In this document: piece after piece, positions 1 to 64,000 of the stretch
Numbering within the stretch: position 1 is the stretch's first letter
Layout: every line of letters begins with the position of its first letter
Source: Calliopum simillimum
Lineage: Eukaryota > Arthropoda > Insecta > Diptera > Lauxaniidae
Direction of reading: 5' to 3'
Length of the DNA: 64,000 nucleotides
NCBI GenBank assembly: GCA_951812925.1
Contig: OX638371.1
Location: forward strand, 114,475,124 to 114,539,123
Translations under genes and position numbers: made by a program
Notes under the pieces: generated by a model
What the model was told of the DNA's origin: nothing
Databases searched by the model: none
The model's input: only the letters and a program-made list of their open reading frames with translations

Positions 1-435
1 TATTTTTTAATGTTACGGTAAAGCGAAGATTACGCGGTTAAGCGAAAAAAGTGTTTTTTGTGCTTTTAGGTGAGGATATCTCAAAAACTGTACAAGATAT
101 AACACTTCTGGGACCTGATTCGGAATAAAGATAACGAAATTCACCAAAAATGACTAATATTGTTCTGTTTCATCGTAAATATATCATAGTGAAATTTATT
201 TGTTTGGTTCATTTTGATTAATTTATACGGTTTTTTGTAAGTAAAGTGTTGCACATAGCTCAGTTGTTGGGATCATTTTAAAAGCAAATTAATGCTGAAG
301 AATATAAAAATTAAAAACAAAATCAATAATGTAAAATTAGAAAAAAATCACTGCTTGAAAGTTCAAATGTCTCAAAAAACAACTTAAATTTGAAGTTAAA
401 AATTCTGCTGAACAGAATAGGCAAAGGGTAAAGTA
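1..435. other. AT-rich DNA without recognisable gene
   Basis: No convincing coding frame, RNA gene or repeat boundary was seen. The stretch is AT-rich with short homopolymer runs, like the rest of the intergenic background. Confidence 0.5.
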
Positions 436-745
436 TTTTTTTCAAACCTCAATTAATAAATTTGGTATTACAGATGTACCACCGAATTAAAATAAATTTA
501 ACGAAAATTCCAAAAAAGTTATAAAAAAGGTATGTTAATTGGACCTTTTTTGCACTAAAATGGCAGCCAAAGTCAAAAAAGAAGGAAAAAAAAAAAAACT
601 TATATATCAAGGTGCAGAACTTTACAAAATCCTGTTAAGCCCAATAGACTCTCAGAAAGCTCATACAATTAGCAAACATTTTTTTGCAAAAAAGTTTTCT
701 CCAAAACGCTAGGGTAACCCAAGAAATTTTACTCAACTTTTCAGG
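436..745 (+). repeat. Single arm of dispersed foldback family (FB-A)
   Basis: The segment carries landmarks shared with six other places in this window: a TTTGGTATTACAG-like start, AAATTTAACGAAAATTCC, the core CTAAAATGGCAGCCAAAGT (556-574), then GCAGAACTTTACAAAATCC, GAAAGCTCATACAATTA and finally a CGCTAGGGTAACCCAAG motif near 708-722. Only one arm is present here; the two-armed copies are at 22275-22925 and 59770-60420. The short minus-strand ORF across it is incidental. Confidence 0.7.
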
Positions 746-889
746 TTGGAAGAATTGAAAGAAGAGAAAAGGTTGTAACGAACTTTCGTTATGCCTGGGA
801 TTAAACTCGCCGGTGTCCAAGGTTCTTGCAAATTAGAACACGACAGTTGCAGTTTAATGTTGTTTTTTATTTGATTTTTCTTGTGATGC

Positions 890-1240
890 GTTACAAAATT
901 ATTTATTTCATGTCCCTAATCCTCTGTCCCTAGCTAATTCTTTGTCCCTAGCTATTCTTGGTCCCTAACCTAACCTCGATGTCCCTAAGGAAAAGTACTA
1001 GCCCTAACTTTTACTTTTGTACTAATTACTCCGTTTGACAAGGTCCTCATAGGCTCGAATAAGACTTTTTAGGGTCACGAATTCCTGTGAAGCTTGGTCC
1101 AACGATTTTACTGCCTACGCTTCTTCTCTTATTTTTAGCTATTCTGTTCGACAAGATCCCCACAGGCTCGAATAAGACTTTTTAGGGTCACGGATCCTGT
1201 GAAGCTTGGTCCAACGGTTCTACTTCCTATGCTCGCTATC
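890..1240. repeat. Short TGTCCCTA repeats and a ~107-bp direct repeat (2 copies)
   Basis: GTCCCTA recurs about five times between 910 and 990. A unit containing GGCTCGAATAAGACTTTTTA, then GGGTCACG and TGTGAAGCTTGGTCCAACG, occurs twice, near 1050-1110 and 1163-1220. The arrangement resembles the non-coding part of a retroelement, but no coding region is attached, so the family is not assigned. Confidence 0.6.
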
Positions 1241-1666
1241 TTAAATATCACTACGTAAGTTATTGCTTTTGTCTCGCAGCACACTTAGCTTGATCCTGCA
1301 GTACGTTGTTGGCACACTGTTGTCTGGCACTGCACTAACGCTATGATTCTTAACTGATTTTAACTGATAGCTTGCGACACTTTGGTGAATATCCTTGCAC
1401 TGATGTCCTGCGGCACTTTGAAGAATATCCTTCCACTGATGTCCTGCGGCACTTTGCTGAATATATATTTTCTTCCACTCACTAAATTCACTTTCACTGA
1501 TGGTTGGCGGCTTGTCAAAGACTGATCTCGAATGACCGGTTGCACTTGATTTTATACTGGTGTAACGGTATTCTTTGCTGCTGCGCTGCTGCCAAAAACC
1601 GGTTTGACCACGTGCTCTGGCCATGCTGTTGTCAACGACGTGTTTGTACGCTGTTGCTATGTGCAC
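1241..1666 (-). other. 141-codon open frame over a 36-bp minisatellite, coding status doubtful
   Basis: This is one of the longer open frames in the left half. It contains a three-fold internal repeat (QSAAGHQ-type heptads separated by WKDI/CKDI) produced by a 36-bp DNA repeat at about 1362-1475 (unit core ATGTCCTGCGGCACTTTG). I recognise no domain. A tandem repeat whose unit is a multiple of three stays open by itself, so the frame may be non-coding. The flanking direct repeats suggest it belongs to an unidentified retroelement or repeat block. Confidence 0.25.
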
Positions 1667-1901
1667 TTTTTTTCCATAGGAAAACCGGTTTGACTGGTTT
1701 TTTTTATAATCTGTTATGTTATTGTTGGTGGCTGCTGTATGTTTGAGTGTTGTTGTTAATGTGTAGTGTGGATTCTATTGTTGATGACTGTTGTTGTGTA
1801 GAATGTGGGTGCTATTGTTGGTGAATGATGTGTAATGTGATGGATGTGGCTATGGTGGTGTTGATGATGCTATGTTATTGCTGGATGGTTGGGCTATGCC
1901 T

Positions 1902-1972
1902 TGGTCTTGTGACCCAAAAATTCCCTAAGAGGGAACTTCCCTAAGAAGGAGTTTTTGGGCCTTCACAAGGTA
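1902..1972. repeat. Imperfect hairpin
   Basis: CTTGTGACCCAAAAATTCC on the left pairs imperfectly with GGAGTTTTTGGGCCTTCACAAG on the right; the loop contains TTCCCTAAGAGGGAA, itself a small hairpin. It marks the right edge of the 890-1970 repeat block. Function unknown. Confidence 0.55.
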
Positions 1973-3540
1973 TCTAAATAATTTAAACTGGATTTTGAAG
2001 AAAAAGATTTGGGCTTTAAGTTGTACTATCAGATTTTATTTTATAACCTCAAAACTCTCGAAACGAATTTAAAATGAAACGCATTAAAATTTTTGACTGT
2101 GAAAGCGTTGAAACGAAATATCCCTAACATTTTTTTTTTAAAGTTATTATGGCACAAAAATCCGATGATGATATCCGTTTGCTCAAAACATCTACGTTTT
2201 GGCGTCAAATGCCAAAACAGCCATAAATTTGCTTATCAGAATTGACGTTTTTAATATTGACATTCAAAAAATGCCATAAGACTTAGTTTTGTGAAGATGA
2301 CATTGAATATGCAGAACATAATAAAGTCACCGAATTTTTAGTACCCTGGATTACGTGTTGCATTTCAAATTTCCAACTACAACTATTTATAATTGAAATT
2401 AATAGCCCCAAATTATAAATTACTAAGGACGCAAAACGATACAAATATATTAATACGTTTTCAAAATCGTAGTTCTATTCACCTAAGAGCATAATAATTT
2501 CAAAAATTAACCAATTTATGTTTTCCATTTTTTTTTACATAACCCCGTAGTTGTTTCGAATTTCGTACTTAATTCAATGTAGAAAAAAAAAAAAAAAACA
2601 CAGCGATTGCTAATTATATCGATTTTAATCAACATAAATATAAATTATACGTGTAGTTGGTACGAGTGAAGTGCGACGGCCGCCTACTAAATCATCATCC
2701 CAATTTCAACACTTTCAACAGCCACAACAACAACAACACAGAAAGAATCCAATCCAAACAACCTTGACTTGCAACAAACTGCATCCAACCAACGGAATTG
2801 ACAATTGGCAATTATTTAACAAGTAACAAGCAAAAGACAACAAACAGATAGACAACAACAGAGTGAGAGGAAGACTGAAAAACGTAAAACAAATCATGAC
2901 ATTGATGGTCTTTGGTTAAAGGAGAATGCTGCTGCTGCTGTTGCTGTCGCTATCAACTACTTAAAAATAGTGGCGGCAATTGGCAGAAGCATTAAATTTG
3001 AAACTGAAATTAGAAGTCAATTTCAAAGATTCTTTACAGCAACAAAAAACAATGAGTGTACTATAGTGGCAGCAACATGCGCAATTGCTGTTGCTGCTGC
3101 TGCTGGCTGCTTGTTAGAGATCTATAAAGACTTGTGGCATGACAAATGAATACAGACGCTAGAATGCTCGCTATCGAGTTGCAGACAAAATAGACTGTTA
3201 GACAGACAGATTAACCGACAGATAAAGAGAGAAGGAGAGGGAGAGAGACTTTAATTCATTTTTGAATTAACCTTTTGGCAGTCAACTTTGTCTATTTGTG
3301 TGCCCCCACATACCCTAGATTTATGTTGACCCAAATGGAAATTAAAATAAATATGTTAAGAGTACGCCCTGAAACTTTTAATTTTTATTTAAAAAGTTTT
3401 AGTAGTAAAAGTTTTTAAAACTTTTTTTGTAAAAATGCTTATAACCCCCTTAATCTTATATAGTTTTTAAATAAATTTTTTTTAAAAAGCATTTTTAAAT
3501 TTTGATTCTCAAACTCAACGAAAAAAACTTTTATGCGTTT
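1973..3540. other. Intergenic, microsatellite-rich
   Basis: I see no gene. The stretch holds (CAA)n at 2718-2740, CTG/GCT runs at 2925-2948 and 3088-3108, and a GA-rich tract at 3225-3250. Such tracts are typical of fly intergenic and intronic DNA. Confidence 0.5.
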
Positions 3541-3554
3541 AAAAGATTTGCTTG

Positions 3555-3815
3555 TCCAATTTTACCCGGTTTTTGCTGAAAGCTTGCATTTATAGTTCGT
3601 GGTGTCTGAATGAAATTTATTTTGATTATCTCAAAAAACGCTTTCAGTATAGCATTTTGAAGCTTTTGCTTATATGAGAGGTGCCACGCCCTCTTGTCCA
3701 AATTCGTCCAGTTTTTTTCAGAGCTTGCGCTTACAATTCGTAGTATCTATGTGTATTTCGGAAGGACAAAGTGAATATACGTATACCCTGGGTGTGGAGT
3801 ATAAAAACAGTTTTG
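3555..3815 (+). repeat. 142-bp-unit repeat with mini-me-like end
   Basis: It contains the phrases TTATATGAGAGGTGCCACGCC (3670-3690) and ATCTCAAAAAACGCTTTCAGT shared with the tandem block at 43330-43830. It ends with GGACAAAGTGAATATACG and ACCCTGGGTGTGGAGTA, the same terminus as the mini-me-like repeat at 43830-44215. It is therefore a second, internally deleted copy of that composite element. Confidence 0.7.
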
Positions 3816-3821
3816 TCTATA

Positions 3822-3995
3822 GGGTGTATCGCATAAGGTTACGAAGCTTATGGGAGGTGATAGAGGAAGCCTGGACTAACAAAAAATTGCTGATGAGTGG
3901 CCTGTCTAAAATGTACCCCTGAGCAGTTATAGGGTTAGAACTGATTTTTCTGACTTGTATAAAAAAAAAATTTTCTTGGTTTTGGTGAAAACTTT
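3822..3995 (+). repeat. Terminal segment of foldback family FB-A
   Basis: The copy starts AGGGTGTATCGCATAAGGTT, followed by ACGAAGCTTATGGGAGGTGATAG and a GCCTGGACTAAC motif, and continues with ACTGATTTTTCTGAC and AAAATTTTCTTGG. The same order of motifs begins the two-armed copy at 59770. The terminal motif also occurs near 22285, 28395, 28530 and 31975. Confidence 0.7.
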
Positions 3996-3999
3996 GCAA

Positions 4000-5302
4000 C
4001 CATAATGGAGCAAATTCCTAGTGGGCATGTATGAGTGCAATTTCAACACAGTGGCAATTGTCAGTATGTGAAAAATTACCTGGTATTTTTTTTTTCGTTC
4101 TTAATTCATTTTATTTATAGTTAGAACCAATTTTTTAAAGGTTTTTTATTTTTTTCTGTTGTTGCTGCTCAGTGGACTGAAATTATTTCTATGATTTTGT
4201 CTGAGTTCAGGAACCAAGGTCTCTGTTGTGTATGGTTATGGTTACATGGTATGGTATCTTTTGGTATGGTTCCTATGATATGATTTTTTATTTTGTATTG
4301 TTGTATTTCAAATTGTTCATAAACTGTAACCTCTGTTGCTGTGCGATTACAGTTGCTGTTGCTATTGCTATTTGCCAAACAGTAGCGATTTAATCACCAA
4401 GTAACAGCAGCAACAGCAGCACCAAAACCACCACCGCCGTCACCATTACGAACTTTAATGCTCTTTTTTACAGATTTTTGTTTTTTTGCGCAATGGCGAC
4501 CATGACATAACGGTGCAAAACCCGAACATAAAAACCATTTAATGTGTTCACTATCAGTTGGTAAATTACAAAAATCGTGAGTGAGTCAGTAGTGAGTTTA
4601 GTGGCGGTATAGTGGTGATTTTTTGGTTTTTTTGTCTTTGCGTCTTTTTTAATGAGATCGATTAGAATTTAATGAGCAGACATTTTCGGATGGCGCAGCG
4701 GCATAAGTAGCCTAGATCGAATACAATACGAAAAACTAATTTATTTTTAATTTAGATTTTTGAAAAGATTTGCAATACATTCTTTAGACACATAGGGTTG
4801 CAGAATGTCAAATTATGTAATGATATATTTACAGTATTTATGCCTTTTATTGGTGAAATATTTAGGCTTTAAAATATCACGTCAAAAATAGTTGCTGTTG
4901 CTTTAAATAACTTTTGCTTACTTAACAAACTTTCAACTAAACATGTCTTTCCTTAATATTTCAAACTTCAACTGAAATCCACTGCAATCAAAGTGTATTA
5001 GCTTATAAGTCTTCTGCTGGTGTTTGTCGGAGTCCCCGTAATCTTTTTTTCTGCTATTTGTACAAACTTTCTCAATAATTCTAGCAAATGCTATGCAGAA
5101 ATCAATTGTGTGCTTTACGCTACATAATCGTCAAAGCTTCTCAGTCGTTGCTTTTCACCACATGTTAAATTCACCACTTGCTGTTTGGTTTTTGCAGTCG
5201 CTAGTAGTAGTAGTAGTGTTTTTGCGGTTACATTTCGAAGAGATATTTTTTTGTTTTTAAATAAAAAGGATAAAATTCTGTTTAACACTTTTCATAGAAA
5301 TC
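4000..5302. other. Intergenic DNA without recognisable gene
   Basis: No coding region is supported. CAG/CAA and CCA runs lie at 4403-4445, and a TAG repeat at 5202-5216. A minus-strand ORF at 4169-4378 is asparagine/threonine-rich low complexity and I do not treat it as a gene. Confidence 0.5.
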
Positions 5303-5306
5303 ATTT

Positions 5307-5562
5307 GAGCCGTTTATTTTGAAAGTGGCCTTAGTCCATTTCGGGGCAAATGTAATGTCATTCACAGTATATGCCGTAATAATCGGGTTTTTGCTCGATA
5401 CTATTTTTTAAACATAACGCCATTAATTTCACACAATGTGGTAAACGTTTTGTAAAGACAAAATTCAACTTTATTCGTTCTGAACAAAATGCCAGCTAAT
5501 TCATATTATGATATTACTTTTGCTCCGAAATGGACTTAGGACACTTTCAAAATAAACGGCTC
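5307..5562. mobile_element. 256-bp MITE with ~50-bp terminal inverted repeats
   Basis: The left end begins GAGCCGTTTATTTTGAAAGT and continues through CATTTCGGGGCAAA. The right end, read on the other strand, gives GAGCCGTTTATTTTGAAAGT again, continuing through CATTTCGGAGCAAA. ATTT flanks both sides (5303-5306 and 5563-5566), a possible 4-bp target duplication. There is no coding capacity. The superfamily is not assigned because the end motif is unfamiliar to me. Confidence 0.8.
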
Positions 5563-5569
5563 ATTTATT

Positions 5570-6230
5570 CCAATTTCTAAAGATTTTATACATATTTTAG
5601 CATACATGCTAACATCACAGTCAAAACCTGAATAATTGCCTGAGATGTGTCATCTACTTAAAAACAAATAAATCAAATTTGATTTTGCATTACTGACAAT
5701 TTTTCTCACGTTACACACAAATTTTCGTCCGTGATCTTTGCTACCAAAAAAAAAAAAAAAAAACTATAAAAAAGCTCTGTTGTCTGCGAAAATTTTCTAT
5801 TGAACACCTTCGCACTCGTTTATTTAACAGCAACAAACAGCAAAAAGTCGCAATAAAATGGTAAAAATAAATTTTTGGCCAAAATGCATTAAAATCAAAA
5901 ACAAAGCGTTATGGCGCATTAATTCTGCAACGCTATAAAAGTGGAAAATGTAAACGATTCTATGAAACAAGCGCGCGCATGCTCAATGTGATGTTATCAT
6001 TGGAACAAAACATACAAGTGTGATCATATAGACAGACTTAGAGACATTTAGCTTTACATAAGTGGCCAGGGACGAACAATTCGATTTGGTATTTAGTTTT
6101 GGAATCTCACAAATTTTGAGAGTTATTCTCATTGAATTGGTTAGATATTTGATAAATATTGTATATTAGCCATTACGGATATATGCCAAGCTTAACAAGA
6201 TTTGCGCATTGACCATCTCAGGTTTCGATG
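5570..6230. other. Intergenic DNA without recognisable gene
   Basis: AT-rich, with a poly(A) run at 5745-5762. Nothing else supportable. Confidence 0.5.
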
Positions 6231-6234
6231 ATAT

Positions 6235-6655
6235 TTAGTTTATCGGTATTTCGGCCAAAAAATCCACCGTGATCCAAAAAATTTATTGAGATTTGGCACA
6301 TATGTAAAATGAAAAAATGGGGGTATCACGCCTCCACAAAAATCACTTCATCATATCTCTGAAAATGTTAAACGCACGTGAATGAGGATTGTAACATGTG
6401 TACAGAGCGCCAGGACAAATAATGTTAACAGAAAAAATGGGTGATGCAACGCCTGGTACGCATGAAAAATGGATAGGGATAAACGACATCCTTTGGAAAA
6501 ATTGGTGATGCCACGTCAACTTAGCAAGAAAAGGTGAACCAACATTCACTGGGAAGTTCTGGTGCTACCTAAGAGCTATAATGTATAATGCACCTTAAAT
6601 GTATGCGACGGTCACGTTCGCCACCTGGGAAATGCCTATATGGTTTTGTTTCAGG
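6235..6655 (-). repeat. Dispersed repeat R15, minus-strand copy
   Basis: On the minus strand this matches 14815-15600: GGTGGCGAACGTGACCGTCG, TATAGCTCTTAGGT, CCCAGTGAATGTTGG, AAGTTGACGTGGCATCACC and AGATATGATGAAGTGATTTT occur in the same order. The second copy carries about 310 extra bases. The short ORF here has no recognisable domain. Confidence 0.75.
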
Positions 6656-6769
6656 ACAAAATCAATAAAAGTGGTGAAAAAAGATCTGATTTTTTGTGGC
6701 TAGGTGGAAAACATTACAAAATAGGCATATAGTGACAAATACTCCTTCTCGTTTTTTAACAGATTTTCA

Positions 6770-7790
6770 TGTTTTTTTTTTGTTAAAAAATATGGAATCA
6801 GGCAAAAAGTAGTATTTTTAGAACTGAGATTAAAAAAAGGAAAAATATGGAATATAAGCACATTGTGAGTTTTGTAGTGTTTGGCAAAAAGTACCTTTTT
6901 TAATTATTTTTTAGTACTAAGGTTACAAAAAGAAAAAAATATAGGATCGGGCTGTGAGCACAAAATTAGCTTTTAGTATTTGGTAAATAGTACTTTTTAG
7001 TACTCAGATTATAAAAAAGGAAAATGTGCAATAAGACTGTAAGCACAAAATTAGTTTTTAGAATTTGGCAAAAAGTACCTTTCTTTTTAGTACTAAGATT
7101 AAAAAAGGAAAAATATGGAATAAGGTTATAAGCAAAAGATAAGTTTTTAGTAACTAGCAAAATGTTAATTTTTAGCACTTTTTTAGTACTATGAATTCAA
7201 AAAGGAAATAATGGAACTAATCTATAGAAAAGATAGGTTTTTTAGTTTTTAGCAAAAAGTTATTTTTTAGAACTTTTTTAGTACTAGGTTTATAAAAAGG
7301 CAAAAATTAGAATCAGGCTAAAGCATAAGATAAGTTTTTTGTGTTTGGCAAAAAGTACTGTTTTTAGTACTTTTTTAGTACTAAGATTTCAAAAAGGAAA
7401 AATATGGAATGAGGTTATAAGCATAAGATAAGTTTTCTTGTATTTGAAAAAGTACTTTTGTATCTGCACCATTAGTACTATGAATACAAAAAGGAAAAAT
7501 ATGGAATCAGGCTAAAAGTAAAAGATAAAATTTTAGCAAAAAGTTATTTTTTAGAACTTTTTTAGTACTAAGATTAAAAAACGGAAAAAAATGGAATCGT
7601 GCTATAAGCACAATATAAGATTTTGACAAAAGGTACTTACTTTAGTACTTTTTTAGTACTGAGATTACGAAAAGGAAAAATACCGAAGCAAAAAGTACTC
7701 TTTAAGTACTTAAATTACAAAAATATAAATGTGTAGACAGGCCATAAACACAAGATATTTTTTTGTATTTGGCAAAACGTATTGTAAATT
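6770..7790. repeat. Tandem array of a ~94-bp unit (about 10 diverged copies)
   Basis: The motif TTTTTAGTACTAAGATTA followed by AAAAAGGAAAAATATGGAAT, GCATAAGATAAG, TTTTTAG and GGCAAAAAGTAC recurs at a regular spacing of roughly 90-100 bp; AGTACT landmarks lie near 6913, 7000, 7090, 7186, 7280, 7378, 7470, 7567, 7654 and 7710. The copies differ by many substitutions, so the array is old. Confidence 0.85.
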
Positions 7791-8154
7791 TTTAGTATTG
7801 CTTACTTTTTCAATCTTCTAAAATATATTTCATGGTAAAAAGGATCGTATGCATGAAAAACCAAGATAGTATTTTCAAAGGTTTTGGAGTTATGGCAGAC
7901 TTTAAAAAATCATAACTCCTTAATCGTTCAGGATACCATCTTAAGTCTCAGAGATTAGCAAAATTCGAGATAGACAACGCAAATCTTGTTACGCTAGACA
8001 TGGGAATGACTGATATGTATTTCATCTTGACGGGATAATCACATGAGTTAAATAACCTTGATCTCGGATTAATAAAAGTAGTTTTCAGTTTAATATATAG
8101 ATCAGTGAAATATATAGATCAAGGGTGACAGCGTTGAACAAAAATGAGCCAATT

Positions 8155-8420
8155 TTGAATCGCCTACAGCAAACATAGTATATCAATATTTTCCAAATTT
8201 CTCGGAACTACAACACTCATCAAGAATTATTTTTGTTGTTTATTTTATATGCAACCAACATAAAACAACAAAAACGACTGATGATCCCCTACTTCGCATC
8301 AGCTTTGAGTTCGATTCTTGTGTGTATATATGAAAAAAAAAACAAAAAATATTTTGTTATGAGTGCAACAAATTTGGAAAATATCGAAATATTGTGTTTG
8401 TTGTAGACGATCAAAAATTT
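8155..8420. repeat. Imperfect inverted repeat with tRNA-like centre
   Basis: The left arm (about 8155-8203, GCCTACAGCAAACATAG then ATTTTCCAAATTT) is complementary to the right arm (about 8370-8418). The central ~150 bp includes GAGTTCGATTCTTG at 8307-8320, similar to an RNA polymerase III B box. It may be a decayed foldback or SINE-like repeat; no TSD was found. Confidence 0.5.
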
Positions 8421-8929
8421 TACGCTGACTGCGCTTGGATCTGTGGTTATATAATGCTGACAACCTGGGCTTAGATATTTCGTTTTCTCTCAGTAAAAGC
8501 CCGATGAGACTTTACTGTCTATGAAAATTAGACTATCTGACCGTTTAGTCTTCAGGTCCTCCAGTTATGACTTGGGTATAACAACTATACTTTTTATAGT
8601 CATTCATTAAAGTCGTTCAGAGTGTGGTGACAGAAAATTGCCTAAAGCAACAAGTTATTTTTGCTTTGCAGATTTGGTACAGAGATTTATTCGTTTAAAC
8701 GGCATTTGGCTGCATAATAAAAAAACTGACACCTGCTATAGAAAGGTCAAGAAGTTGCGTCAGCTATTTGTTTTAAAAAAAGGTAGTTTTTGTTGCACTA
8801 ATAATTGCCTTATTATCCTTACTTTCATGCAACTACTTAGTAACATAACCGAAAATTTAATAGCGTTGCATTCTTGCAACAAGCATATTAACCCATTGTT
8901 ACATGAAAAAAAAAATTCAAATAATTGCA

Positions 8930-11440
8930 AATATTTATTTATTTATTTGAGTCTTTGGATAATAACAACCCTAACAGACTAGACCAATTGAAATTAAATA
9001 TACATGAAATATATGACAATAATTGATATAAACTTAAATACAATGAAAATTTAACAAAGCTAAGAGCCTAAGCAGTATAGATTTATATTGAGCTTTATTC
9101 AAACAAAAATCAATTGAAATGTCTTTATATAATTTATTTAACAATAAAAGATTTCTATTAATGGGCTCATTTATGGCATAGTTCGACCCGTGACATCTAA
9201 TATAAAAATAATCTGAAGATCATAAAGCCCTAGAGGGAACGTTAAAAGCTATTAGCTGTATGATGTCAGGACAATCAATGAAATCATTAAAGACGTCATG
9301 AATAAACATAATGCTGTGAACAAGACGCCGATTTTCAAGAGTTTCAAGATGAATGAGCAAACAATGTGCATTGTATGATGGTAACGGTTCAGTAAAACCC
9401 AATGAGTGTAAGGCAAACTTAATAAATTTCCTTTGATCACGCTCCAAGCGAGTAATGTGGACCCCATAGTAAGGATTCCAAATAAAAGGAACGTATTCCA
9501 AATTGGTTCTTACAATTGATGTATGGAGAAGTTTCTTGGTAAAAGGATCTATAAACGCAGCACTATTCCTCTTAAAAGGGAATTAGGCTTTAGGCAAAAT
9601 ATGATTTACATGATTTGTAAAGTTTATCCATGAGTCAAAATAAATCCCAAGATCACGAATTTGATCAACTCTAGTTAAAAGCACATTCTCTATACTATAT
9701 AAATGCCACAAAGGATTATTAAGTTCAGAAAAGGTCATACAAAAGCATTTACTTAAGTTCAAAGTCAAGCAATTGTGACTGAACCAAGTAACAACATTAT
9801 TCAATTCATTTTGGAGAGTGCAACAATCAGATGTATTACTAACTTTATAATAAATTTTTAAATCATCAGCATATAAGGAAAAACGTACCAAAGAAAACCA
9901 AGTTGAGATATCATTAATATATAGAATGAATAACAGTAGACCAAGTATGCTGACTTGTGGTACTCTAGAAGTTTTTAAGAGAGATCGTGATTTAACATCA
10001 TCAATGGCTACAAAAGAGAACCTATTTGAACGTTGGAACGTTGAATGGAAACCTAGTTTGGATAGCTTAGAAATTAATATACAGTGAGAAACTTTATTAA
10101 AAGCCTTCGATATATCCGAATAAATAACGTCCAGTTGATCTCCACTTTCAAATGTGTTAATACAATATCTAGTAAAGGTACAGATATTTGTAAGAGTAGA
10201 TCTTCCAGGTAGAAAACCATGTTGGTACGGATAAGCTATATTTTTTACGGCAAAGATAAATTTATCCTTAACTATCTTTTCAAAAAGCTTTGGGATATTA
10301 GTGAGCTTTGATATTGGTCTGTAATTTTCTACGTTGTTTTTATTTCCCGATTTAAAGACAGGAGAGATTACAGAAATTTTCCATTTATCAATGAAAACGC
10401 CACTAGCAAGCGGTTTATTAAAAATTTTTAAAAGTGGGACAACTATCGAGCCATAACCGCCAAAAAGACACGATTTCGGATTTTTGTTTTTTGATGAAAA
10501 CCTATAATTCGTGTCCATACGCATCTTCTCTACAAATTTCATAACTGTAAAAAGTACCGTTACGGAGTTATAGCGAAAGAAATTAAGACTTAACCGACAT
10601 TCGAAGTATTTTGTTTATTTTTTTTGTGACTGCGAGTTGTTGGTTAAGTCATTTTTTCTTTTTGTGTCAAAAGTAACTTGCAAATAATGTAATAAAAAGG
10701 AAAATTTATTAAAAAGTCTAGATGAGGGTTAATAGTATATGTGACCACAAACGATTTTTGGTACAAAAACTGAAGATCAGATGGGGAATCTGGAAAAGAA
10801 AAAAAGGCTTAACTGACAAAACACTGAGAAATGGTCGATATAATATAAATAGGTGAATGAAACTAGTTGCATCTCAAGTCTAACACAAAATATAGCTTAC
10901 ATACTAAATTTCACTGTAATAGCTATACTTAATGCACAGGTATTTAAAAAAAACCTTCTCCTGTAAAATTTACTTTTTGTCAGTTAAGTCTTTTTGGCGG
11001 TTAGGGTTCGATATGGTTTTAACACATTTGATAAGTAAGTAAGAACTAAGTCCATCAAGATCTGATTTAAAACTATTTTTCAAACCAGCTATGCTATTCT
11101 CAACGTCATCAATGGTTAAACTGAGGGCACCAAAATTTATTAAAAAGTTTTCATTACCAGGTACAATTTGACTAATAGAGAAATGATCATCAAAATTTAA
11201 AACAAAAAATTTTTCAAATAAATCAACAGTATCAGAAAGAGAATTTGAAGATTTATCTTTGAAAAACATAGATGAAGATGATCATATCTCCAAAACGACT
11301 TTGGATTGGTTTTAAGCTGACCTTCAAGATTTAAAATGTACTGTGTATACAGAAATTTATTTAGGAATTCAAATTCACGTTTGTAGTGAATAAATTTTTC
11401 AATAAATTCCAAGCAACCTGTGGAGTTGAACTTTGTACAA
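8930..11440 (-). pseudogene. Decayed non-LTR retrotransposon, reverse transcriptase region (jockey/CR1-like)
   Basis: The best frame (9583 to about 10453) is a group of reverse-transcriptase motifs: NYRPISKL near residue 73, QHGFLPGRST near 107, the metal-binding Asp in YSDISKAF near 143, and YADDLKIY near 224 with the catalytic Asp pair. Further downstream a separate frame (9220-9501) continues as the thumb region (LERDQRKFIKFAL). Upstream pieces (10970-11412) give the linker before the RT domain, including NPKSFWRY. Frameshifts and a nested 546-bp insertion break the ORF. A TAAATAAATAAAT tail on the minus strand at about 8930-8945 may be the 3' end. The clade is tentative; the element is inactive. 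Confidence 0.85.
10456..11001. mobile_element. 546-bp MITE with TA target duplication, nested in the LINE
   Basis: The ends are perfect inverted repeats (ACCGCCAAAAAGAC at 10456 and its complement ending at 11001), flanked by TA at 10454-10455 and 11002-11003. Excising the element with one TA joins the two LINE frames exactly: ...TISNP on one side and YGSIVVPLL on the other. AAGACTTAACCGAC, GGTTAAGTCA and GGCTTAACTGAC near both ends form subterminal repeats. The TA duplication suggests the Tc1/mariner superfamily in the broad sense. No transposase is encoded. Confidence 0.88.
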
Positions 11441-11746
11441 AATTAACACATAATAAGCATTTTGAACGGTTTCTTTCAAGTAACCAGATTCTCAATAGTA
11501 AGTGCTTAGCGCATATTATGAGTTTATGTGTTTCAAACAAATAAAAAGGTATGAACGGGTTAATTACCATAAAAAATGCAATATTTAAGCTACTCACCCA
11601 AATCACTTGTAAATATAGATTTTTCTTCAATCAACCAGTCACACTTGCAGACACTCGTATACATACTTGCCATAGTATATGTATTGATATACTCCTGCTA
11701 AGTCTCTTAACTTGGCCAAATTGCAATTTAGCGTTTATTGACTCAC

Positions 11747-11990
11747 CTCGTTGAACGCGTTTGATTTTCCTTCTGCTGCTGCTGCGGCTGCAACTTCGTT
11801 GTTTGTTCGTTGGTGCGCACAAATTTCGGTTCATTAGGTTAAATTTGTCACGATTTCGACGCGTCGAACGCCAATTTTCATTTTCGGACTTTTTTCTTTT
11901 GGGTTCTGTTTTCCATTGACAGCGCTCAGGCGTTTTTGTTCAGAGTAATAGCGTTTATTTGGGAAAATGTTGTAAAAATCACAAAAATAA
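11747..11990 (-). other. Candidate 5' exon of a host gene
   Basis: Read on the minus strand, this segment is richer in GC and CpG than its surroundings, contains a CAG-rich stretch, and ends with CGTTCAACGAG followed by the strong donor GTGAGT (donor GT at 11745-11746). Such splice-ended, CAG-containing leaders are common in fly genes. A short open frame (11631-11834) crosses it but resembles no known family. If real, the downstream exons lie beyond the left edge or in an intron spanning the LINE. No TATA box or initiator was found, and the evidence is only compositional plus the donor. Confidence 0.3.
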
Positions 11991-12313
11991 AAATAAAAAC
12001 CGAAAAAATTCAATAAAAATGAAAATGAGACAACGAAAAATGCTGTCCAAATGGAAGGAAACCTGTTGCTTCAAATTGTTTTGCCTACAAATAAATGCCA
12101 GAAAAACAAAAAACAACAAATTACAAAAATAACAATAAATAATTTTACAAACATTCACTTTCAGTTGGCGTTGAAAGCGAAAATTGAAAATTGGAATTTT
12201 TTTTTTCGTTTCAATTTGTTGGCATTTTGTTGAAATTTTTTGCAGTTGAGAAGAAGGAAATTATAAAAATTTAATAATAATAAAATTGGAACCTTCAACT
12301 AACCACATATGTA

Positions 12314-13198
12314 GGGTAAGGGAGGGAAATATGGACTACGTGGGTAATATGGACCACACGGTTATTTCCCACTGCATACATAGGATTTACCGTTATTCAT
12401 GTTCAAACTTAGAGCTAATACCTAAAGCTTATAATAGGGCGATTTTAGCGTTCGGTGAAGTCGCATGTTTCTGTAAAGTTGATTTTTCTAAAAAAAAGAT
12501 CAGTGATAATTTTTTTCTAGTGAGTATATTTCCTTATTTTACTTTAAGGACATCGCGTTTTTAAATAACTGGTTAATTATATAAAGTCAGTGAATACTAT
12601 TCAATATTTATGAGCACAAATTAGTTCATTAACCACAAGACTTTTTGATAAAAAAACCATTTATTTCACCAACACGTTCTGTGGGTAATATGGACCACCA
12701 AAGAAAAAAGACTCAAAAACCAATGTATTTATCATCTTTTTCAGATGGGGAATCTAGTTGCAGTTTTCTTGACGAGTCTAATGGTCATTATGTAATTCTT
12801 TAACTACAAAGGAAAAAAATGATGAAAAATGCATATAATGTAATACAGTTTACTCAGAAGATCGAAGTGGCGAATTTTGGGTTGAATGTGTAATCTGACG
12901 TTCTTGGAGTCATGAAAAATGTGCCGAATGTGCAAGTGACATTTTTATAAGCAACTTCTGTACCAAATGGACTATATGGTTCATATTACACTACATTTAT
13001 TTTTCATCTTCATTTTGAGCATTTTCAGTTTTTTAATTTTTTTTCTTTATCCTGATGAGATATGTATCTAAAAGTGAATCAAAATAAAGGTAAATTGTTT
13101 CCTTTACTGAATGACATAAAATTAATTGTTTTGTTTTATGTATTTTGGGTTTTATTTAAAAAAGAAAGATGGGTGGTCCATATTTCCCTCCCTTACAC
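12314..13198 (+). mobile_element. Pogo-like DNA transposon remnant, 885 bp
   Basis: The left end GGGTAAGGGAGGGAAATATG is matched by an inverted copy at the right end with one mismatch (second base). TA lies immediately outside both ends (12312-12313 and 13199-13200). An 18-bp motif GTGGGTAATATGGACCAC is repeated exactly at 12340-12357 and 12681-12698, and a related GGTGGTCCATATTTCCC lies in the right end, probably transposase-binding subterminal repeats. The interior holds the remains of a zinc-finger coding region. TA duplication plus this finger favours the pogo/Tigger branch of Tc1/mariner. Confidence 0.75.
12830..12970 (+). pseudogene. Remnant of pogo-type transposase C-terminal zinc finger
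   Basis: The plus-strand frame gives a C..C, YSEDRSGEFWVEC, a stop where a Cys would be, RSWSHEKCAEC, then F..NFC. The spacing C-x2-C...W-x-x-C-x2-[stop]-x2-W-x-H-x2-C...F-x-C-x2-C fits the PHD-like finger found at the C terminus of many insect pogo/jerky-type DDE transposases. It carries two in-frame stops, so it is dead. It lies inside the TIR element 12314-13198 and supports its assignment. Confidence 0.6.
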
Positions 13199-13204
13199 TA
13201 TTGT

Positions 13205-14810
13205 TTTTTTAGATAAAATACGCACAATAAGGTTGATTTCCAAATTTCATCCCTGTAAAAAGTCGTAATCTTAATTGTGAATAAATCTTTTTATTTCAAT
13301 GTCATCATGACATCACGCAAATACAATTTTTTTGAACATTTTAACCCATTATATCTTGTTCTTGTGGGTCTATTTAACCTTTTTTTAAAGAAAAAAAGTT
13401 ATAATGCATGATTCCAGTCTTTACCCCTGTTGGAAATAACAGACAAATGGTGTGAAAAAGTATGCAACTCAAAGAAATAAAGAAATGATAAATAAATTGG
13501 AGAATTTAACCAATTACAACAACAGGTCATACAGGATTTTCTTTGTTGCGTCAAAACAAGCTGACATGTTCGTATTCCGACATGAAATGTCAGCAACATA
13601 TTGCACCCAAAATAAAGAGCGACATAAATTCCTTGCCTTAAGTGTAAACATGAAATTGCGCCAAAACAACTAACTTAATTCATAATGCATATTAGACAAA
13701 TGTTATAAAACAATAACAACAACAATAAAAGCTCTCAAAATAAAATTGTTGCCGCATCACACAAAATTCAAATTTCGAATTGTTGTCGAATGCACTTCGG
13801 TTAAATTGTGACATTTTGGCAACCCTTCTCAATTGATTCATGTAAACGACACACACAAACGACCGATTTGTCACAGCTTTCGATAATAAAAAAACTTCAC
13901 TTTATTGCTTCTGCTGCCGGTCTATGTCTATTGGCAGTAAAGGTATCTATGTATTTGGTTATGCTTTAAATTTTTTCTTCTTGGTATGCGCTGGAACTCC
14001 ATAATATTTGTACAACAAAAACAACAACACTACTACTGCTACATGGTGTAGGTCATGAAAGGTCCTTCCGTGAATTGTCATTGTCGTGAGTTATATAATA
14101 ATAATGAAAAAAACTAAATTTACAATGAGTGTACCTTCGCCACCTACATACAACAACAACAGTGACATACATCTCAGTAGCATCAATATACAACAAAAAC
14201 TTAATCGAAATTGCAACAACGTTGGCTCATCGATGGTTACTGATTTTGGTGCGTTCATTAGTCAAAGTACCCAATGGGAAAATGTAAAAGCGATCGAAAT
14301 TAGAGCCAGAATGGAGCACACAAATCGAACACAAACATCCGTTTTTGTGTTTTCACTTTTTCGAACTTAGGTTTCTTCGAGTTGAAAGCCACAGAGGAGC
14401 GCACAAATCTATTGCTTATAATGAGTAAAGTTTGTGCACCGGCTTATTATGAGTAATTATAACTAAAGACCCAGACTGCATAACAACTTTGAAACATTTT
14501 CGTAATGGGTCTGTTTTCATTTTCAGAAATATAATTTACATATTTGATTTTTCTCGATTTCATCATTAGAAATATGCAATAAAAAAACAGGATCCGATCG
14601 TTAATGTTTATTTCAATATGCAAACTATCCTAACTCTATATTTAATATCAACTTTAATTTGTATATGGGACGTTCATTCTAAAATGACTCTTCCGTTCTG
14701 TTCAAAAAATTATTTAATCAATCGCTTTTAAATGGGGCATTAATTGTAGCTAATGGTGCATACCTTTTTTAAAATGTGGCCTTTTAAGAAATATTAAAAT
14801 TGCGTATCCT
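13205..14810. other. Intergenic DNA without recognisable gene
   Basis: Several 60-94 codon ORFs occur, none with a recognisable domain or consistent codon bias. CAA runs lie at 13716-13727 and 14018-14030. Nothing further is supportable. Confidence 0.5.
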
Positions 14811-14814
14811 TAAA

Positions 14815-15600
14815 ATTCCATATATGAGCATTTTTAGGTGACGAACGTGACCATCGCACACATTAAAATCGCAAAAAAGTGGATGTAAAACATATTTTTA
14901 TTTTTGTATTTACTTTATATTATAGCTCTTAGGTTGCACTATAATTAGTGTCAACTTTAATAGCAGGCAAAGTCCTGGTTCCAAGATGCACGCAAAAAAA
15001 AAGACACAAAACGATCGTGACAATTATAAGTAGTTTTCGTGCCTATTCAAAGAAAGTCAGAATTCAGCAAACAAGTCAGAATTTTAAAGTGCGACTAACT
15101 TTAGAATTTTATGCAATAATGTTGCTTTATAATGTTTTTTGTTTGATTCAAATATCTTCTGTACTTTTCTTTGTTTTGATCATAATCTGACTCGATACGT
15201 GACAATATGAACGTGACATTTTTTCCACCATACAAAGTTTAAACTGAAAATCTTTCAAAAAACCAGGAATTCCCAGTGAATGTTGGATCGCCTTATCTTG
15301 TTAAGTTGACGTGGCATCACCAATATTTACAAAAGATGTCATTTTTCCCTACCCATTTTACATGTGTACCAAATTTCATAAATTATGAATTTCTTTTTTT
15401 AAGGGCGTGAAATGTGTATACATGTATCAAATCTCATTCAAGTGCGATAAATATTTTCGGAGATATGATGAAGAGATTTTTGTGGGGCTTGGTACACCCA
15501 TTTTTTCCAGTACACATTATTTGTCTTGGTGCTTTTTACATTTGTATCAAATTTCATCTATGTACGTTAAATAGTTTCAGAGACAAGATGATTTAATAAC
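14815..15600 (+). repeat. Dispersed repeat R15, plus-strand copy with ~310-bp insertion
   Basis: GGTGACGAACGTGACCATCG (14836) through TAGCTCTTAGGTTGCAC aligns with the minus strand of 6235-6655. The match resumes at AATTCCCAGTGAATGTTGG (15268) and continues through AAGTTGACGTGGCATCACC and AGATATGATGAAGAGATTTT. The extra block 14945-15262 is absent from the other copy; its ends are not inverted repeats, so its nature is unknown. Confidence 0.75.
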
Positions 15601-16165
15601 TATGGCCTCCCATTAATTTTTCCTCTCCAACATTTCTCTTAAATGTACTACCCCAATTTTTTCCACTCAAAAAAAATCCTCGTTGTCGGGAGAGAAAAAA
15701 ATTTTCACAGACTCCCATTAATTTTTCCTTTTCAACATTTTTCTCGAACACACTATTCTCTTTTTTCCATCTAAATTTTGTATGGGAGGCCCCCTAAGGG
15801 GTGGAAAAAAGAGAATAGTATGTAGAAAAATGTTGAGAAGGAAAAATTAATGGGGGTTGGTGAACATTTTTTCCTCTCCTGGCAATGAGGAATTTTTTTG
15901 ATATTCTTATGAAAATTTTGTATAGGGGTAAAAAAAGGTGCTAGTACGTTAGAGAAATAATGGAGAGGTAAAGTTAGTGGGGGTCAGTGAACAATTTTTC
16001 CCTCTACCGCCAATGAGGAATTTTTTGATATTTTTGTGAAAATTTTTATATGGGAGCCCTCCTAAGGGGTAAAAAAGGGGGTAGAACGTTTGAGAAAAAT
16101 ATTGGAGAGATAAAGTTCGTGGGGGTCGGTGAGTATTTTTACCCACTTCCAGCAACGAAGAATAT
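15600..16165. repeat. Foldback repeat with near-perfect 56-bp hairpin
   Basis: The arms 15714-15769 (CATTAATTTTTCCTTTTCAA ... CTCTTTTTTCCA) and 15801-15857 (TGGAAAAAAGAGAATAGT ... AAGGAAAAATTAATG) are almost exactly complementary around a ~31-bp loop. Diverged direct copies of the right arm follow near 15930-16010 and 16085-16130, each with a GGGGTAAAAAA motif and GCAATGAGGAA, so inverted and tandem structure are combined. No coding region. Confidence 0.8.
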
Positions 16166-16169
16166 TTAA

Positions 16170-17730
16170 GTGCTTGTTCACTCACATACGAGTACTTAGG
16201 TTAGGGTGGCGGTAATTGCTTGAGCAAAAATCTCACATAGACCAACTAGGTCCATAGCGTTACTTGTAAATTAAAAAATTATAAAAAAAATCCCATCGTT
16301 TGCCCATTCTAAAAATAGTCATAAAATTTGTCAAATTTATGAAAGTTTTTTTAGAAATCGAAGAAAAATTTCCTTAAAAAAACATAACTTGAAATAAACC
16401 AAATTGTATGATTTGGTTGACTATTGACGAAGTTGTGAGCATTTCAAAAAACTATTGAATGTTATTTTTGCAGCTTTTTTAGTCTTTTGAAAATTTATAT
16501 ATCTGAAACGGCTCGATGAAAAAAATCATAAATGCTAATCTGAACTAGTATATAAGATAAAAAAGTTTCAAAAAAATGCAAAAGGAAATGCTATCCGAAA
16601 CGGTGTTCCACATATAAGCTACCAATTCGGAATGCTAATTTTCCTATAAGATACTATGAAATTTTTTCTCCAAAAAATAATGTTAAAAATATTTACCGTT
16701 AAATTAAATTTTATGCGCCTTTGCATTGCGCAGGCGCAACATTTATTGACATGCCACCAACGAGCAGCAGCAGCAACAACTGAAAGTGCCATCGTGGGAA
16801 ATGCAATAAATTTGTCTATGAGCAGCAACAACAATGGCAAATTTGGAACAAACATTTTCACTTCAAATTTTATATGAAATCACAAACGATTCCAACATTT
16901 TGCTTCTTTGCAACATTATTACTCATTCGTAATTTGCCGCTGAATTTCAATTGTGGGCGGCCATCATTTTGTAGTGTTTCGCACAATGCAACTGACTCCA
17001 TGCAACGCCATTCAAATGCATTGCAAATTGCAAATGCACCACGAGTAGCCCACATTCAAGCGCTCATTTATGTACATAAACATTAAATTTAAGGAGAAGA
17101 AGAAAAAACAAAAACAAAAAAAAAAATAACAAATAAATGGCATGGTAATAAAGAAAACCAAAAGTAATAAATACGCTTTAATTCATTAGATTAACTCAAC
17201 ATTGATTGACAGTGGTGTAGTTAAGTAAAATACTAAACAAAATCTGATTTTTGTTAATATGAAGGAAGTACGAAATGTGAAGTTGCAAATATATGCAGTT
17301 CGTGCAAAAGAGACAATGTGTTACATATTTAATCGTTCTGTTACACAATGCATAGAATATTGACAATTCGCTGTGCCGCAGTGTGTCACATTAATTATGT
17401 GACAGCGGAATTAATATTCGATTTAAACTTTTATAGGTTCTAATGCTAATGGCAGCTTAACAAACAGCAGCAGCAACAACAGTGTTGCCAAAATGTTATT
17501 TGTTACTTGCAGGCAGGGGAGGGGGAGTTTGGAGAATATGTGTGGGTTTTATTTATTATTATTTGCATAAAAAGATGTGAGCACAAAAAAAAAAAAAAAA
17601 CAAAAATCCTAACAGCAGTCATGGTATATTTTATTCCAAATCGCAAAAATTCACTTATACACGGACAAAAAATATTTGCAGAATATGCTAACAGCATTTT
17701 AGCCTTGGTTTTGAGCCTTCTTATGTAATA
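16170..17730. other. Intergenic DNA without recognisable gene
   Basis: CAG/CAA runs lie at 16762-16777 and 17467-17481. Overlapping short ORFs on both strands (16619-17086) lack recognisable domains. Nothing else is supportable. Confidence 0.5.
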
Positions 17731-17731
17731 C

Positions 17732-18849
17732 GATATGATGATATGATGACATGATGATATGATGATATGATAATATGATGATATGATGATATGATGATAT
17801 GATGATATGATGATATGATGATATGATGATATGATGATATGATGATATGATGATATGATGATATGATGATATGATGATATGATGATATGATGATATGATG
17901 ATATGATGATATGATGATATGATGATATGATGATATGATGATATGATGATATGATGATATGATGATATGATGATATGATGATATGATGATATGATGATAT
18001 GATGATATGATGATATGATGATATGATGATATGATGATATGATGATATGATGATATGATGATATGATGATATGATGATATGATGATATGATGATATGATG
18101 ATATGATGATATGATGATATGATGATATGATGATATGATGATATGATGATATGATGATATGATGATATGATGATATGATGATATGATGATATGATGATAT
18201 GATGATATGATGATATGATGATATGATGATATGATGATATGATGATATGATGATATGATGATATGATGATATGATGATATGATGATATGATGATATGATG
18301 ATATGATGATATGATGATATGATGATATGATGATATGATGATATGATGATATGATGATATGATGATATGATGATATGATGATATGATGATATGATGATAT
18401 GATGATATGATGATATGATGATATGATGATATGATGATATGATGATATGATGATATGATGATATGATGATATGATGATATGATGATATGATGATATGATG
18501 ATATGATGATATGATGATATGATGATATGATGATATGATGATATGATGATATGATGATATGATGATATGATGATATGATGATATGATGATATGATGATAT
18601 GATGATATGATGATATGATGATATGATGATATGATGATATGATGATATGATGATATGATGATATGATGATATGATGATATGATGATATGATGATATGATG
18701 ATATGATGATATGATGATATGATGATATGATGATATGATGATATGATGATATGATGATATGATGATATGATGATATGATGATATGATGATATGATGATAT
18801 GATGATATGATGATATGATGATATGATGATATGATGATATGATGATATG
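17732..18849. repeat. 8-bp satellite (ATGATATG)n, about 140 copies
   Basis: After a short degenerate lead-in (one GATGACAT and one GATAATAT variant before 17775), the unit ATGATATG repeats without a visible interruption to about 18849, where it decays into TTATGACATGGTGATC. The uniformity over more than 1 kb is exceptional beside the other, diverged arrays in the window. It implies recent expansion, frequent homogenisation, or an assembly artefact. Confidence 0.97.
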
Positions 18850-18884
18850 TTATGACATGGTGATCTAATGTAATATGATAGTAT

Positions 18885-19150
18885 TTTTTTCTGATCTCAA
18901 ATCAATCAATTAGTATGACAAATGTACTACTTAATTAAAGCAAATTTAACGAAATTTCCCAAAAAAGATATTAAAAGGCATATTAATCAGGCTTTTTTCA
19001 AACTAAAATGGCCGCTAAAGTAAAAAAATTGGAAAAAAATGTATAATATTGAATTTAAATGTCCAGAACTTTGCAAAATCCTTTTAAAATCTATAAACCA
19101 AATACATTCTTAGAAAGATTTTGTTATTAACTAATAGTTTCTCATAAATA
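18885..19150 (+). repeat. Single arm of foldback family FB-A
   Basis: It holds the landmarks in order: TTTTTCTGATCTCAAAT, GCAAATTTAACGAAATTTCC, CTAAAATGGCCGCTAAAGTA, TCCAGAACTTTGCAAAATCC and AACCAAATACATTCTTAGAAAG. The arm starts directly after the satellite. Confidence 0.7.
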
Positions 19151-19154
19151 GTCG

Positions 19155-19930
19155 AATTTCGGTCACAAGGCAAACTCTAGATTTTTAAATTTCAACTTTA
19201 TACTCAACAATTTTTCGCAGTGTATACAACAATGTATTATTTGTTTGCATTTGTATGATTTCTGACAAATCGCCGAATTAATTGCAAAACACTTTTATTT
19301 TCTGGGGCGACGGTGGTGTGCGCCTTTTGTGATCGTTATGATGATGCTGATGATGATGATTTAAATGATGATAATGATGTTGATGACTAATGCATGTGCG
19401 CTCATTTGTTGCGCATTTGACAGAAGGTCTCCAATGAGTCGCGATGTCATGCTGTGTCGACTGTGTGGGGATTTATGAGCCCAAGTGTGTACATTTATAA
19501 TTTGTATTTTTTGTTTTGTTTTTTTCAACAAAAATTGCTGGGTGGCCAATTAAGCTGGGGTAAATACTTATATTATACTTTCATAAAATAGAGAAGCTTT
19601 AATTTTATTCTTAGCGTTGGATTATGTAAAACATTTTTAGATTTTTCAAATGAGATTATTTTTGGGTAATGAGACTGACTTAATTTTTTTGGCTTAAAAT
19701 ATTTTAAGCTCATTGCGCTTTATTTGAACAATGTTATTGAACAGTGTGTACGAAATTTCTTACAGTTTTAATTGTTAACATTTTTTTTTGTTTTTTCTTT
19801 TTTTTTGCAGAAAAATCTTGACACCCTCTCAAAGGCAACAAATGAATTTGCACAAAAATGTCACTTGTGCACGCGCCCACATAAATAATCTACTTGCTGT
19901 GCTAATTAAATGTTATGCACTGGATACATA
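19155..19930. other. Intergenic DNA with GAT microsatellite
   Basis: A GAT/GATGCT run lies at 19337-19386. No gene is recognised. Confidence 0.5.
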
Positions 19931-19936
19931 TATATA

Positions 19937-20526
19937 CACTGGTCGGCATAATTATTTTGACAAAAACTATTTGTGACTAGCGAACGTTGCTTATGTATAG
20001 CAAATATATTCCCGTTTTCTGTTTTCAATCTTTTTTTGCTCACAAAAAGTAACAAACATAATTCAATTGCTTTTAACCGAAATGTTTCTAGTTAAAATAA
20101 GAACCGCCGGTCTTTCTACAGATCAGTTGAAGTGAAGTCATATAAGTCATATAAGTCATATCTAGAAAAACAGTTTTTTTACGAATACGGCAACACTGCA
20201 CAAGAAAACAAAATTTTTACTACGTTTTTTAGCTCAACACACTCCAAGTAATCGAAATAAATTTGAATCGTTCGAATCATAATTTTTACTGTAAAATAGT
20301 GGTTATTCAAAGTTGATGTCAAAATACTTATGTCACAACAAAATTCGTTATTTGCTTGCATGCTAATCAGCAGAAAAAAAATGAAAACGCAAAACGACAA
20401 AATATTTAGTATGCATATAGCTGTAAATACAGTCTTTCTTTTCAGCACCGTTATTTGACAGTTCTAAGCGAAGCGACGTTCGCTAGTCACAAATAGATTT
20501 TGTCAAAATAGTTATGCCCACTAGTG
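19937..20526. mobile_element. 590-bp Tc1/mariner-type MITE
   Basis: The left end CACTGGTCGGCATAATTATT continues through TTTGACAAAAACTATTTGTG and ACTAGCGAACGTTGC. The right end is its inverted copy (about 55 bp with few mismatches), finishing GCCCACTAGTG at 20526. TA flanks both sides (19935-19936, 20527-20528). CACTGGTC ends and the TA duplication are typical of Tc1-like elements. The 89-codon ORF inside has no transposase motif. An ATAAGTCAT triplet repeat lies near 20139-20160. Confidence 0.9.
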
Positions 20527-20529
20527 TAC

Positions 20530-22270
20530 ATGTACATATGCCATTATGTTGACCGCTGCTCTTGTTGTCACTGCAAAGAAATTAGATATTTTTTTATTGC
20601 AACAGAAAATTTCTGTCAACAGCGACAAGTTGTTGCCATCAAATGACACTCCAACTGCAACAATGCACTTAAAATGTTTAACTCATGGTCAGCATGGGAC
20701 AAAAACAACATAAATGTTGTAGTTGTTATTTTTTATAAATTTTTTCTTAAATTGAAAATAAAAGGAAATCGAACAAATGCAAATAAGTTCCTTTTTTTGT
20801 TGTGTTCAATGTTTTCTTTCAACGCCAACAACAGCAACAAATTAGCATGCAATAAATTTTTGTTAAAACAACAACAACAACAATAACATCACTTGCAACA
20901 TGTTGCATAACATGTGCGCAAATGCAATTGAGACATAAAATTGTAACAAATAAATGTGCAAAGTTGAAAATGGCAAAAAAGAAAAGGTACTCGCATGCGC
21001 GGCATTGGTAAAAACAAAAGACTTAGGTAACGAACTTGACGACTACTAAAATGCTGCAAATTTTTATTTTACATTTTTCTTATTTGGTGATTGTTCTTAA
21101 TTTAGTCATGTTGCAGCAACAACAAAAACAACAACAATTTGTTGTTGTAAGTATTATTGTTGCTGTTAGCGCTCTTGTTTTTCCATGTTGTTGTATATGC
21201 AATACATTTTGCTATTTATTTTAATTACGTTTATGCGTGACAGAAGTTCTCAGTTACGTTCGTTGTTTTTTGAATGCTGAATTCCGCATGTGGCTTGTTG
21301 CAATTGCTACGCATTGGGATAAAAATATATTGGCATGTTAAACTCTTTGATTTCTGTAGGTTTTCTTCATTTTATTTTTAAAAAAATGGAGCCTCAAAAG
21401 TAAATATATAGCAAGTCAACTCTTTCTTTCAATAAGAGAGCTCATTTTAAGTCAACTTCTATTGTCATTTTTATCAAATAAGTTTCGGTTGAATAATCTT
21501 TATATACGCCAAAACATCTAATAAATAAATCCGTAGCTTTCCGACTGCTATGACATTGAATAAAGTAAGATTTCAGCCAAAAAAAATTGACACAAACCTT
21601 GAAAAACATGAAAATACAAATAAACTTTCATTTTTCAACTGAAATGAAAACGAGAATGCTTTAATTTTAACCCCTCCAAAAGAAAAAAATTAAAAAACTT
21701 TGCACAAAAGCCACACGATACTAATTTATTACACTTTCAGGGGGCAACGCATTGCTTGGCATGCCCCGCTTTTAAAGCTTCATTAAGATGAAACATAAAT
21801 TGTAGGTGGCTGTCAAATCGAATGTATAAAAGCAACAACATGGCCAACAAGCAATAAAACTTAAAAGCGAAACCAATATACTTACGTTTTTGGCTAAGAT
21901 CGGAGTTCAACGCAATGGCTTCAGGTGTAAATTTAATCTACACATTTATGAGCATCATTAACAAGCAGCAGTGGATGCGACAGATAAAAGCGATATGAAA
22001 AAAAAAAAAAAAATGAAATTTTGAGTCTGATCAGCAAAATTTTAGCAATATCAAGGAAGCACAAAATCTGAACATTCCAATGAATTCCTTTAGGTTTATC
22101 TGTTTTTTATATGGAGTCCGCACAGCTGAAGTCATTTAAATTGCTATAAATTAATGCGCTGCTATTAGCGTCTCATATGAAAATTCATAAATTAAAAGAT
22201 TTTAATTTTTGGCAATCGCAACAACAATGAGTGGAGATTAGCAACATTTTTGTAGGGTAAAGTCTGCAAA
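20530..22270. other. Intergenic DNA without recognisable gene
   Basis: CAA-rich runs lie at 20828-20885 and 21114-21148, and a poly(A) run near 22000. No supported gene. Confidence 0.5.
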
Positions 22271-22274
22271 GAGT

Positions 22275-22925
22275 GCTTATGTATTTTATATATAGCGTGT
22301 ATCGCATAAAGTTACGAAGTTCCTGCTAATTGTATAGGCTTGCTAAGAGAGTATTTACTCTATATGATTTTAAATGATTTTGCAAAGTTCTAGACCTTTA
22401 AAGTTGATATTTTAAATTTTTTTGAATTTAGCAGCCATTTTAGTGTGAAAATGGTCTTATTAATATACACTTTTATAATTTTTTTTGGTATCCTCATTAA
22501 ATTTTCTTTAATTTGGTGGTACATTTGTTATACCAATTTCTTTTTGAGGTCTGAAAAGAATAATATTCAACATCAATATCGCTTGAGGGATTCAGTAGAT
22601 AAAAAACACACATTATAGGTAGCGAAACGCATGCGAGTAACCTGTGTGTTACAAAGGTACTGCTTAGTTAAAAGAAATTTAACAAGGATTCAAAAAAAAA
22701 GTTACACAAAGGTATGTAAATGCTACCTTCTTCGTACTAAAATGGCCGCCAAAGTACAAAAAAAAAGTTTTAGGTATCAATTTTTAAGGTGTAGGACTTT
22801 GCGAAATTTTATTAAACTTTATAAACTAAATACACCTTTGGAAAGCTCATACAATTAACTAAAAGTTTTTGGTTCGAAATTTTCCCGAAAATGCTAGGGT
22901 TACCCAAAAAACTTCGCCGAAACTA
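22275..22925. mobile_element. Two-armed foldback element FB-A
   Basis: The outer motif GTGTATCGCATAAAGTTACG lies near 22290. The left arm (about 22375-22560) contains TTTTGCAAAGTTCTAGACC, GCAGCCATTTTAGT, TTCTTTAATTTGGTGGTAC and CAATTTCTTTTTGAGGTCTG. The right arm (about 22660-22915) is its inverted copy: GAAATTTAACAAGGATTC, CTAAAATGGCCGCCAAAGTA, AAGGTGTAGGACTTTGC, ATGCTAGGGTTACCC. The unique centre has CTTGAGGGATTCAGTAGA and GAGTAACCTGTGTGTTAC, which recurs in the copy at 59770-60420. No coding capacity; superfamily unassigned. Confidence 0.85.
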
Positions 22926-23114
22926 ATAAGCCAATCAAAAAAAAAAAAAAAAAAATGTGAATATTATTTACAGGTAACTTAATTAGCTTTAATTTAGCAT
23001 TGAGTACGTTTAAACATTATTATTGGATCTTTTTATGTCTGTAATTAAGAGGAACCATATTTTTCTTTTGGTGCAAAAACCGAAAATGACCGATATCTTG
23101 AAAACGACGTGGGA

Positions 23115-23310
23115 GCTTGTTGGTATAAAATGTATGCACATAAAATATTAACACAATTCAAACTATTTTGGTTTACATTTTATAGTATCACTATATTAAA
23201 AATTTTCCATACCTTTTTTGTATAAAATTTATATGGGAGTTCATATGAAAGTATGTATATGAAAGTATAAAATTCATATTATGCCCATACAAACCAATCT
23301 ACTTACGAAC
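23115..23310 (+). repeat. Dispersed repeat R23, copy 1
   Basis: TTTTGTATAAAATTTATATG, GGAGTTCATATGAAAG, ATAAAATTCATATTATGC and CAAACCAA occur in the same order at 41400-41625. Unknown family, no visible ends. Confidence 0.6.
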
Positions 23311-23722
23311 AATAAATTCCATAGTAAAAAAATAAACGCAATGAGATTGGTTCCTCAATTTAGACTAGCTCCGCTCAGTTTTTTTTATTCTAACTGTACA
23401 TTTTTTAAATATTGAATAAAAAGGGAAATGAAAGTGAAGAGAAAGAAAAGACTAAGTTATTGTATTTTTCAGCTCAGTCCGTTTTGGTTTTTTGATACTG
23501 TGTGTAAGCGTATCTTTTTATCTTTTTTTTAAAAAAAAAGTTTTAAAATTTTGTACAGAATGCATGTGTGTCATTCTCCCTCTAAGTTTTTTTCAATTTC
23601 TATTCATATTCTTTTATTTTTACATAATTTGTTCAATAAATAATTAGAACGGCTATCCACCAGTTTAAACTTTTTTCAAAATAATCTCTATTTTCATTGA
23701 GATTTTACTGTTTTCCAATATT

Positions 23723-24585
23723 TTGTCACTCTCCCGTATAGTAATTCTCCGGTCAGAATTGCAATCTTACAGAATTGCAATCTTACGAGACATTATTGTT
23801 TATTGGTTAATTCATCTGACTAGTTTAATTAATTTTCCTTTTTATGATAAGGGGATGCAGTTGATAATGCCTGTCATATCATATTCCGAAAATGTCTATC
23901 CTAAGCTCGATTCTCACTCTTTCCACAAGTTGCAAATTGCATTTAACAATGCAACGCGATATGTGTATGGTCTAAGCAGATTTGACCATACCTCATCATA
24001 TAGTAAATGTCTTCTTAAATGTAGTATAACTGACTATTTCAGTGTTAGAAATTTGATCTTTTTGAATAAAATTGTATATACCAGGACGCCAAATTACTTA
24101 TATGAAAAATTACAATTCGGTCAGAAATCCGAAATCATAATGTCATTATCCCTTTTTTTAAGTATTTAACCTCCTCAAGACTGTTTTTTGTTAGCAATAT
24201 TCGTCTATGGAACTCCCTTCCACGTCACCTCAAATGTGAATCCAACTGTAAAAAGTTTATGCAGCTAATCTTTCACTACTTTTCTTAACTTTCTTACCTC
24301 TTACTTATTTTATATAATTTTTTATTTTTTTTTTTTCTTCTTTCTTTCTTATATTTTGCATTAGCCGTAAGCTCTCAAATATGTTAAGGATGTTTTTTAA
24401 TACTTTTGACCATGCCTAGTTATTTAGGTATTTGTGTAAAATTGTGTGCTTTTATATGTTGATCAATATTATTGTAAAAATGTAAACATAATTTGTTATC
24501 TTAATTTAAACTATTGCATTTAAAAGAACTTGTATTCTTATATGCTAACAAATTGTATCAAATAAATGAAATGAAATAAACCTCG
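23723..24585 (+). pseudogene. 3' end of a non-LTR retrotransposon (RT thumb region and 3' UTR)
   Basis: The frame up to 24169 reads HSFHKLQIAFNNATRYVYGL, then a Phe-Asp-His-x-Ser-Ser-Tyr and Tyr-Phe-Ser-Val-Arg-Asn-Leu stretch, the region after the polymerase core in jockey/CR1-type LINEs. A shifted frame after 24180 gives FVSNIRLWNSLPRHLKCESN, the usual last conserved block. The presumptive 3' UTR follows and ends in AAATAAATGAAATGAAATAAA near 24565-24585, a simple-repeat tail. The core RT is missing, so this is a 5'-truncated, frameshifted copy. It is not the same family as 8930-11440 by eye. Confidence 0.8.
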
Positions 24586-24589
24586 AGAC

Positions 24590-26530
24590 GTTCCAACATA
24601 TATTTTTATCTTATTTAATTCTTATTTTTTTTTTTGACTGAATTGAAATTTTTGGTTTTGTATATAACTTTCAGTGTTGCCACCCGAATTCTCTTTTTTA
24701 GTTTTGCTTAAATCATATTTCGGTTCGGTTTACCATCAAAAATTTAAAGATAGAAATGGTAAGTGTTTTTGGAAAAATGTTTTTGGTATATTGGCGCATC
24801 ATTTAAGTGGCGAAAGCCTCAACGAAAGTGTCACGGGTTCTATCCGCCGAGCCGTCATAAGAGATTTTAGTGTTTGAATAATTGAGTGCTGTGGTTTAGG
24901 ACGATATTATTTTTAAGAAATAAGTTCTCAAATACAAACTTTCTTTTCCTGAATGTATTTTATAATGATCGCAAGCATTTTGCTATCTTTACCCTATTAA
25001 TGGTATTAAACAAACACACGCGTTGCAAGCTACTTTAATTTATTAAACTTTGTCAGCTAAATCTTTATACTTTGTGCATATTTCGTTTGAAATGTATATT
25101 AGTGTTGTTTTGAATCGCAGTTTGTCTTTAGAGAGTTCAAAGTATGAAATTTCTAAAATTCGCATAAAACAATTTGCAAGGTTGATTATTTTGTTCATAT
25201 TTTTTTGTGTTATTAATTTATTTCTTTGTCAATTAGTGTAGTGAAAAATTAGAGGTACAAAATTTTAAGCTGCTTTACTATGGATTGCATTGTAATTTTT
25301 GCTTTTTGGTTTGAAATATCAAATTTGTCAAATGCAATTAACTTTAACTTGGGTAACTAATTCAGCGAATTCAATGGTGTCAGCTAATTAGTTTGAAATT
25401 TTAAGTAGGATTTACAATTTAATGCATATTAATTTGACTATTATAAATTAGCATGAAAAATATTTGTTAAAATTTATATGACATTTGTTATGTTGTTATG
25501 TATGTGCTGTATGTAAAATTAGGCTAGGCACATTGTACAGTAAACTCTTACGCTTGGACAAGAAATGCTTTTTTCTGATATCCTCACCCATTTTAAAGTT
25601 AGATTTCCCATTTTTGACTAAGTAACACATAGTTATTATCGTGAAAGTAATTCAGAATTAAGTAGACTGCTCCAGAATTTGTGAGCTTTCCAAACTACTT
25701 TAATAATACTGCACTTTGGTACCTAGCAAAGAGTGAGTTTGACACTATCACTACCTGATCTATCCTGACTTGTTGTGAAAACTCCGGCGTTCATAGAGTA
25801 TTCATTTTTTTTGCAGTTGAGAGTTGAAAAAGCATCACAGGTGCCCATTGTGTCGGACTTTTCTTAAAGTTATATTGACTAAAACATCCCCTCTTCATCG
25901 GGAATACCTTCCAATATGATGGAAATTCACCATCAATGGGCTGATATAACATCTGACCCTGACATTTTATTAATATTGAGCTTGTAAGGCAATTTGTAGG
26001 CTCATTGCGAAGTTTTTCAGAATCGGTATTTCTGTGTAAACACCAATTCTGAAATGCTTCCTCTTTGATCCTGCAAGTCTCATTAAACCAGAAATAGTCC
26101 TTTGGCTTTATATTTACTTTTTATTATGCATGAAGGACCTCATACCTAATGAAATAATTTCCTGCAACATTGAAGCCGTGGCGTTTATGTTTCTGTTAGC
26201 GAAATACCATTTCCGATTGAAACAGCGATAAAAATTACTTAACGAATCCCAAATTGCTTTATTGTAAAGTCATAGCATCCGCTTTGGGGCTTCAAGCTTA
26301 TAGATGGATGTTCTTACCATTTTTGATTCCTTTAACTACACGCTGAATTTGTCTATTCATTGCTTTCAGCTGTTAAAAGTTGGCATAACAATATCAGCTG
26401 TTCTCGTTGTTTCTTTTCACCACGTTTTTACGGTGCACTGAAGTTTATTTCGTGGAAAACTTTCATAAGTAGTTAAAAAGAATGCTTTGCATACTTTCAG
26501 GCTTTGCTTATAATTTTTTTTTTATGTTTG
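24590..26530. other. Intergenic DNA without recognisable gene
   Basis: The frame 24674-24877 begins at CAGTGTTGCC, which resembles a hAT end, but no partner end or duplication was found. No other feature is supported. Confidence 0.5.
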
Positions 26531-26538
26531 AGTCCATA

Positions 26539-26764
26539 CAGCTTGGGTTGAAATTAGTAGTATACCGAAAAATTTTAGATTTCTGGGACTACTCTGTAAC
26601 GTTACTGTATGCAGCTGATTACGAAAAACCCAATTTCGTATCGTTACTGCGGAAAATAATCCATTGGGCTTGTAAATTTCGAAAAATCGCAGAGAAAAAA
26701 GTTGTTCAGAACAATCCCAAGAATCCAAAATTTTTCGGTGCTCTACTAATTTCTACTCACCCTG
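26539..26764. mobile_element. 226-bp TIR element (MITE)
   Basis: The left end CAGCTTGGGTTGAAATTAGT, followed by a segment containing ACCGAAAAATTTTAGATT, is matched on the other strand at the right end by CAGGGTGAGTAGAAATTAGT and ACCGAAAAATTTTGGATT. CATA lies directly outside both ends (26535-26538, 26765-26768). The 102-codon ORF that spans it arises from the repeat and has no recognisable domain. Confidence 0.7.
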
Positions 26765-26769
26765 CATAT

Positions 26770-28380
26770 CTACGCTTGTGCTCTTTATAATCTTTTCTAA
26801 GATTATATTTTAAGTTTCTGGATTGAATTTTGTTCGCAAATGCGGAAAAATTGTTAAAAAGATATTACTTTTTTTTAATGATATAATATCACATATAATA
26901 TCATATATATATATATATAAATACGTCTACAGAAGGCTCTCAGGAAATATTTTCAATTAAGTAAGTAGCATAATTACTAAACAGTCATCTACCACAAACT
27001 TAGTATAATTGATGTCTCCAACTATTTTTTAAACTAATTCCCACCGAAACTGCGCCAGACAAAGCCAACTACTTAAAATGAATTAAAAAAAGAAAAAAAC
27101 TTGGTAACACACTTGCGTAGGTGCGTTAAAAGCCAATTTAATGTGACACAAATGGCAGATCGGAAGTGCTTTACGATAAGCGCAATGGGAAAAGAAAAAT
27201 CTTTAATAAATTTGAGCATTAAAGCCATTAAATAAATTGAATAAAAACAACTTGAAAGAAATAAAAATAAAAAATAAAAAATAAACTGCCTTAACAACTG
27301 CCACCGTTGATGGTAAGGTAGTAAGTATCTATGAAGTTGGTAAGCAATAACAACACAAACTACTGAACAACAAGATGCACAACCAACACCTCATCAATTT
27401 GCGTGGCACTTTAAGTGTGCAATAAGAGCTATTACAACAACAACAGCAACAACAATAACAAAATTTTAAGAAAAAAACATGATAAATATCAATTGCGGCT
27501 TTAATCCGTTAAATACAAAAATTGAGATGATGAAGCAGTTGTTGTTGTTGTTGTTTTGGCATTTGCAATTTGATTAGATTTTTCCTTTTTTTATGGCTAT
27601 AAATATCGCACACACACACATATGAATAACTCCATGTTAAATTAAATTAAAACTCTGTCTGCAAATCTTTTGTTGTTTTACATTTGCTGTCGATTATGAT
27701 GTGGCATCATCATCAACATGACAATGACGATGATGATGACGATGGTGATCATGATGTTGTGCAGATGGTGCCGCAGATATGCAAAAGCTGAGATTGCAAC
27801 GATAGCTAAACATGGCTAATAAACCATTTAAGCAGCAGCAGCAACAGTGAGAAATAAATGAAAGTGTGGGTTGTCAGTTTTTTGCATTTGCTACGCTATG
27901 AAAACGCATGAAATTGCATGAGTATGTGTATGGTTGTGAGGAGAAAAATGGAGAAGGCATTCTAAATGACAAGAAAATAGCTTTCAAAATAGACATAGGA
28001 ACTAAACTTAGATTCGGTTTGGCGGTCTACGACTACACTTTGACCAAATTTGTGCCATTGTAGTGTCCGACGACAAACTTTAGAAAGTCAACTTTGCTAT
28101 CCAAATGTATTTAGATGCTTTTATGAATAAGTACTTAAGTGATAGTTTCCTGTCAACTAAGTATACTATGTCCAATTATCTTGTCATCAGTTAATTTTTG
28201 TACAGAATCTTCTTTAAGCAGACGACTTTTACTTTTATAGCATTCTTATCAAACTTAACACTAAAATAACATACAACATTTCAGTAGATTGTATAGATGC
28301 TGGTGGTGATATTAGAATTTTAATGCAAAATCTTTAAACTTTTATACATTGAATCGAGCTGCATTTCAGATTTATGTGAT
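26770..28380. other. Intergenic, microsatellite-rich DNA
   Basis: An AT run lies at 26905-26922, CAA repeats at 27435-27460, GTT repeats at 27538-27555, and a GATGAT/CATCAT patch at 27697-27760. No gene is supported. Confidence 0.5.
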
Positions 28381-28384
28381 ACAA

Positions 28385-28582
28385 AATCTTCTGGGCGCTT
28401 CTGGGAGGTGATAGAAGAGGCCTAGACAAACAAAAATCTGCACCTGAGGATGGTGCAGACAGCCAGAAAATCAAATTGAACCATATTAGATCCCAACTCA
28501 CTTCCAATTTTTGGTTAGTCTAGGCCTGCTCTGTCACCTACCAGAAGCTTTGTAACCTTAACGAGTACACCCTGTGTAGTAG
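28385..28582. mobile_element. Short element with FB-A terminal repeats
   Basis: GCTTCTGGGAGGTGATAGAA and GAGGCCTAGACAAAC (28396-28430) are faced by an inverted copy at 28523-28582 that ends in TACACCCTGTGTAG. The ~95-bp centre is unlike the long FB-A arms. This looks like a short internally deleted derivative; its left outermost ~20 bp are missing or replaced. Confidence 0.65.
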
Positions 28583-28764
28583 CTGTTTGTGATGTTAGAA
28601 TTTTTATGAAAAATCTTTAAACTCCTATACGTTAAATACAGCAGCATTTCAGCTTTATATAATACAACATCATAAAACATAGCAGAAGAATTTTTTCCAC
28701 GATTCTAGTAGTTTTTACTACATATTGTTTAATTAAAAACACTAGCAGTGGCTTGCCGGTGGAT

Positions 28765-28985
28765 AAGGTTCGCATCACATAGCTCAATACAAGTGAGTAC
28801 ACAACGACCAATGTTTAGTGCCGAAACACTAGCGAGAACGAGTCGCCAATACAACTATACCGACCATCGCCCGTTCCAGTTTCGCAGTATCGGCATAGCT
28901 CAATACGAACGAATACACAACGACCAAAAGGGCTTTCTACTCTTCGTTCCGCCCTTACAGTATCGGCATAACTCAATATCTTACT
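28765..28985 (+). repeat. Direct repeats with ATAGCTCAATAC motif
   Basis: Two units (28767-28812 and 28890-28925) share CATAGCTCAATAC, then GAATACACAACGACCAA or GAGTACACAACGACCAA. A third partial copy (CGGCATAACTCAATA) lies at 28961-28976. The area is more GC-rich than its surroundings. No function recognised. Confidence 0.6.
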
Positions 28986-29058
28986 AGCTAAATACCTCCT
29001 ACTACTCTGCTTACCACCTTTACTCGCTGCAGATCGCCGCCGGAATGACAATATTTTC

Positions 29059-29809
29059 CAGTGTTGCTAATAAAAAACTTTCAAAATCCTCAAAAAACAA
29101 AAAAAAAAAATCCTCAATTTTAAGTGAAATTCCTCAAATCTGAAAAAAGACGGCGAATTTTAAAGATTTCCAAAAAACGGAATTTATACATAAGTTTGAT
29201 GGGAAAAGTCATAAAATTTGTTATATTATATTCTGCTTTTGGATAGTTGTTCGGTTTGAAATAATGAAATAATACATATTTACATTTCATGAGTGTTATT
29301 AAGAATAATACAGTATAATTAACAATCATACAATTGTCTTTAAATTAGGCCATTTTGGTAATTCCTCAATGTATTTTTCTTTAAAAGTTTTATTTTAACT
29401 GCACTCTGCAAGAAATTTTGTGGTCTAACAATGCCCACTCAATAAATTCAAACCGCTTCTTAAACAAATTTAAAGTTTTGAATGTGTTTCCAATGTATTT
29501 AAAAGTCAATCTTAGTAGTCTTAAGACCATCAAAAAGCCATGATTGATTTCAGAGTTTTAATAGAAAGCCACCGCGTCAAAACAGAGAAAAGAATTTAGT
29601 GGATTCCTTTGAAAAATATTGCCGGAAATCATTAAATCTTTTCTAACCCACACTTATTATACTAAAAAAATAAAGGCATTAATAAATGGTTAATATTGTA
29701 TCAAAAACAGTTCCTCAAAAATTCCTCAAATGAAGATTCCTCAAAAAATCCTCAAGCGGATTCCAAATTCCTCCGATTTTGAGGAATTCCCCACATTTTG
29801 GCAACACTG
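29059..29809. mobile_element. 751-bp nonautonomous hAT element with exact 8-bp TSD
   Basis: The termini are CAGTGTTGC and GCAACACTG. The flanking octamer ATATTTTC is identical at 29051-29058 and 29810-29817, which is diagnostic of hAT transposition. Both subterminal regions are crowded with TTCCTCAAA/ATCCTCAA motifs (several copies at 29088-29140 and at 29710-29790), the expected layout of hAT transposase-binding sites. The only ORF (69 codons, minus) has no transposase similarity. The copy is noncoding but structurally complete. Confidence 0.93.
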
Positions 29810-29819
29810 ATATTTTCTC

Positions 29820-31950
29820 TCGTTGCTGAGGTTATAACCATCCCAACTCACCTCAGTGTGGTGAACAATTAATGGCTGTGACAGCTGTTTACTGGTGTTG
29901 TCATATGTTACTAAAACTATTGTACTTAATCTATTATACTATCGTCCAACTAATTTGTTGGTTTTCCTCAAATTTCTTATTATATTAATTAACACATTTC
30001 AAATGCAATATAAATCTTATTAAATCAACTTAAATTCAATAATCGATGTAAAATAAATATGTGGAGGCGTCAAACAAGCGCCCAGCAACTTGTTACCTCA
30101 CACAGTGGAGGCGAGAGAAATTATTCTTTCTGATTGGGCTTTTGACTGGACCTATGTATTCTTGCGTATTGTTGGATGTTAAAATCGCATCTGAGATCAG
30201 AATTGTTCTAATCATGTCAACTTTTTAAGATGTCATTGCTCCAAAGGTGTTTTGTGGCTTATAGCGCACTTTCAGGAACGAGGTATGTCTGCATATTAGA
30301 TACCATTCGAAAAAAAAATTACACTATTCTCTGGAAGTGTGACATTACTTTTAAAATCGCAATTTTTGAACTTTGAAGCAAAAATATCTTGAATTTTGAT
30401 GTGATAGAGGAGCTACAACCTCTAATTTGGTGTCAGTGTCAAAAATACGTGAGAATTCATATATATGGTCCCGAACACAATTTTATTGTGGCTGTTTTGC
30501 GTTAAAACCACAATACTTTAAACTTTATAGTGCTTTGTTGACTCAACTTCTTGCGATATACTTCCTTCGACTTCATTTTAGGCTTAAAGTGTAGTTTGGG
30601 AAATAATTGGAGTTTCTTTATATATGCAAGCAAGTATTTTCCGTATTCCACTGCATTTTCTACCTGGTACGCTAGAAGTTTTCATATTTTTTTTTATTTT
30701 ATTTTAATTCATCTACGAATTGCCAACAAATTACCAATTTTGTGCAACCTGTCATTAGTGGATATTCATCTGGGCCTCTTCATATGAGAGATATCAACAA
30801 CAACAACAACAGCAACAACAATGAAAACAAATTGTCGTCATTGCCGTCGCTTTGTCTGTTTTGCCCGCCTCAACTCGAATTTTTTTTTCCGGTTTAACCT
30901 CCTGCGCACTAAACAATGAACACTCAAAGATTCACTCATTGTCAGTCGTCCAATTTCAAGTCAAAATCAAAGTCAACGATATCAGCAACAGCAACAATAA
31001 CATACTCAGCAACCGAAACAACCAAAGAGTCAACATTCAGTTAAAAGCAAAGCTGCAGGCGCAGGAAGTCATGTTCGGGTTAAGTGAAGTGCAGAGTTAT
31101 ATCGCGCATCCATTGCTGGCTGTGTTGGTAAATAGTTGGCAATGAGTGCGCGCGCATCTTTTTGATTCCTTAATTCCTTCGACATTGTGGCATAGCCATC
31201 AAGATATCCTATTGTGATTTGGATAAAGAAAGGAAAAAAAAAAACTAAATAAAACGCTAAAAAATAATCGCCAATTGTTGATCTCTTGTCGAGATGTGGT
31301 AACGAAATGTTGTTTGTTTGTTTGTTGTTGTTGCTGACGCGATGATGTGCACTGTGCCGTGTGCCTTAATGAATTTGTGTCGGGATATTGCTAAAGGACC
31401 ACCATGCGCAGATTTTCGGGTTAAGATGCAAAGTTCTATATCATGATAGTGTCTGTTAAAGAGAGTGAGAGAGAGGGAGGGAGAGTAGTAAAAAGTTACA
31501 AAGAGTGGGTGTTGAAATCGACAGTGAAACAATTTGATGCATGTGAAAGATCAAAGAAATATAAATGAAATAAGACTATATGTCGGCTAGTAAGCAAATA
31601 TGGCCAAAGAATAGTTGTGAATCGTCCTAAAATTATAAATATATAAATGAGTTCACTGCATTTGAAACTTTGCAAAATCTTACAATCAACAGACCATATA
31701 TCCGATTATTCCAAGAAGCATACATAAAATCTATACAAATCATCAAGGAATTCCGAACACACCCCAATAAACATTACTTCCAAATCTCACGCAAGAGGGC
31801 GAGCGGCCACCATTTAAGAAAGGCAATGAAGGTGTTTCCTGTTGGAGATACTTTTTTTTCTTGGTGGTCGCCGCATAGGTTTTAGTGAATAAAGTGAATT
31901 ATAACGTTTGGAAAAGCTGAGTTTTCTTGGGATGGTGCATTTAAGACCCA
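29820..31950. other. Intergenic DNA without recognisable gene
   Basis: CAA/CAG runs lie at 30798-30822, GTTT runs at 31310-31335, and a GA tract at 31457-31485. A plus ORF (30852-31145) has no recognisable domain. No gene supported. Confidence 0.5.
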
Positions 31951-31954
31951 CATT

Positions 31955-32030
31955 CAAACACAATTATTTGTTACTGTAGGCCTCCTCTTTCACCTCACAG
32001 AAACATCATAAGCTTAACATTGACACCCTG
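31955..32030 (-). repeat. FB-A terminal fragment
   Basis: Read on the minus strand it gives ACAGGGTGTCAATGTTAAGC, then GTGAGGTGAAAGAGGAGGCC, matching the outer motif of the foldback family at 3822 and 28582. Only the end is present. Confidence 0.6.
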
Positions 32031-32039
32031 TATAGTGTT

Positions 32040-33135
32040 TAAAAAAATGGCTGTAAGAAACTTCAACTTCAATCTTTTCAAAATTTTTTAACTTTTTTTG
32101 TGTCCTTAAGCTTCTTGTTTTAACCCACCGTGCGCGCTTAACTTAAACAATTAAAGATTTAATTCCACTGATAAGAATTAAAATAAAAAATTTAATCTTT
32201 CGCTTGAGAATTCATTCATTTTATGCGCTACAAAATTAAGAGAAATATTGATTCAGAAATGTTCATATACATACAAACATACATAGGAACATATACACAC
32301 ATGCAGATACTTGTGCAGGCAAATCATTTTTATGAAGACTCTACAACAGACGGACAGCTACAAAACAACTGGATAAACTTAAATTGAAGGCGGTGAAAAA
32401 CTGAAAGATACATAATTTCATTGTACAGATAGATACAGCATCTGACAAACAAACAGATAATGTATCTCATCGGTGCAAAACAACAACAACAACAGCAATA
32501 ACAACATTACTGGCAGAAGTGTCCATTGTCTTGTAATGGTGACTCTTTGTTTGGCACTGCCAGCGCCAAAGGATGATGCTGCATCGGAAGAGTGCACAGG
32601 CCATAAAGAAGACTGAGTCTTTATATACATACCTATAGATATATATATATATATATAGATGTATATATGTACATACAGCATGCATGGCGCTTAAAAAAAT
32701 AACAATACTCTATAGGAAAATTACTTGCAAACATAAAATCGCGCATAAATCTGCACTGCCATGGGGGTGTAGATTTTAACATACTTACATACAGACATAC
32801 ATACGTACATATGAGGCAAGGGACAATCGCTAGTAGAGTCACCAAAAAAATATTGCATTGAAGGTGGTTGAGAAGGCGGAATTGCCAAAAAAAAAAAAAA
32901 AGAATTTCCATCTTTTTTTATTTCCAAATGCAAAATGCATTTTTGCAGTTGAACTTGCATATGACAATGATGTAATCGAAGGCGATCGATCGATGCTTCT
33001 ACAGCACTGGACATCAAATAAAAGTCAAATGAATAAATACAGAAAAGTCCCAGAGTGCAGTTAAAATTAGCGATATAAAGTATCGATGGGAAAATACAAT
33101 AATTATACTTGGAAACATTTTTAACTGTATCAAAA
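32040..33135. other. Intergenic DNA with AT and ACAT microsatellites
   Basis: A TA run lies at 32637-32658, ACAT/CAGA repeats at 32262-32300 and 32778-32812. Overlapping minus ORFs here are microsatellite translations. Confidence 0.5.
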
Positions 33136-33138
33136 AAA

Positions 33139-33415
33139 GTTATTTTTTTGGAAAAAAAAAGATATTTTTTTGGAAAAAAAAAGATATTTTTTTGGAAAAA
33201 AAAAGATATTTTTTTGGAAAAAAAAAGTAAATTTTTGGGAAAATTTTTAATTTTTGTAAAAAATATTAATTATAGAAAAAAATTTTAATTTTTGGAAAAA
33301 TTCTTAAGTTTTGTAAAAAATGTTGATTATTGAAAAAAATGTTAATTTTTAGAAAAATGTTTATTTTTGGAAAAAATTTTAATTTTTGGAAAATAATTAA
33401 TTTGTTTTTAGAAAG
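33139..33415. repeat. 22-bp minisatellite decaying rightwards
   Basis: GATATTTTTTTGGAAAAAAA repeats about four times almost perfectly (33139-33228) and then grades into looser ATTTTTGGAAAAA units up to 33415. Confidence 0.85.
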
Positions 33416-33419
33416 ATTA

Positions 33420-34540
33420 TGTGAAAGTGAAAATTCTGTAAAAGAACTTTTTCCAACTTTTTGTCATTACCCAATATTGATGCATATATCGATATACTAC
33501 TTATATACTTGCTAACAGTTTATGCTTTCACTAGCATTTGATCCTAGCTGAACAAAGCTATTGTGTAATAACAGCTGTTTTATTGAATATTGCCTTTTTT
33601 TGTTGTTGTTATTGTTGTTGTGGCCAAAGAATGAACAATAACTTTTTAAATTTTTTTTCTATCTATCCCTCTACAGTTTGTTTTGTTAACTTTGGCAAAT
33701 TACCTTACAAACTGTTTGCCAGCTCTGAGTTTTAGCCTGTCGTTCTGCTCTGTTGCCACCAATGTTGCCAACGAAACAAAATGCGCCGCCGCAACAACTT
33801 AACATCCCATAGATGGCCAATTGCTAGGGGAATTATTGCAAATAATAATAATAAAGATTTTTCATAATGATTTGGTCAATGCAATCGATTTGCTTTAAAG
33901 GCGAAATTTCATCAAGTGCTGGCAAGGGGAGTGAGAGCATTTGGTTTGTTGCAGGAAGTTAGTGGAATATGTTATATGTATGTCTTGCCCCCATCAAAGG
34001 TTTATAAAGCATCTTGTGTGGTTTGAGTTTTTATGTATGCTGATTTTGCTAATATTTCACATATAGCGATTATCGTTTGATAAACGTGCAGTGAAAATTA
34101 TATAAAATTTGGAGATAACAGATATCAATGACCAACTACAACAAAGAATGGGAAATATTTAACTAAATGAAAGATTTTCTATTCGAACACTAAGTAAATT
34201 TTTTCTTCCCCCTGGTTGAGTTTGATCGCCTATACCTCACATAGTACCTACTCGTTTATTCTATCATCATTAGCATTATGATTAATGATGATTTTACAAT
34301 ATTCTGCTGTTGAGTTTAAAAATGTTGAATGTACTTTTTAAGCAGCAAAAGCCATTTCCTGCAAAGTGCTACCAAATGTTGCTTGTTATTCTCTAAAGTT
34401 GTTGTCAATGTTGCTGCTGTCTTGAATTTGTTAGGTATCATTTTTTGTAGTGTTAAATGTTGCTGCTGTTAGCATAATTTTTTATTTAATTTTTTCTGCT
34501 ACGCTACGCCTCATCCAGCTATATTCGTCATCATGTTGCT
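33420..34540. other. Intergenic DNA without recognisable gene
   Basis: A TTG/TTA-rich run lies at 33600-33622. No supported gene. Confidence 0.5.
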
Positions 34541-34544
34541 TGTA

Positions 34545-36072
34545 GGGTAAAAGCGGAAATAATGGCACTTTATTTCTTGTACTGCTATAAAACCAGAATT
34601 AAAAAAGATTTTTAAAGGAACTAAAAGCGAATTTATCCTTTATTAAGTTTTAAATAAATAATAGTAGTTCAACTTGAAGGAACTTATTGAAAAAATATTT
34701 TTTTTCCATTTAAGAAAACCCTATAGCGAAAAAATGAAAAAAGAATCATTGAAGTTTCTTCCTGTCTCAAATTCTGTGGTTCTGGACTAACTGTTAGTTC
34801 AAGCACTTCATATTCGTACCGCTAAAAAAATATCTTATAAGACGCATGGAGAGATATGGCACCCGAATCATGTCATCCTTAGTAATTCAGTGCCATTTCT
34901 CCTTTTTGGTGTATACCGAATAAAAATGTAAGCTCGCGCTCATATTCACCTGAAATTGAAATCACATTGAATTCTCTTTCTTTTGCTACAAGTATTCAAA
35001 ATAAAAGGGGTGCCAAACCATCTGGAGATGGCACATCTCTTGGTCTCACCCTATTTCTAATGTTATTTTTACAACAGTATTTAAGTTATTCAACATTTCA
35101 GCATTTCTGCTTATTTGGATATATGCTACGGAACTATTCAAATTGGAAGGGGTGCCATATAGTTGGAACTTTTGCCGTTTATATTCTTGTGTCTGGCTTA
35201 GAGTTTTCGAAGTCGTTGCTACAGTCGATACTTCACTTAACACCTATTCTGACATGATCTTACTTGCATCTAGAGTTTTCATAGGGTTTTCCAAAACATT
35301 GGATAAAACCACAAAATGAATCATTTAATATCCTACATGACTAAAATTCTATGATTTTGGAGTGACTGTTAGTTTCAGCGCTTCATGTGCGTACTGACAA
35401 ATATTTCATAAGGTGCAAAGGGAGAAATAACACCCGAACGATATCATCCTTAGTAATTGGGTGCCATTCCTAATTTTTGTTGTATATCGAATAAAAATGC
35501 CACGAAATGAAAAAACATGTTCATTCGCGCTCGTATTCACCCGAAAACGAAATCACATTCAACTCTGTTTCTTTTGCTGCAAGTATTCAAATTGAAAGGG
35601 GTGCCATATCGTTAGAGTTCTTGCCGTTTATATTCCTGTGTCTGGCTTAGAGTTTTCGAAGTCATTGGTACAGTTGTTACTTCACTTAACACCTATTCTG
35701 GCGTGATCTTACTTGCATCTAGAGTTTTCATAGGGTTTTCTAAAACATTGGATTAAACCACAAAATGAATCATTAAATGTCCTACATGACTAAAATTTTA
35801 TAATTTTGGAGTGATTATTAGTTTTAGCGCTTCATGTTCGTACTGACAAATATTTTATAAGGTGCAAAGGGAGAAATAGCACCCAAACTGTATCATTCTT
35901 AGTAATTGAGTGCACCGAAAAAAAATGCCACGAAATGTAAAAAAATGTCCATTCGCGCTCGTATTCACCTGAAAACGAAATCACATTCAATTCTGTTTCA
36001 TTTGCTGCAAGTATTTAAATTGAAAGAGGTGCCATGCCACCTGGGGATGGCACATCGCCCGGACTCACCCTA
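34545..36072. mobile_element. Complex repeat with pogo-like end and three internal copies (family G)
   Basis: The left end reads TA then GGGTAAAAGCGGAAATAATG, close to the start of the pogo-like element at 12314. The right side ends in GATGGCACATCGCCCGGACT and CACCCTA, an imperfect inverted copy. Inside, a block containing CGCTTCATGTTCGTACTGAC, GTGCCATTTCTCCTTTTTGG, ACCGAATAAAAATG and CGCTCGTATTCACC occurs three times (starting about 34780, 35355, 35810). The end block with CTAATGTTATTTTTACAACA is itself duplicated near 35055 and 36078, so flanking DNA was included in the duplication. No transposase frame was found. Confidence 0.65.
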
Positions 36073-36079
36073 TCTCTAA

Positions 36080-37585
36080 TGTTATTTTTACAACAATTTT
36101 TAAGTTATTCAACATTTGTGTAAAGTTTATATGTTTATGCAAATGTTTTTTTTAACAACTTTTGGTTTTATTTAGAAACATAATATATTTTTGTGTTGTT
36201 TATTTCCTCTCATAGAGTCTCCAAAAACCTTCTTCATTGTTCTCCAAATTGTTTTTCAGCATTCTAATACATTTTTTCTATGTCCTATTTCTGCAATCTG
36301 TACTTCATGGGGGCACCTTTTCTGTTACGTGTACATGTTTCCAGGATCTTTTGATACCGATTATCCATTTAATACTCTTAAGCTTATGTTTAACTAAGTA
36401 TTGGAAAGTATGTAGGCGATTTCGGGCACTTTAGACTAGATCCAATGACTTGCGTTTGAGGTAACTTGTTGTGTAGCCACAAGAAACCTCGTTTCATTCG
36501 TTTTCATTTTCGCTAAAAATTCCACACTGATCACTCCTAAGCGCCAATAATAATTATCACCCATAAAATGTAAAAATTATTGTTTATTCAAATGTTCAGT
36601 GTCAAAATAAATCCTATTATTGGAGAAAATCAAGCGTAAAAATTAAACTTTTGAATTAATTTGTTAAAAGCGACTAAATTGAAAAATCCACAATAATTAA
36701 TTATGTAATTAATTAATTAGTCACAGATGCCAGTGAGATCAACGTAATAAAATGCGGCAGCACGTAAACGAAATTCGAATTCTTCCCACTACAATTTTTG
36801 GTAAAACGGCCGGCACCATAAAATTGGACACATAATTTTATTCATTAGTTGGTTGCAGTTGGCGGAGTAGTGGAAGTGGCAACAGCGACGACAACGACTT
36901 AATTGACGCACTAATGCCGCTGCTGTTGCGTACCACCATTAAGGGAGTTACAAGCTCGAAAATTAAATGTTAAATTGTTTTTTTTGAATCCAAATTTGGT
37001 AGGAGGAAAAATTAATTAGGAAACAACACATTAAAAGGCGGCGCTTAGTGTCGGCGGCAGCACTTGTAGCGGTGCTGTTGACATTTTTATTGATTTTATT
37101 GTTTTCCATTTATCAAATCGGATTTTTATGACCAATCAGTTGTTGCAATTAAAATCAAGAGTTTAATTGCTGACATGATAGCCACGATGTTAGTGTTGCC
37201 ATTTAAGTATCATTGCTGTTAAAAGTTGAACTTGTTACAGTGATAAAAATAAAACTAAATATTATAATGAAACATCAGCAACTGCCTATTTGAGTAGGAG
37301 AATTTCCCTGCAGGACCACGGACTATTCCAAAACTAGTTTTCATACAACTCTATGGTATAATCCGACTGGTCCAAATTCTGATCACATCACATATAAAGT
37401 TCTATCTACGTTTTACTATGTTTGTCATTAAGTGTAACCAATTGTCTCCTTATGCATTACATTTGAAAGCAAAATGCCAATTTTTTTCATTTTATTTATA
37501 AATTCAACAAATTGTATTTGAAATTCAAATTTTATACAAAAATGTCAAAAGGTTTCATAGTCAAATGTGCTAAAGAGTTTTTTAT
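36080..37585. other. Intergenic DNA without recognisable gene
   Basis: ATTAATTA runs lie at 36696-36720. No coding region is supported. Confidence 0.5.
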
Positions 37586-37594
37586 ATATTTCTG

Positions 37595-37640
37595 AGCAAT
37601 GCGTTCCGGGTTCGAATCTCAGTGTGGATGAGCATTTTTT
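37595..37640 (+). repeat. tRNA-like B-box fragment
   Basis: GCGTTCCGGGTTCGAATCTC (37601-37620) contains the RNA polymerase III B-box pattern GGTTCGAAnC. No acceptor stem or A box of a true tRNA was found, so it is most likely a tRNA-derived repeat remnant. Confidence 0.4.
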
Positions 37641-37754
37641 TACTAATTTTTTATTATTTTATACCTCAGCTATGTTGGACATATGTTTAATTTTCTGCTC
37701 CGAAGACTCTTCAGACAAATTGTCTACAAATTAATAGAAATTTGGAAATTGGAA

Positions 37755-37835
37755 TTGAAAATCGTCGGGTGGAGGATTTGAACCCGGCCCTCTCCATGCA
37801 GCGCAAATCACTAGACTGATACACTATCTTTTACT
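37755..37835 (-). repeat. tRNA-like sequence, probable SINE or tRNA pseudogene
   Basis: On the minus strand TATCAGTCTAGTGATTTG resembles a tRNA D-arm/A box, and about 35 nt later GGGCCGGGTTCAAATCC is a strong B box. The T stem pairs poorly (CCGGG against CCTCC) and no 7-bp acceptor stem is apparent, so a functional tRNA is unlikely. A tRNA-headed SINE is the more plausible origin. Confidence 0.45.
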
Positions 37836-38112
37836 CTTCACAATCGAGGAACCGCCAAACAGTCCATAGGCTTTATAATTACACTGATACAATCGATACA
37901 TAATTGGACCACTTTTGGTACTTACGACGCTTTATGCATTACATTTGGACCATTTTTGAGACAGTTCATAATTTAAGTGGATTTATTGCAGTTTTAGGTG
38001 TAGTCTATTATGGACTACTTACAAAGAAAACTAGTCGAAAGATTGAACTATTGAGACAATTGACTCTGTTGGTCCTACAGGGTTATATCCACTTACATAC
38101 ATATGTACCTTA

Positions 38113-38200
38113 GACCGGGTCAATTATGTATAAAGCAAAATAAAATCATCCCGATACCAACTCAAAAGTTAGAAGGACTCTTAAAAACGATATCTGCATC
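38113..38200 (+). mobile_element. Truncated copy of the 90-bp hAT-type MITE
   Basis: TAGACCGGGTCAATTATGTA, AAGCAAAATAAAATCA and CAACTCAAAAGTTAGAAGGA match the minus strand of 57069-57158. The right terminal repeat is absent; the match stops after GACTCTTAAAA. Confidence 0.75.
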
Positions 38201-38204
38201 ATTT

Positions 38205-38860
38205 TTTTTTTTCATTCCGAGAAAAAACAATGGAGCATTTTTGATTTTATTGAAGGCCTATTTTAGCTAAAAAAAACATGTTTTTTGGTCATATCTTTTT
38301 TTTCATTAGAAAGTGCATAAGAAATAAAGATTATATTTTAAAAAAATTTTGGCGTTTTAACATTTTTTTTTTGTTGTATGGATAATATTCGGTTCCAAAA
38401 TTCGATTTTTTACGTTTTTCAATAAAGAGGTCGGAAAAACTATTTTTACACAAAAGCAAGGAAACTTACGAAAAAAGTGTCAGACAAAAAATGCTTGGAA
38501 TTGTCTAAAGAATACGTGTGAATTTTTTCAGATTAATAGGAACAAACTCTCATCATATCTTTCAACTTTATTTGTCGGCATGAGAGATTTTTAAACTGCT
38601 TTCGCTTACAAGTAATTGTTTCACAGAAGAGTTTTCTCCATGATTCTATGTAGTTGTTACTGTTTTACCACATGTTAAATTCAACTCTTACTGTTTGATT
38701 CGTGCAGTTGCTTTGATAAAGTGCCACAGGGTGCATTGAAATATGAAATAAAATAAATATATGAAATATACTTATAGTCGTGTCAATTGTAAACTATCCA
38801 ATCCAATAAATCGCATTTTTTAAATTTGTCAAGGGTTAAAAATAAAATTTGATACCCTTA
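38205..38860. other. Intergenic DNA without recognisable gene
   Basis: Nothing supportable; AT-rich with T runs. Confidence 0.5.
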
Positions 38861-38869
38861 AAGGACGCC

Positions 38870-39560
38870 ACTTATACCCCTTTGGCGCTTTGGACCGCTT
38901 TTACTTAAAAATTATATTTCACCAATCGATAGGAAAACGTCAGAGAAAATATTGAAAACTATAAAGGGTTTCTCAGAACTCTTTTACGAGGGTTTAGGCC
39001 ATTTTCTAAAAAAAACTTCACTGCGGCAATCGAAGAAAAATTTTGGCTCGTCCTCGACCCCTTTCATAAGTTTTAGATCAATTTTTGTAAAAAAATTTTA
39101 CTACACGAATCGATGGGGAAATGTTAAAAAAAAATTTTTGAAACTATCAAAAATGTTCCTGGCCTCTCTTTGGGGCTCAGCTTTTCAAACAAATTTGCTG
39201 TACCAATTGATAGTGAAAGGTCAAAGAAAAATTTTGGTACTCATAGTCGCCGACAGCCCATTGTTAAAAAAAAAAAAATTATTGGACCAATCAATTAGGA
39301 GAGGTTGAAGAAAAGTTTTGAAAACTGCAAGGGGTGTCACTGAAAATACTGACAAAAAAGTAGGTGAAATCAAACAGTGCTTAGCTCATTTTAAAACGGT
39401 TAAACGATTAGACGTGATTATAAGACTGGTCGGAAATAAATGACTAACATGACCAGAGGTGTCTTTTAGTACTCTATGTGACTATTTGGAGCCTATTTTT
39501 ATAACAATTTTATTGTATCAATCGATGGGAAAAGAACGAAAATAAATTTTCGACATGAGC
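38870..39560. repeat. Strongly diverged tandem repeat
   Basis: The phrase CACCAATCGATAGG / CACGAATCGATGGG / CCAATTGATAGTG / CCAATCAATTAGG followed by a GAAAA-rich stretch and TTTTGAAAACT recurs four to five times at irregular spacing (38921, 39104, 39203, 39287, 39516). The 118-codon ORF over it is probably chance. Confidence 0.5.
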
Positions 39561-39564
39561 AGAA

Positions 39565-41390
39565 ATCTCAATAAAAGTTTTTTTTTAAACTTTATGTTTT
39601 AGTTTTTTTAAATGTTTTTTAAAACTTTTTGTAATAAAAGTCAAGATAATTTTAAAATTTTTTTATAAAGAAAAAGTTTTGAGTCAACTTTTACTTTTAT
39701 TTCAAAAAGCATAAAGTTTTTTCAAACTTTTAAAAAAACTTCTTAAAAATTTATTTCAAGATCTGATTCAAACAAATTGTTTTCTCAGTGTATCATATAA
39801 TTTTAGTCATAATAATTTTTATCTTCAATGATATTATTTATTTCGATAAGTTAAGCAGAAATCGTGATAATTTTTTTAACATTTTTAATAATTCAAAACA
39901 AAAAGCACCGACAACTTATCAAAATTTTAATATTTTTTAAATATTTTCGCATGACAGCAACAACAACAACAACAAAAACAACAGCAACATTAAATAAATT
40001 GTCAAAATAACAATTAACCATTGGAAATAAAGCAAAACATAACCCTCAAACTGACAATCATTACTGCCGTCCAAATAAGGTCACTCGGTCGTTCGGTCGG
40101 TAGCTAGTTTTTGATAACTTAAAATGCAACCAAACAAAAAGCAGAAAAAAAGAATCCATTCAATTTTCAATCCAATATGCGATCAACAGCAGCAGCGTAG
40201 AATTGTGGAAGGAAAAAAGAATTAAATTGAATTGCATTGCACTGAATTGAATGGAAACTGACAGTTTGCGACGAATATCAGCGTCTAAAGATCTCTAATT
40301 AAAAACAATATTTCTTGTATGAGAGAGCGCCGCCTCTAATGGAGACAATGAACTAAATATTGCGCTACACTACCCCCTCCCCCCCGTTTCTTTCCGCTAC
40401 CACATACACATCGGCGTTGTATAACCATTTAAGACGATGCCGCGCTACGCTTTCTTTAACGTAAATTAAGTGAGTGGTTTTAGTTTTGCTGGCCAAAGAT
40501 ATCGATGTTGCCAGCGCTTAGAGGAATAAAAAACCCAGCAACATTTTAGTTAAAGAGTCTTTATTTAATCGTGATATGAATAAAATTTTTGATTCATATC
40601 ACAGTATCGCTTCGTTGTGGCAGAAGTTGTAGCAGTAAACAGAATATAAGGATTTTTGCAGTTGCAGAGTTACCATTTTTAGAGTTACGAGTTGTCTCAA
40701 AGCCATTGCAGATGGTTTGGTTGTGGTTTTTGTTTCCTTAGACTTTCAACTATGAATTGGTTTTTATGTGAACTTCTTAATCCTCCAAGTAAATGAGCGG
40801 GTGAATTTATTTTGCAACATTTTTATGTTCGATTACTCTGCCTACTGTTATTATTTTGTGTATTTATATTGTGCAATATTTTATTAATGACTACATTGCA
40901 TTCATTGTCCATTGATTTATTGAGATAGCCATGTTTTCTCTTATACAGTTAAGATAAAATGCAACATGCTCAAGTGCTCGTTAAAATCTTTTGACCTTTT
41001 TCAACATTTTTATCCTTTTTTTGTGGAATATTGCAAGAGATTAATATGAACATTTTTATTAACGTGATCACTGATTATATTTAGTAGAAAAATCAAAAAT
41101 TTTGACACAATAATGCTTAACACAGTGCAATAATGATTTTGCGAGGCACAATGTTGGAGTCGATTTCGAGTAATCATTACATACTCAATACGTAAATAAT
41201 ATCAGATACACCGAATTGACTCTAGTTCTCTAAATATTATTGCTTGAAGTTCAAAAAATAGTTGTTGTGAAGCATTATTAGAAGTTGTATCACACTGACA
41301 GTAGAAAGCGTAATTCATTTTTGCTAAGGGCTTCTTCATTAAGTCTAACATTTTACAATTTTTTTTCAAATTAAATTAGAATGAATACAT
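39565..41390. other. Intergenic DNA without recognisable gene
   Basis: CAA repeats lie at 39958-39988, and a pyrimidine-rich, more GC-rich patch with a C run lies at 40370-40388. No supported gene. Confidence 0.5.
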
Positions 41391-41399
41391 ATCCACACC

Positions 41400-41625
41400 A
41401 AATTTGGTATAAAATCTATGCTACAACTTGGTATACAAACCGTTTATACTTGTTCGTATAAAATTTATTCAAATAAAGTATAAATACAATTTTTGGGTTT
41501 AAATTTAATAGTATTACCATACAAAAATCTTATACTATTTTTGTATAAAATTTAGATAGAAGTTCATATGAAAGCATTTTAAACCATTTTATATAAAATT
41601 CATATTATGCTATGCAAACCAACTT
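41400..41625 (+). repeat. Dispersed repeat R23, copy 2
   Basis: It shares TTTTTGTATAAAATTTAGAT, AGTTCATATGAAAGCA, TATAAAATTCATATTATGC and CAAACCAA with 23115-23310 in the same order. Confidence 0.6.
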
Positions 41626-41629
41626 TACA

Positions 41630-43325
41630 TAATTTTCAAATAATTATTTCGGAATTAAAAAATGATATAGTATTTTTGTACCTACTAATTGAAAAAACAT
41701 ATTTTACTTACACCACTAAAAGTATACATATATCGATTTATCAAAAATCGACCAATGTTTGGTTAATTTTATTATGCATTTTTTTAAAATCTTATTTCCA
41801 CAGTTAAGATAAAAAATCAACAACAACAAAAACAACAAAAACAACATTACAATTGTACGCTCACAAATATTTGCCCAAATTCAGCAAAACACACCAAAGC
41901 ACAACACAAAACATATAACCATTTAGCAAAGGTCAACGCAAAGTTCAGCTAACGACACCTGTTACAATTACAATAACATTTTTTACAAATATGGCAAAAA
42001 TCACAGAGTACCAAGCATTTATTGCTTGCCATTTATGCCATTGATAAAAAAAGAAAAATACAAAATAAAAAAATTATAATAAAATCATTGAAATGCATAC
42101 AAAGTGCATGTTAACAACACCGAGTTTGCGTCTTAAGTCTTTTGTTTGTTACTTTAATTCGGCGCATTTTATTTGCAATTCCTTTGATATGTCTGCAATA
42201 TTAAAGCTAATTACTTTCGTTTGCAATAAATCAGCACGAAAATAAATTGCCAAAGTTTGGAAAAAGTAGCAATTTGGCATAAATTATATAAAAAATCAGA
42301 AAAAAATGTACGATATCAAAACCACAGAAAACAAAAAAACCAAATTTATAATTTTGTGTATAAAAAATTTGTTTGCGGCAAAAGTTAATCGATTTTTAGC
42401 CAGCTCTTAACCGCTTGGCATGTTGCGCATAAAATCTAGATTTATACAAGAAAAAGAGAAGCAAATGTTGGCAGCAGCAATAGCAATAGTTGTTGTAATG
42501 CAGAAAAATGTTAAATTGTATAAAAACACGACAAATGAAACGCAAACACAAAATAAAATTAAAGTCACGGTTTGCATCGTGTAAATTGTTATTGTAATTG
42601 TAACTGTGTGCAATTGTGCACTTGTTGCAAGCAACAAACTACTGTTGTTGCTAGCAAGCAGCCACAAATGTAAATGTCGCTGGTCAGGACATAACAAATA
42701 AGCCAATGAGCAGCAGCAGCAGCATCAACAGTTGATCTTATATCAGTGTAGCAAAGCAAAAACATCATCATCATCAACATTGGCAGCAGCAGCAACAACA
42801 ACAGCAATTGTTTGTTACCAACAATGGTAGCAAAAATCATTATTGTTTTTGTAATTTAATACCTTTCACTAAATGCAATGCAAGAAGCTGCACGATTTTA
42901 TTTGATTTTTTCTTGATTTTCTACAATTTTTTTTCGTTTTTGGTTTCTTGATCAATCGAAGAAGATGTATATTGCTAATTCATTGTAAGGTCTTGACAGC
43001 GGAATAGGTAAAATATTTAATTTTTTTTTCTGACTACAAGCACGCAAGTCAACGCTTAGTTTATGCTGTGCCGAGTTGTAATTTTGGGTCATTTTACTTT
43101 CATACTCATATAAATGAAGCGTTCAATCAAAAATTCAATTTCAGAATATTTTTAATTTAAATAAAAGCCCGTAGAGAGTGATTGGAGTCATCGTTCAATT
43201 TTTACACTATGTTCCGCGTATGAGTTACAAAAAAGTGCAATGCAAACTAAAACTAGTAAGGGTGGTATCTTTGGCCTGGCCTAAAACTAAATACCCTACA
43301 CTGCATTTCAAGTATATTATTAAGA
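41630..43325. other. Intergenic DNA with CAG/CAA microsatellites
   Basis: CAACAA runs lie at 41818-41845 and GCAGCA/CATCAT runs at 42707-42810. Minus ORFs crossing them are low-complexity Leu/Cys translations. No supported gene. Confidence 0.5.
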
Positions 43326-43329
43326 GAGT

Positions 43330-43830
43330 ATAAGAACAAATTGCCACGCCTTCACCTCCGAGCTTACCTTGATTTTGCGTAGAGCTTGCATTTACTGTTC
43401 TGAGTGTTTGAGTAAAATTCGGTTAGGTTTTCTTAGAAAACACTTTTCAGTATAGCGTTTAGAAACTTTCGCTTATATGGGAGGTGCCACGCCCTCTAAT
43501 CCTACTTTGCCTACTTTAAGCTCAGAGTTTACAATTAACGTTCTTCGTGTTTGAGTGAAATTTGGTAGGATTATCTTAAAAAACACTTTCATTATATAAT
43601 TTTGAAACATTTGCTTATATGGGAGGCGCCATGCCCTCTTGTCCGAGTTTACCTAGATCTTGCATATAGCATGCATTTATAGATCCGAGTGTTTGAATGT
43701 AATTTGGTTGGGTTATCTCAAAAAACGCTTTCTGTATAACATTTTGGAACTTTTGTTTATATGGGAGGTGCCACGCCCTCTAGTCCGAATTCGCCTAGTT
43801 TTTGCTCAGAGCTTATATTTACTTTTCCTA
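43330..43830 (+). repeat. Tandem repeat, 142-bp unit, about 3.5 copies
   Basis: TTATATGGGAGGTGCCACGC recurs near 43473, 43615 and 43757, each followed by CCTCTAGTCCGAATTCGCCT-like sequence, GCTCAGAGCTTA and ATCTCAAAAAACGCTTTC. Spacing is 142 bp. The same unit lies at 3555-3700 and, inverted, at 45030-45360. Confidence 0.88.
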
Positions 43831-44043
43831 GTATTTATGTGTATTTTGCTTCTGTTATTGCGAATAATGCTGTTATTATTGCATTTTGAATATATTTTTT
43901 GTATGGGTGGTAGGCGTGTCCGTTGACCGATCTCGCTCATTTTGAATCCCCCGAGCTAACTTTTACGACGGAGGCAGAATACCAAATTTCACTGAATTTT
44001 GTTGCTCAGTTTTCCCAACAAATGTATTTCCACACACACACAC

Positions 44044-44074
<31 letters not shown>

Positions 44075-44215
44075 CACAGACGGACATAGCTATATCGACT
44101 CAGGAGGTGACGCTGATCAAGAATATATATACTTTTCTATATCTGCCACGCCTCCTTCTCTGCGTTACAAACGGAAGGACAAAGTGAATATACCCTGGGT
44201 GTAGGGTAAAAAAAT
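43830..44215 (+). mobile_element. Mini-me/DINE-1-like repeat
   Basis: It shows a CCAG tetranucleotide tract (44042-44074), then CACAGACGGACATAGCTA, ATCGACTCAG, GACGCTGATCAAGAATATAT, a TCTGCGTTACAAACGGA stretch and a terminal TATACCCTGGGTGTAGGGTA. This order is characteristic of the Drosophila mini-me/DINE-1 group, regarded as Helitron/Helentron-related nonautonomous elements. The preceding 142-bp tandem block may belong to the same element, since both parts recur together at 3555-3815. Confidence 0.75.
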
Positions 44216-44439
44216 GTTGCAATGAATGTCACATATATATGTATGACGGATTGACGTGAGAGCAAACCAACTTTTAGGTCGATCGTTACCATTCGCTCTG
44301 AAACTTTTTGGCATGGTAATTTACTCGTAACATAAAACTGTTTTTTTTTTGACTTGTGGGCATTGTCCAGGGTGTTTGCAGAAAGATATGAGCTTTTGAA
44401 AAAAAAAAAAAAAAATTACACTGAAAAAAATTTTATTTT

Positions 44440-44550
44440 GAGTGGAAAAAAATTTATTTTCTTTTTTAAAGCCAATTTAGGGCTTGGTGCAACCTTTTCA
44501 TTTTTTTGAAATATTTTTATATAAAAGAAAATTTTATTATAACCTTCGAA
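44440..44550. repeat. Left arm of an inverted repeat enclosing the Transib locus
   Basis: TTCTTTTTTAAAGCCAATTT, GGGCTTGGTGCA and AAAATTTTATTATAA here are the inverted complement of 48555-48670. Together they look like the arms of a foldback or TIR element split by later insertions. Confidence 0.75.
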
Positions 44551-44654
44551 ATTGTGGTATCTTTTACGGTTATCAAGTTATGAATTTTTGAAGTTGTTAA
44601 ATGTTGTGTTTATCATGAGTCGTTCGTGCACGTTCGCTACCATGTAAGGTATCC

Positions 44655-44905
44655 GGCCGTTATTTTTTTTCGGTAGTTCCTAGTAATATTTTTCGTAGAA
44701 TATCTTAACCCATTTTAACCAATTTTTTTGGAAATGGGGTCAAAAAGACCCTTAAAACGGGATATAAAGATGATGAGAAAAATTATTCCTTGCTTGATTT
44801 TATGTTAGCCTTCAGGAACATTTTAACCCATTAAATCCCGTTTTTATTGGTCTTTCTGACCCCCTTTCCAAAAACTTGGGAATCACCGAAAAAAAGATGT
44901 CACAA
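44655..44905. repeat. Inverted-repeat element beside the Transib left end
   Basis: The left arm (44660-44775; TTTTTTTCGGTAGTTCC, GGAAATGGGGTCAAAAAGAC, AAACGGGATATAAAG) pairs with the right arm (44819-44903; AAATCCCGTTTTTATTGGTC, TTCTGACCCCCTTTCC, AATCACCGAAAAAAA). About 45 bp separates them. No coding region. Confidence 0.7.
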
Positions 44906-45029
44906 TTTTGAAGGTCGCACAGTGGGGCAAGGAGCTCTCATATGTGGCATCAAATAAACGGAGCTACGCACTGCAACCAAATTACATATATATACTAGGG
45001 ATGAATTATTTAAGCTTTCAACAAAATTT

Positions 45030-45360
45030 GGTCGAATTTGAACAAGAGGGCGTGGCATCTCCCATACAAGCAAAATCTTAAAAACTCTATACTGAGGGTA
45101 CTATCTAAGATAATCAAACCAAATTTCGTACAATTTCTACTAATAGTATAGGTAAACTCTGTAGGAAAATTAGCGAATTCGGACAAAAGGGCATGGCACT
45201 TCCTATACAAGAAAAATCTTTAAAACTCTATACAGAGAGTGCTATCTGAGATAATCGAACCAAATTTCGTAAACTTGCTACGAATAGTATGGAGTAGCTC
45301 TGGTAGGAAAATTGGAGAATTCGAAAAAGAGAGCGTGGCACCCCCTAAATAACAAAAATT
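45030..45360 (-). repeat. 142-bp-unit tandem repeat, inverted relative to 43330-43830
   Basis: GAGGGCGTGGCATCTCCCAT, AGGGCATGGCACTTCCTATA and GAGAGCGTGGCACCCCCTAA recur near 45046, 45187 and 45329, a 141-143-bp spacing. On the minus strand they read as the GGGAGGTGCCACGCCCTCT unit of the other block. The location between the Transib end and its coding region implies insertion into the transposon. Confidence 0.8.
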
Positions 45361-45439
45361 TTTATGTAGTTGAAAAAGTATGAATTTATTAATACATATT
45401 TATTAGTTCATTTAATATGTTCTGCTATCAATATACTAA

Positions 45440-45790
45440 CATGTACAAACCATGTGTAAACGATCAAGAAATTTGTTCATGGCATCCGATTTAGCTATAA
45501 ATTGGCATAAGCAATAGTTGCATAGTGGAAAAAATTACTACCAAATATTTTTTCAAAATTTAAAAAAATGGCGGAGATATGGGACTTTGAAATTTTTAGG
45601 TTAGTTTTTTTTGAGAAGCTATAACTTCGTTTGCATTTATCCAATTTTCAATTTTATAGTGTTAAATGATTTGTCTTAAAACAGACTTTGAAATAAAAAC
45701 TAGCAAACATTGCTTATGCCAATTTATAGCCAAATCGAATGCCATAAAAAAAATCTTGATCGTTTTGAAATGGTTTGTACCAATATGTAA
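45440..45790. repeat. Inverted repeat inside the Transib 3' region
   Basis: The left arm 45447-45522 (CAAACCAT, AACGATCAAGAA, GCTATAAATTGGCATAAGCA) is complementary to the right arm 45705-45783 (TGCTTATGCCAATTTATAGC, TCTTGATCGTTT, ATGGTTTG). About 180 bp lies between them. It may be a nested foldback element or part of the Transib non-coding region. Confidence 0.7.
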
Positions 45791-45907
45791 AATACATTTT
45801 TGATGCAGAACATTATGTTTATGTACATATATTTAATATAAAGAACAAGTATCTTAAAAAAACTTAATCAAAAAAATCTACTTCGCAAAGAAATAAATTT
45901 TGTAATA

Positions 45908-45974
45908 TTAAAAATACGACAAAGCATCATCTTCATCATCCTCATCATCATCATCATCGCCGTCATCATCAACG

Positions 45975-46020
<46 letters not shown>

Positions 46021-46021
46021 G

Positions 46022-46062
<41 letters not shown>

Positions 46063-48327
46063 TATCATTTTCGTCATCTGTTGCATTTTTATTTGACTCA
46101 TTGAGTGATGAAGCTTTTAACAAAGACATTGCTTCTTTGGAAATATTTTGTGCCTTTTTTGACTGGCTTCTGCTTACTGGTTATTACAGTGTCTGAGTTC
46201 AGTAAAAAAAAGTTAAATAAATCCCTGTTGGATTTTTCTCTGCTATATTTCCTTGAATTATGCTCCCTGTATCTCTTAAAATTTTTATTTCGAGCCTATA
46301 GGCCTATAGGAAGAAGTGCCGATGATATAACTTCCGATCCATGAAGCAAATACTTATGCAAAGTAGTAAGCATGTTCTACCAAGGGTGCAAAGAAACAAA
46401 GTATCGAGCAGTAACAGGCGCAAAGGTTTTGTATTTTTCAGTATCTATGTCCAATGCACTAGATATCGTTATCAAAATAGTGTGAATTCTTTTTATCAAG
46501 CCAACCATTTATTTGACTTATGTCCGCGGACAACTCAGAATTTTGAAAAAAACACCTGGCAGTATTTCCGTCATTGCTATTACCGAAACCAGTCTTGGGC
46601 TTATCTATATTCAGGCCACATTTTTCCTTAAATTCCTTTTGGATTCGAGCTTTATTTTCCGATACAATTTGTTTTTCTTCCACTCCAAGAACTTGCCATT
46701 TTGCAATGGGTAGTTTGTAGGATACATGCAGTAGGCATTCAAACACCGAATCCAGCCATGCAAAACAGAAATTCCGAATCACAAATAATCTACATTAACT
46801 TCTCTTGAAATCATATCATCTATATTGTTAAATTGCTTAGATGTCGCACCACACAAATAGCATGACATTGTTGACGTAGTTTCTGTAAGTGCATTGCAAA
46901 CTTTTCCATCCACCATTGACAAAATTAATTTATGCTGAACTTTTAATTGCCTTGACTCAAAAGTTACAATGCTTTTTTGTAGGCTTTTTATTTGATCTTC
47001 TATTTGTCTACTTTCCTTGACAGACACATCAGTAGACTCCTTCCGAAATTCGATTTTTATAGGCTTACAATATCTAGGTGATGCGGGACGTGAGTTTTGC
47101 CATATAATTATGTTTTCAGCCATCAATCGAAACGGAACTAGGCATATTAAAAAAACGATTGAGTCATCGGCTTTAGTGTTCAGAACTTTGTCCCGAAGAT
47201 CCATCAAATCCCCATTTAGTGATCAAGGAAATTTTATTCATTACGTCATCATTGAGGGTCGCGATGACAGGGATCAATGTATGACATAATCGGATTACAG
47301 TATGGTCTAACAGAGATTGCAATTTTACTAAAGCACCGGTTTCTGTAACTGTAATATCAGTTGGATAGCATAACTTTTTTGCTAATTGAACCGTTTTGTA
47401 AGAAGCAAACTTTTCCGGTGCGTTCTTTCTTATCACATCATACTGAACGCGGGATAATTTAGCTTCTATCAGCACCGATAATGCATCTTCTGCTGATAAA
47501 CCATGTTGTGGCTTAAGGGATTTTTTGTAAGCTTCTTGATGAAGTTTAGCATGCTTTGGATTGTTGGAAATATCTTTTAAAACTTTTGAGGCCTGAACTT
47601 GACCTTCAGCTCGTAATTTCATACGAGCAGCGTAAACTAATGTTGAGCTAGAAGTGGAATTATGCAGCAGTTCAGTCTTGGTTCGTTTGCTTCCTTCTGA
47701 AGATCCTTCAAAAGTAGTAACCTGTCGGCCGCGTTTCTTTTTTGACACTGCACATGCGAACGAAATTGATGTTTCGAGCCAATCTTTATTCCTTTTTTTA
47801 AATCTATTCTCTATTCTACACGCTTTCAGCCATTTTGATCTATATTGGGACTTGAAATGAGATAATCTCTTACTTAACTGTTCGTGTTGACCACCTGTCT
47901 TCTGTTCCAGCTGTTTTAACAAAAAATCGATTTGCTGCTCAAAATTATCCTCTCCAGAACTATACATAATATTTAAAAGCTCTTGTCTCGTAATGAATAA
48001 TAAGTTAGAGGCCATTTCTATCAATTAGAAATTTTGAATAATGTTGGCAATGCAAGATAAAATATTTTTTTTAGGTTACGTACCAAAATTGATGTATATT
48101 TGAAAGGAGCAAAAAGTCGCAAAATTTTCTTATTGTTTCTAGAAATCAATACTACACAGAATATTTTTGAATGACAATTAGTGCTTGGAAAGGCTTGGAA
48201 CCTAAACAAATTATCTATTATTTATTTAATTTCGTAAAATTTTTCTTTTCCATATTAAACGTGTAAACATTTTTAAGGAAAAAAATATGTTTATATACGG
48301 TTACATACCTGAAGTTGAAGGCTCCAT
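45908..48327 (-). pseudogene. RAG1-like Transib transposase, broken, with poly-Asp C terminus
   Basis: A small first exon (48309-48327, MEPSTS plus one base) ends at GTATGT. A 291-nt intron leads to an acceptor TTGATAG at 48018, and the joined frame continues as E-MASNLLFITRQ. The main frame (to 47173) ends with KWGFDGSSGQ, whose Asp (codon at 47203-47205) matches the first catalytic Asp of RAG1 (CDGMGD context). After a frameshift the next piece has IIIWQNSRP, YCKPI, SMVDGKVCN (putative second Asp, 46908-46910) and the C-x2-C of CYLCGAT, as in RAG1 CTLCDAT. A third piece holds SNDGNTARCFF. Then LPIG-L-stop-ARNK (about 46290-46330) appears to have lost the segment with the catalytic Glu. After another frameshift ISKEAMSLL leads into an acidic tail of about 50 Asp/Glu residues. 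The gene is dead; the family assignment is strong. Confidence 0.85.
45925..46072. repeat. (CAT)n trinucleotide tract
   Basis: CATCAT repeats with few interruptions (CCTCAT, CGCCGT, CAACGT, CATGAT). On the minus strand in the frame of the transposase C terminus it encodes Asp with a few Glu, His, Val and Gly. The purity of its central part suggests recent repeat expansion after the gene decayed. Confidence 0.95.
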
Positions 48328-48554
48328 GGTCAAATGACATTAAAAGTTAATATACTTAAGCAAAAATCTACAAAGTTAAAGTTTAGCGTGCTGTAGTGAA
48401 GAAATGGATTTGTTTCAAGTCATTTGAAAAATGGCAAATAGTACGTTGGTTAATATTGTACTTAACCAATATAAAAGGGTATCCTGAAATAACATTTAAT
48501 TTTTTGAATTATCGCCAAATATTAAGAGTATCTGCCCCACTGTGCGTCGGTAAA

Positions 48555-48670
48555 TAATTATAATAAAATTTACTTTTAAATAAAAATATTTAAAAAAAAA
48601 AATATAAAGGGTGCACCAAGATCCAAATTGGCTTTAAAAAAGAAAAAAGTTTTTTTTCCTTTAAAATTAT
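48555..48670. repeat. Right arm of the inverted repeat enclosing the Transib locus
   Basis: Inverted partner of 44440-44550: TTATAATAAAATTTACTTTT, TGCACCAAGATCC, AAATTGGCTTTAAAAAAGAA. The Transib target site lies about 10 bp inside this arm's end. Confidence 0.75.
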
Positions 48671-48714
48671 CCAAGCATATTTTGTTTCTTTTTTAAGTAT
48701 TTTCAAAATTAGCA

Positions 48715-50605
48715 AATATAAGCTTTGTTCGCGTTCAAAAAATTGTCAACTATTGTTAACAATTTTTGCCTTAAAAGCGTTTTTGTACACAAAAAATTTT
48801 GAAATGAGAGCGAAAAAAATATGGCTTCCCATTTCCCCTCCAAACAATTTTTAACAAATTTTAACAACAAAATTTCATGAGGCAAAAATTGTTCCAAGTG
48901 TCAAATAAATTAAATTAAAATAAATTGAATTTCAAAAATATTTAAAAAATCTGACGAAAAATTGGAAGACTTGAAATGTTTTAAATTCTAATGAATGGTT
49001 TTGAAACTTTTGTATAGCAATATGTAGTTTTTAAAATTATCTTCCAAATGTTATGCATTTTGCTCAAATTGACCAAAGCGTTCGCTGAAAAAATAGGTTT
49101 TAATAAGACAAGAATTCTGGGCCGGCAGCAATTCTGTGTCTTAAGGGGAATGGTATAGGAAATTATTAAATAAATGCTATTTTTACAGGACGGATTATCT
49201 GTAATATTATAGATTTTTTTTTTCATTTTAATAGGAAACCAATGGGAAAAATAACGAAATTAACGAATTGGTTGTGTTAAGAAATGATTTTAAAACAACT
49301 TGAAAGTTTTAATTCTTTAATTATGCACTAGTTTCAGTAATGAACTATTTCGGAAGGATTTACCATGTTGTTCCAGAAATATCATATTGAAGACGTTGAT
49401 TAAGAGTTTGTGCTTTTTGCTATGCATTTATATTTTGCGATGATGTTGAACGGATTTAAGAATCGGTACTATTCTGACACAAAAATAATAATACACAAAA
49501 AGTGCGTGGTCTTTTTACCATTTCAGTATTTTTTTATAGAGATTATCTTGCTTGGACCGCTTCCATTTTTTCGAAACTCCTTTGTATCTATAAAAGAATT
49601 AATTTGAAATCTGCCAAAACTTATATCAGAGGCATAAATTCAGGAGTTGCATGATCATATAATTAAATGAAAGGCACTTAAAGAACTAATCTGGGTTTGT
49701 TTGATATTATGATTTTTGACATAAAATGGCTTCTGTGCAAAATTTAACTGACGATTTACTTTTATTCCAGTTTATCTCGTTCAAAAAATCCTTAAGATAC
49801 AGGCCTGTTCCGGAATCCCTGCGATTTCAATTACTTTTCGTTTTGAAACGATTAGTCACACGAAAAAAGTATCGAGATCTCTTGTGGATAATAACATTAG
49901 TGATGAGCAAACCAAGACCAAGACCATAGCAGTCTTGGTTTTGATCCTGGTCTAGGACATTGAGTCTTGGTCTTGGTTTTGATATTGAGTCTTGGTTTTG
50001 GTCTTGATCTTGGGCATTATGTCTCTTCTTCTTCTTCTAGTTGGTTACTTTTTAGCTTACAAATATAGTTATTATTTATGGACCATAAGATTTCGAACCA
50101 AACGGTTCTAAATACTTCTGATCGTAGGACCACTCATCGATTTCATAAAAAAACTTTCAAAATAAAGAGTAACCGATCGGATTCATCAACAGGCCTGCTA
50201 ATTAACCTTTTGAACATTTCGTTCGATTATATCTGTGGCAATAAGGAAAAACAGCGAAGTCGATGTTCGATAAAAAATCAAAACAACATAAATTCTATAC
50301 ATATAAAACAAAAATTAAACTGCTTTGTTTTCTTATCAAAAATCGGGTTAAGCAGTTTTTCCTTCCAGCCATATATTTATGACTCTGTTGTTGTCATTGA
50401 TTAGAAAAAAGAAATAATAATAATTATATTGAATATACGAAGGCAATTAGCCCCTTAATTTCTAACAATTTTTAACAATTTTTCGTTTTCGTACTTTTGT
50501 AGTTTTTTGTTTTTTTGAGAGTAAATTCTACTTACTCTCAGAAATTTTCATGTTAACAATTGTTAACAATTTTTTGAACGCGAATAAAGCTATTGTTTCG
50601 CTTAA
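48715..50605. repeat. Widely spaced inverted arms with GTTAACAATT motif
   Basis: AAGCTTTGTTCGCGTTCAAA and AATTGTCAACTATTGTTAAC at 48720-48765 are inverted at 50545-50598 (GTTAACAATTGTTAAC, TTTTTTGAACGCGAATAAAG). A second motif, AACAATTTTTAACAA, occurs at 48845 and 50465 in direct orientation. The 1.7 kb between contains no recognised gene. It may be one TIR element or two related short insertions. Confidence 0.5.
49890..50030. repeat. GTCTTGGTTTTGAT minisatellite
   Basis: AACCAAGACCAAGACCA is followed on the other strand sense by repeated GTCTTGGTTTTGATATTGA units, giving both an inverted start and a short direct array. Confidence 0.7.
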
Positions 50606-50644
50606 AAATTTTTTGGAAAATACCCATAGAATCATTTTTATACA

Positions 50645-51085
50645 AAGTCGAAAACAAAAAAAAAAAAAAAAAAAATTTCGTTCAAATTAATGCAAGCGTC
50701 TAATTGCTTTCTATAAGTAAACTTTTGTGAAGAAAAAAAATCTTAGTTATATCAGAGCACGTACTACACATGTTGTTTCGTATACATGTTGCTGCAAAAA
50801 AGCGTGTGTGATATGCTGTCATCACAACAACAACTGTCATAACAAAAATGATCATAAATTTAATTGCAACAGCGCAACGTTGAGCTGTTGCAATGATAAG
50901 CATCCTGTTTATGACTGCAGATCTTGGCAATGCTGTTGGTGTCATTGCGTTGATGTTCTTTTTTTTCCACCGCATGTCAATGTTAGAGCTTAATTGCTGC
51001 AAAAAATAAATCACAGTGATGACAATCGACAACACGCACGTGCTGCAATGAAAAAATAAGAAATTTTAATTATAAAAGGAAATCA
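50645..51085. other. Low-complexity DNA without recognisable gene
   Basis: A poly(A) run lies at 50657-50677. ORFs on both strands at 50700-51035 are His/Asn/Cys-rich translations of CAA/TGC-rich DNA, without domain similarity. Confidence 0.5.
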
Positions 51086-51286
51086 TCACAAGGCACGGTG
51101 CTGAAATCAGTAGTTGAAATAAAATTTTGCTGAACTCGAAAAATTATTTTGTCTGGCGCTTTTTTGACTCAAAACTAATAACTTTATCGTATTTTTGAAC
51201 TAGGTTGTCCCGGCCTATTTTTTTCTGCCAACATTTTTCGGGTTTTTAATAAAATTTTCGACAACTTACTCTTAAAATAGATTTAC

Positions 51287-51420
51287 ATACTTACATATGC
51301 CAAAATTGATTCATTTGAGTCAAAAAGGTCATGTTTACATATGCCAAAATTATTGAATCATTAGAGTCAAAAGAGTCATGCTTACATATGCCCAAATCGA
51401 TTCATTTGAGTCAAAAAGGT
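51287..51420. repeat. 44-47-bp minisatellite, left part (continues at 52349-52440)
   Basis: ACATATGCCAAAATTGATTC, ATTTGAGTCAAAAAGGTCAT repeats three times here and about twice after the LINE. It forms the internal part of the TIR element 51094-52726. Confidence 0.85.
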
Positions 51421-51429
51421 CTAAAGTAC

Positions 51430-52339
51430 CAAATTTCAAGTGAAAATACCTGAAAGGAAAGGTTGAACTCCGATTCTGAATTCCAAAGAAATATACACTG
51501 ACGGCTCTAAAATGGAGTCTGGTGTAGGTGCGGGGGTATTTTCCAAGGACTTGAATAGCAGCGAGTCTTTTGCTTGACCCCGTTACTGCAGTGTATTTCA
51601 AGCGGAAATTCTGGCTGTGTGGAAGGCATGCCAAATTATTAAACCCAAAATTTATGAATGTAGTGACACATTTGTTATTTACGTTGATAGTCAGGCAGCC
51701 ATTAGGGCTTTTAAGTCCAATATTACTAAGTCTCGGTTAGTCCTTAGCTGCAGAAAATCCCTATGTGAAGTAGGGCACCTATGTAATCTTGCAATATGTT
51801 GGGTTCCTGGACACAGTAATTTCGTTGGTAATGAAAATGCTGATGAACTTGCTAGGAAAGGGTCTTTAACTGACATAATTTCTGAAACCTATATTATGAA
51901 ACCACTTGCATTGATAAGAGCCAACATTGACTCTAAATATATTTTGTGGGCTAATTTTAGATGGTCAGACTTAACTACATGTTTTACGTCGAGGGCGATA
52001 TGGCCACTGTATGACGCCAACAGAACATGTAGAATTATTTCCTTAGATAGGAGATCTTTTTAGAAGTTGTAAAGATCCTCACGTCGAAGAGTCCATTTTT
52101 CATTTCCTTTGTGAATGCCCAGCGTTGGCTAACCGACGTTGTAAGGTGTTCGAAAGTCATTTCTTCGACTCTCTTGAAGATATAGCTCAAAAGAGTCCCA
52201 AATCCATTTTGGAGTTTATAAAAATTTCTAAATGGTTCACACAGGTTAACAACGAAGTTATATATCGGGTATACAATGGGCCTAATCACGGCCTAAGTTA
52301 TGATGGCAACTGCTATCTCCCGCGCTAACCTAACCTAAC
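51430..52339 (+). pseudogene. 5'-truncated LINE: RNase H domain and C-terminal region
   Basis: Beginning near 51488, the frame reads IYTDGSKMESG, an in-frame TGA, FQAEILAVWKA, IYVDSQAAIRAF and WVPGHSNFVGNENADELAR, giving the RNase H set D-E-D-H-D. This domain lies after the RT in I, LOA and some R1-clade LINEs. Later, in other frames, ESIFHFLCECPALANRRC gives the C-terminal cysteine motif. The tail is CTAAC repeated (52325-52339). The 9-bp CTAAAGTAC is present on both sides (51421-51429 and 52340-52348), a convincing TSD. Frameshifts and the stop make it nonfunctional. Confidence 0.88.
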
Positions 52340-52734
52340 CTAAAGTACATATGCGAAAATTGATTCATTTGAGTCAAAAAAGTCATGTTTACATATGCGA
52401 AATTTGATTCATTTGAGTCAAGAAAGTCAAAAAATACAGACTGTAGCATTGAATTCTTCGGGTAGTTTTTTTACATGGCTTAAAACATTTTTGCGATTTT
52501 TTAGTGAATTTTGAAATTAGGTAGGGTGGGTAGCTTGAAATTAAGTTTAAAAAAGATGCCAAAAGCAGTAATAAAAAACCGAAATATGTCGGCAGAAAAA
52601 AATAGGCCACCGCAACCTAGGTCAAAAATATGAAAAAAATTTTATTTTTAAGTCAAAGAAGCGCCAGACAAAATGATTTTTCGAGCTCAGCAAAATTTTA
52701 TTTAAACTGCTGATTTCAACACCGTGAAGGCTAA

Positions 52735-54565
52735 TGAACAAAAGAAAAAAACACAAAAAAAAAAGTTAAGGATAAAAAAAACATTCAAAATTTAAAGTTT
52801 TATTAAAAAAAAACTTTAAAATTCTTAGCAATAAATTACAAATAATATTTCAAAAAATTTGTCACTTTATTTTGTATTAGTCAGCAACATGCAGGCACCC
52901 AAATTGACAGGCAGGCAGGCAGTCTGCTGCTGCAGCGATAACAATTACAATGAAAGTCGAAAAAAACGCACCAATGACAACAACAACTACTTTTAAATAT
53001 CATTGACATGTGACAGCATGTGACATATTGTCACCGTTACAATTCGATCTACATAAATTGTTTTTTTCACCACTTGTGATGTTTTTTTCAAGCTTTTTTT
53101 TTTTTTTTTGAATGTCTGCCAATCACTGCACAACAATCTAAAAACCATTTGTTGAGCTTTGATTTTTTTTGTTTCATTTATCACCATCACCACCAGATCA
53201 ACATTGCTGGTGTTGCTGGCAGTTTATTTTGTTTATTTTTTTGTTGACATTTTTTTTCTTTCGATTTGATTTGAATTGTTACAGATTTTTAGCTGCCACT
53301 GTGCGCTGGTTGTTAATTTTTCTTGTTATTTTTTGCTGTAGCTGTTTGTACAAATCAACAACCAACAACAACTGACAAATTCTGATGTTGTAAAATAAAA
53401 AATTGAAATTGCCCAGGCTACGACGAATATGCGCCACATTCAAGTGATTAATAAAGTATGTTGCTGAAGTGTTCTGTTTTTTTTTGAGATTTTTGTGAAT
53501 TTTTATGTATTGTTATTAAAATAAAGATAATAAAAATGGTTGTGAATCAAAAAAGGATGAATTACGCTTTAAAATATTTGAAACCGATGCACCAATTTGT
53601 CACCAAAAGGCATAAATATCCTAAAAACATTCCATAGCACATTATCACACAGGCATACAAGCAGTCAATTTATAAAAAAAGTATACGATCTAATGTTTTT
53701 GAGCACTGTATAAAACTTCAAACAACACTTTAAGTGGTGTTAATGTCAATTGCTGCTGCTGCTGCTCCAATGGTTGTTGCCGCTAATTGAAGTTGTCCAT
53801 TTCTTTATTTTTTTTTTCATTGCTAAATTGTTATTTTGTATTTGCAAAGTTTGTTTTGCTGCTGTATTGCAATACCATTAACACAATTAAGCACTTTAGT
53901 GCTTAATTTGGTGCCTTATGGTAGCACATAAATAGCATTTAATGTTTTCACTACTCTGCTTGGACTGAAACGTTGCAATAGTGTATGAATGCTTGTTGCT
54001 GCTGTGTTTAATTTTCATTTATTTTTATGTTGCTGATTTATTTGATTTGCAATTTTATGTCAATTTGTAGACATGATGAAAATGTTATAAATAAATCAAG
54101 TTCGTTGCTTAAATCTTTTGTTCCCAGTAGTTAAGTTGTAATTAATTTTATTGCCAAGCTTTCAATTTTATTAGAGTGAAATTGATGGAATTAAGCAAAG
54201 GAATTGAACTTTTGTAAGACTGTGAAATTTGTTCAGTTAGGAAGCATTTGCATGAAAGCATTACGCATTAAAAGGACAAAACGTGTCTCATGTATGTTGA
54301 TTTTTTTTTTTTTTTTGGTTATTTAAACTTTTTAAAACTAATATTTAATTTTGTTTTTAAAATATATGTCTTAAGCAACACCCATCAAAAAAAAAAGAAA
54401 AAAATCAGTTGGCAACCCTGAAAATTTATGCACGATTTTCAGAAAGTTTATCTGAGCGATATTGTAACCATAAAATTTTAATTAAGTCAAGAAAAGTATG
54501 GTTGAACAAAATTTGGGAAATTAATAGATGGCAGCCTTAAAAATGCGCGATGTATTCTTAAAATG
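52735..54565. other. Intergenic DNA without recognisable gene
   Basis: A CAGG run lies at 52905-52922, T runs at 53093-53110 and 54301-54317, and a GCTGCT run at 53752-53767. No supported gene. Confidence 0.5.
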
Positions 54566-54569
54566 ACCA

Positions 54570-55275
54570 AATAATTAGAATTCTTGCCGTTTATTTTCCT
54601 TTGTTCAGCTTAAACTTATTGGTACAGGCGAGATTTCACTTAACATCATTTCTAAGGTGTATCACTTGTATTCAGAGTTTTCACAAGTTTTTTATAAAAT
54701 ATTAGGAAAAACCTCAATTAATTCAGTTCAAAATGAACTAAAGGCCTTATCTGACTAAACTTTTGCGCTTCTGGAATGACTGTACATTCAAGCGCTTCAT
54801 ATATGTGACCCAAATAACTTAAAACATGCAAAGGATGAAATGCCACCAAAACTATATGACCCACAGTAATGGGGTGCCATTTCTCCCTTTCGGTAAGTAC
54901 CGAATAAATATGCTACACAACGAATAAACATGCTCACTCGCGCTCGTATTCATCCAAAAACGAAATCACTATGATATAAGCACCACTGCATCGAATACTC
55001 ACCACTCTGTTGCTTTTCAAAATATATGAAAAATAAAAGTCAGTCGCCTTCACTCCCAAAATTTTTTTAAAAATTCCAAATTGCAACTACAGCTAAACGA
55101 ACTACTTACTTACCACGAAGTCTCCCGCGCAGCTGATTGAAACTGTGTCCATATTTGAATGCTATGAAAGCTGCAAATATTGAAATTGAAAGGGGTGCCA
55201 TTTCACCTGAAGATGCCATTTCACTTGGGGTGCCATTTCACCTGGGGGTGCCACCTCTACCGGGTTTACCATATG
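54570..55275 (+). mobile_element. Second copy of family G (GTGCCATTTC repeat)
   Basis: TTCTTGCCGTTTAT, CGCTTCATATATGTGACC, GGGGTGCCATTTCTCCCTTT, ACCGAATAAATATG and CTCGCGCTCGTATTCATCC follow the order of 34545-36072. The right end holds four close copies of GGTGCCATTTCACCTG-like units (55194-55252), then CCGGGTTTACCATA, an inverted match to the TAGGGTAAAAGCGG end of the other copy. Confidence 0.7.
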
Positions 55276-55289
55276 ATAAATCTCAAATT

Positions 55290-57055
55290 TTTCAAGCTAA
55301 AAACATCAAAATTATTTAGTGGATTCCTTGCAAATTGTATCATGAGTATATGTTAAAGGAATAAACTGCAAATGACTAACATAAGTTTGAAACGTATTTT
55401 TTAATAATTGTGTAAATAGTGAAAATTCTTTAAAATGCTGTTTATTTAGTGAATTACATTTAATTTTTGCTGCACAAGTTCCTCGCTTAAGTCTTTTGTT
55501 TTGCCTACACTAAAACTATGCATTTACGTTACAGCCCAGCGAGTAGGTACATATGTAATTCTTGCACATCTCACTAGAAATAAAAATTATAGACTTAGAT
55601 TTAGGTCAAGTCATAACACTATTTGCTCACACATGCACCCTTTACAAATACACACACAACTTATGCATTTGCCATAAGCAAACATTTGACTTCATGAAGT
55701 ACTTCCATAAATTTTGTCGCACTGCATAGTAATAAAAACCTTTTTTTCTTTTCTGGCTCAAACAAATAAACACACACGTGCGCATGGGTGTGTGTGTGCA
55801 CAACACCCATAAAAACATGTCGCACTAAAACAAAAACAAAAACACCATCACCTACAGAGTGGAGTGTACAGAGTCATCAAGAGCAACGACGAAAAATTGC
55901 GCACTTGATCTTGATGATGAGTGTGCGTACGTTTTATTATTTAAGAGAAATGAAATGAAACAAAAAAAAAGTGAAGAAATTTTTGCACAAAAATGTTAGA
56001 ATCTTGCGCGCAGATAAAATGAGCCGAAGCAAAGCAAAGCATTGCAATAAAGAAATGCTGCACGTCATGTGAGCAACATCACTCGTTGTCTGGTTACAGC
56101 AGCGACAGCAAAATTTGTCCAAAGCTGCACGTTTCTCGTAGTCGGCCAATGTTATTGTTTTTATTGCTGTTGCTGTTGGTTGTTGATTTTTGTGTTTCGG
56201 CTGCACTTGTTGCCTTGTTGCTTGTTACTGATTGCTGTTGATGCTATTTGGCCACATTGCACGTTGCACGACACAGAGCTCAAGCGCAGACAACACTTGA
56301 GTTATGAGTATTGCAAATTTACGTGTAAAATTTGCTGTTTTATTTGTTGTTGCTTAGTGTTTTGTTGCCTGGAATTTATGAATGAGTAGTTAGCACTGTG
56401 AGCAAACACTTCGGAAGAAGTTGGTCACTTCACTTCAGTTGTTGTTTTTGTTGTTTGCGCTTTCATGAATGAAGATGAACGCAATTAAGATTGCGCAGCA
56501 TTTTTTCAGCTTTACAGCAAAAAGTGTTCCCGAAAAAGTAGAAAATTGCTGACAAAAATTTGTATGTGCAATTATTTATTTTTGTTGTTCGGTTAAGGGG
56601 AAATGCTTCTTTTTGTTATTATTGTGAAGTAGATATAAGCAATGTATTTGACTACTTGTGTGGTTTGTTTTGTTGTACCAAAAAGAAAAAAAGAAGGCAA
56701 TAAAAGGACAGTATATAAAAAAAAATCAGCACATATTAAGCACAGCAATACAATGTCAGACCTGCGAAACAACATATTTAATGTTTCTGTTTTATTGATA
56801 TGAGTTTCATCATGGAACTCCAGTAGCAAAGAGTTCCTCGGAACATTGACATGTTAGTGAGAGAATTGCAGCAACACTGCACGTCTTTTCAAAGATACTT
56901 TACTTCACTTTAGAGCGTTTTCATTAAAAGACTGCCTCTATTAGTAGCAATTTCCTGAAGCAAAGCAACCGAGATGCAATCATTATCAACAAAACTCCAA
57001 TGCTTCAAAAATTATGTATAGTGTTTAATTTTTATGTTTTGAAGTTTAATAAATA
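55290..57055. other. Intergenic DNA without recognisable gene
   Basis: CA/TG runs lie at 55770-55800. ORFs at 55937-56389 translate CAA/GCA-rich DNA on both strands; no domain is recognised. Confidence 0.5.
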
Positions 57056-57068
57056 TATGTATGTATAG

Positions 57069-57158
57069 CAGACCGGGTCGAAATTTAAGAGTTCCTCTAA
57101 CTTTTGAGTCGGTTTCGGGTTGATTTTATTTTGCTTCATACAAAATCGACCCGGTCTA
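57069..57158. mobile_element. 90-bp hAT-type MITE with exact 8-bp TSD
   Basis: The ends CAGACCGGGTCGAAATTT and, inverted, TAGACCGGGTCGATTTTG flank only about 55 bp. The octamer ATGTATAG is identical on both sides (57061-57068, 57159-57166). An 8-bp duplication and C/TAG ends fit hAT. A truncated relative lies at 38113-38200. Confidence 0.88.
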
Positions 57159-57169
57159 ATGTATAGTAG

Positions 57170-57895
57170 AAGTGTAGTCTTTTGCAACTCTGTGCATTAC
57201 ATGAGAAAACAATTACAACAAAATTACAACATATTGTGCACCATTAATGTGGCATATTAAATGTTGCCAACATGTTTAGGAAGTTGCAACATAATTGACA
57301 CTATGCGCGCTGTTGTGAACTTGTTTTTTTGTTATGATGACACACAGTGTAATGTGCGTTTAACGTTATTTCTGCTTCTTCAAGTTTAATTTAGAAAAAA
57401 AATTTGCAATTATTTTAGTTGTTGTTTAATAAAAATTACACTGAACGCTGTTCAAATTATTGCTGAACTCTTTGCAGTAAGTTTGTTGCTTAAGTCTTGT
57501 TTTTTTTTTATATAAAATTTGAAATGCACTTGCTATCGCCTTAGATACTTTTGGATGTGAATGTTGAATGGTCTCATGTATAGTCTTTAAATGGACAGGT
57601 TCTGTAGTTATTTTTGCCTGGTAGTCTATTGGTGAATTCTTAAAATTGATTCAGGCCTTTTGCTTCTGTGAGGTATCTGTTGTTCTGCTTAAAAGTTCAT
57701 TGTACATTTTCTTTTTGTTTGGTCCACATTTTGGACTAACTTTCATACTAAAGGAAGTAAAGGTATTTTTTTGATCTAGGTCTCTTGTTCCATACCTTTC
57801 TGTTGCTTGCGCTGCTTTCTTTTTGCCGACAAAACATGATGTTTCCTTCTTAATTTAGTGTTTCTTATGCATGCGGTGGAGTCTCAAGTATATGT
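57170..57895. other. Intergenic DNA without recognisable gene
   Basis: No coding frame or repeat is supported. Confidence 0.5.
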
Positions 57896-57899
57896 CCCT

Positions 57900-58117
57900 A
57901 AACGACTTTCACGCCCTTTATGAAATTTGGCAAGAATTATCTATTAACTTTTGTCTATTTTTATAAAAAAAAATTAAATGGGACTAACTTTGTTAAAATT
58001 AATTTTCAAAAATTAAGGTCCACCTTTTCCCAAAAAACCAATTTTTTTTTAAATTCTAAAAAAACTCATAGTTAATAGATAATTCTTACCAAATTTCATA
58101 AAGGGCGTGGAGCTAGA
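57900..58117. repeat. Foldback repeat, ~48-bp arms
   Basis: CACGCCCTTTATGAAATTTG, CAAGAATTATCTATTAACT (57910-57949) is inverted at 58070-58110 (GTTAATAGATAATTCTTACC, AAATTTCATAAAGGGCGTG). The loop is about 120 bp. It directly abuts the mariner fragment. Confidence 0.8.
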
Positions 58118-58134
58118 CTTCTTTAGTCGGGCAT

Positions 58135-58356
58135 TTTCCGATATTTAGTTTTAGACTTTTTGAAAGTGGTCACATTGAATGCTCGTCCTGGTCGTGGGTC
58201 GTCTTTAGATGAGTACCTGCTTTGCTTAAACTGGTTACGCCTCTTGTATACCCAAGTTTTACTCGGAAAAAAGTCCCAGTAAACGGATGATATCACTTCC
58301 AGTATGGTCTGAACTGATTTTGCTTGCTTGGTAAGGATATTTGTAATTTGTTCCAT
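58135..58356 (-). pseudogene. Mariner-type transposase N-terminal helix-turn-helix fragment
   Basis: From MEQITNIL the frame runs through ILTKQAKSVQTILEVISSVY, then PSKTWVYKRRNQFKQ and DDPRPGRA. The pattern [ME]Q...L..GK...E....VY.......S...V..W...FK.GR....DDPR.GRP is the DNA-binding region of many mariner transposases (SETMAR/irritans-type). The Trp-Phe pair normally before the x2-FK motif is replaced (KRRNQFK) and the Gly of FKxGR is Ser. The catalytic DDE part is absent, and upstream residues of the frame do not look related. A dead fragment. Confidence 0.75.
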
Positions 58357-58509
58357 GTCTAAGATTTTATTCTGGATTGACTTCTTTGGTCGACGAAAGT
58401 TCAAGGACTTATAATCCGAAACATTAAATAAGAAATCCGTTATTGTGGCAGAAGAAAATATTGAAAAGGAAAAATAATTTTCTATTTCTATTTTCACACC
58501 TTACTCCCC

Positions 58510-59765
58510 ATTCCATGGGCCTAAAAACGTCCGCGAGTATCGAGATTTCTTTAATGTTAGAGACAGTATTTTTTGGAACATTAGTAAAGTGTTAGAAGTA
58601 TTACAATACAACACATAAGTATTCTACATTAAAATACATTTACATACCAGACCAGGCATGGTTTATTTATTACTGAAAACAGTTCAAAAATGGAAGAAAA
58701 AAAAAGTTTTTTTTTTGATATTTGTTATTTAAATTTTTTAAAATTAAACCACTATCACACAATATATCATACAGCAAATATAACTCTAATTGCTGCTCAT
58801 CAATAAAACTGTAGATTGCTGAAAACTATTGTAACGCCCACTACAGTTTGTATAGTAGTAGTTATTGTTGGCTTATTTTCAAATATAATTGAGTTCTGTA
58901 CATCACTGTGATACGACTGGGGTGTTCCAATAAATGATAAGGCAAAAAATTTTACAAAAATTCTAAATAAAATTTTTAACTCCAAAAAGTTGACGGAAAT
59001 AAGTACTGAACATCAGAAGAGGCGTTCTGATTCCAGTTGGTGCAGAATGGTTGAATAGGACCAGGTAAAATGTTTTTGAAAAAATATACCTACTTATATC
59101 CTAAGTTTAATACTAGTATTTTAGTAAAAAAGTCAACATGAGCCACCCTTTTCTGTGAAATATGATACACCTAACTGTATTTTCGAATGGTGTTTATGTG
59201 ATTTTTTGTTTTTCTTCTTCTGATTTTTCTGATATTACACAGAACATCAAATGCATACCGTAGGGAATCAATTAGATTTTGTGCTTTAATTATAGCATCT
59301 GTTGCGCATGTGCTGTGCTGCGTTGTGCCTTGTGTTGTTCGCAGCATTGTTGTGATGATGATTGAAAGTGTGTGGGTTGTGTGTGATGAAGCAGCGTTTG
59401 ATGTACCATATGATGTGATGATGAAAAGCTTGAAAAAAGCGTGGTGGTGCTAGTGTAGTTTTCTGTTGTTGTATTTAGAAATTATAGGCTGATTAATCAA
59501 ATTCACTTGACAGTTAGACGAACGTGTAATAAATTGTATTGAAAGCATCATTATTATTTTTTTTTCTAGCAAATACTTTACGAGCATGAGACTGAGTTGT
59601 AGGTAATTCAGCAATAGGGCTGATGCTTCGACTTCCTTATTTTCGATGTTACACTTTTGGGTAGGATTTACTTAGTCTTCTTAAAGGATGTCTTCTACCA
59701 TTATGTCTTCTGCATGTATACAGGCTGCATATGAGTATGTTCATTGACCATTGTTCAAATACATA
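58510..59765. other. Intergenic DNA without recognisable gene
   Basis: GT/GAT-rich patches lie at 59325-59440. No supported gene. Confidence 0.5.
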
Positions 59766-59769
59766 AAAA

Positions 59770-60420
59770 TCATAAAGGGTGTATCGCTTAAGGTTACAGA
59801 GCTTCTGGGAAGGATTAAAACTGATTTTCTGACATGTTTTACAATAGAAAAAAAATTTTCTTGAGTCACCCTTGCCTTTTAGAGAAAACTCTTTTATCGA
59901 AAACATTTATATTATTGTATGAGCTTTCTAAATGTGTATTTAATTTATATTATTTAAGATGATTTCGTAAAAGTTCTGGAACTTCAAATTTGATATTAAA
60001 ATTTTTTTTTTTTGACTTTGGCCGCCATTTTAGTACAAAAAAGTTGCTACTAACTTACCCTTTTATAATTTCCTTAGGAATTCCAGTTGGATTTCCTTTA
60101 ATTCGGTAGTATATTTGTTATACCAGTTTTTTTTTGCTTGAGGTCAGAAAAAAAAATACTTTTCAAGAACAATCTGCTTGAAGGCTCCAGTAGAAAGCGC
60201 GCACGTCATGTGCAGTAACCCGTGTGTTGCATAGAAAATTATTTTTTTTCCGATCTTAAACTCAGAATTTGGTATAACAAATTTACTGCCGCATTAAGGA
60301 AATTTAACGAGAATCCACAAAAACCTATAAAAGGGTATGTTAATAGGACTATTTTCGTACTAAAATGGCCACCAAAGTAAAAAAAAAGCAAAAAATTTAA
60401 AATATCAACAATTAACCATT
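59770..60420. mobile_element. Two-armed foldback element FB-A, best preserved copy
   Basis: The terminal motif GGGTGTATCGCTTAAGGTTA (59778) leads into ACTGATTTTCTGACATG, ATTTTCTTGAGTCACCC and the left arm with CTTTGGCCGCCATTTTAGTA and CCTTTAATTCGGTAGTATA (to about 60160). The right arm (60250-60420) returns TTGGTATAACAAATTTACTG, GGAAATTTAACGAGAATCC and CTAAAATGGCCACCAAAGTA but stops before its outer terminal motif. The centre, with CTCCAGTAGAAAG and GTAACCCGTGTGTTGCA, resembles that at 22590-22655. Confidence 0.85.
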
Positions 60421-60424
60421 TTCT

Positions 60425-61010
60425 TTATAAAAAAAATTTTGTTCGACATTTTTGTGACTCAGGGTATTCTTACATAAAAAATGCGAGAATTATTTCCATA
60501 CGACGTATATTTGCTTTCCTCGCTACTTCAAAAGTTCTTCATTTGGAATTTCTCGGTATTTTGTTCTCATTTATTTTGAGTTATTTGCTTACATACCTAC
60601 CGCCCTATTCTACTTGAAACATTTTTTGTTGCTGTAATAGCAATCAGCATAATTTGCGGAGCTATCATCAGCATTGTTATTATTATCATTGCTACATTCA
60701 TCCAAGTGGTACGGGTATTACCTATAAAGCACACAGCAGCAACATTGTCGCTGCAACTGACTTTGATGTCGCTTGCAACATTTGCATATGAAATGGTTTC
60801 CGTCGTCAGATTTTGTCATTGTTTCATTGGTGACATAATTTTCACAAATTGCCTAAAATTACACAAAGTTATTTCATGCGCATGTGTGCAGGTGTATTTT
60901 CATGAAGAATTTCTAAAATTCTTAGCAATCAAAATGTTGGAAATACATATCTTCTCTTCTTATACGAGATAAAATTGTATGTTTCTTTGTACTTATTTCT
61001 GTGCCAATAT
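60425..61010. other. Intergenic DNA without recognisable gene
   Basis: An 88-codon plus ORF (60706-60972) has no recognised domain or signal. Nothing else is supported. Confidence 0.5.
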
Positions 61011-61016
61011 TTTTTC

Positions 61017-62560
61017 TCGAAAACGGCTACAGCGATTTTAATGAAACTTGGACTAGTGTTAGATATTAGCTTACAATGAAGAATGAGCTAAGTTTGAACT
61101 TTGTAAATGCTCACCAGAGGGCGTGGCACAGCCTTAAATTTTAAATTTGATTTAGTAATAACTCGCAAATTATACAAGGTATTTGGATGAAATTTGGTGA
61201 GCGGGTACGGGTTAATAATACCTCGTAACGGACAAAAAGTGAACTGGATCGAAGAAGTGCCACGCCCACTTTTCAGCCCTTGAAAATTTTGATTCAATAT
61301 TACTCGAAAACGACTCCAACAATTTTGATGAAAATTTAGGAGATGTTACCTCTGCAAACAAGGATTAATATGTGATATGCCGTTATATTGGGAAAACTCG
61401 TTGAAGGGCGTGGCACCGCCCACAAAAATATAAAACGGTATAAAAAGAAAACTAATAAAGCAAACATTCTGAAATTAACTGTGAGGTGCGTAATTGCAAA
61501 AAGGCATCTCTGATCTGAAAGTGGGCGAAATATTGCCATTGCGCGTGGAACCTCCCATACAAGCCAAATACGTTAAATGCTATTTTTCGCAAATGTTACA
61601 AGATATTTTAATGAAATTTGGTATGTAGGTACTGCTTATTAATGCCTTATAATAACCGAAAAGTGGGCGGTATCGAAGAAGTACCACGCCCCCTTTTTAG
61701 CCGTTGAAAATTTTGATTTAATATTACTCGAAAACGACTCCAACAATTTTAATGAAAATTTAAGAGATTGTACCCTTGAAAACAAGTGTTAATATGTGAT
61801 ATGCTGTTATATTGGAAAAACTCGATGAAGGGCGTGGCACCGCCCACAGAAATATAATACGCTTTAAAAAGAAAACTACTAAAGCAATCTTTCTGAATTT
61901 AACGTAAGGTAGTCTACTTGCTATTAGGCACCATTACGAACTGAAAGTAGAGAAAATATCGCCTATGGGCGTGGAATCTCCCATACAAGTAAAACACGTT
62001 AAATGTTATCTCACGCAAATGGTACAACATATTTTGATGGAATTTGGTACACAGCTATTGCTGGCAAATGCCTTTTATATAAACAAAAGTGGGTGATACC
62101 GAGAAAGTGCCAGGCCCACTTTTTAACCATTCAAAATTTTGATTCGATATTATTCGAAAACGACTCCATTAATTTTAATGAAAATTTAAGAGGTGTTACC
62201 CTTAAAAACAAGGAATAATATGCGATATGCCGTTTTATTGGAAAAACTCACTGAAAGGCGTGGCACCGCCTACAAAAATATAATACGCTACAAAAAAAAA
62301 ATACAAAAGCAATCTTCGTAAATTTAACTGTAGGGAGTCTCCTTTTTATTAGGCACCTACGACCTGAAAATGGGCAATATATCGCTGGTGCGCATCGAAC
62401 CTCCCATACAAGTAAAACAAATAAAATGCTATTTCTCGCAAATGCTACAACGTATTTTGATGAAATTTGGTATGCGGATCTGGATCATGAGTATCTTAAG
62501 CATAACGAAAAGTGGGATTCGTTCAACAATTGCCACGACCACTTTTTACCAAAATAAAAA
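61017..62560 (+). repeat. Tandem array, ~422-bp unit, about 3.5 copies
   Basis: TATTACTCGAAAACGACTCC recurs at 61300, 61721 and (TATTATTCGAAAAC) 62144, spacing 421 and 423 bp; a partial unit precedes at 61017. Within each unit GGGCGTGGCACCGCCCAC, AAAGCAA.C.TTCTGAA, CCTCCCATACAAG and ATGAAATTTGGTA recur in order. Several palindromic GTGGC/GCCAC motifs occur per unit. No ORF is conserved across units. Confidence 0.9.
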
Positions 62561-62569
62561 TTTTAGTTA

Positions 62570-63540
62570 TAGTAGTAACTCAGGCACAAAAAAAGAATGG
62601 AATGAACTTCTTATTTTTAATATGCAGTCTTATGTACTTTTTGACGCTGAGTCCGTCTTCATCAGCAAAACTGTCATTATACCTGCAGGGTTTTGAAATA
62701 TCTTTGCTTGAAGTTGAAGAAAACGCTGTGTTCAGTCTTAACTGCGTGTCTACAAGAAAAGGTGAAAACCTTTTTTATTAATGGCGTTGAATAGCCACAC
62801 TCTTCCTTATCAAAACTTTTCCAATAGGTCTTTTACTTTCCGAGGTAAGATCTTTTGAAGATATGATATTTCAGCCCCAATACAATAGACGAAATATTTT
62901 GGATGCCTGCCATATCCCATTTATTTAATTTTTTGATATTTTTCTATACCATTCCACACTTTCCAAATATTTTCTTATTATTATTCTCATCGGTTAATTT
63001 ATCATTTTGAAAGCATGAACATTGGAGGTGAAAAGGTACGAATTCCATCACAAAAAGTAGCTATGAATAATATCATCAACTAAAATAATAAGATTAGATT
63101 GTTGACCGAGCAGGGATCGGTCTCCAGGTACTTTTACTTAATGATAATGCGCGCACTTACCATTCAATACTATGATTATCATGCATGATAAATGATAAAA
63201 GAAATATTGCGATATTTGTATGATTGTAGTTTCAATATGCTGTATATTGACTTGCAGTTGAAAATAAACAGCACCAAAAATCTGTCTCAAAACAACAAAA
63301 ACTGTGTGTATATTTTTTTTGTGCCACATGCAACATAAAACACCCACGCTAGTCCGCCACTTACCACATCCAGCATATTATCATCATTGCATGATGCATT
63401 AGCACCGCTGTTACCGACACTGAGGAAAACGAAATTAAAGATGTGAAGCAATTTGACAAAATCATACTTTTAGCAACGGTTAAAACATGACTAAGGGTCG
63501 AAATTTCTTCTTTTTAGTTTTTTATTTAGTTTTCTTAAAA
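62570..63540. other. Intergenic DNA without recognisable gene
   Basis: No coding or repeat feature is supported. Confidence 0.5.
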
Positions 63541-63549
63541 ATTATCTTC

Positions 63550-64000
63550 TTTTCAATAATCTTGGATTTTGCGACCTTTCAAAATCTTTAGCTTTCTGCA
63601 ACATCTTTTATCTTAATCAACATTTTGGGGTTTATAAACTATGTGTTTATTTAACGAACAATTTTCATTTTCTGAAACATTTTTTGATCTTATAAGAATT
63701 TTTCTTTTCTGCAACACTTTTTTACTAAATCATTATTTTTCAATTTCAGCAACATATTTATACCTTATCAACTTTTTGGAATTTCTACACCTTTCATTTA
63801 ACTTATCAATGTTTGTTAATTTCTTCAACATTTTTCAACTGCATCAATATTTTTCAATTTTGGATAATATTTCGACTTTATGAGAATTTTGCAATTTCTG
63901 CAATATTTAACGAATCATATCCACTTTTTTCAATTTCTGTAATATTTTTCGACTTTATCAACATTTTTCGATTTGTGTAACATTTTTCTTGCAACAATTT
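63550..64000. repeat. Diverged ~38-bp minisatellite running off the window
   Basis: TTTCTGCAACATTTTTCGAC, TTTATCAACATTTTTCAA-like units recur about ten times with substitutions, from TTTCTGCAACATC at 63593 to the last base. The array continues beyond the right edge. Confidence 0.75.

Follow-up and report, generated by a model that had tools for sequence, protein, structure and literature searches.

Background

Vertebrate RAG1 and its recombination signal sequences (RSSs) are held to derive from Transib-like elements, an accepted picture that the findings reported here leave unchanged. In PMC8289069 and PMC8355894 the ends of Transib elements are described as RSS-like, some of them with a heptamer and a nonamer identical to those of canonical RSSs. 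Most Transib families, HzTransib included, are reported to have heptamer-like ends with little or no nonamer likeness (PMC8289069), and a few Transibs to show a 12/23 asymmetry (PMC8355894). PMC4735498 and PMC5704228 name CGNCG as the pentamer that Transib elements target. Our search found no literature joining Transib with the heptamer CACAATG.

The stretch of DNA analysed here, which we refer to as the window, is 64 kb long (C4:114475124-114539123 of a 690-Mb assembly in 334 contigs). At 44918-48544 of the window lies an element of 3,627 bp that we read, with a probability of about 0.97, as a degenerate copy of an autonomous-type Transib DNA transposon that inserted into an arm of an inverted-repeat element older than itself. 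This reading is carried by the ends and the target duplication of the element, by colinear transposase pieces in broken frames with a stop in the catalytic Glu column, and by internally deleted sister copies elsewhere in the assembly.

Results

Ends, target duplication and sister copies

The 12-mer CACAGTGGGGCA is present without mismatch at 44918-44929 on the plus strand and, inverted, at 48533-48544 on the minus strand, and one further window match within two mismatches carries both of them. Both terminal inverted repeats thus begin with a CAC heptamer; they are imperfect, with similarity reaching 31 bp, and a 33-bp inverted pair (44916-48546) that takes in two flanking bases is 73% complementary. 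The flanks, GGTCG and CGTCG, are a 5-bp duplication identical at 4/5 positions, an imperfection that counts against the Transib reading.

Across the whole assembly CACAGTGGGGCA lies at 476 places (249 forward and 227 reverse), compared with 3 places (1 + 2) for the letter-reversed 12-mer. We examined the first 100 of the 476, all of which fall on contig C1, and paired a plus place with a following minus place within 4.5 kb. This returned 29 pairs (58 places), 40 unpaired places and two extra minus places inside the stretch of L018. All 29 pairs, chosen as they were by the exact 12-mer, match the window element, and 27 have perfect target duplications, the other two agreeing at 4/5 positions; when left and right flanks are taken from different copies, they agree perfectly in 8% of comparisons. 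Position by position the duplications read C (27/29), G (26/29), any base, C (24 left and 23 right of 29) and G (26 left and 27 right of 29), which is the CGNCG preference. The boundaries of the element are settled by these sister copies, that is, by the 476 places of the 12-mer and the perfect duplications of 27 of the 29 copies with both ends. The first-pass annotation had placed inverted CACAGTGGGGCA ends at 44918 and 48544, with flanks one mismatch from a 5-bp duplication, and it was right in each respect.

That annotation had also suggested that bounded copies of about 3 kb would be found across the genome. Bounded copies are indeed there, at a different size: 28 of the 29 measure 453-1,340 bp, 23 of these 1,175-1,340 bp. 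The 2,983-bp pair, L021, was considered as a full-length copy and rejected, being a short copy with an insert of ~1.9 kb unlike the window element. The common short copies match the first ~445 bp and the last ~727 bp of the window element without its interior, and all but one of the 29 pairs (28) are internally deleted derivatives. Among nineteen copies of 1,299-1,340 bp, similarity averages 95.6% (range 92.8-99.9%), and the copies differ from the column majority by 2.65%.

The 40 unpaired places were examined with ~4.5 kb on the element side at a threshold of 24 matches over 31 bp, and 24 of them start like the window family over these 31 bp. Two of the 16 that fail are nevertheless related: L055 is 75% identical to the element, and L064 is a slightly deleted end of the family. 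At the other 14 the 12-mer sits in other sequence. Of these 14, L038, L045 and L068 match the tandem-repeat part of the element only. At L039, L041, L042 and L047, TGTTG precedes CACAGTGGGGCA and unrelated sequence follows it, and these places are perhaps the end of another repeat.

The transposase relic

Four minus-strand pieces within the element match the solved chain 6pqn colinearly, at its residues 7-115 (E 2e-13), 125-245 (3e-25), 262-341 (4e-15) and 420-473 (1e-8), and for each piece 6pqn is the top solved chain. The chain is labelled 'Putative DNA-mediated transposase', and we take it to be HzTransib. The frame changes four times (near 47185/47174, 46791/46770, 46462 and 46150-46180), and together with the two in-frame stops of piece 4 this means that the transposase gene of the window copy is dead. 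Both Asp motifs of the DDE triad are present, and the second stop of piece 4 aligns, with six neighbouring residues missing, to the conserved column in which relatives carry the catalytic Glu, a placement that depends on the alignment. The C-C/H-H residues, with a zinc role known from RAG1, can still be read in the relic.

A read-through query, in which the pieces were joined with X at the joins, has 296 relatives at E <= 1e-3 among 7,992 candidates scored, the best of them being an uncharacterised protein of Amyelois transitella (LOC132903670; P0013). Removal of a probable intron would let the start of the window transposase match MEPSSSG of P0013 (Table 1). The CAT repeat at 45925-46068 is part of the coding sequence rather than unrelated filler: it encodes an acidic tail, and a like ending is seen in the Amyelois protein (DDEDDALSYF in the window, DDDDD...GALTYL in the protein). 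In a 53-row tree the two proteins pair with support of 100/99; only 9 of the 52 other rows are named, and therefore this pairing is no test of horizontal transfer.

Table 1. Features of the element and its insertion site, in window coordinates
Feature	Position	Strand	Basis or remark
Left arm of older inverted-repeat element, Transib target	44434..44542	+	Inverted match
Left target-site duplication, GGTCG	44913..44917	.	4/5 match to right side
Left terminal inverted repeat, heptamer CACAGTG, first 12 bp exact	44918..44948	+	End type as in the 29 paired sister copies
141-bp tandem repeat inside left end, 2.3 copies	45033..45364	.	Kept in short copies
Palindromic MITE-like insert inside the Transib	45443..45780	.	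Unmatched in the 29 paired copies
C-terminal tail, further frame	45908..46180	-	CAT repeat encodes Asp-rich stretch; ends ALSYF-stop
Transposase piece 4, zinc histidines (LHKYLLHG), two in-frame stops	46176..46463	-	Alignment
Transposase piece 3, FECLLHVSYKLP...GNSNDGNTAR	46462..46770	-	Another frame change
Transposase piece 2, second Asp (MVDGKV), zinc cysteines (CYLC)	46791..47174	-	Frame unlike piece 1
Transposase piece 1, ends at first catalytic Asp motif KWGFDGSSGQS	47185..48015	-	P0013, 65% identity over span
Probable 291-bp intron, GT...AG	about 48018-48308	-	Inferred from sequence
Probable first coding exon, MEPSTS	48310..48327	-	Inferred from sequence; P0013 starts MEPSSSGTSNKLLF without gap
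Right terminal inverted repeat	48514..48544	-	Inverted match; end comparison with sister copies
Right target-site duplication, CGTCG	48545..48549	.	Fits CGNCG, family consensus
Right arm of older element	48558..48669	-	Match spans the junction once flanks are joined

A family profile built from ten sequences, the read-through included, scores 6pqn at 564 bits, RAG1L (6b40) at 45 bits (E 5e-11) and RAG1 at 32 bits and lower, so that in its transposase the family is nearer to Transib than to other DDE families. The profile aligns the family residue before ARNK with the RAG1 Glu before SGNK, presumably E962 of the mouse protein. The first-pass annotation had named a Transib with a RAG1-like transposase relic; its RAG1-like motifs are there on the minus strand, and its identification is upheld by the 6pqn matches (E 3e-25 to 1e-8), the boundaries shared with the sister copies and the profile. 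The Pfam evidence weighs on the other side of the degenerate-Transib reading: the Pfam RAG1 model has no match in the window pieces or the read-through, the Pfam scan of the transposase pieces returned weak unrelated matches alone, and PF12940 is patchy among relatives, being above cut-off in P0100, below it in P0013 and P0047 and absent from P0015 and P0060 in one set of five, and below cut-off in P0001 and absent from P0003 and P0006 in three more. An element of another DDE superfamily (hAT, P, Ginger etc.) with CACAGTG ends by chance could draw on the occurrence of the 12-mer outside the family, seen where 16 of the 40 unpaired places fail the 24/31 end test (L064 and L055 among them being related). 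We consider such an identity refuted and its probability negligible, given that 6pqn heads the solved chains for all four pieces and the profile, and that the 5-bp duplications follow CGNCG.

Comparison of the ends with RSSs

In the window element the heptamer, CACAGTG, agrees with the RSS consensus at every base. The end majorities match the RSS nonamer at 3-5/9 positions for spacers of 12 or 23 (+/-1), a level reached by 22-80% of shuffles, and at 4/9 for spacers of 20-22, reached by about half of shuffles. The description of the ends as RSS-identical therefore holds for the heptamer and fails for the nonamer and the 12/23 spacing, neither being beyond chance. The window family belongs to the common sort of Transib, with heptamer-like and nonamer-poor ends. 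The claim of the first-pass annotation that the copy allows direct comparison with the ancestry of V(D)J recombination was too strong, because the gene is dead and RSS-like Transib ends have already been published.

The best A-rich nonamer matches, 6/9, stand at spacers of 27 (left) and 30 (right), and 9-10% of shuffles reach 6/9 for spacers of 27-31 and ~60% anywhere. These spacers are near the 27/31 given for ProtoRAG in the literature, and with the RAG1-type motifs, the CAC heptamer and the profile matches to RAG1L 6b40 and RAG1 they are what a RAG-like (RAG1L/RAG2L, ProtoRAG-type) transposon would offer in place of a plain Transib. We judge this identity highly improbable, since the 6pqn score is more than tenfold that of RAG1L and the acidic tail is without the Cx2Cx3GHx4C motif attributed to invertebrate RAG1L in PMC7204232. 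A search for a second gene covered ten more ORFs (66-101 aa) that lie inside the element or overlap it, and none of them has a Pfam family above cut-off; within that scan the element has the single gene of a Transib and not the RAG1L and RAG2L genes of ProtoRAG.

Insertion history

By analogy with the HzTransib/RAG1 family, the transposase would have bound both 31-bp ends and cut at the CAC heptamers with a DDE RNase-H site, and the excised element would then have been joined to CGNCG target DNA cut with a stagger, giving the 5-bp duplications. Its landing site was one arm of the older inverted-repeat element. When the flanks are joined with one duplication, the match between the arms continues across the insertion point (136 columns, 79%, including a gap of 11 bp there), whereas with both duplications it splits in two. 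The MITE-like sequence at 45443-45780 entered the Transib later, and a partial copy of it lies outside a Transib in L073 (90.5%). The tandem repeat inside the left end has relatives in the arrays at 43342-43821 and 3551-3716 (141/142 bp, TGCCACGCCC motif). Repeats with the TGCCACGCCC motif outside the Transib run in the opposite orientation.

Other repeats of the window include an 8-bp satellite, GATATGAT, at 17732-18849 (~140 copies, 99% matches), a 426-bp tandem repeat at 61250-62472 (2.9 copies), and retrotransposon remains with reverse transcriptase (PF00078) and RNase H (PF00075) at 9583-10614 and 51578-52063. Rfam and tRNA scans of the 64-kb window returned nothing.

Mobilization of the short copies

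Transposase sequence beyond residue 111 of P0013 is absent in 69/69 places (29 paired and 40 unpaired; E 1e-3). Searching the assembly with piece 2 gave 151 matches (278 candidates, 150 scored). Among the matches scored, the window stands at 100% and the next at 57% over 130 aa; there is also one decayed fragment with 68% over 79 aa, and the 5 kb around it (L080) match interior parts of the element and not its ends. On this ranking, no transposase of this type other than that of the window copy is well preserved among the matches scored. It is this that speaks against mobilization of the short copies by a transposase of the window element's own type, encoded by an intact copy since lost, unassembled or missed, rather than by another Transib family: no second well-preserved transposase of the same type appears with 150 of 278 candidates scored. 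In favour of such a source, the terminal ~170-230 bp of the window copy are 93.6-95.9% alike to L014, L021 and L030, and in many short copies residues 9-72, the beginning of a transposase of the window's type, are retained. We put the chances of this origin at about even.

The assembly is rich in other Transib-like transposases, with at least five matches in 677-aa open frames. One of these frames, at L078, belongs to a second Transib family, whose element here runs between CACAGTGGGGTATTG and CACAAAGGGGTATTG and is flanked on each side by CGGCT. Its transposase is 46% identical to that of the window, and it shares with the window element the 5-bp duplication and one end starting CACAGTGGGG, whereas its other end starts CACAAAGGGG; in DNA, the two resemble each other solely along 568 bp of transposase sequence (64%) and in a single match of 22 bp. 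A second copy of this family, L079, has the same right end, and its left end was not found. The L078 Transib is a nested insertion in another element; the stretch that encloses it, L078:519-4655 (4,137 bp), has inverted ends CACGCCTGTC... (24/25) and CCTTA on both sides.

Since amplification appears recent and the sole well-preserved transposase copy found is dead, driving across families is possible, and the second Transib family is a possible mobilizer of the short copies in trans. That a recently amplified family had its short copies driven by a second Transib sharing the terminal CACAGTGGGG only is a proposal we regard as rather unlikely. Were it true, recognition resting on a core of heptamer plus GGG, without a nonamer, would be a model for how a recombinase adopts foreign ends.

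Discussion

Our findings add a well-bounded Transib family with an RSS-equal heptamer and clean CGNCG duplications, and show many recent non-autonomous copies together with a relic that carries a dead transposase. With such a family one can ask which bases of its ends a Transib transposase requires.

The comparison with known systems begins with HzTransib (Helicoverpa zea, 6pqn), with which the window element shares a colinear transposase over residues 7-473 and a 5-bp duplication, although the window copy is dead and diverged. In size the two are close, 3,518 bp being given for Hztransib in PMC1852546 against 3,627 bp here, and the same source gives its duplication as GCTCG, compared with GGTCG/CGTCG in the window. 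The Amyelois transitella protein is like the window transposase in its start and its acidic tail, at 62% identity over 98%, and differs in that its frame is intact in the moth and the relic is broken. The profile of the window family aligns with the C-terminal block of vertebrate RAG1, its last catalytic acid included, whereas the nonamer and 12/23 spacer of the RSSs have no counterpart beyond chance in the window element, in which no second gene was seen. The window element is of a known Transib kind, and is a clear example of it rather than a new system.
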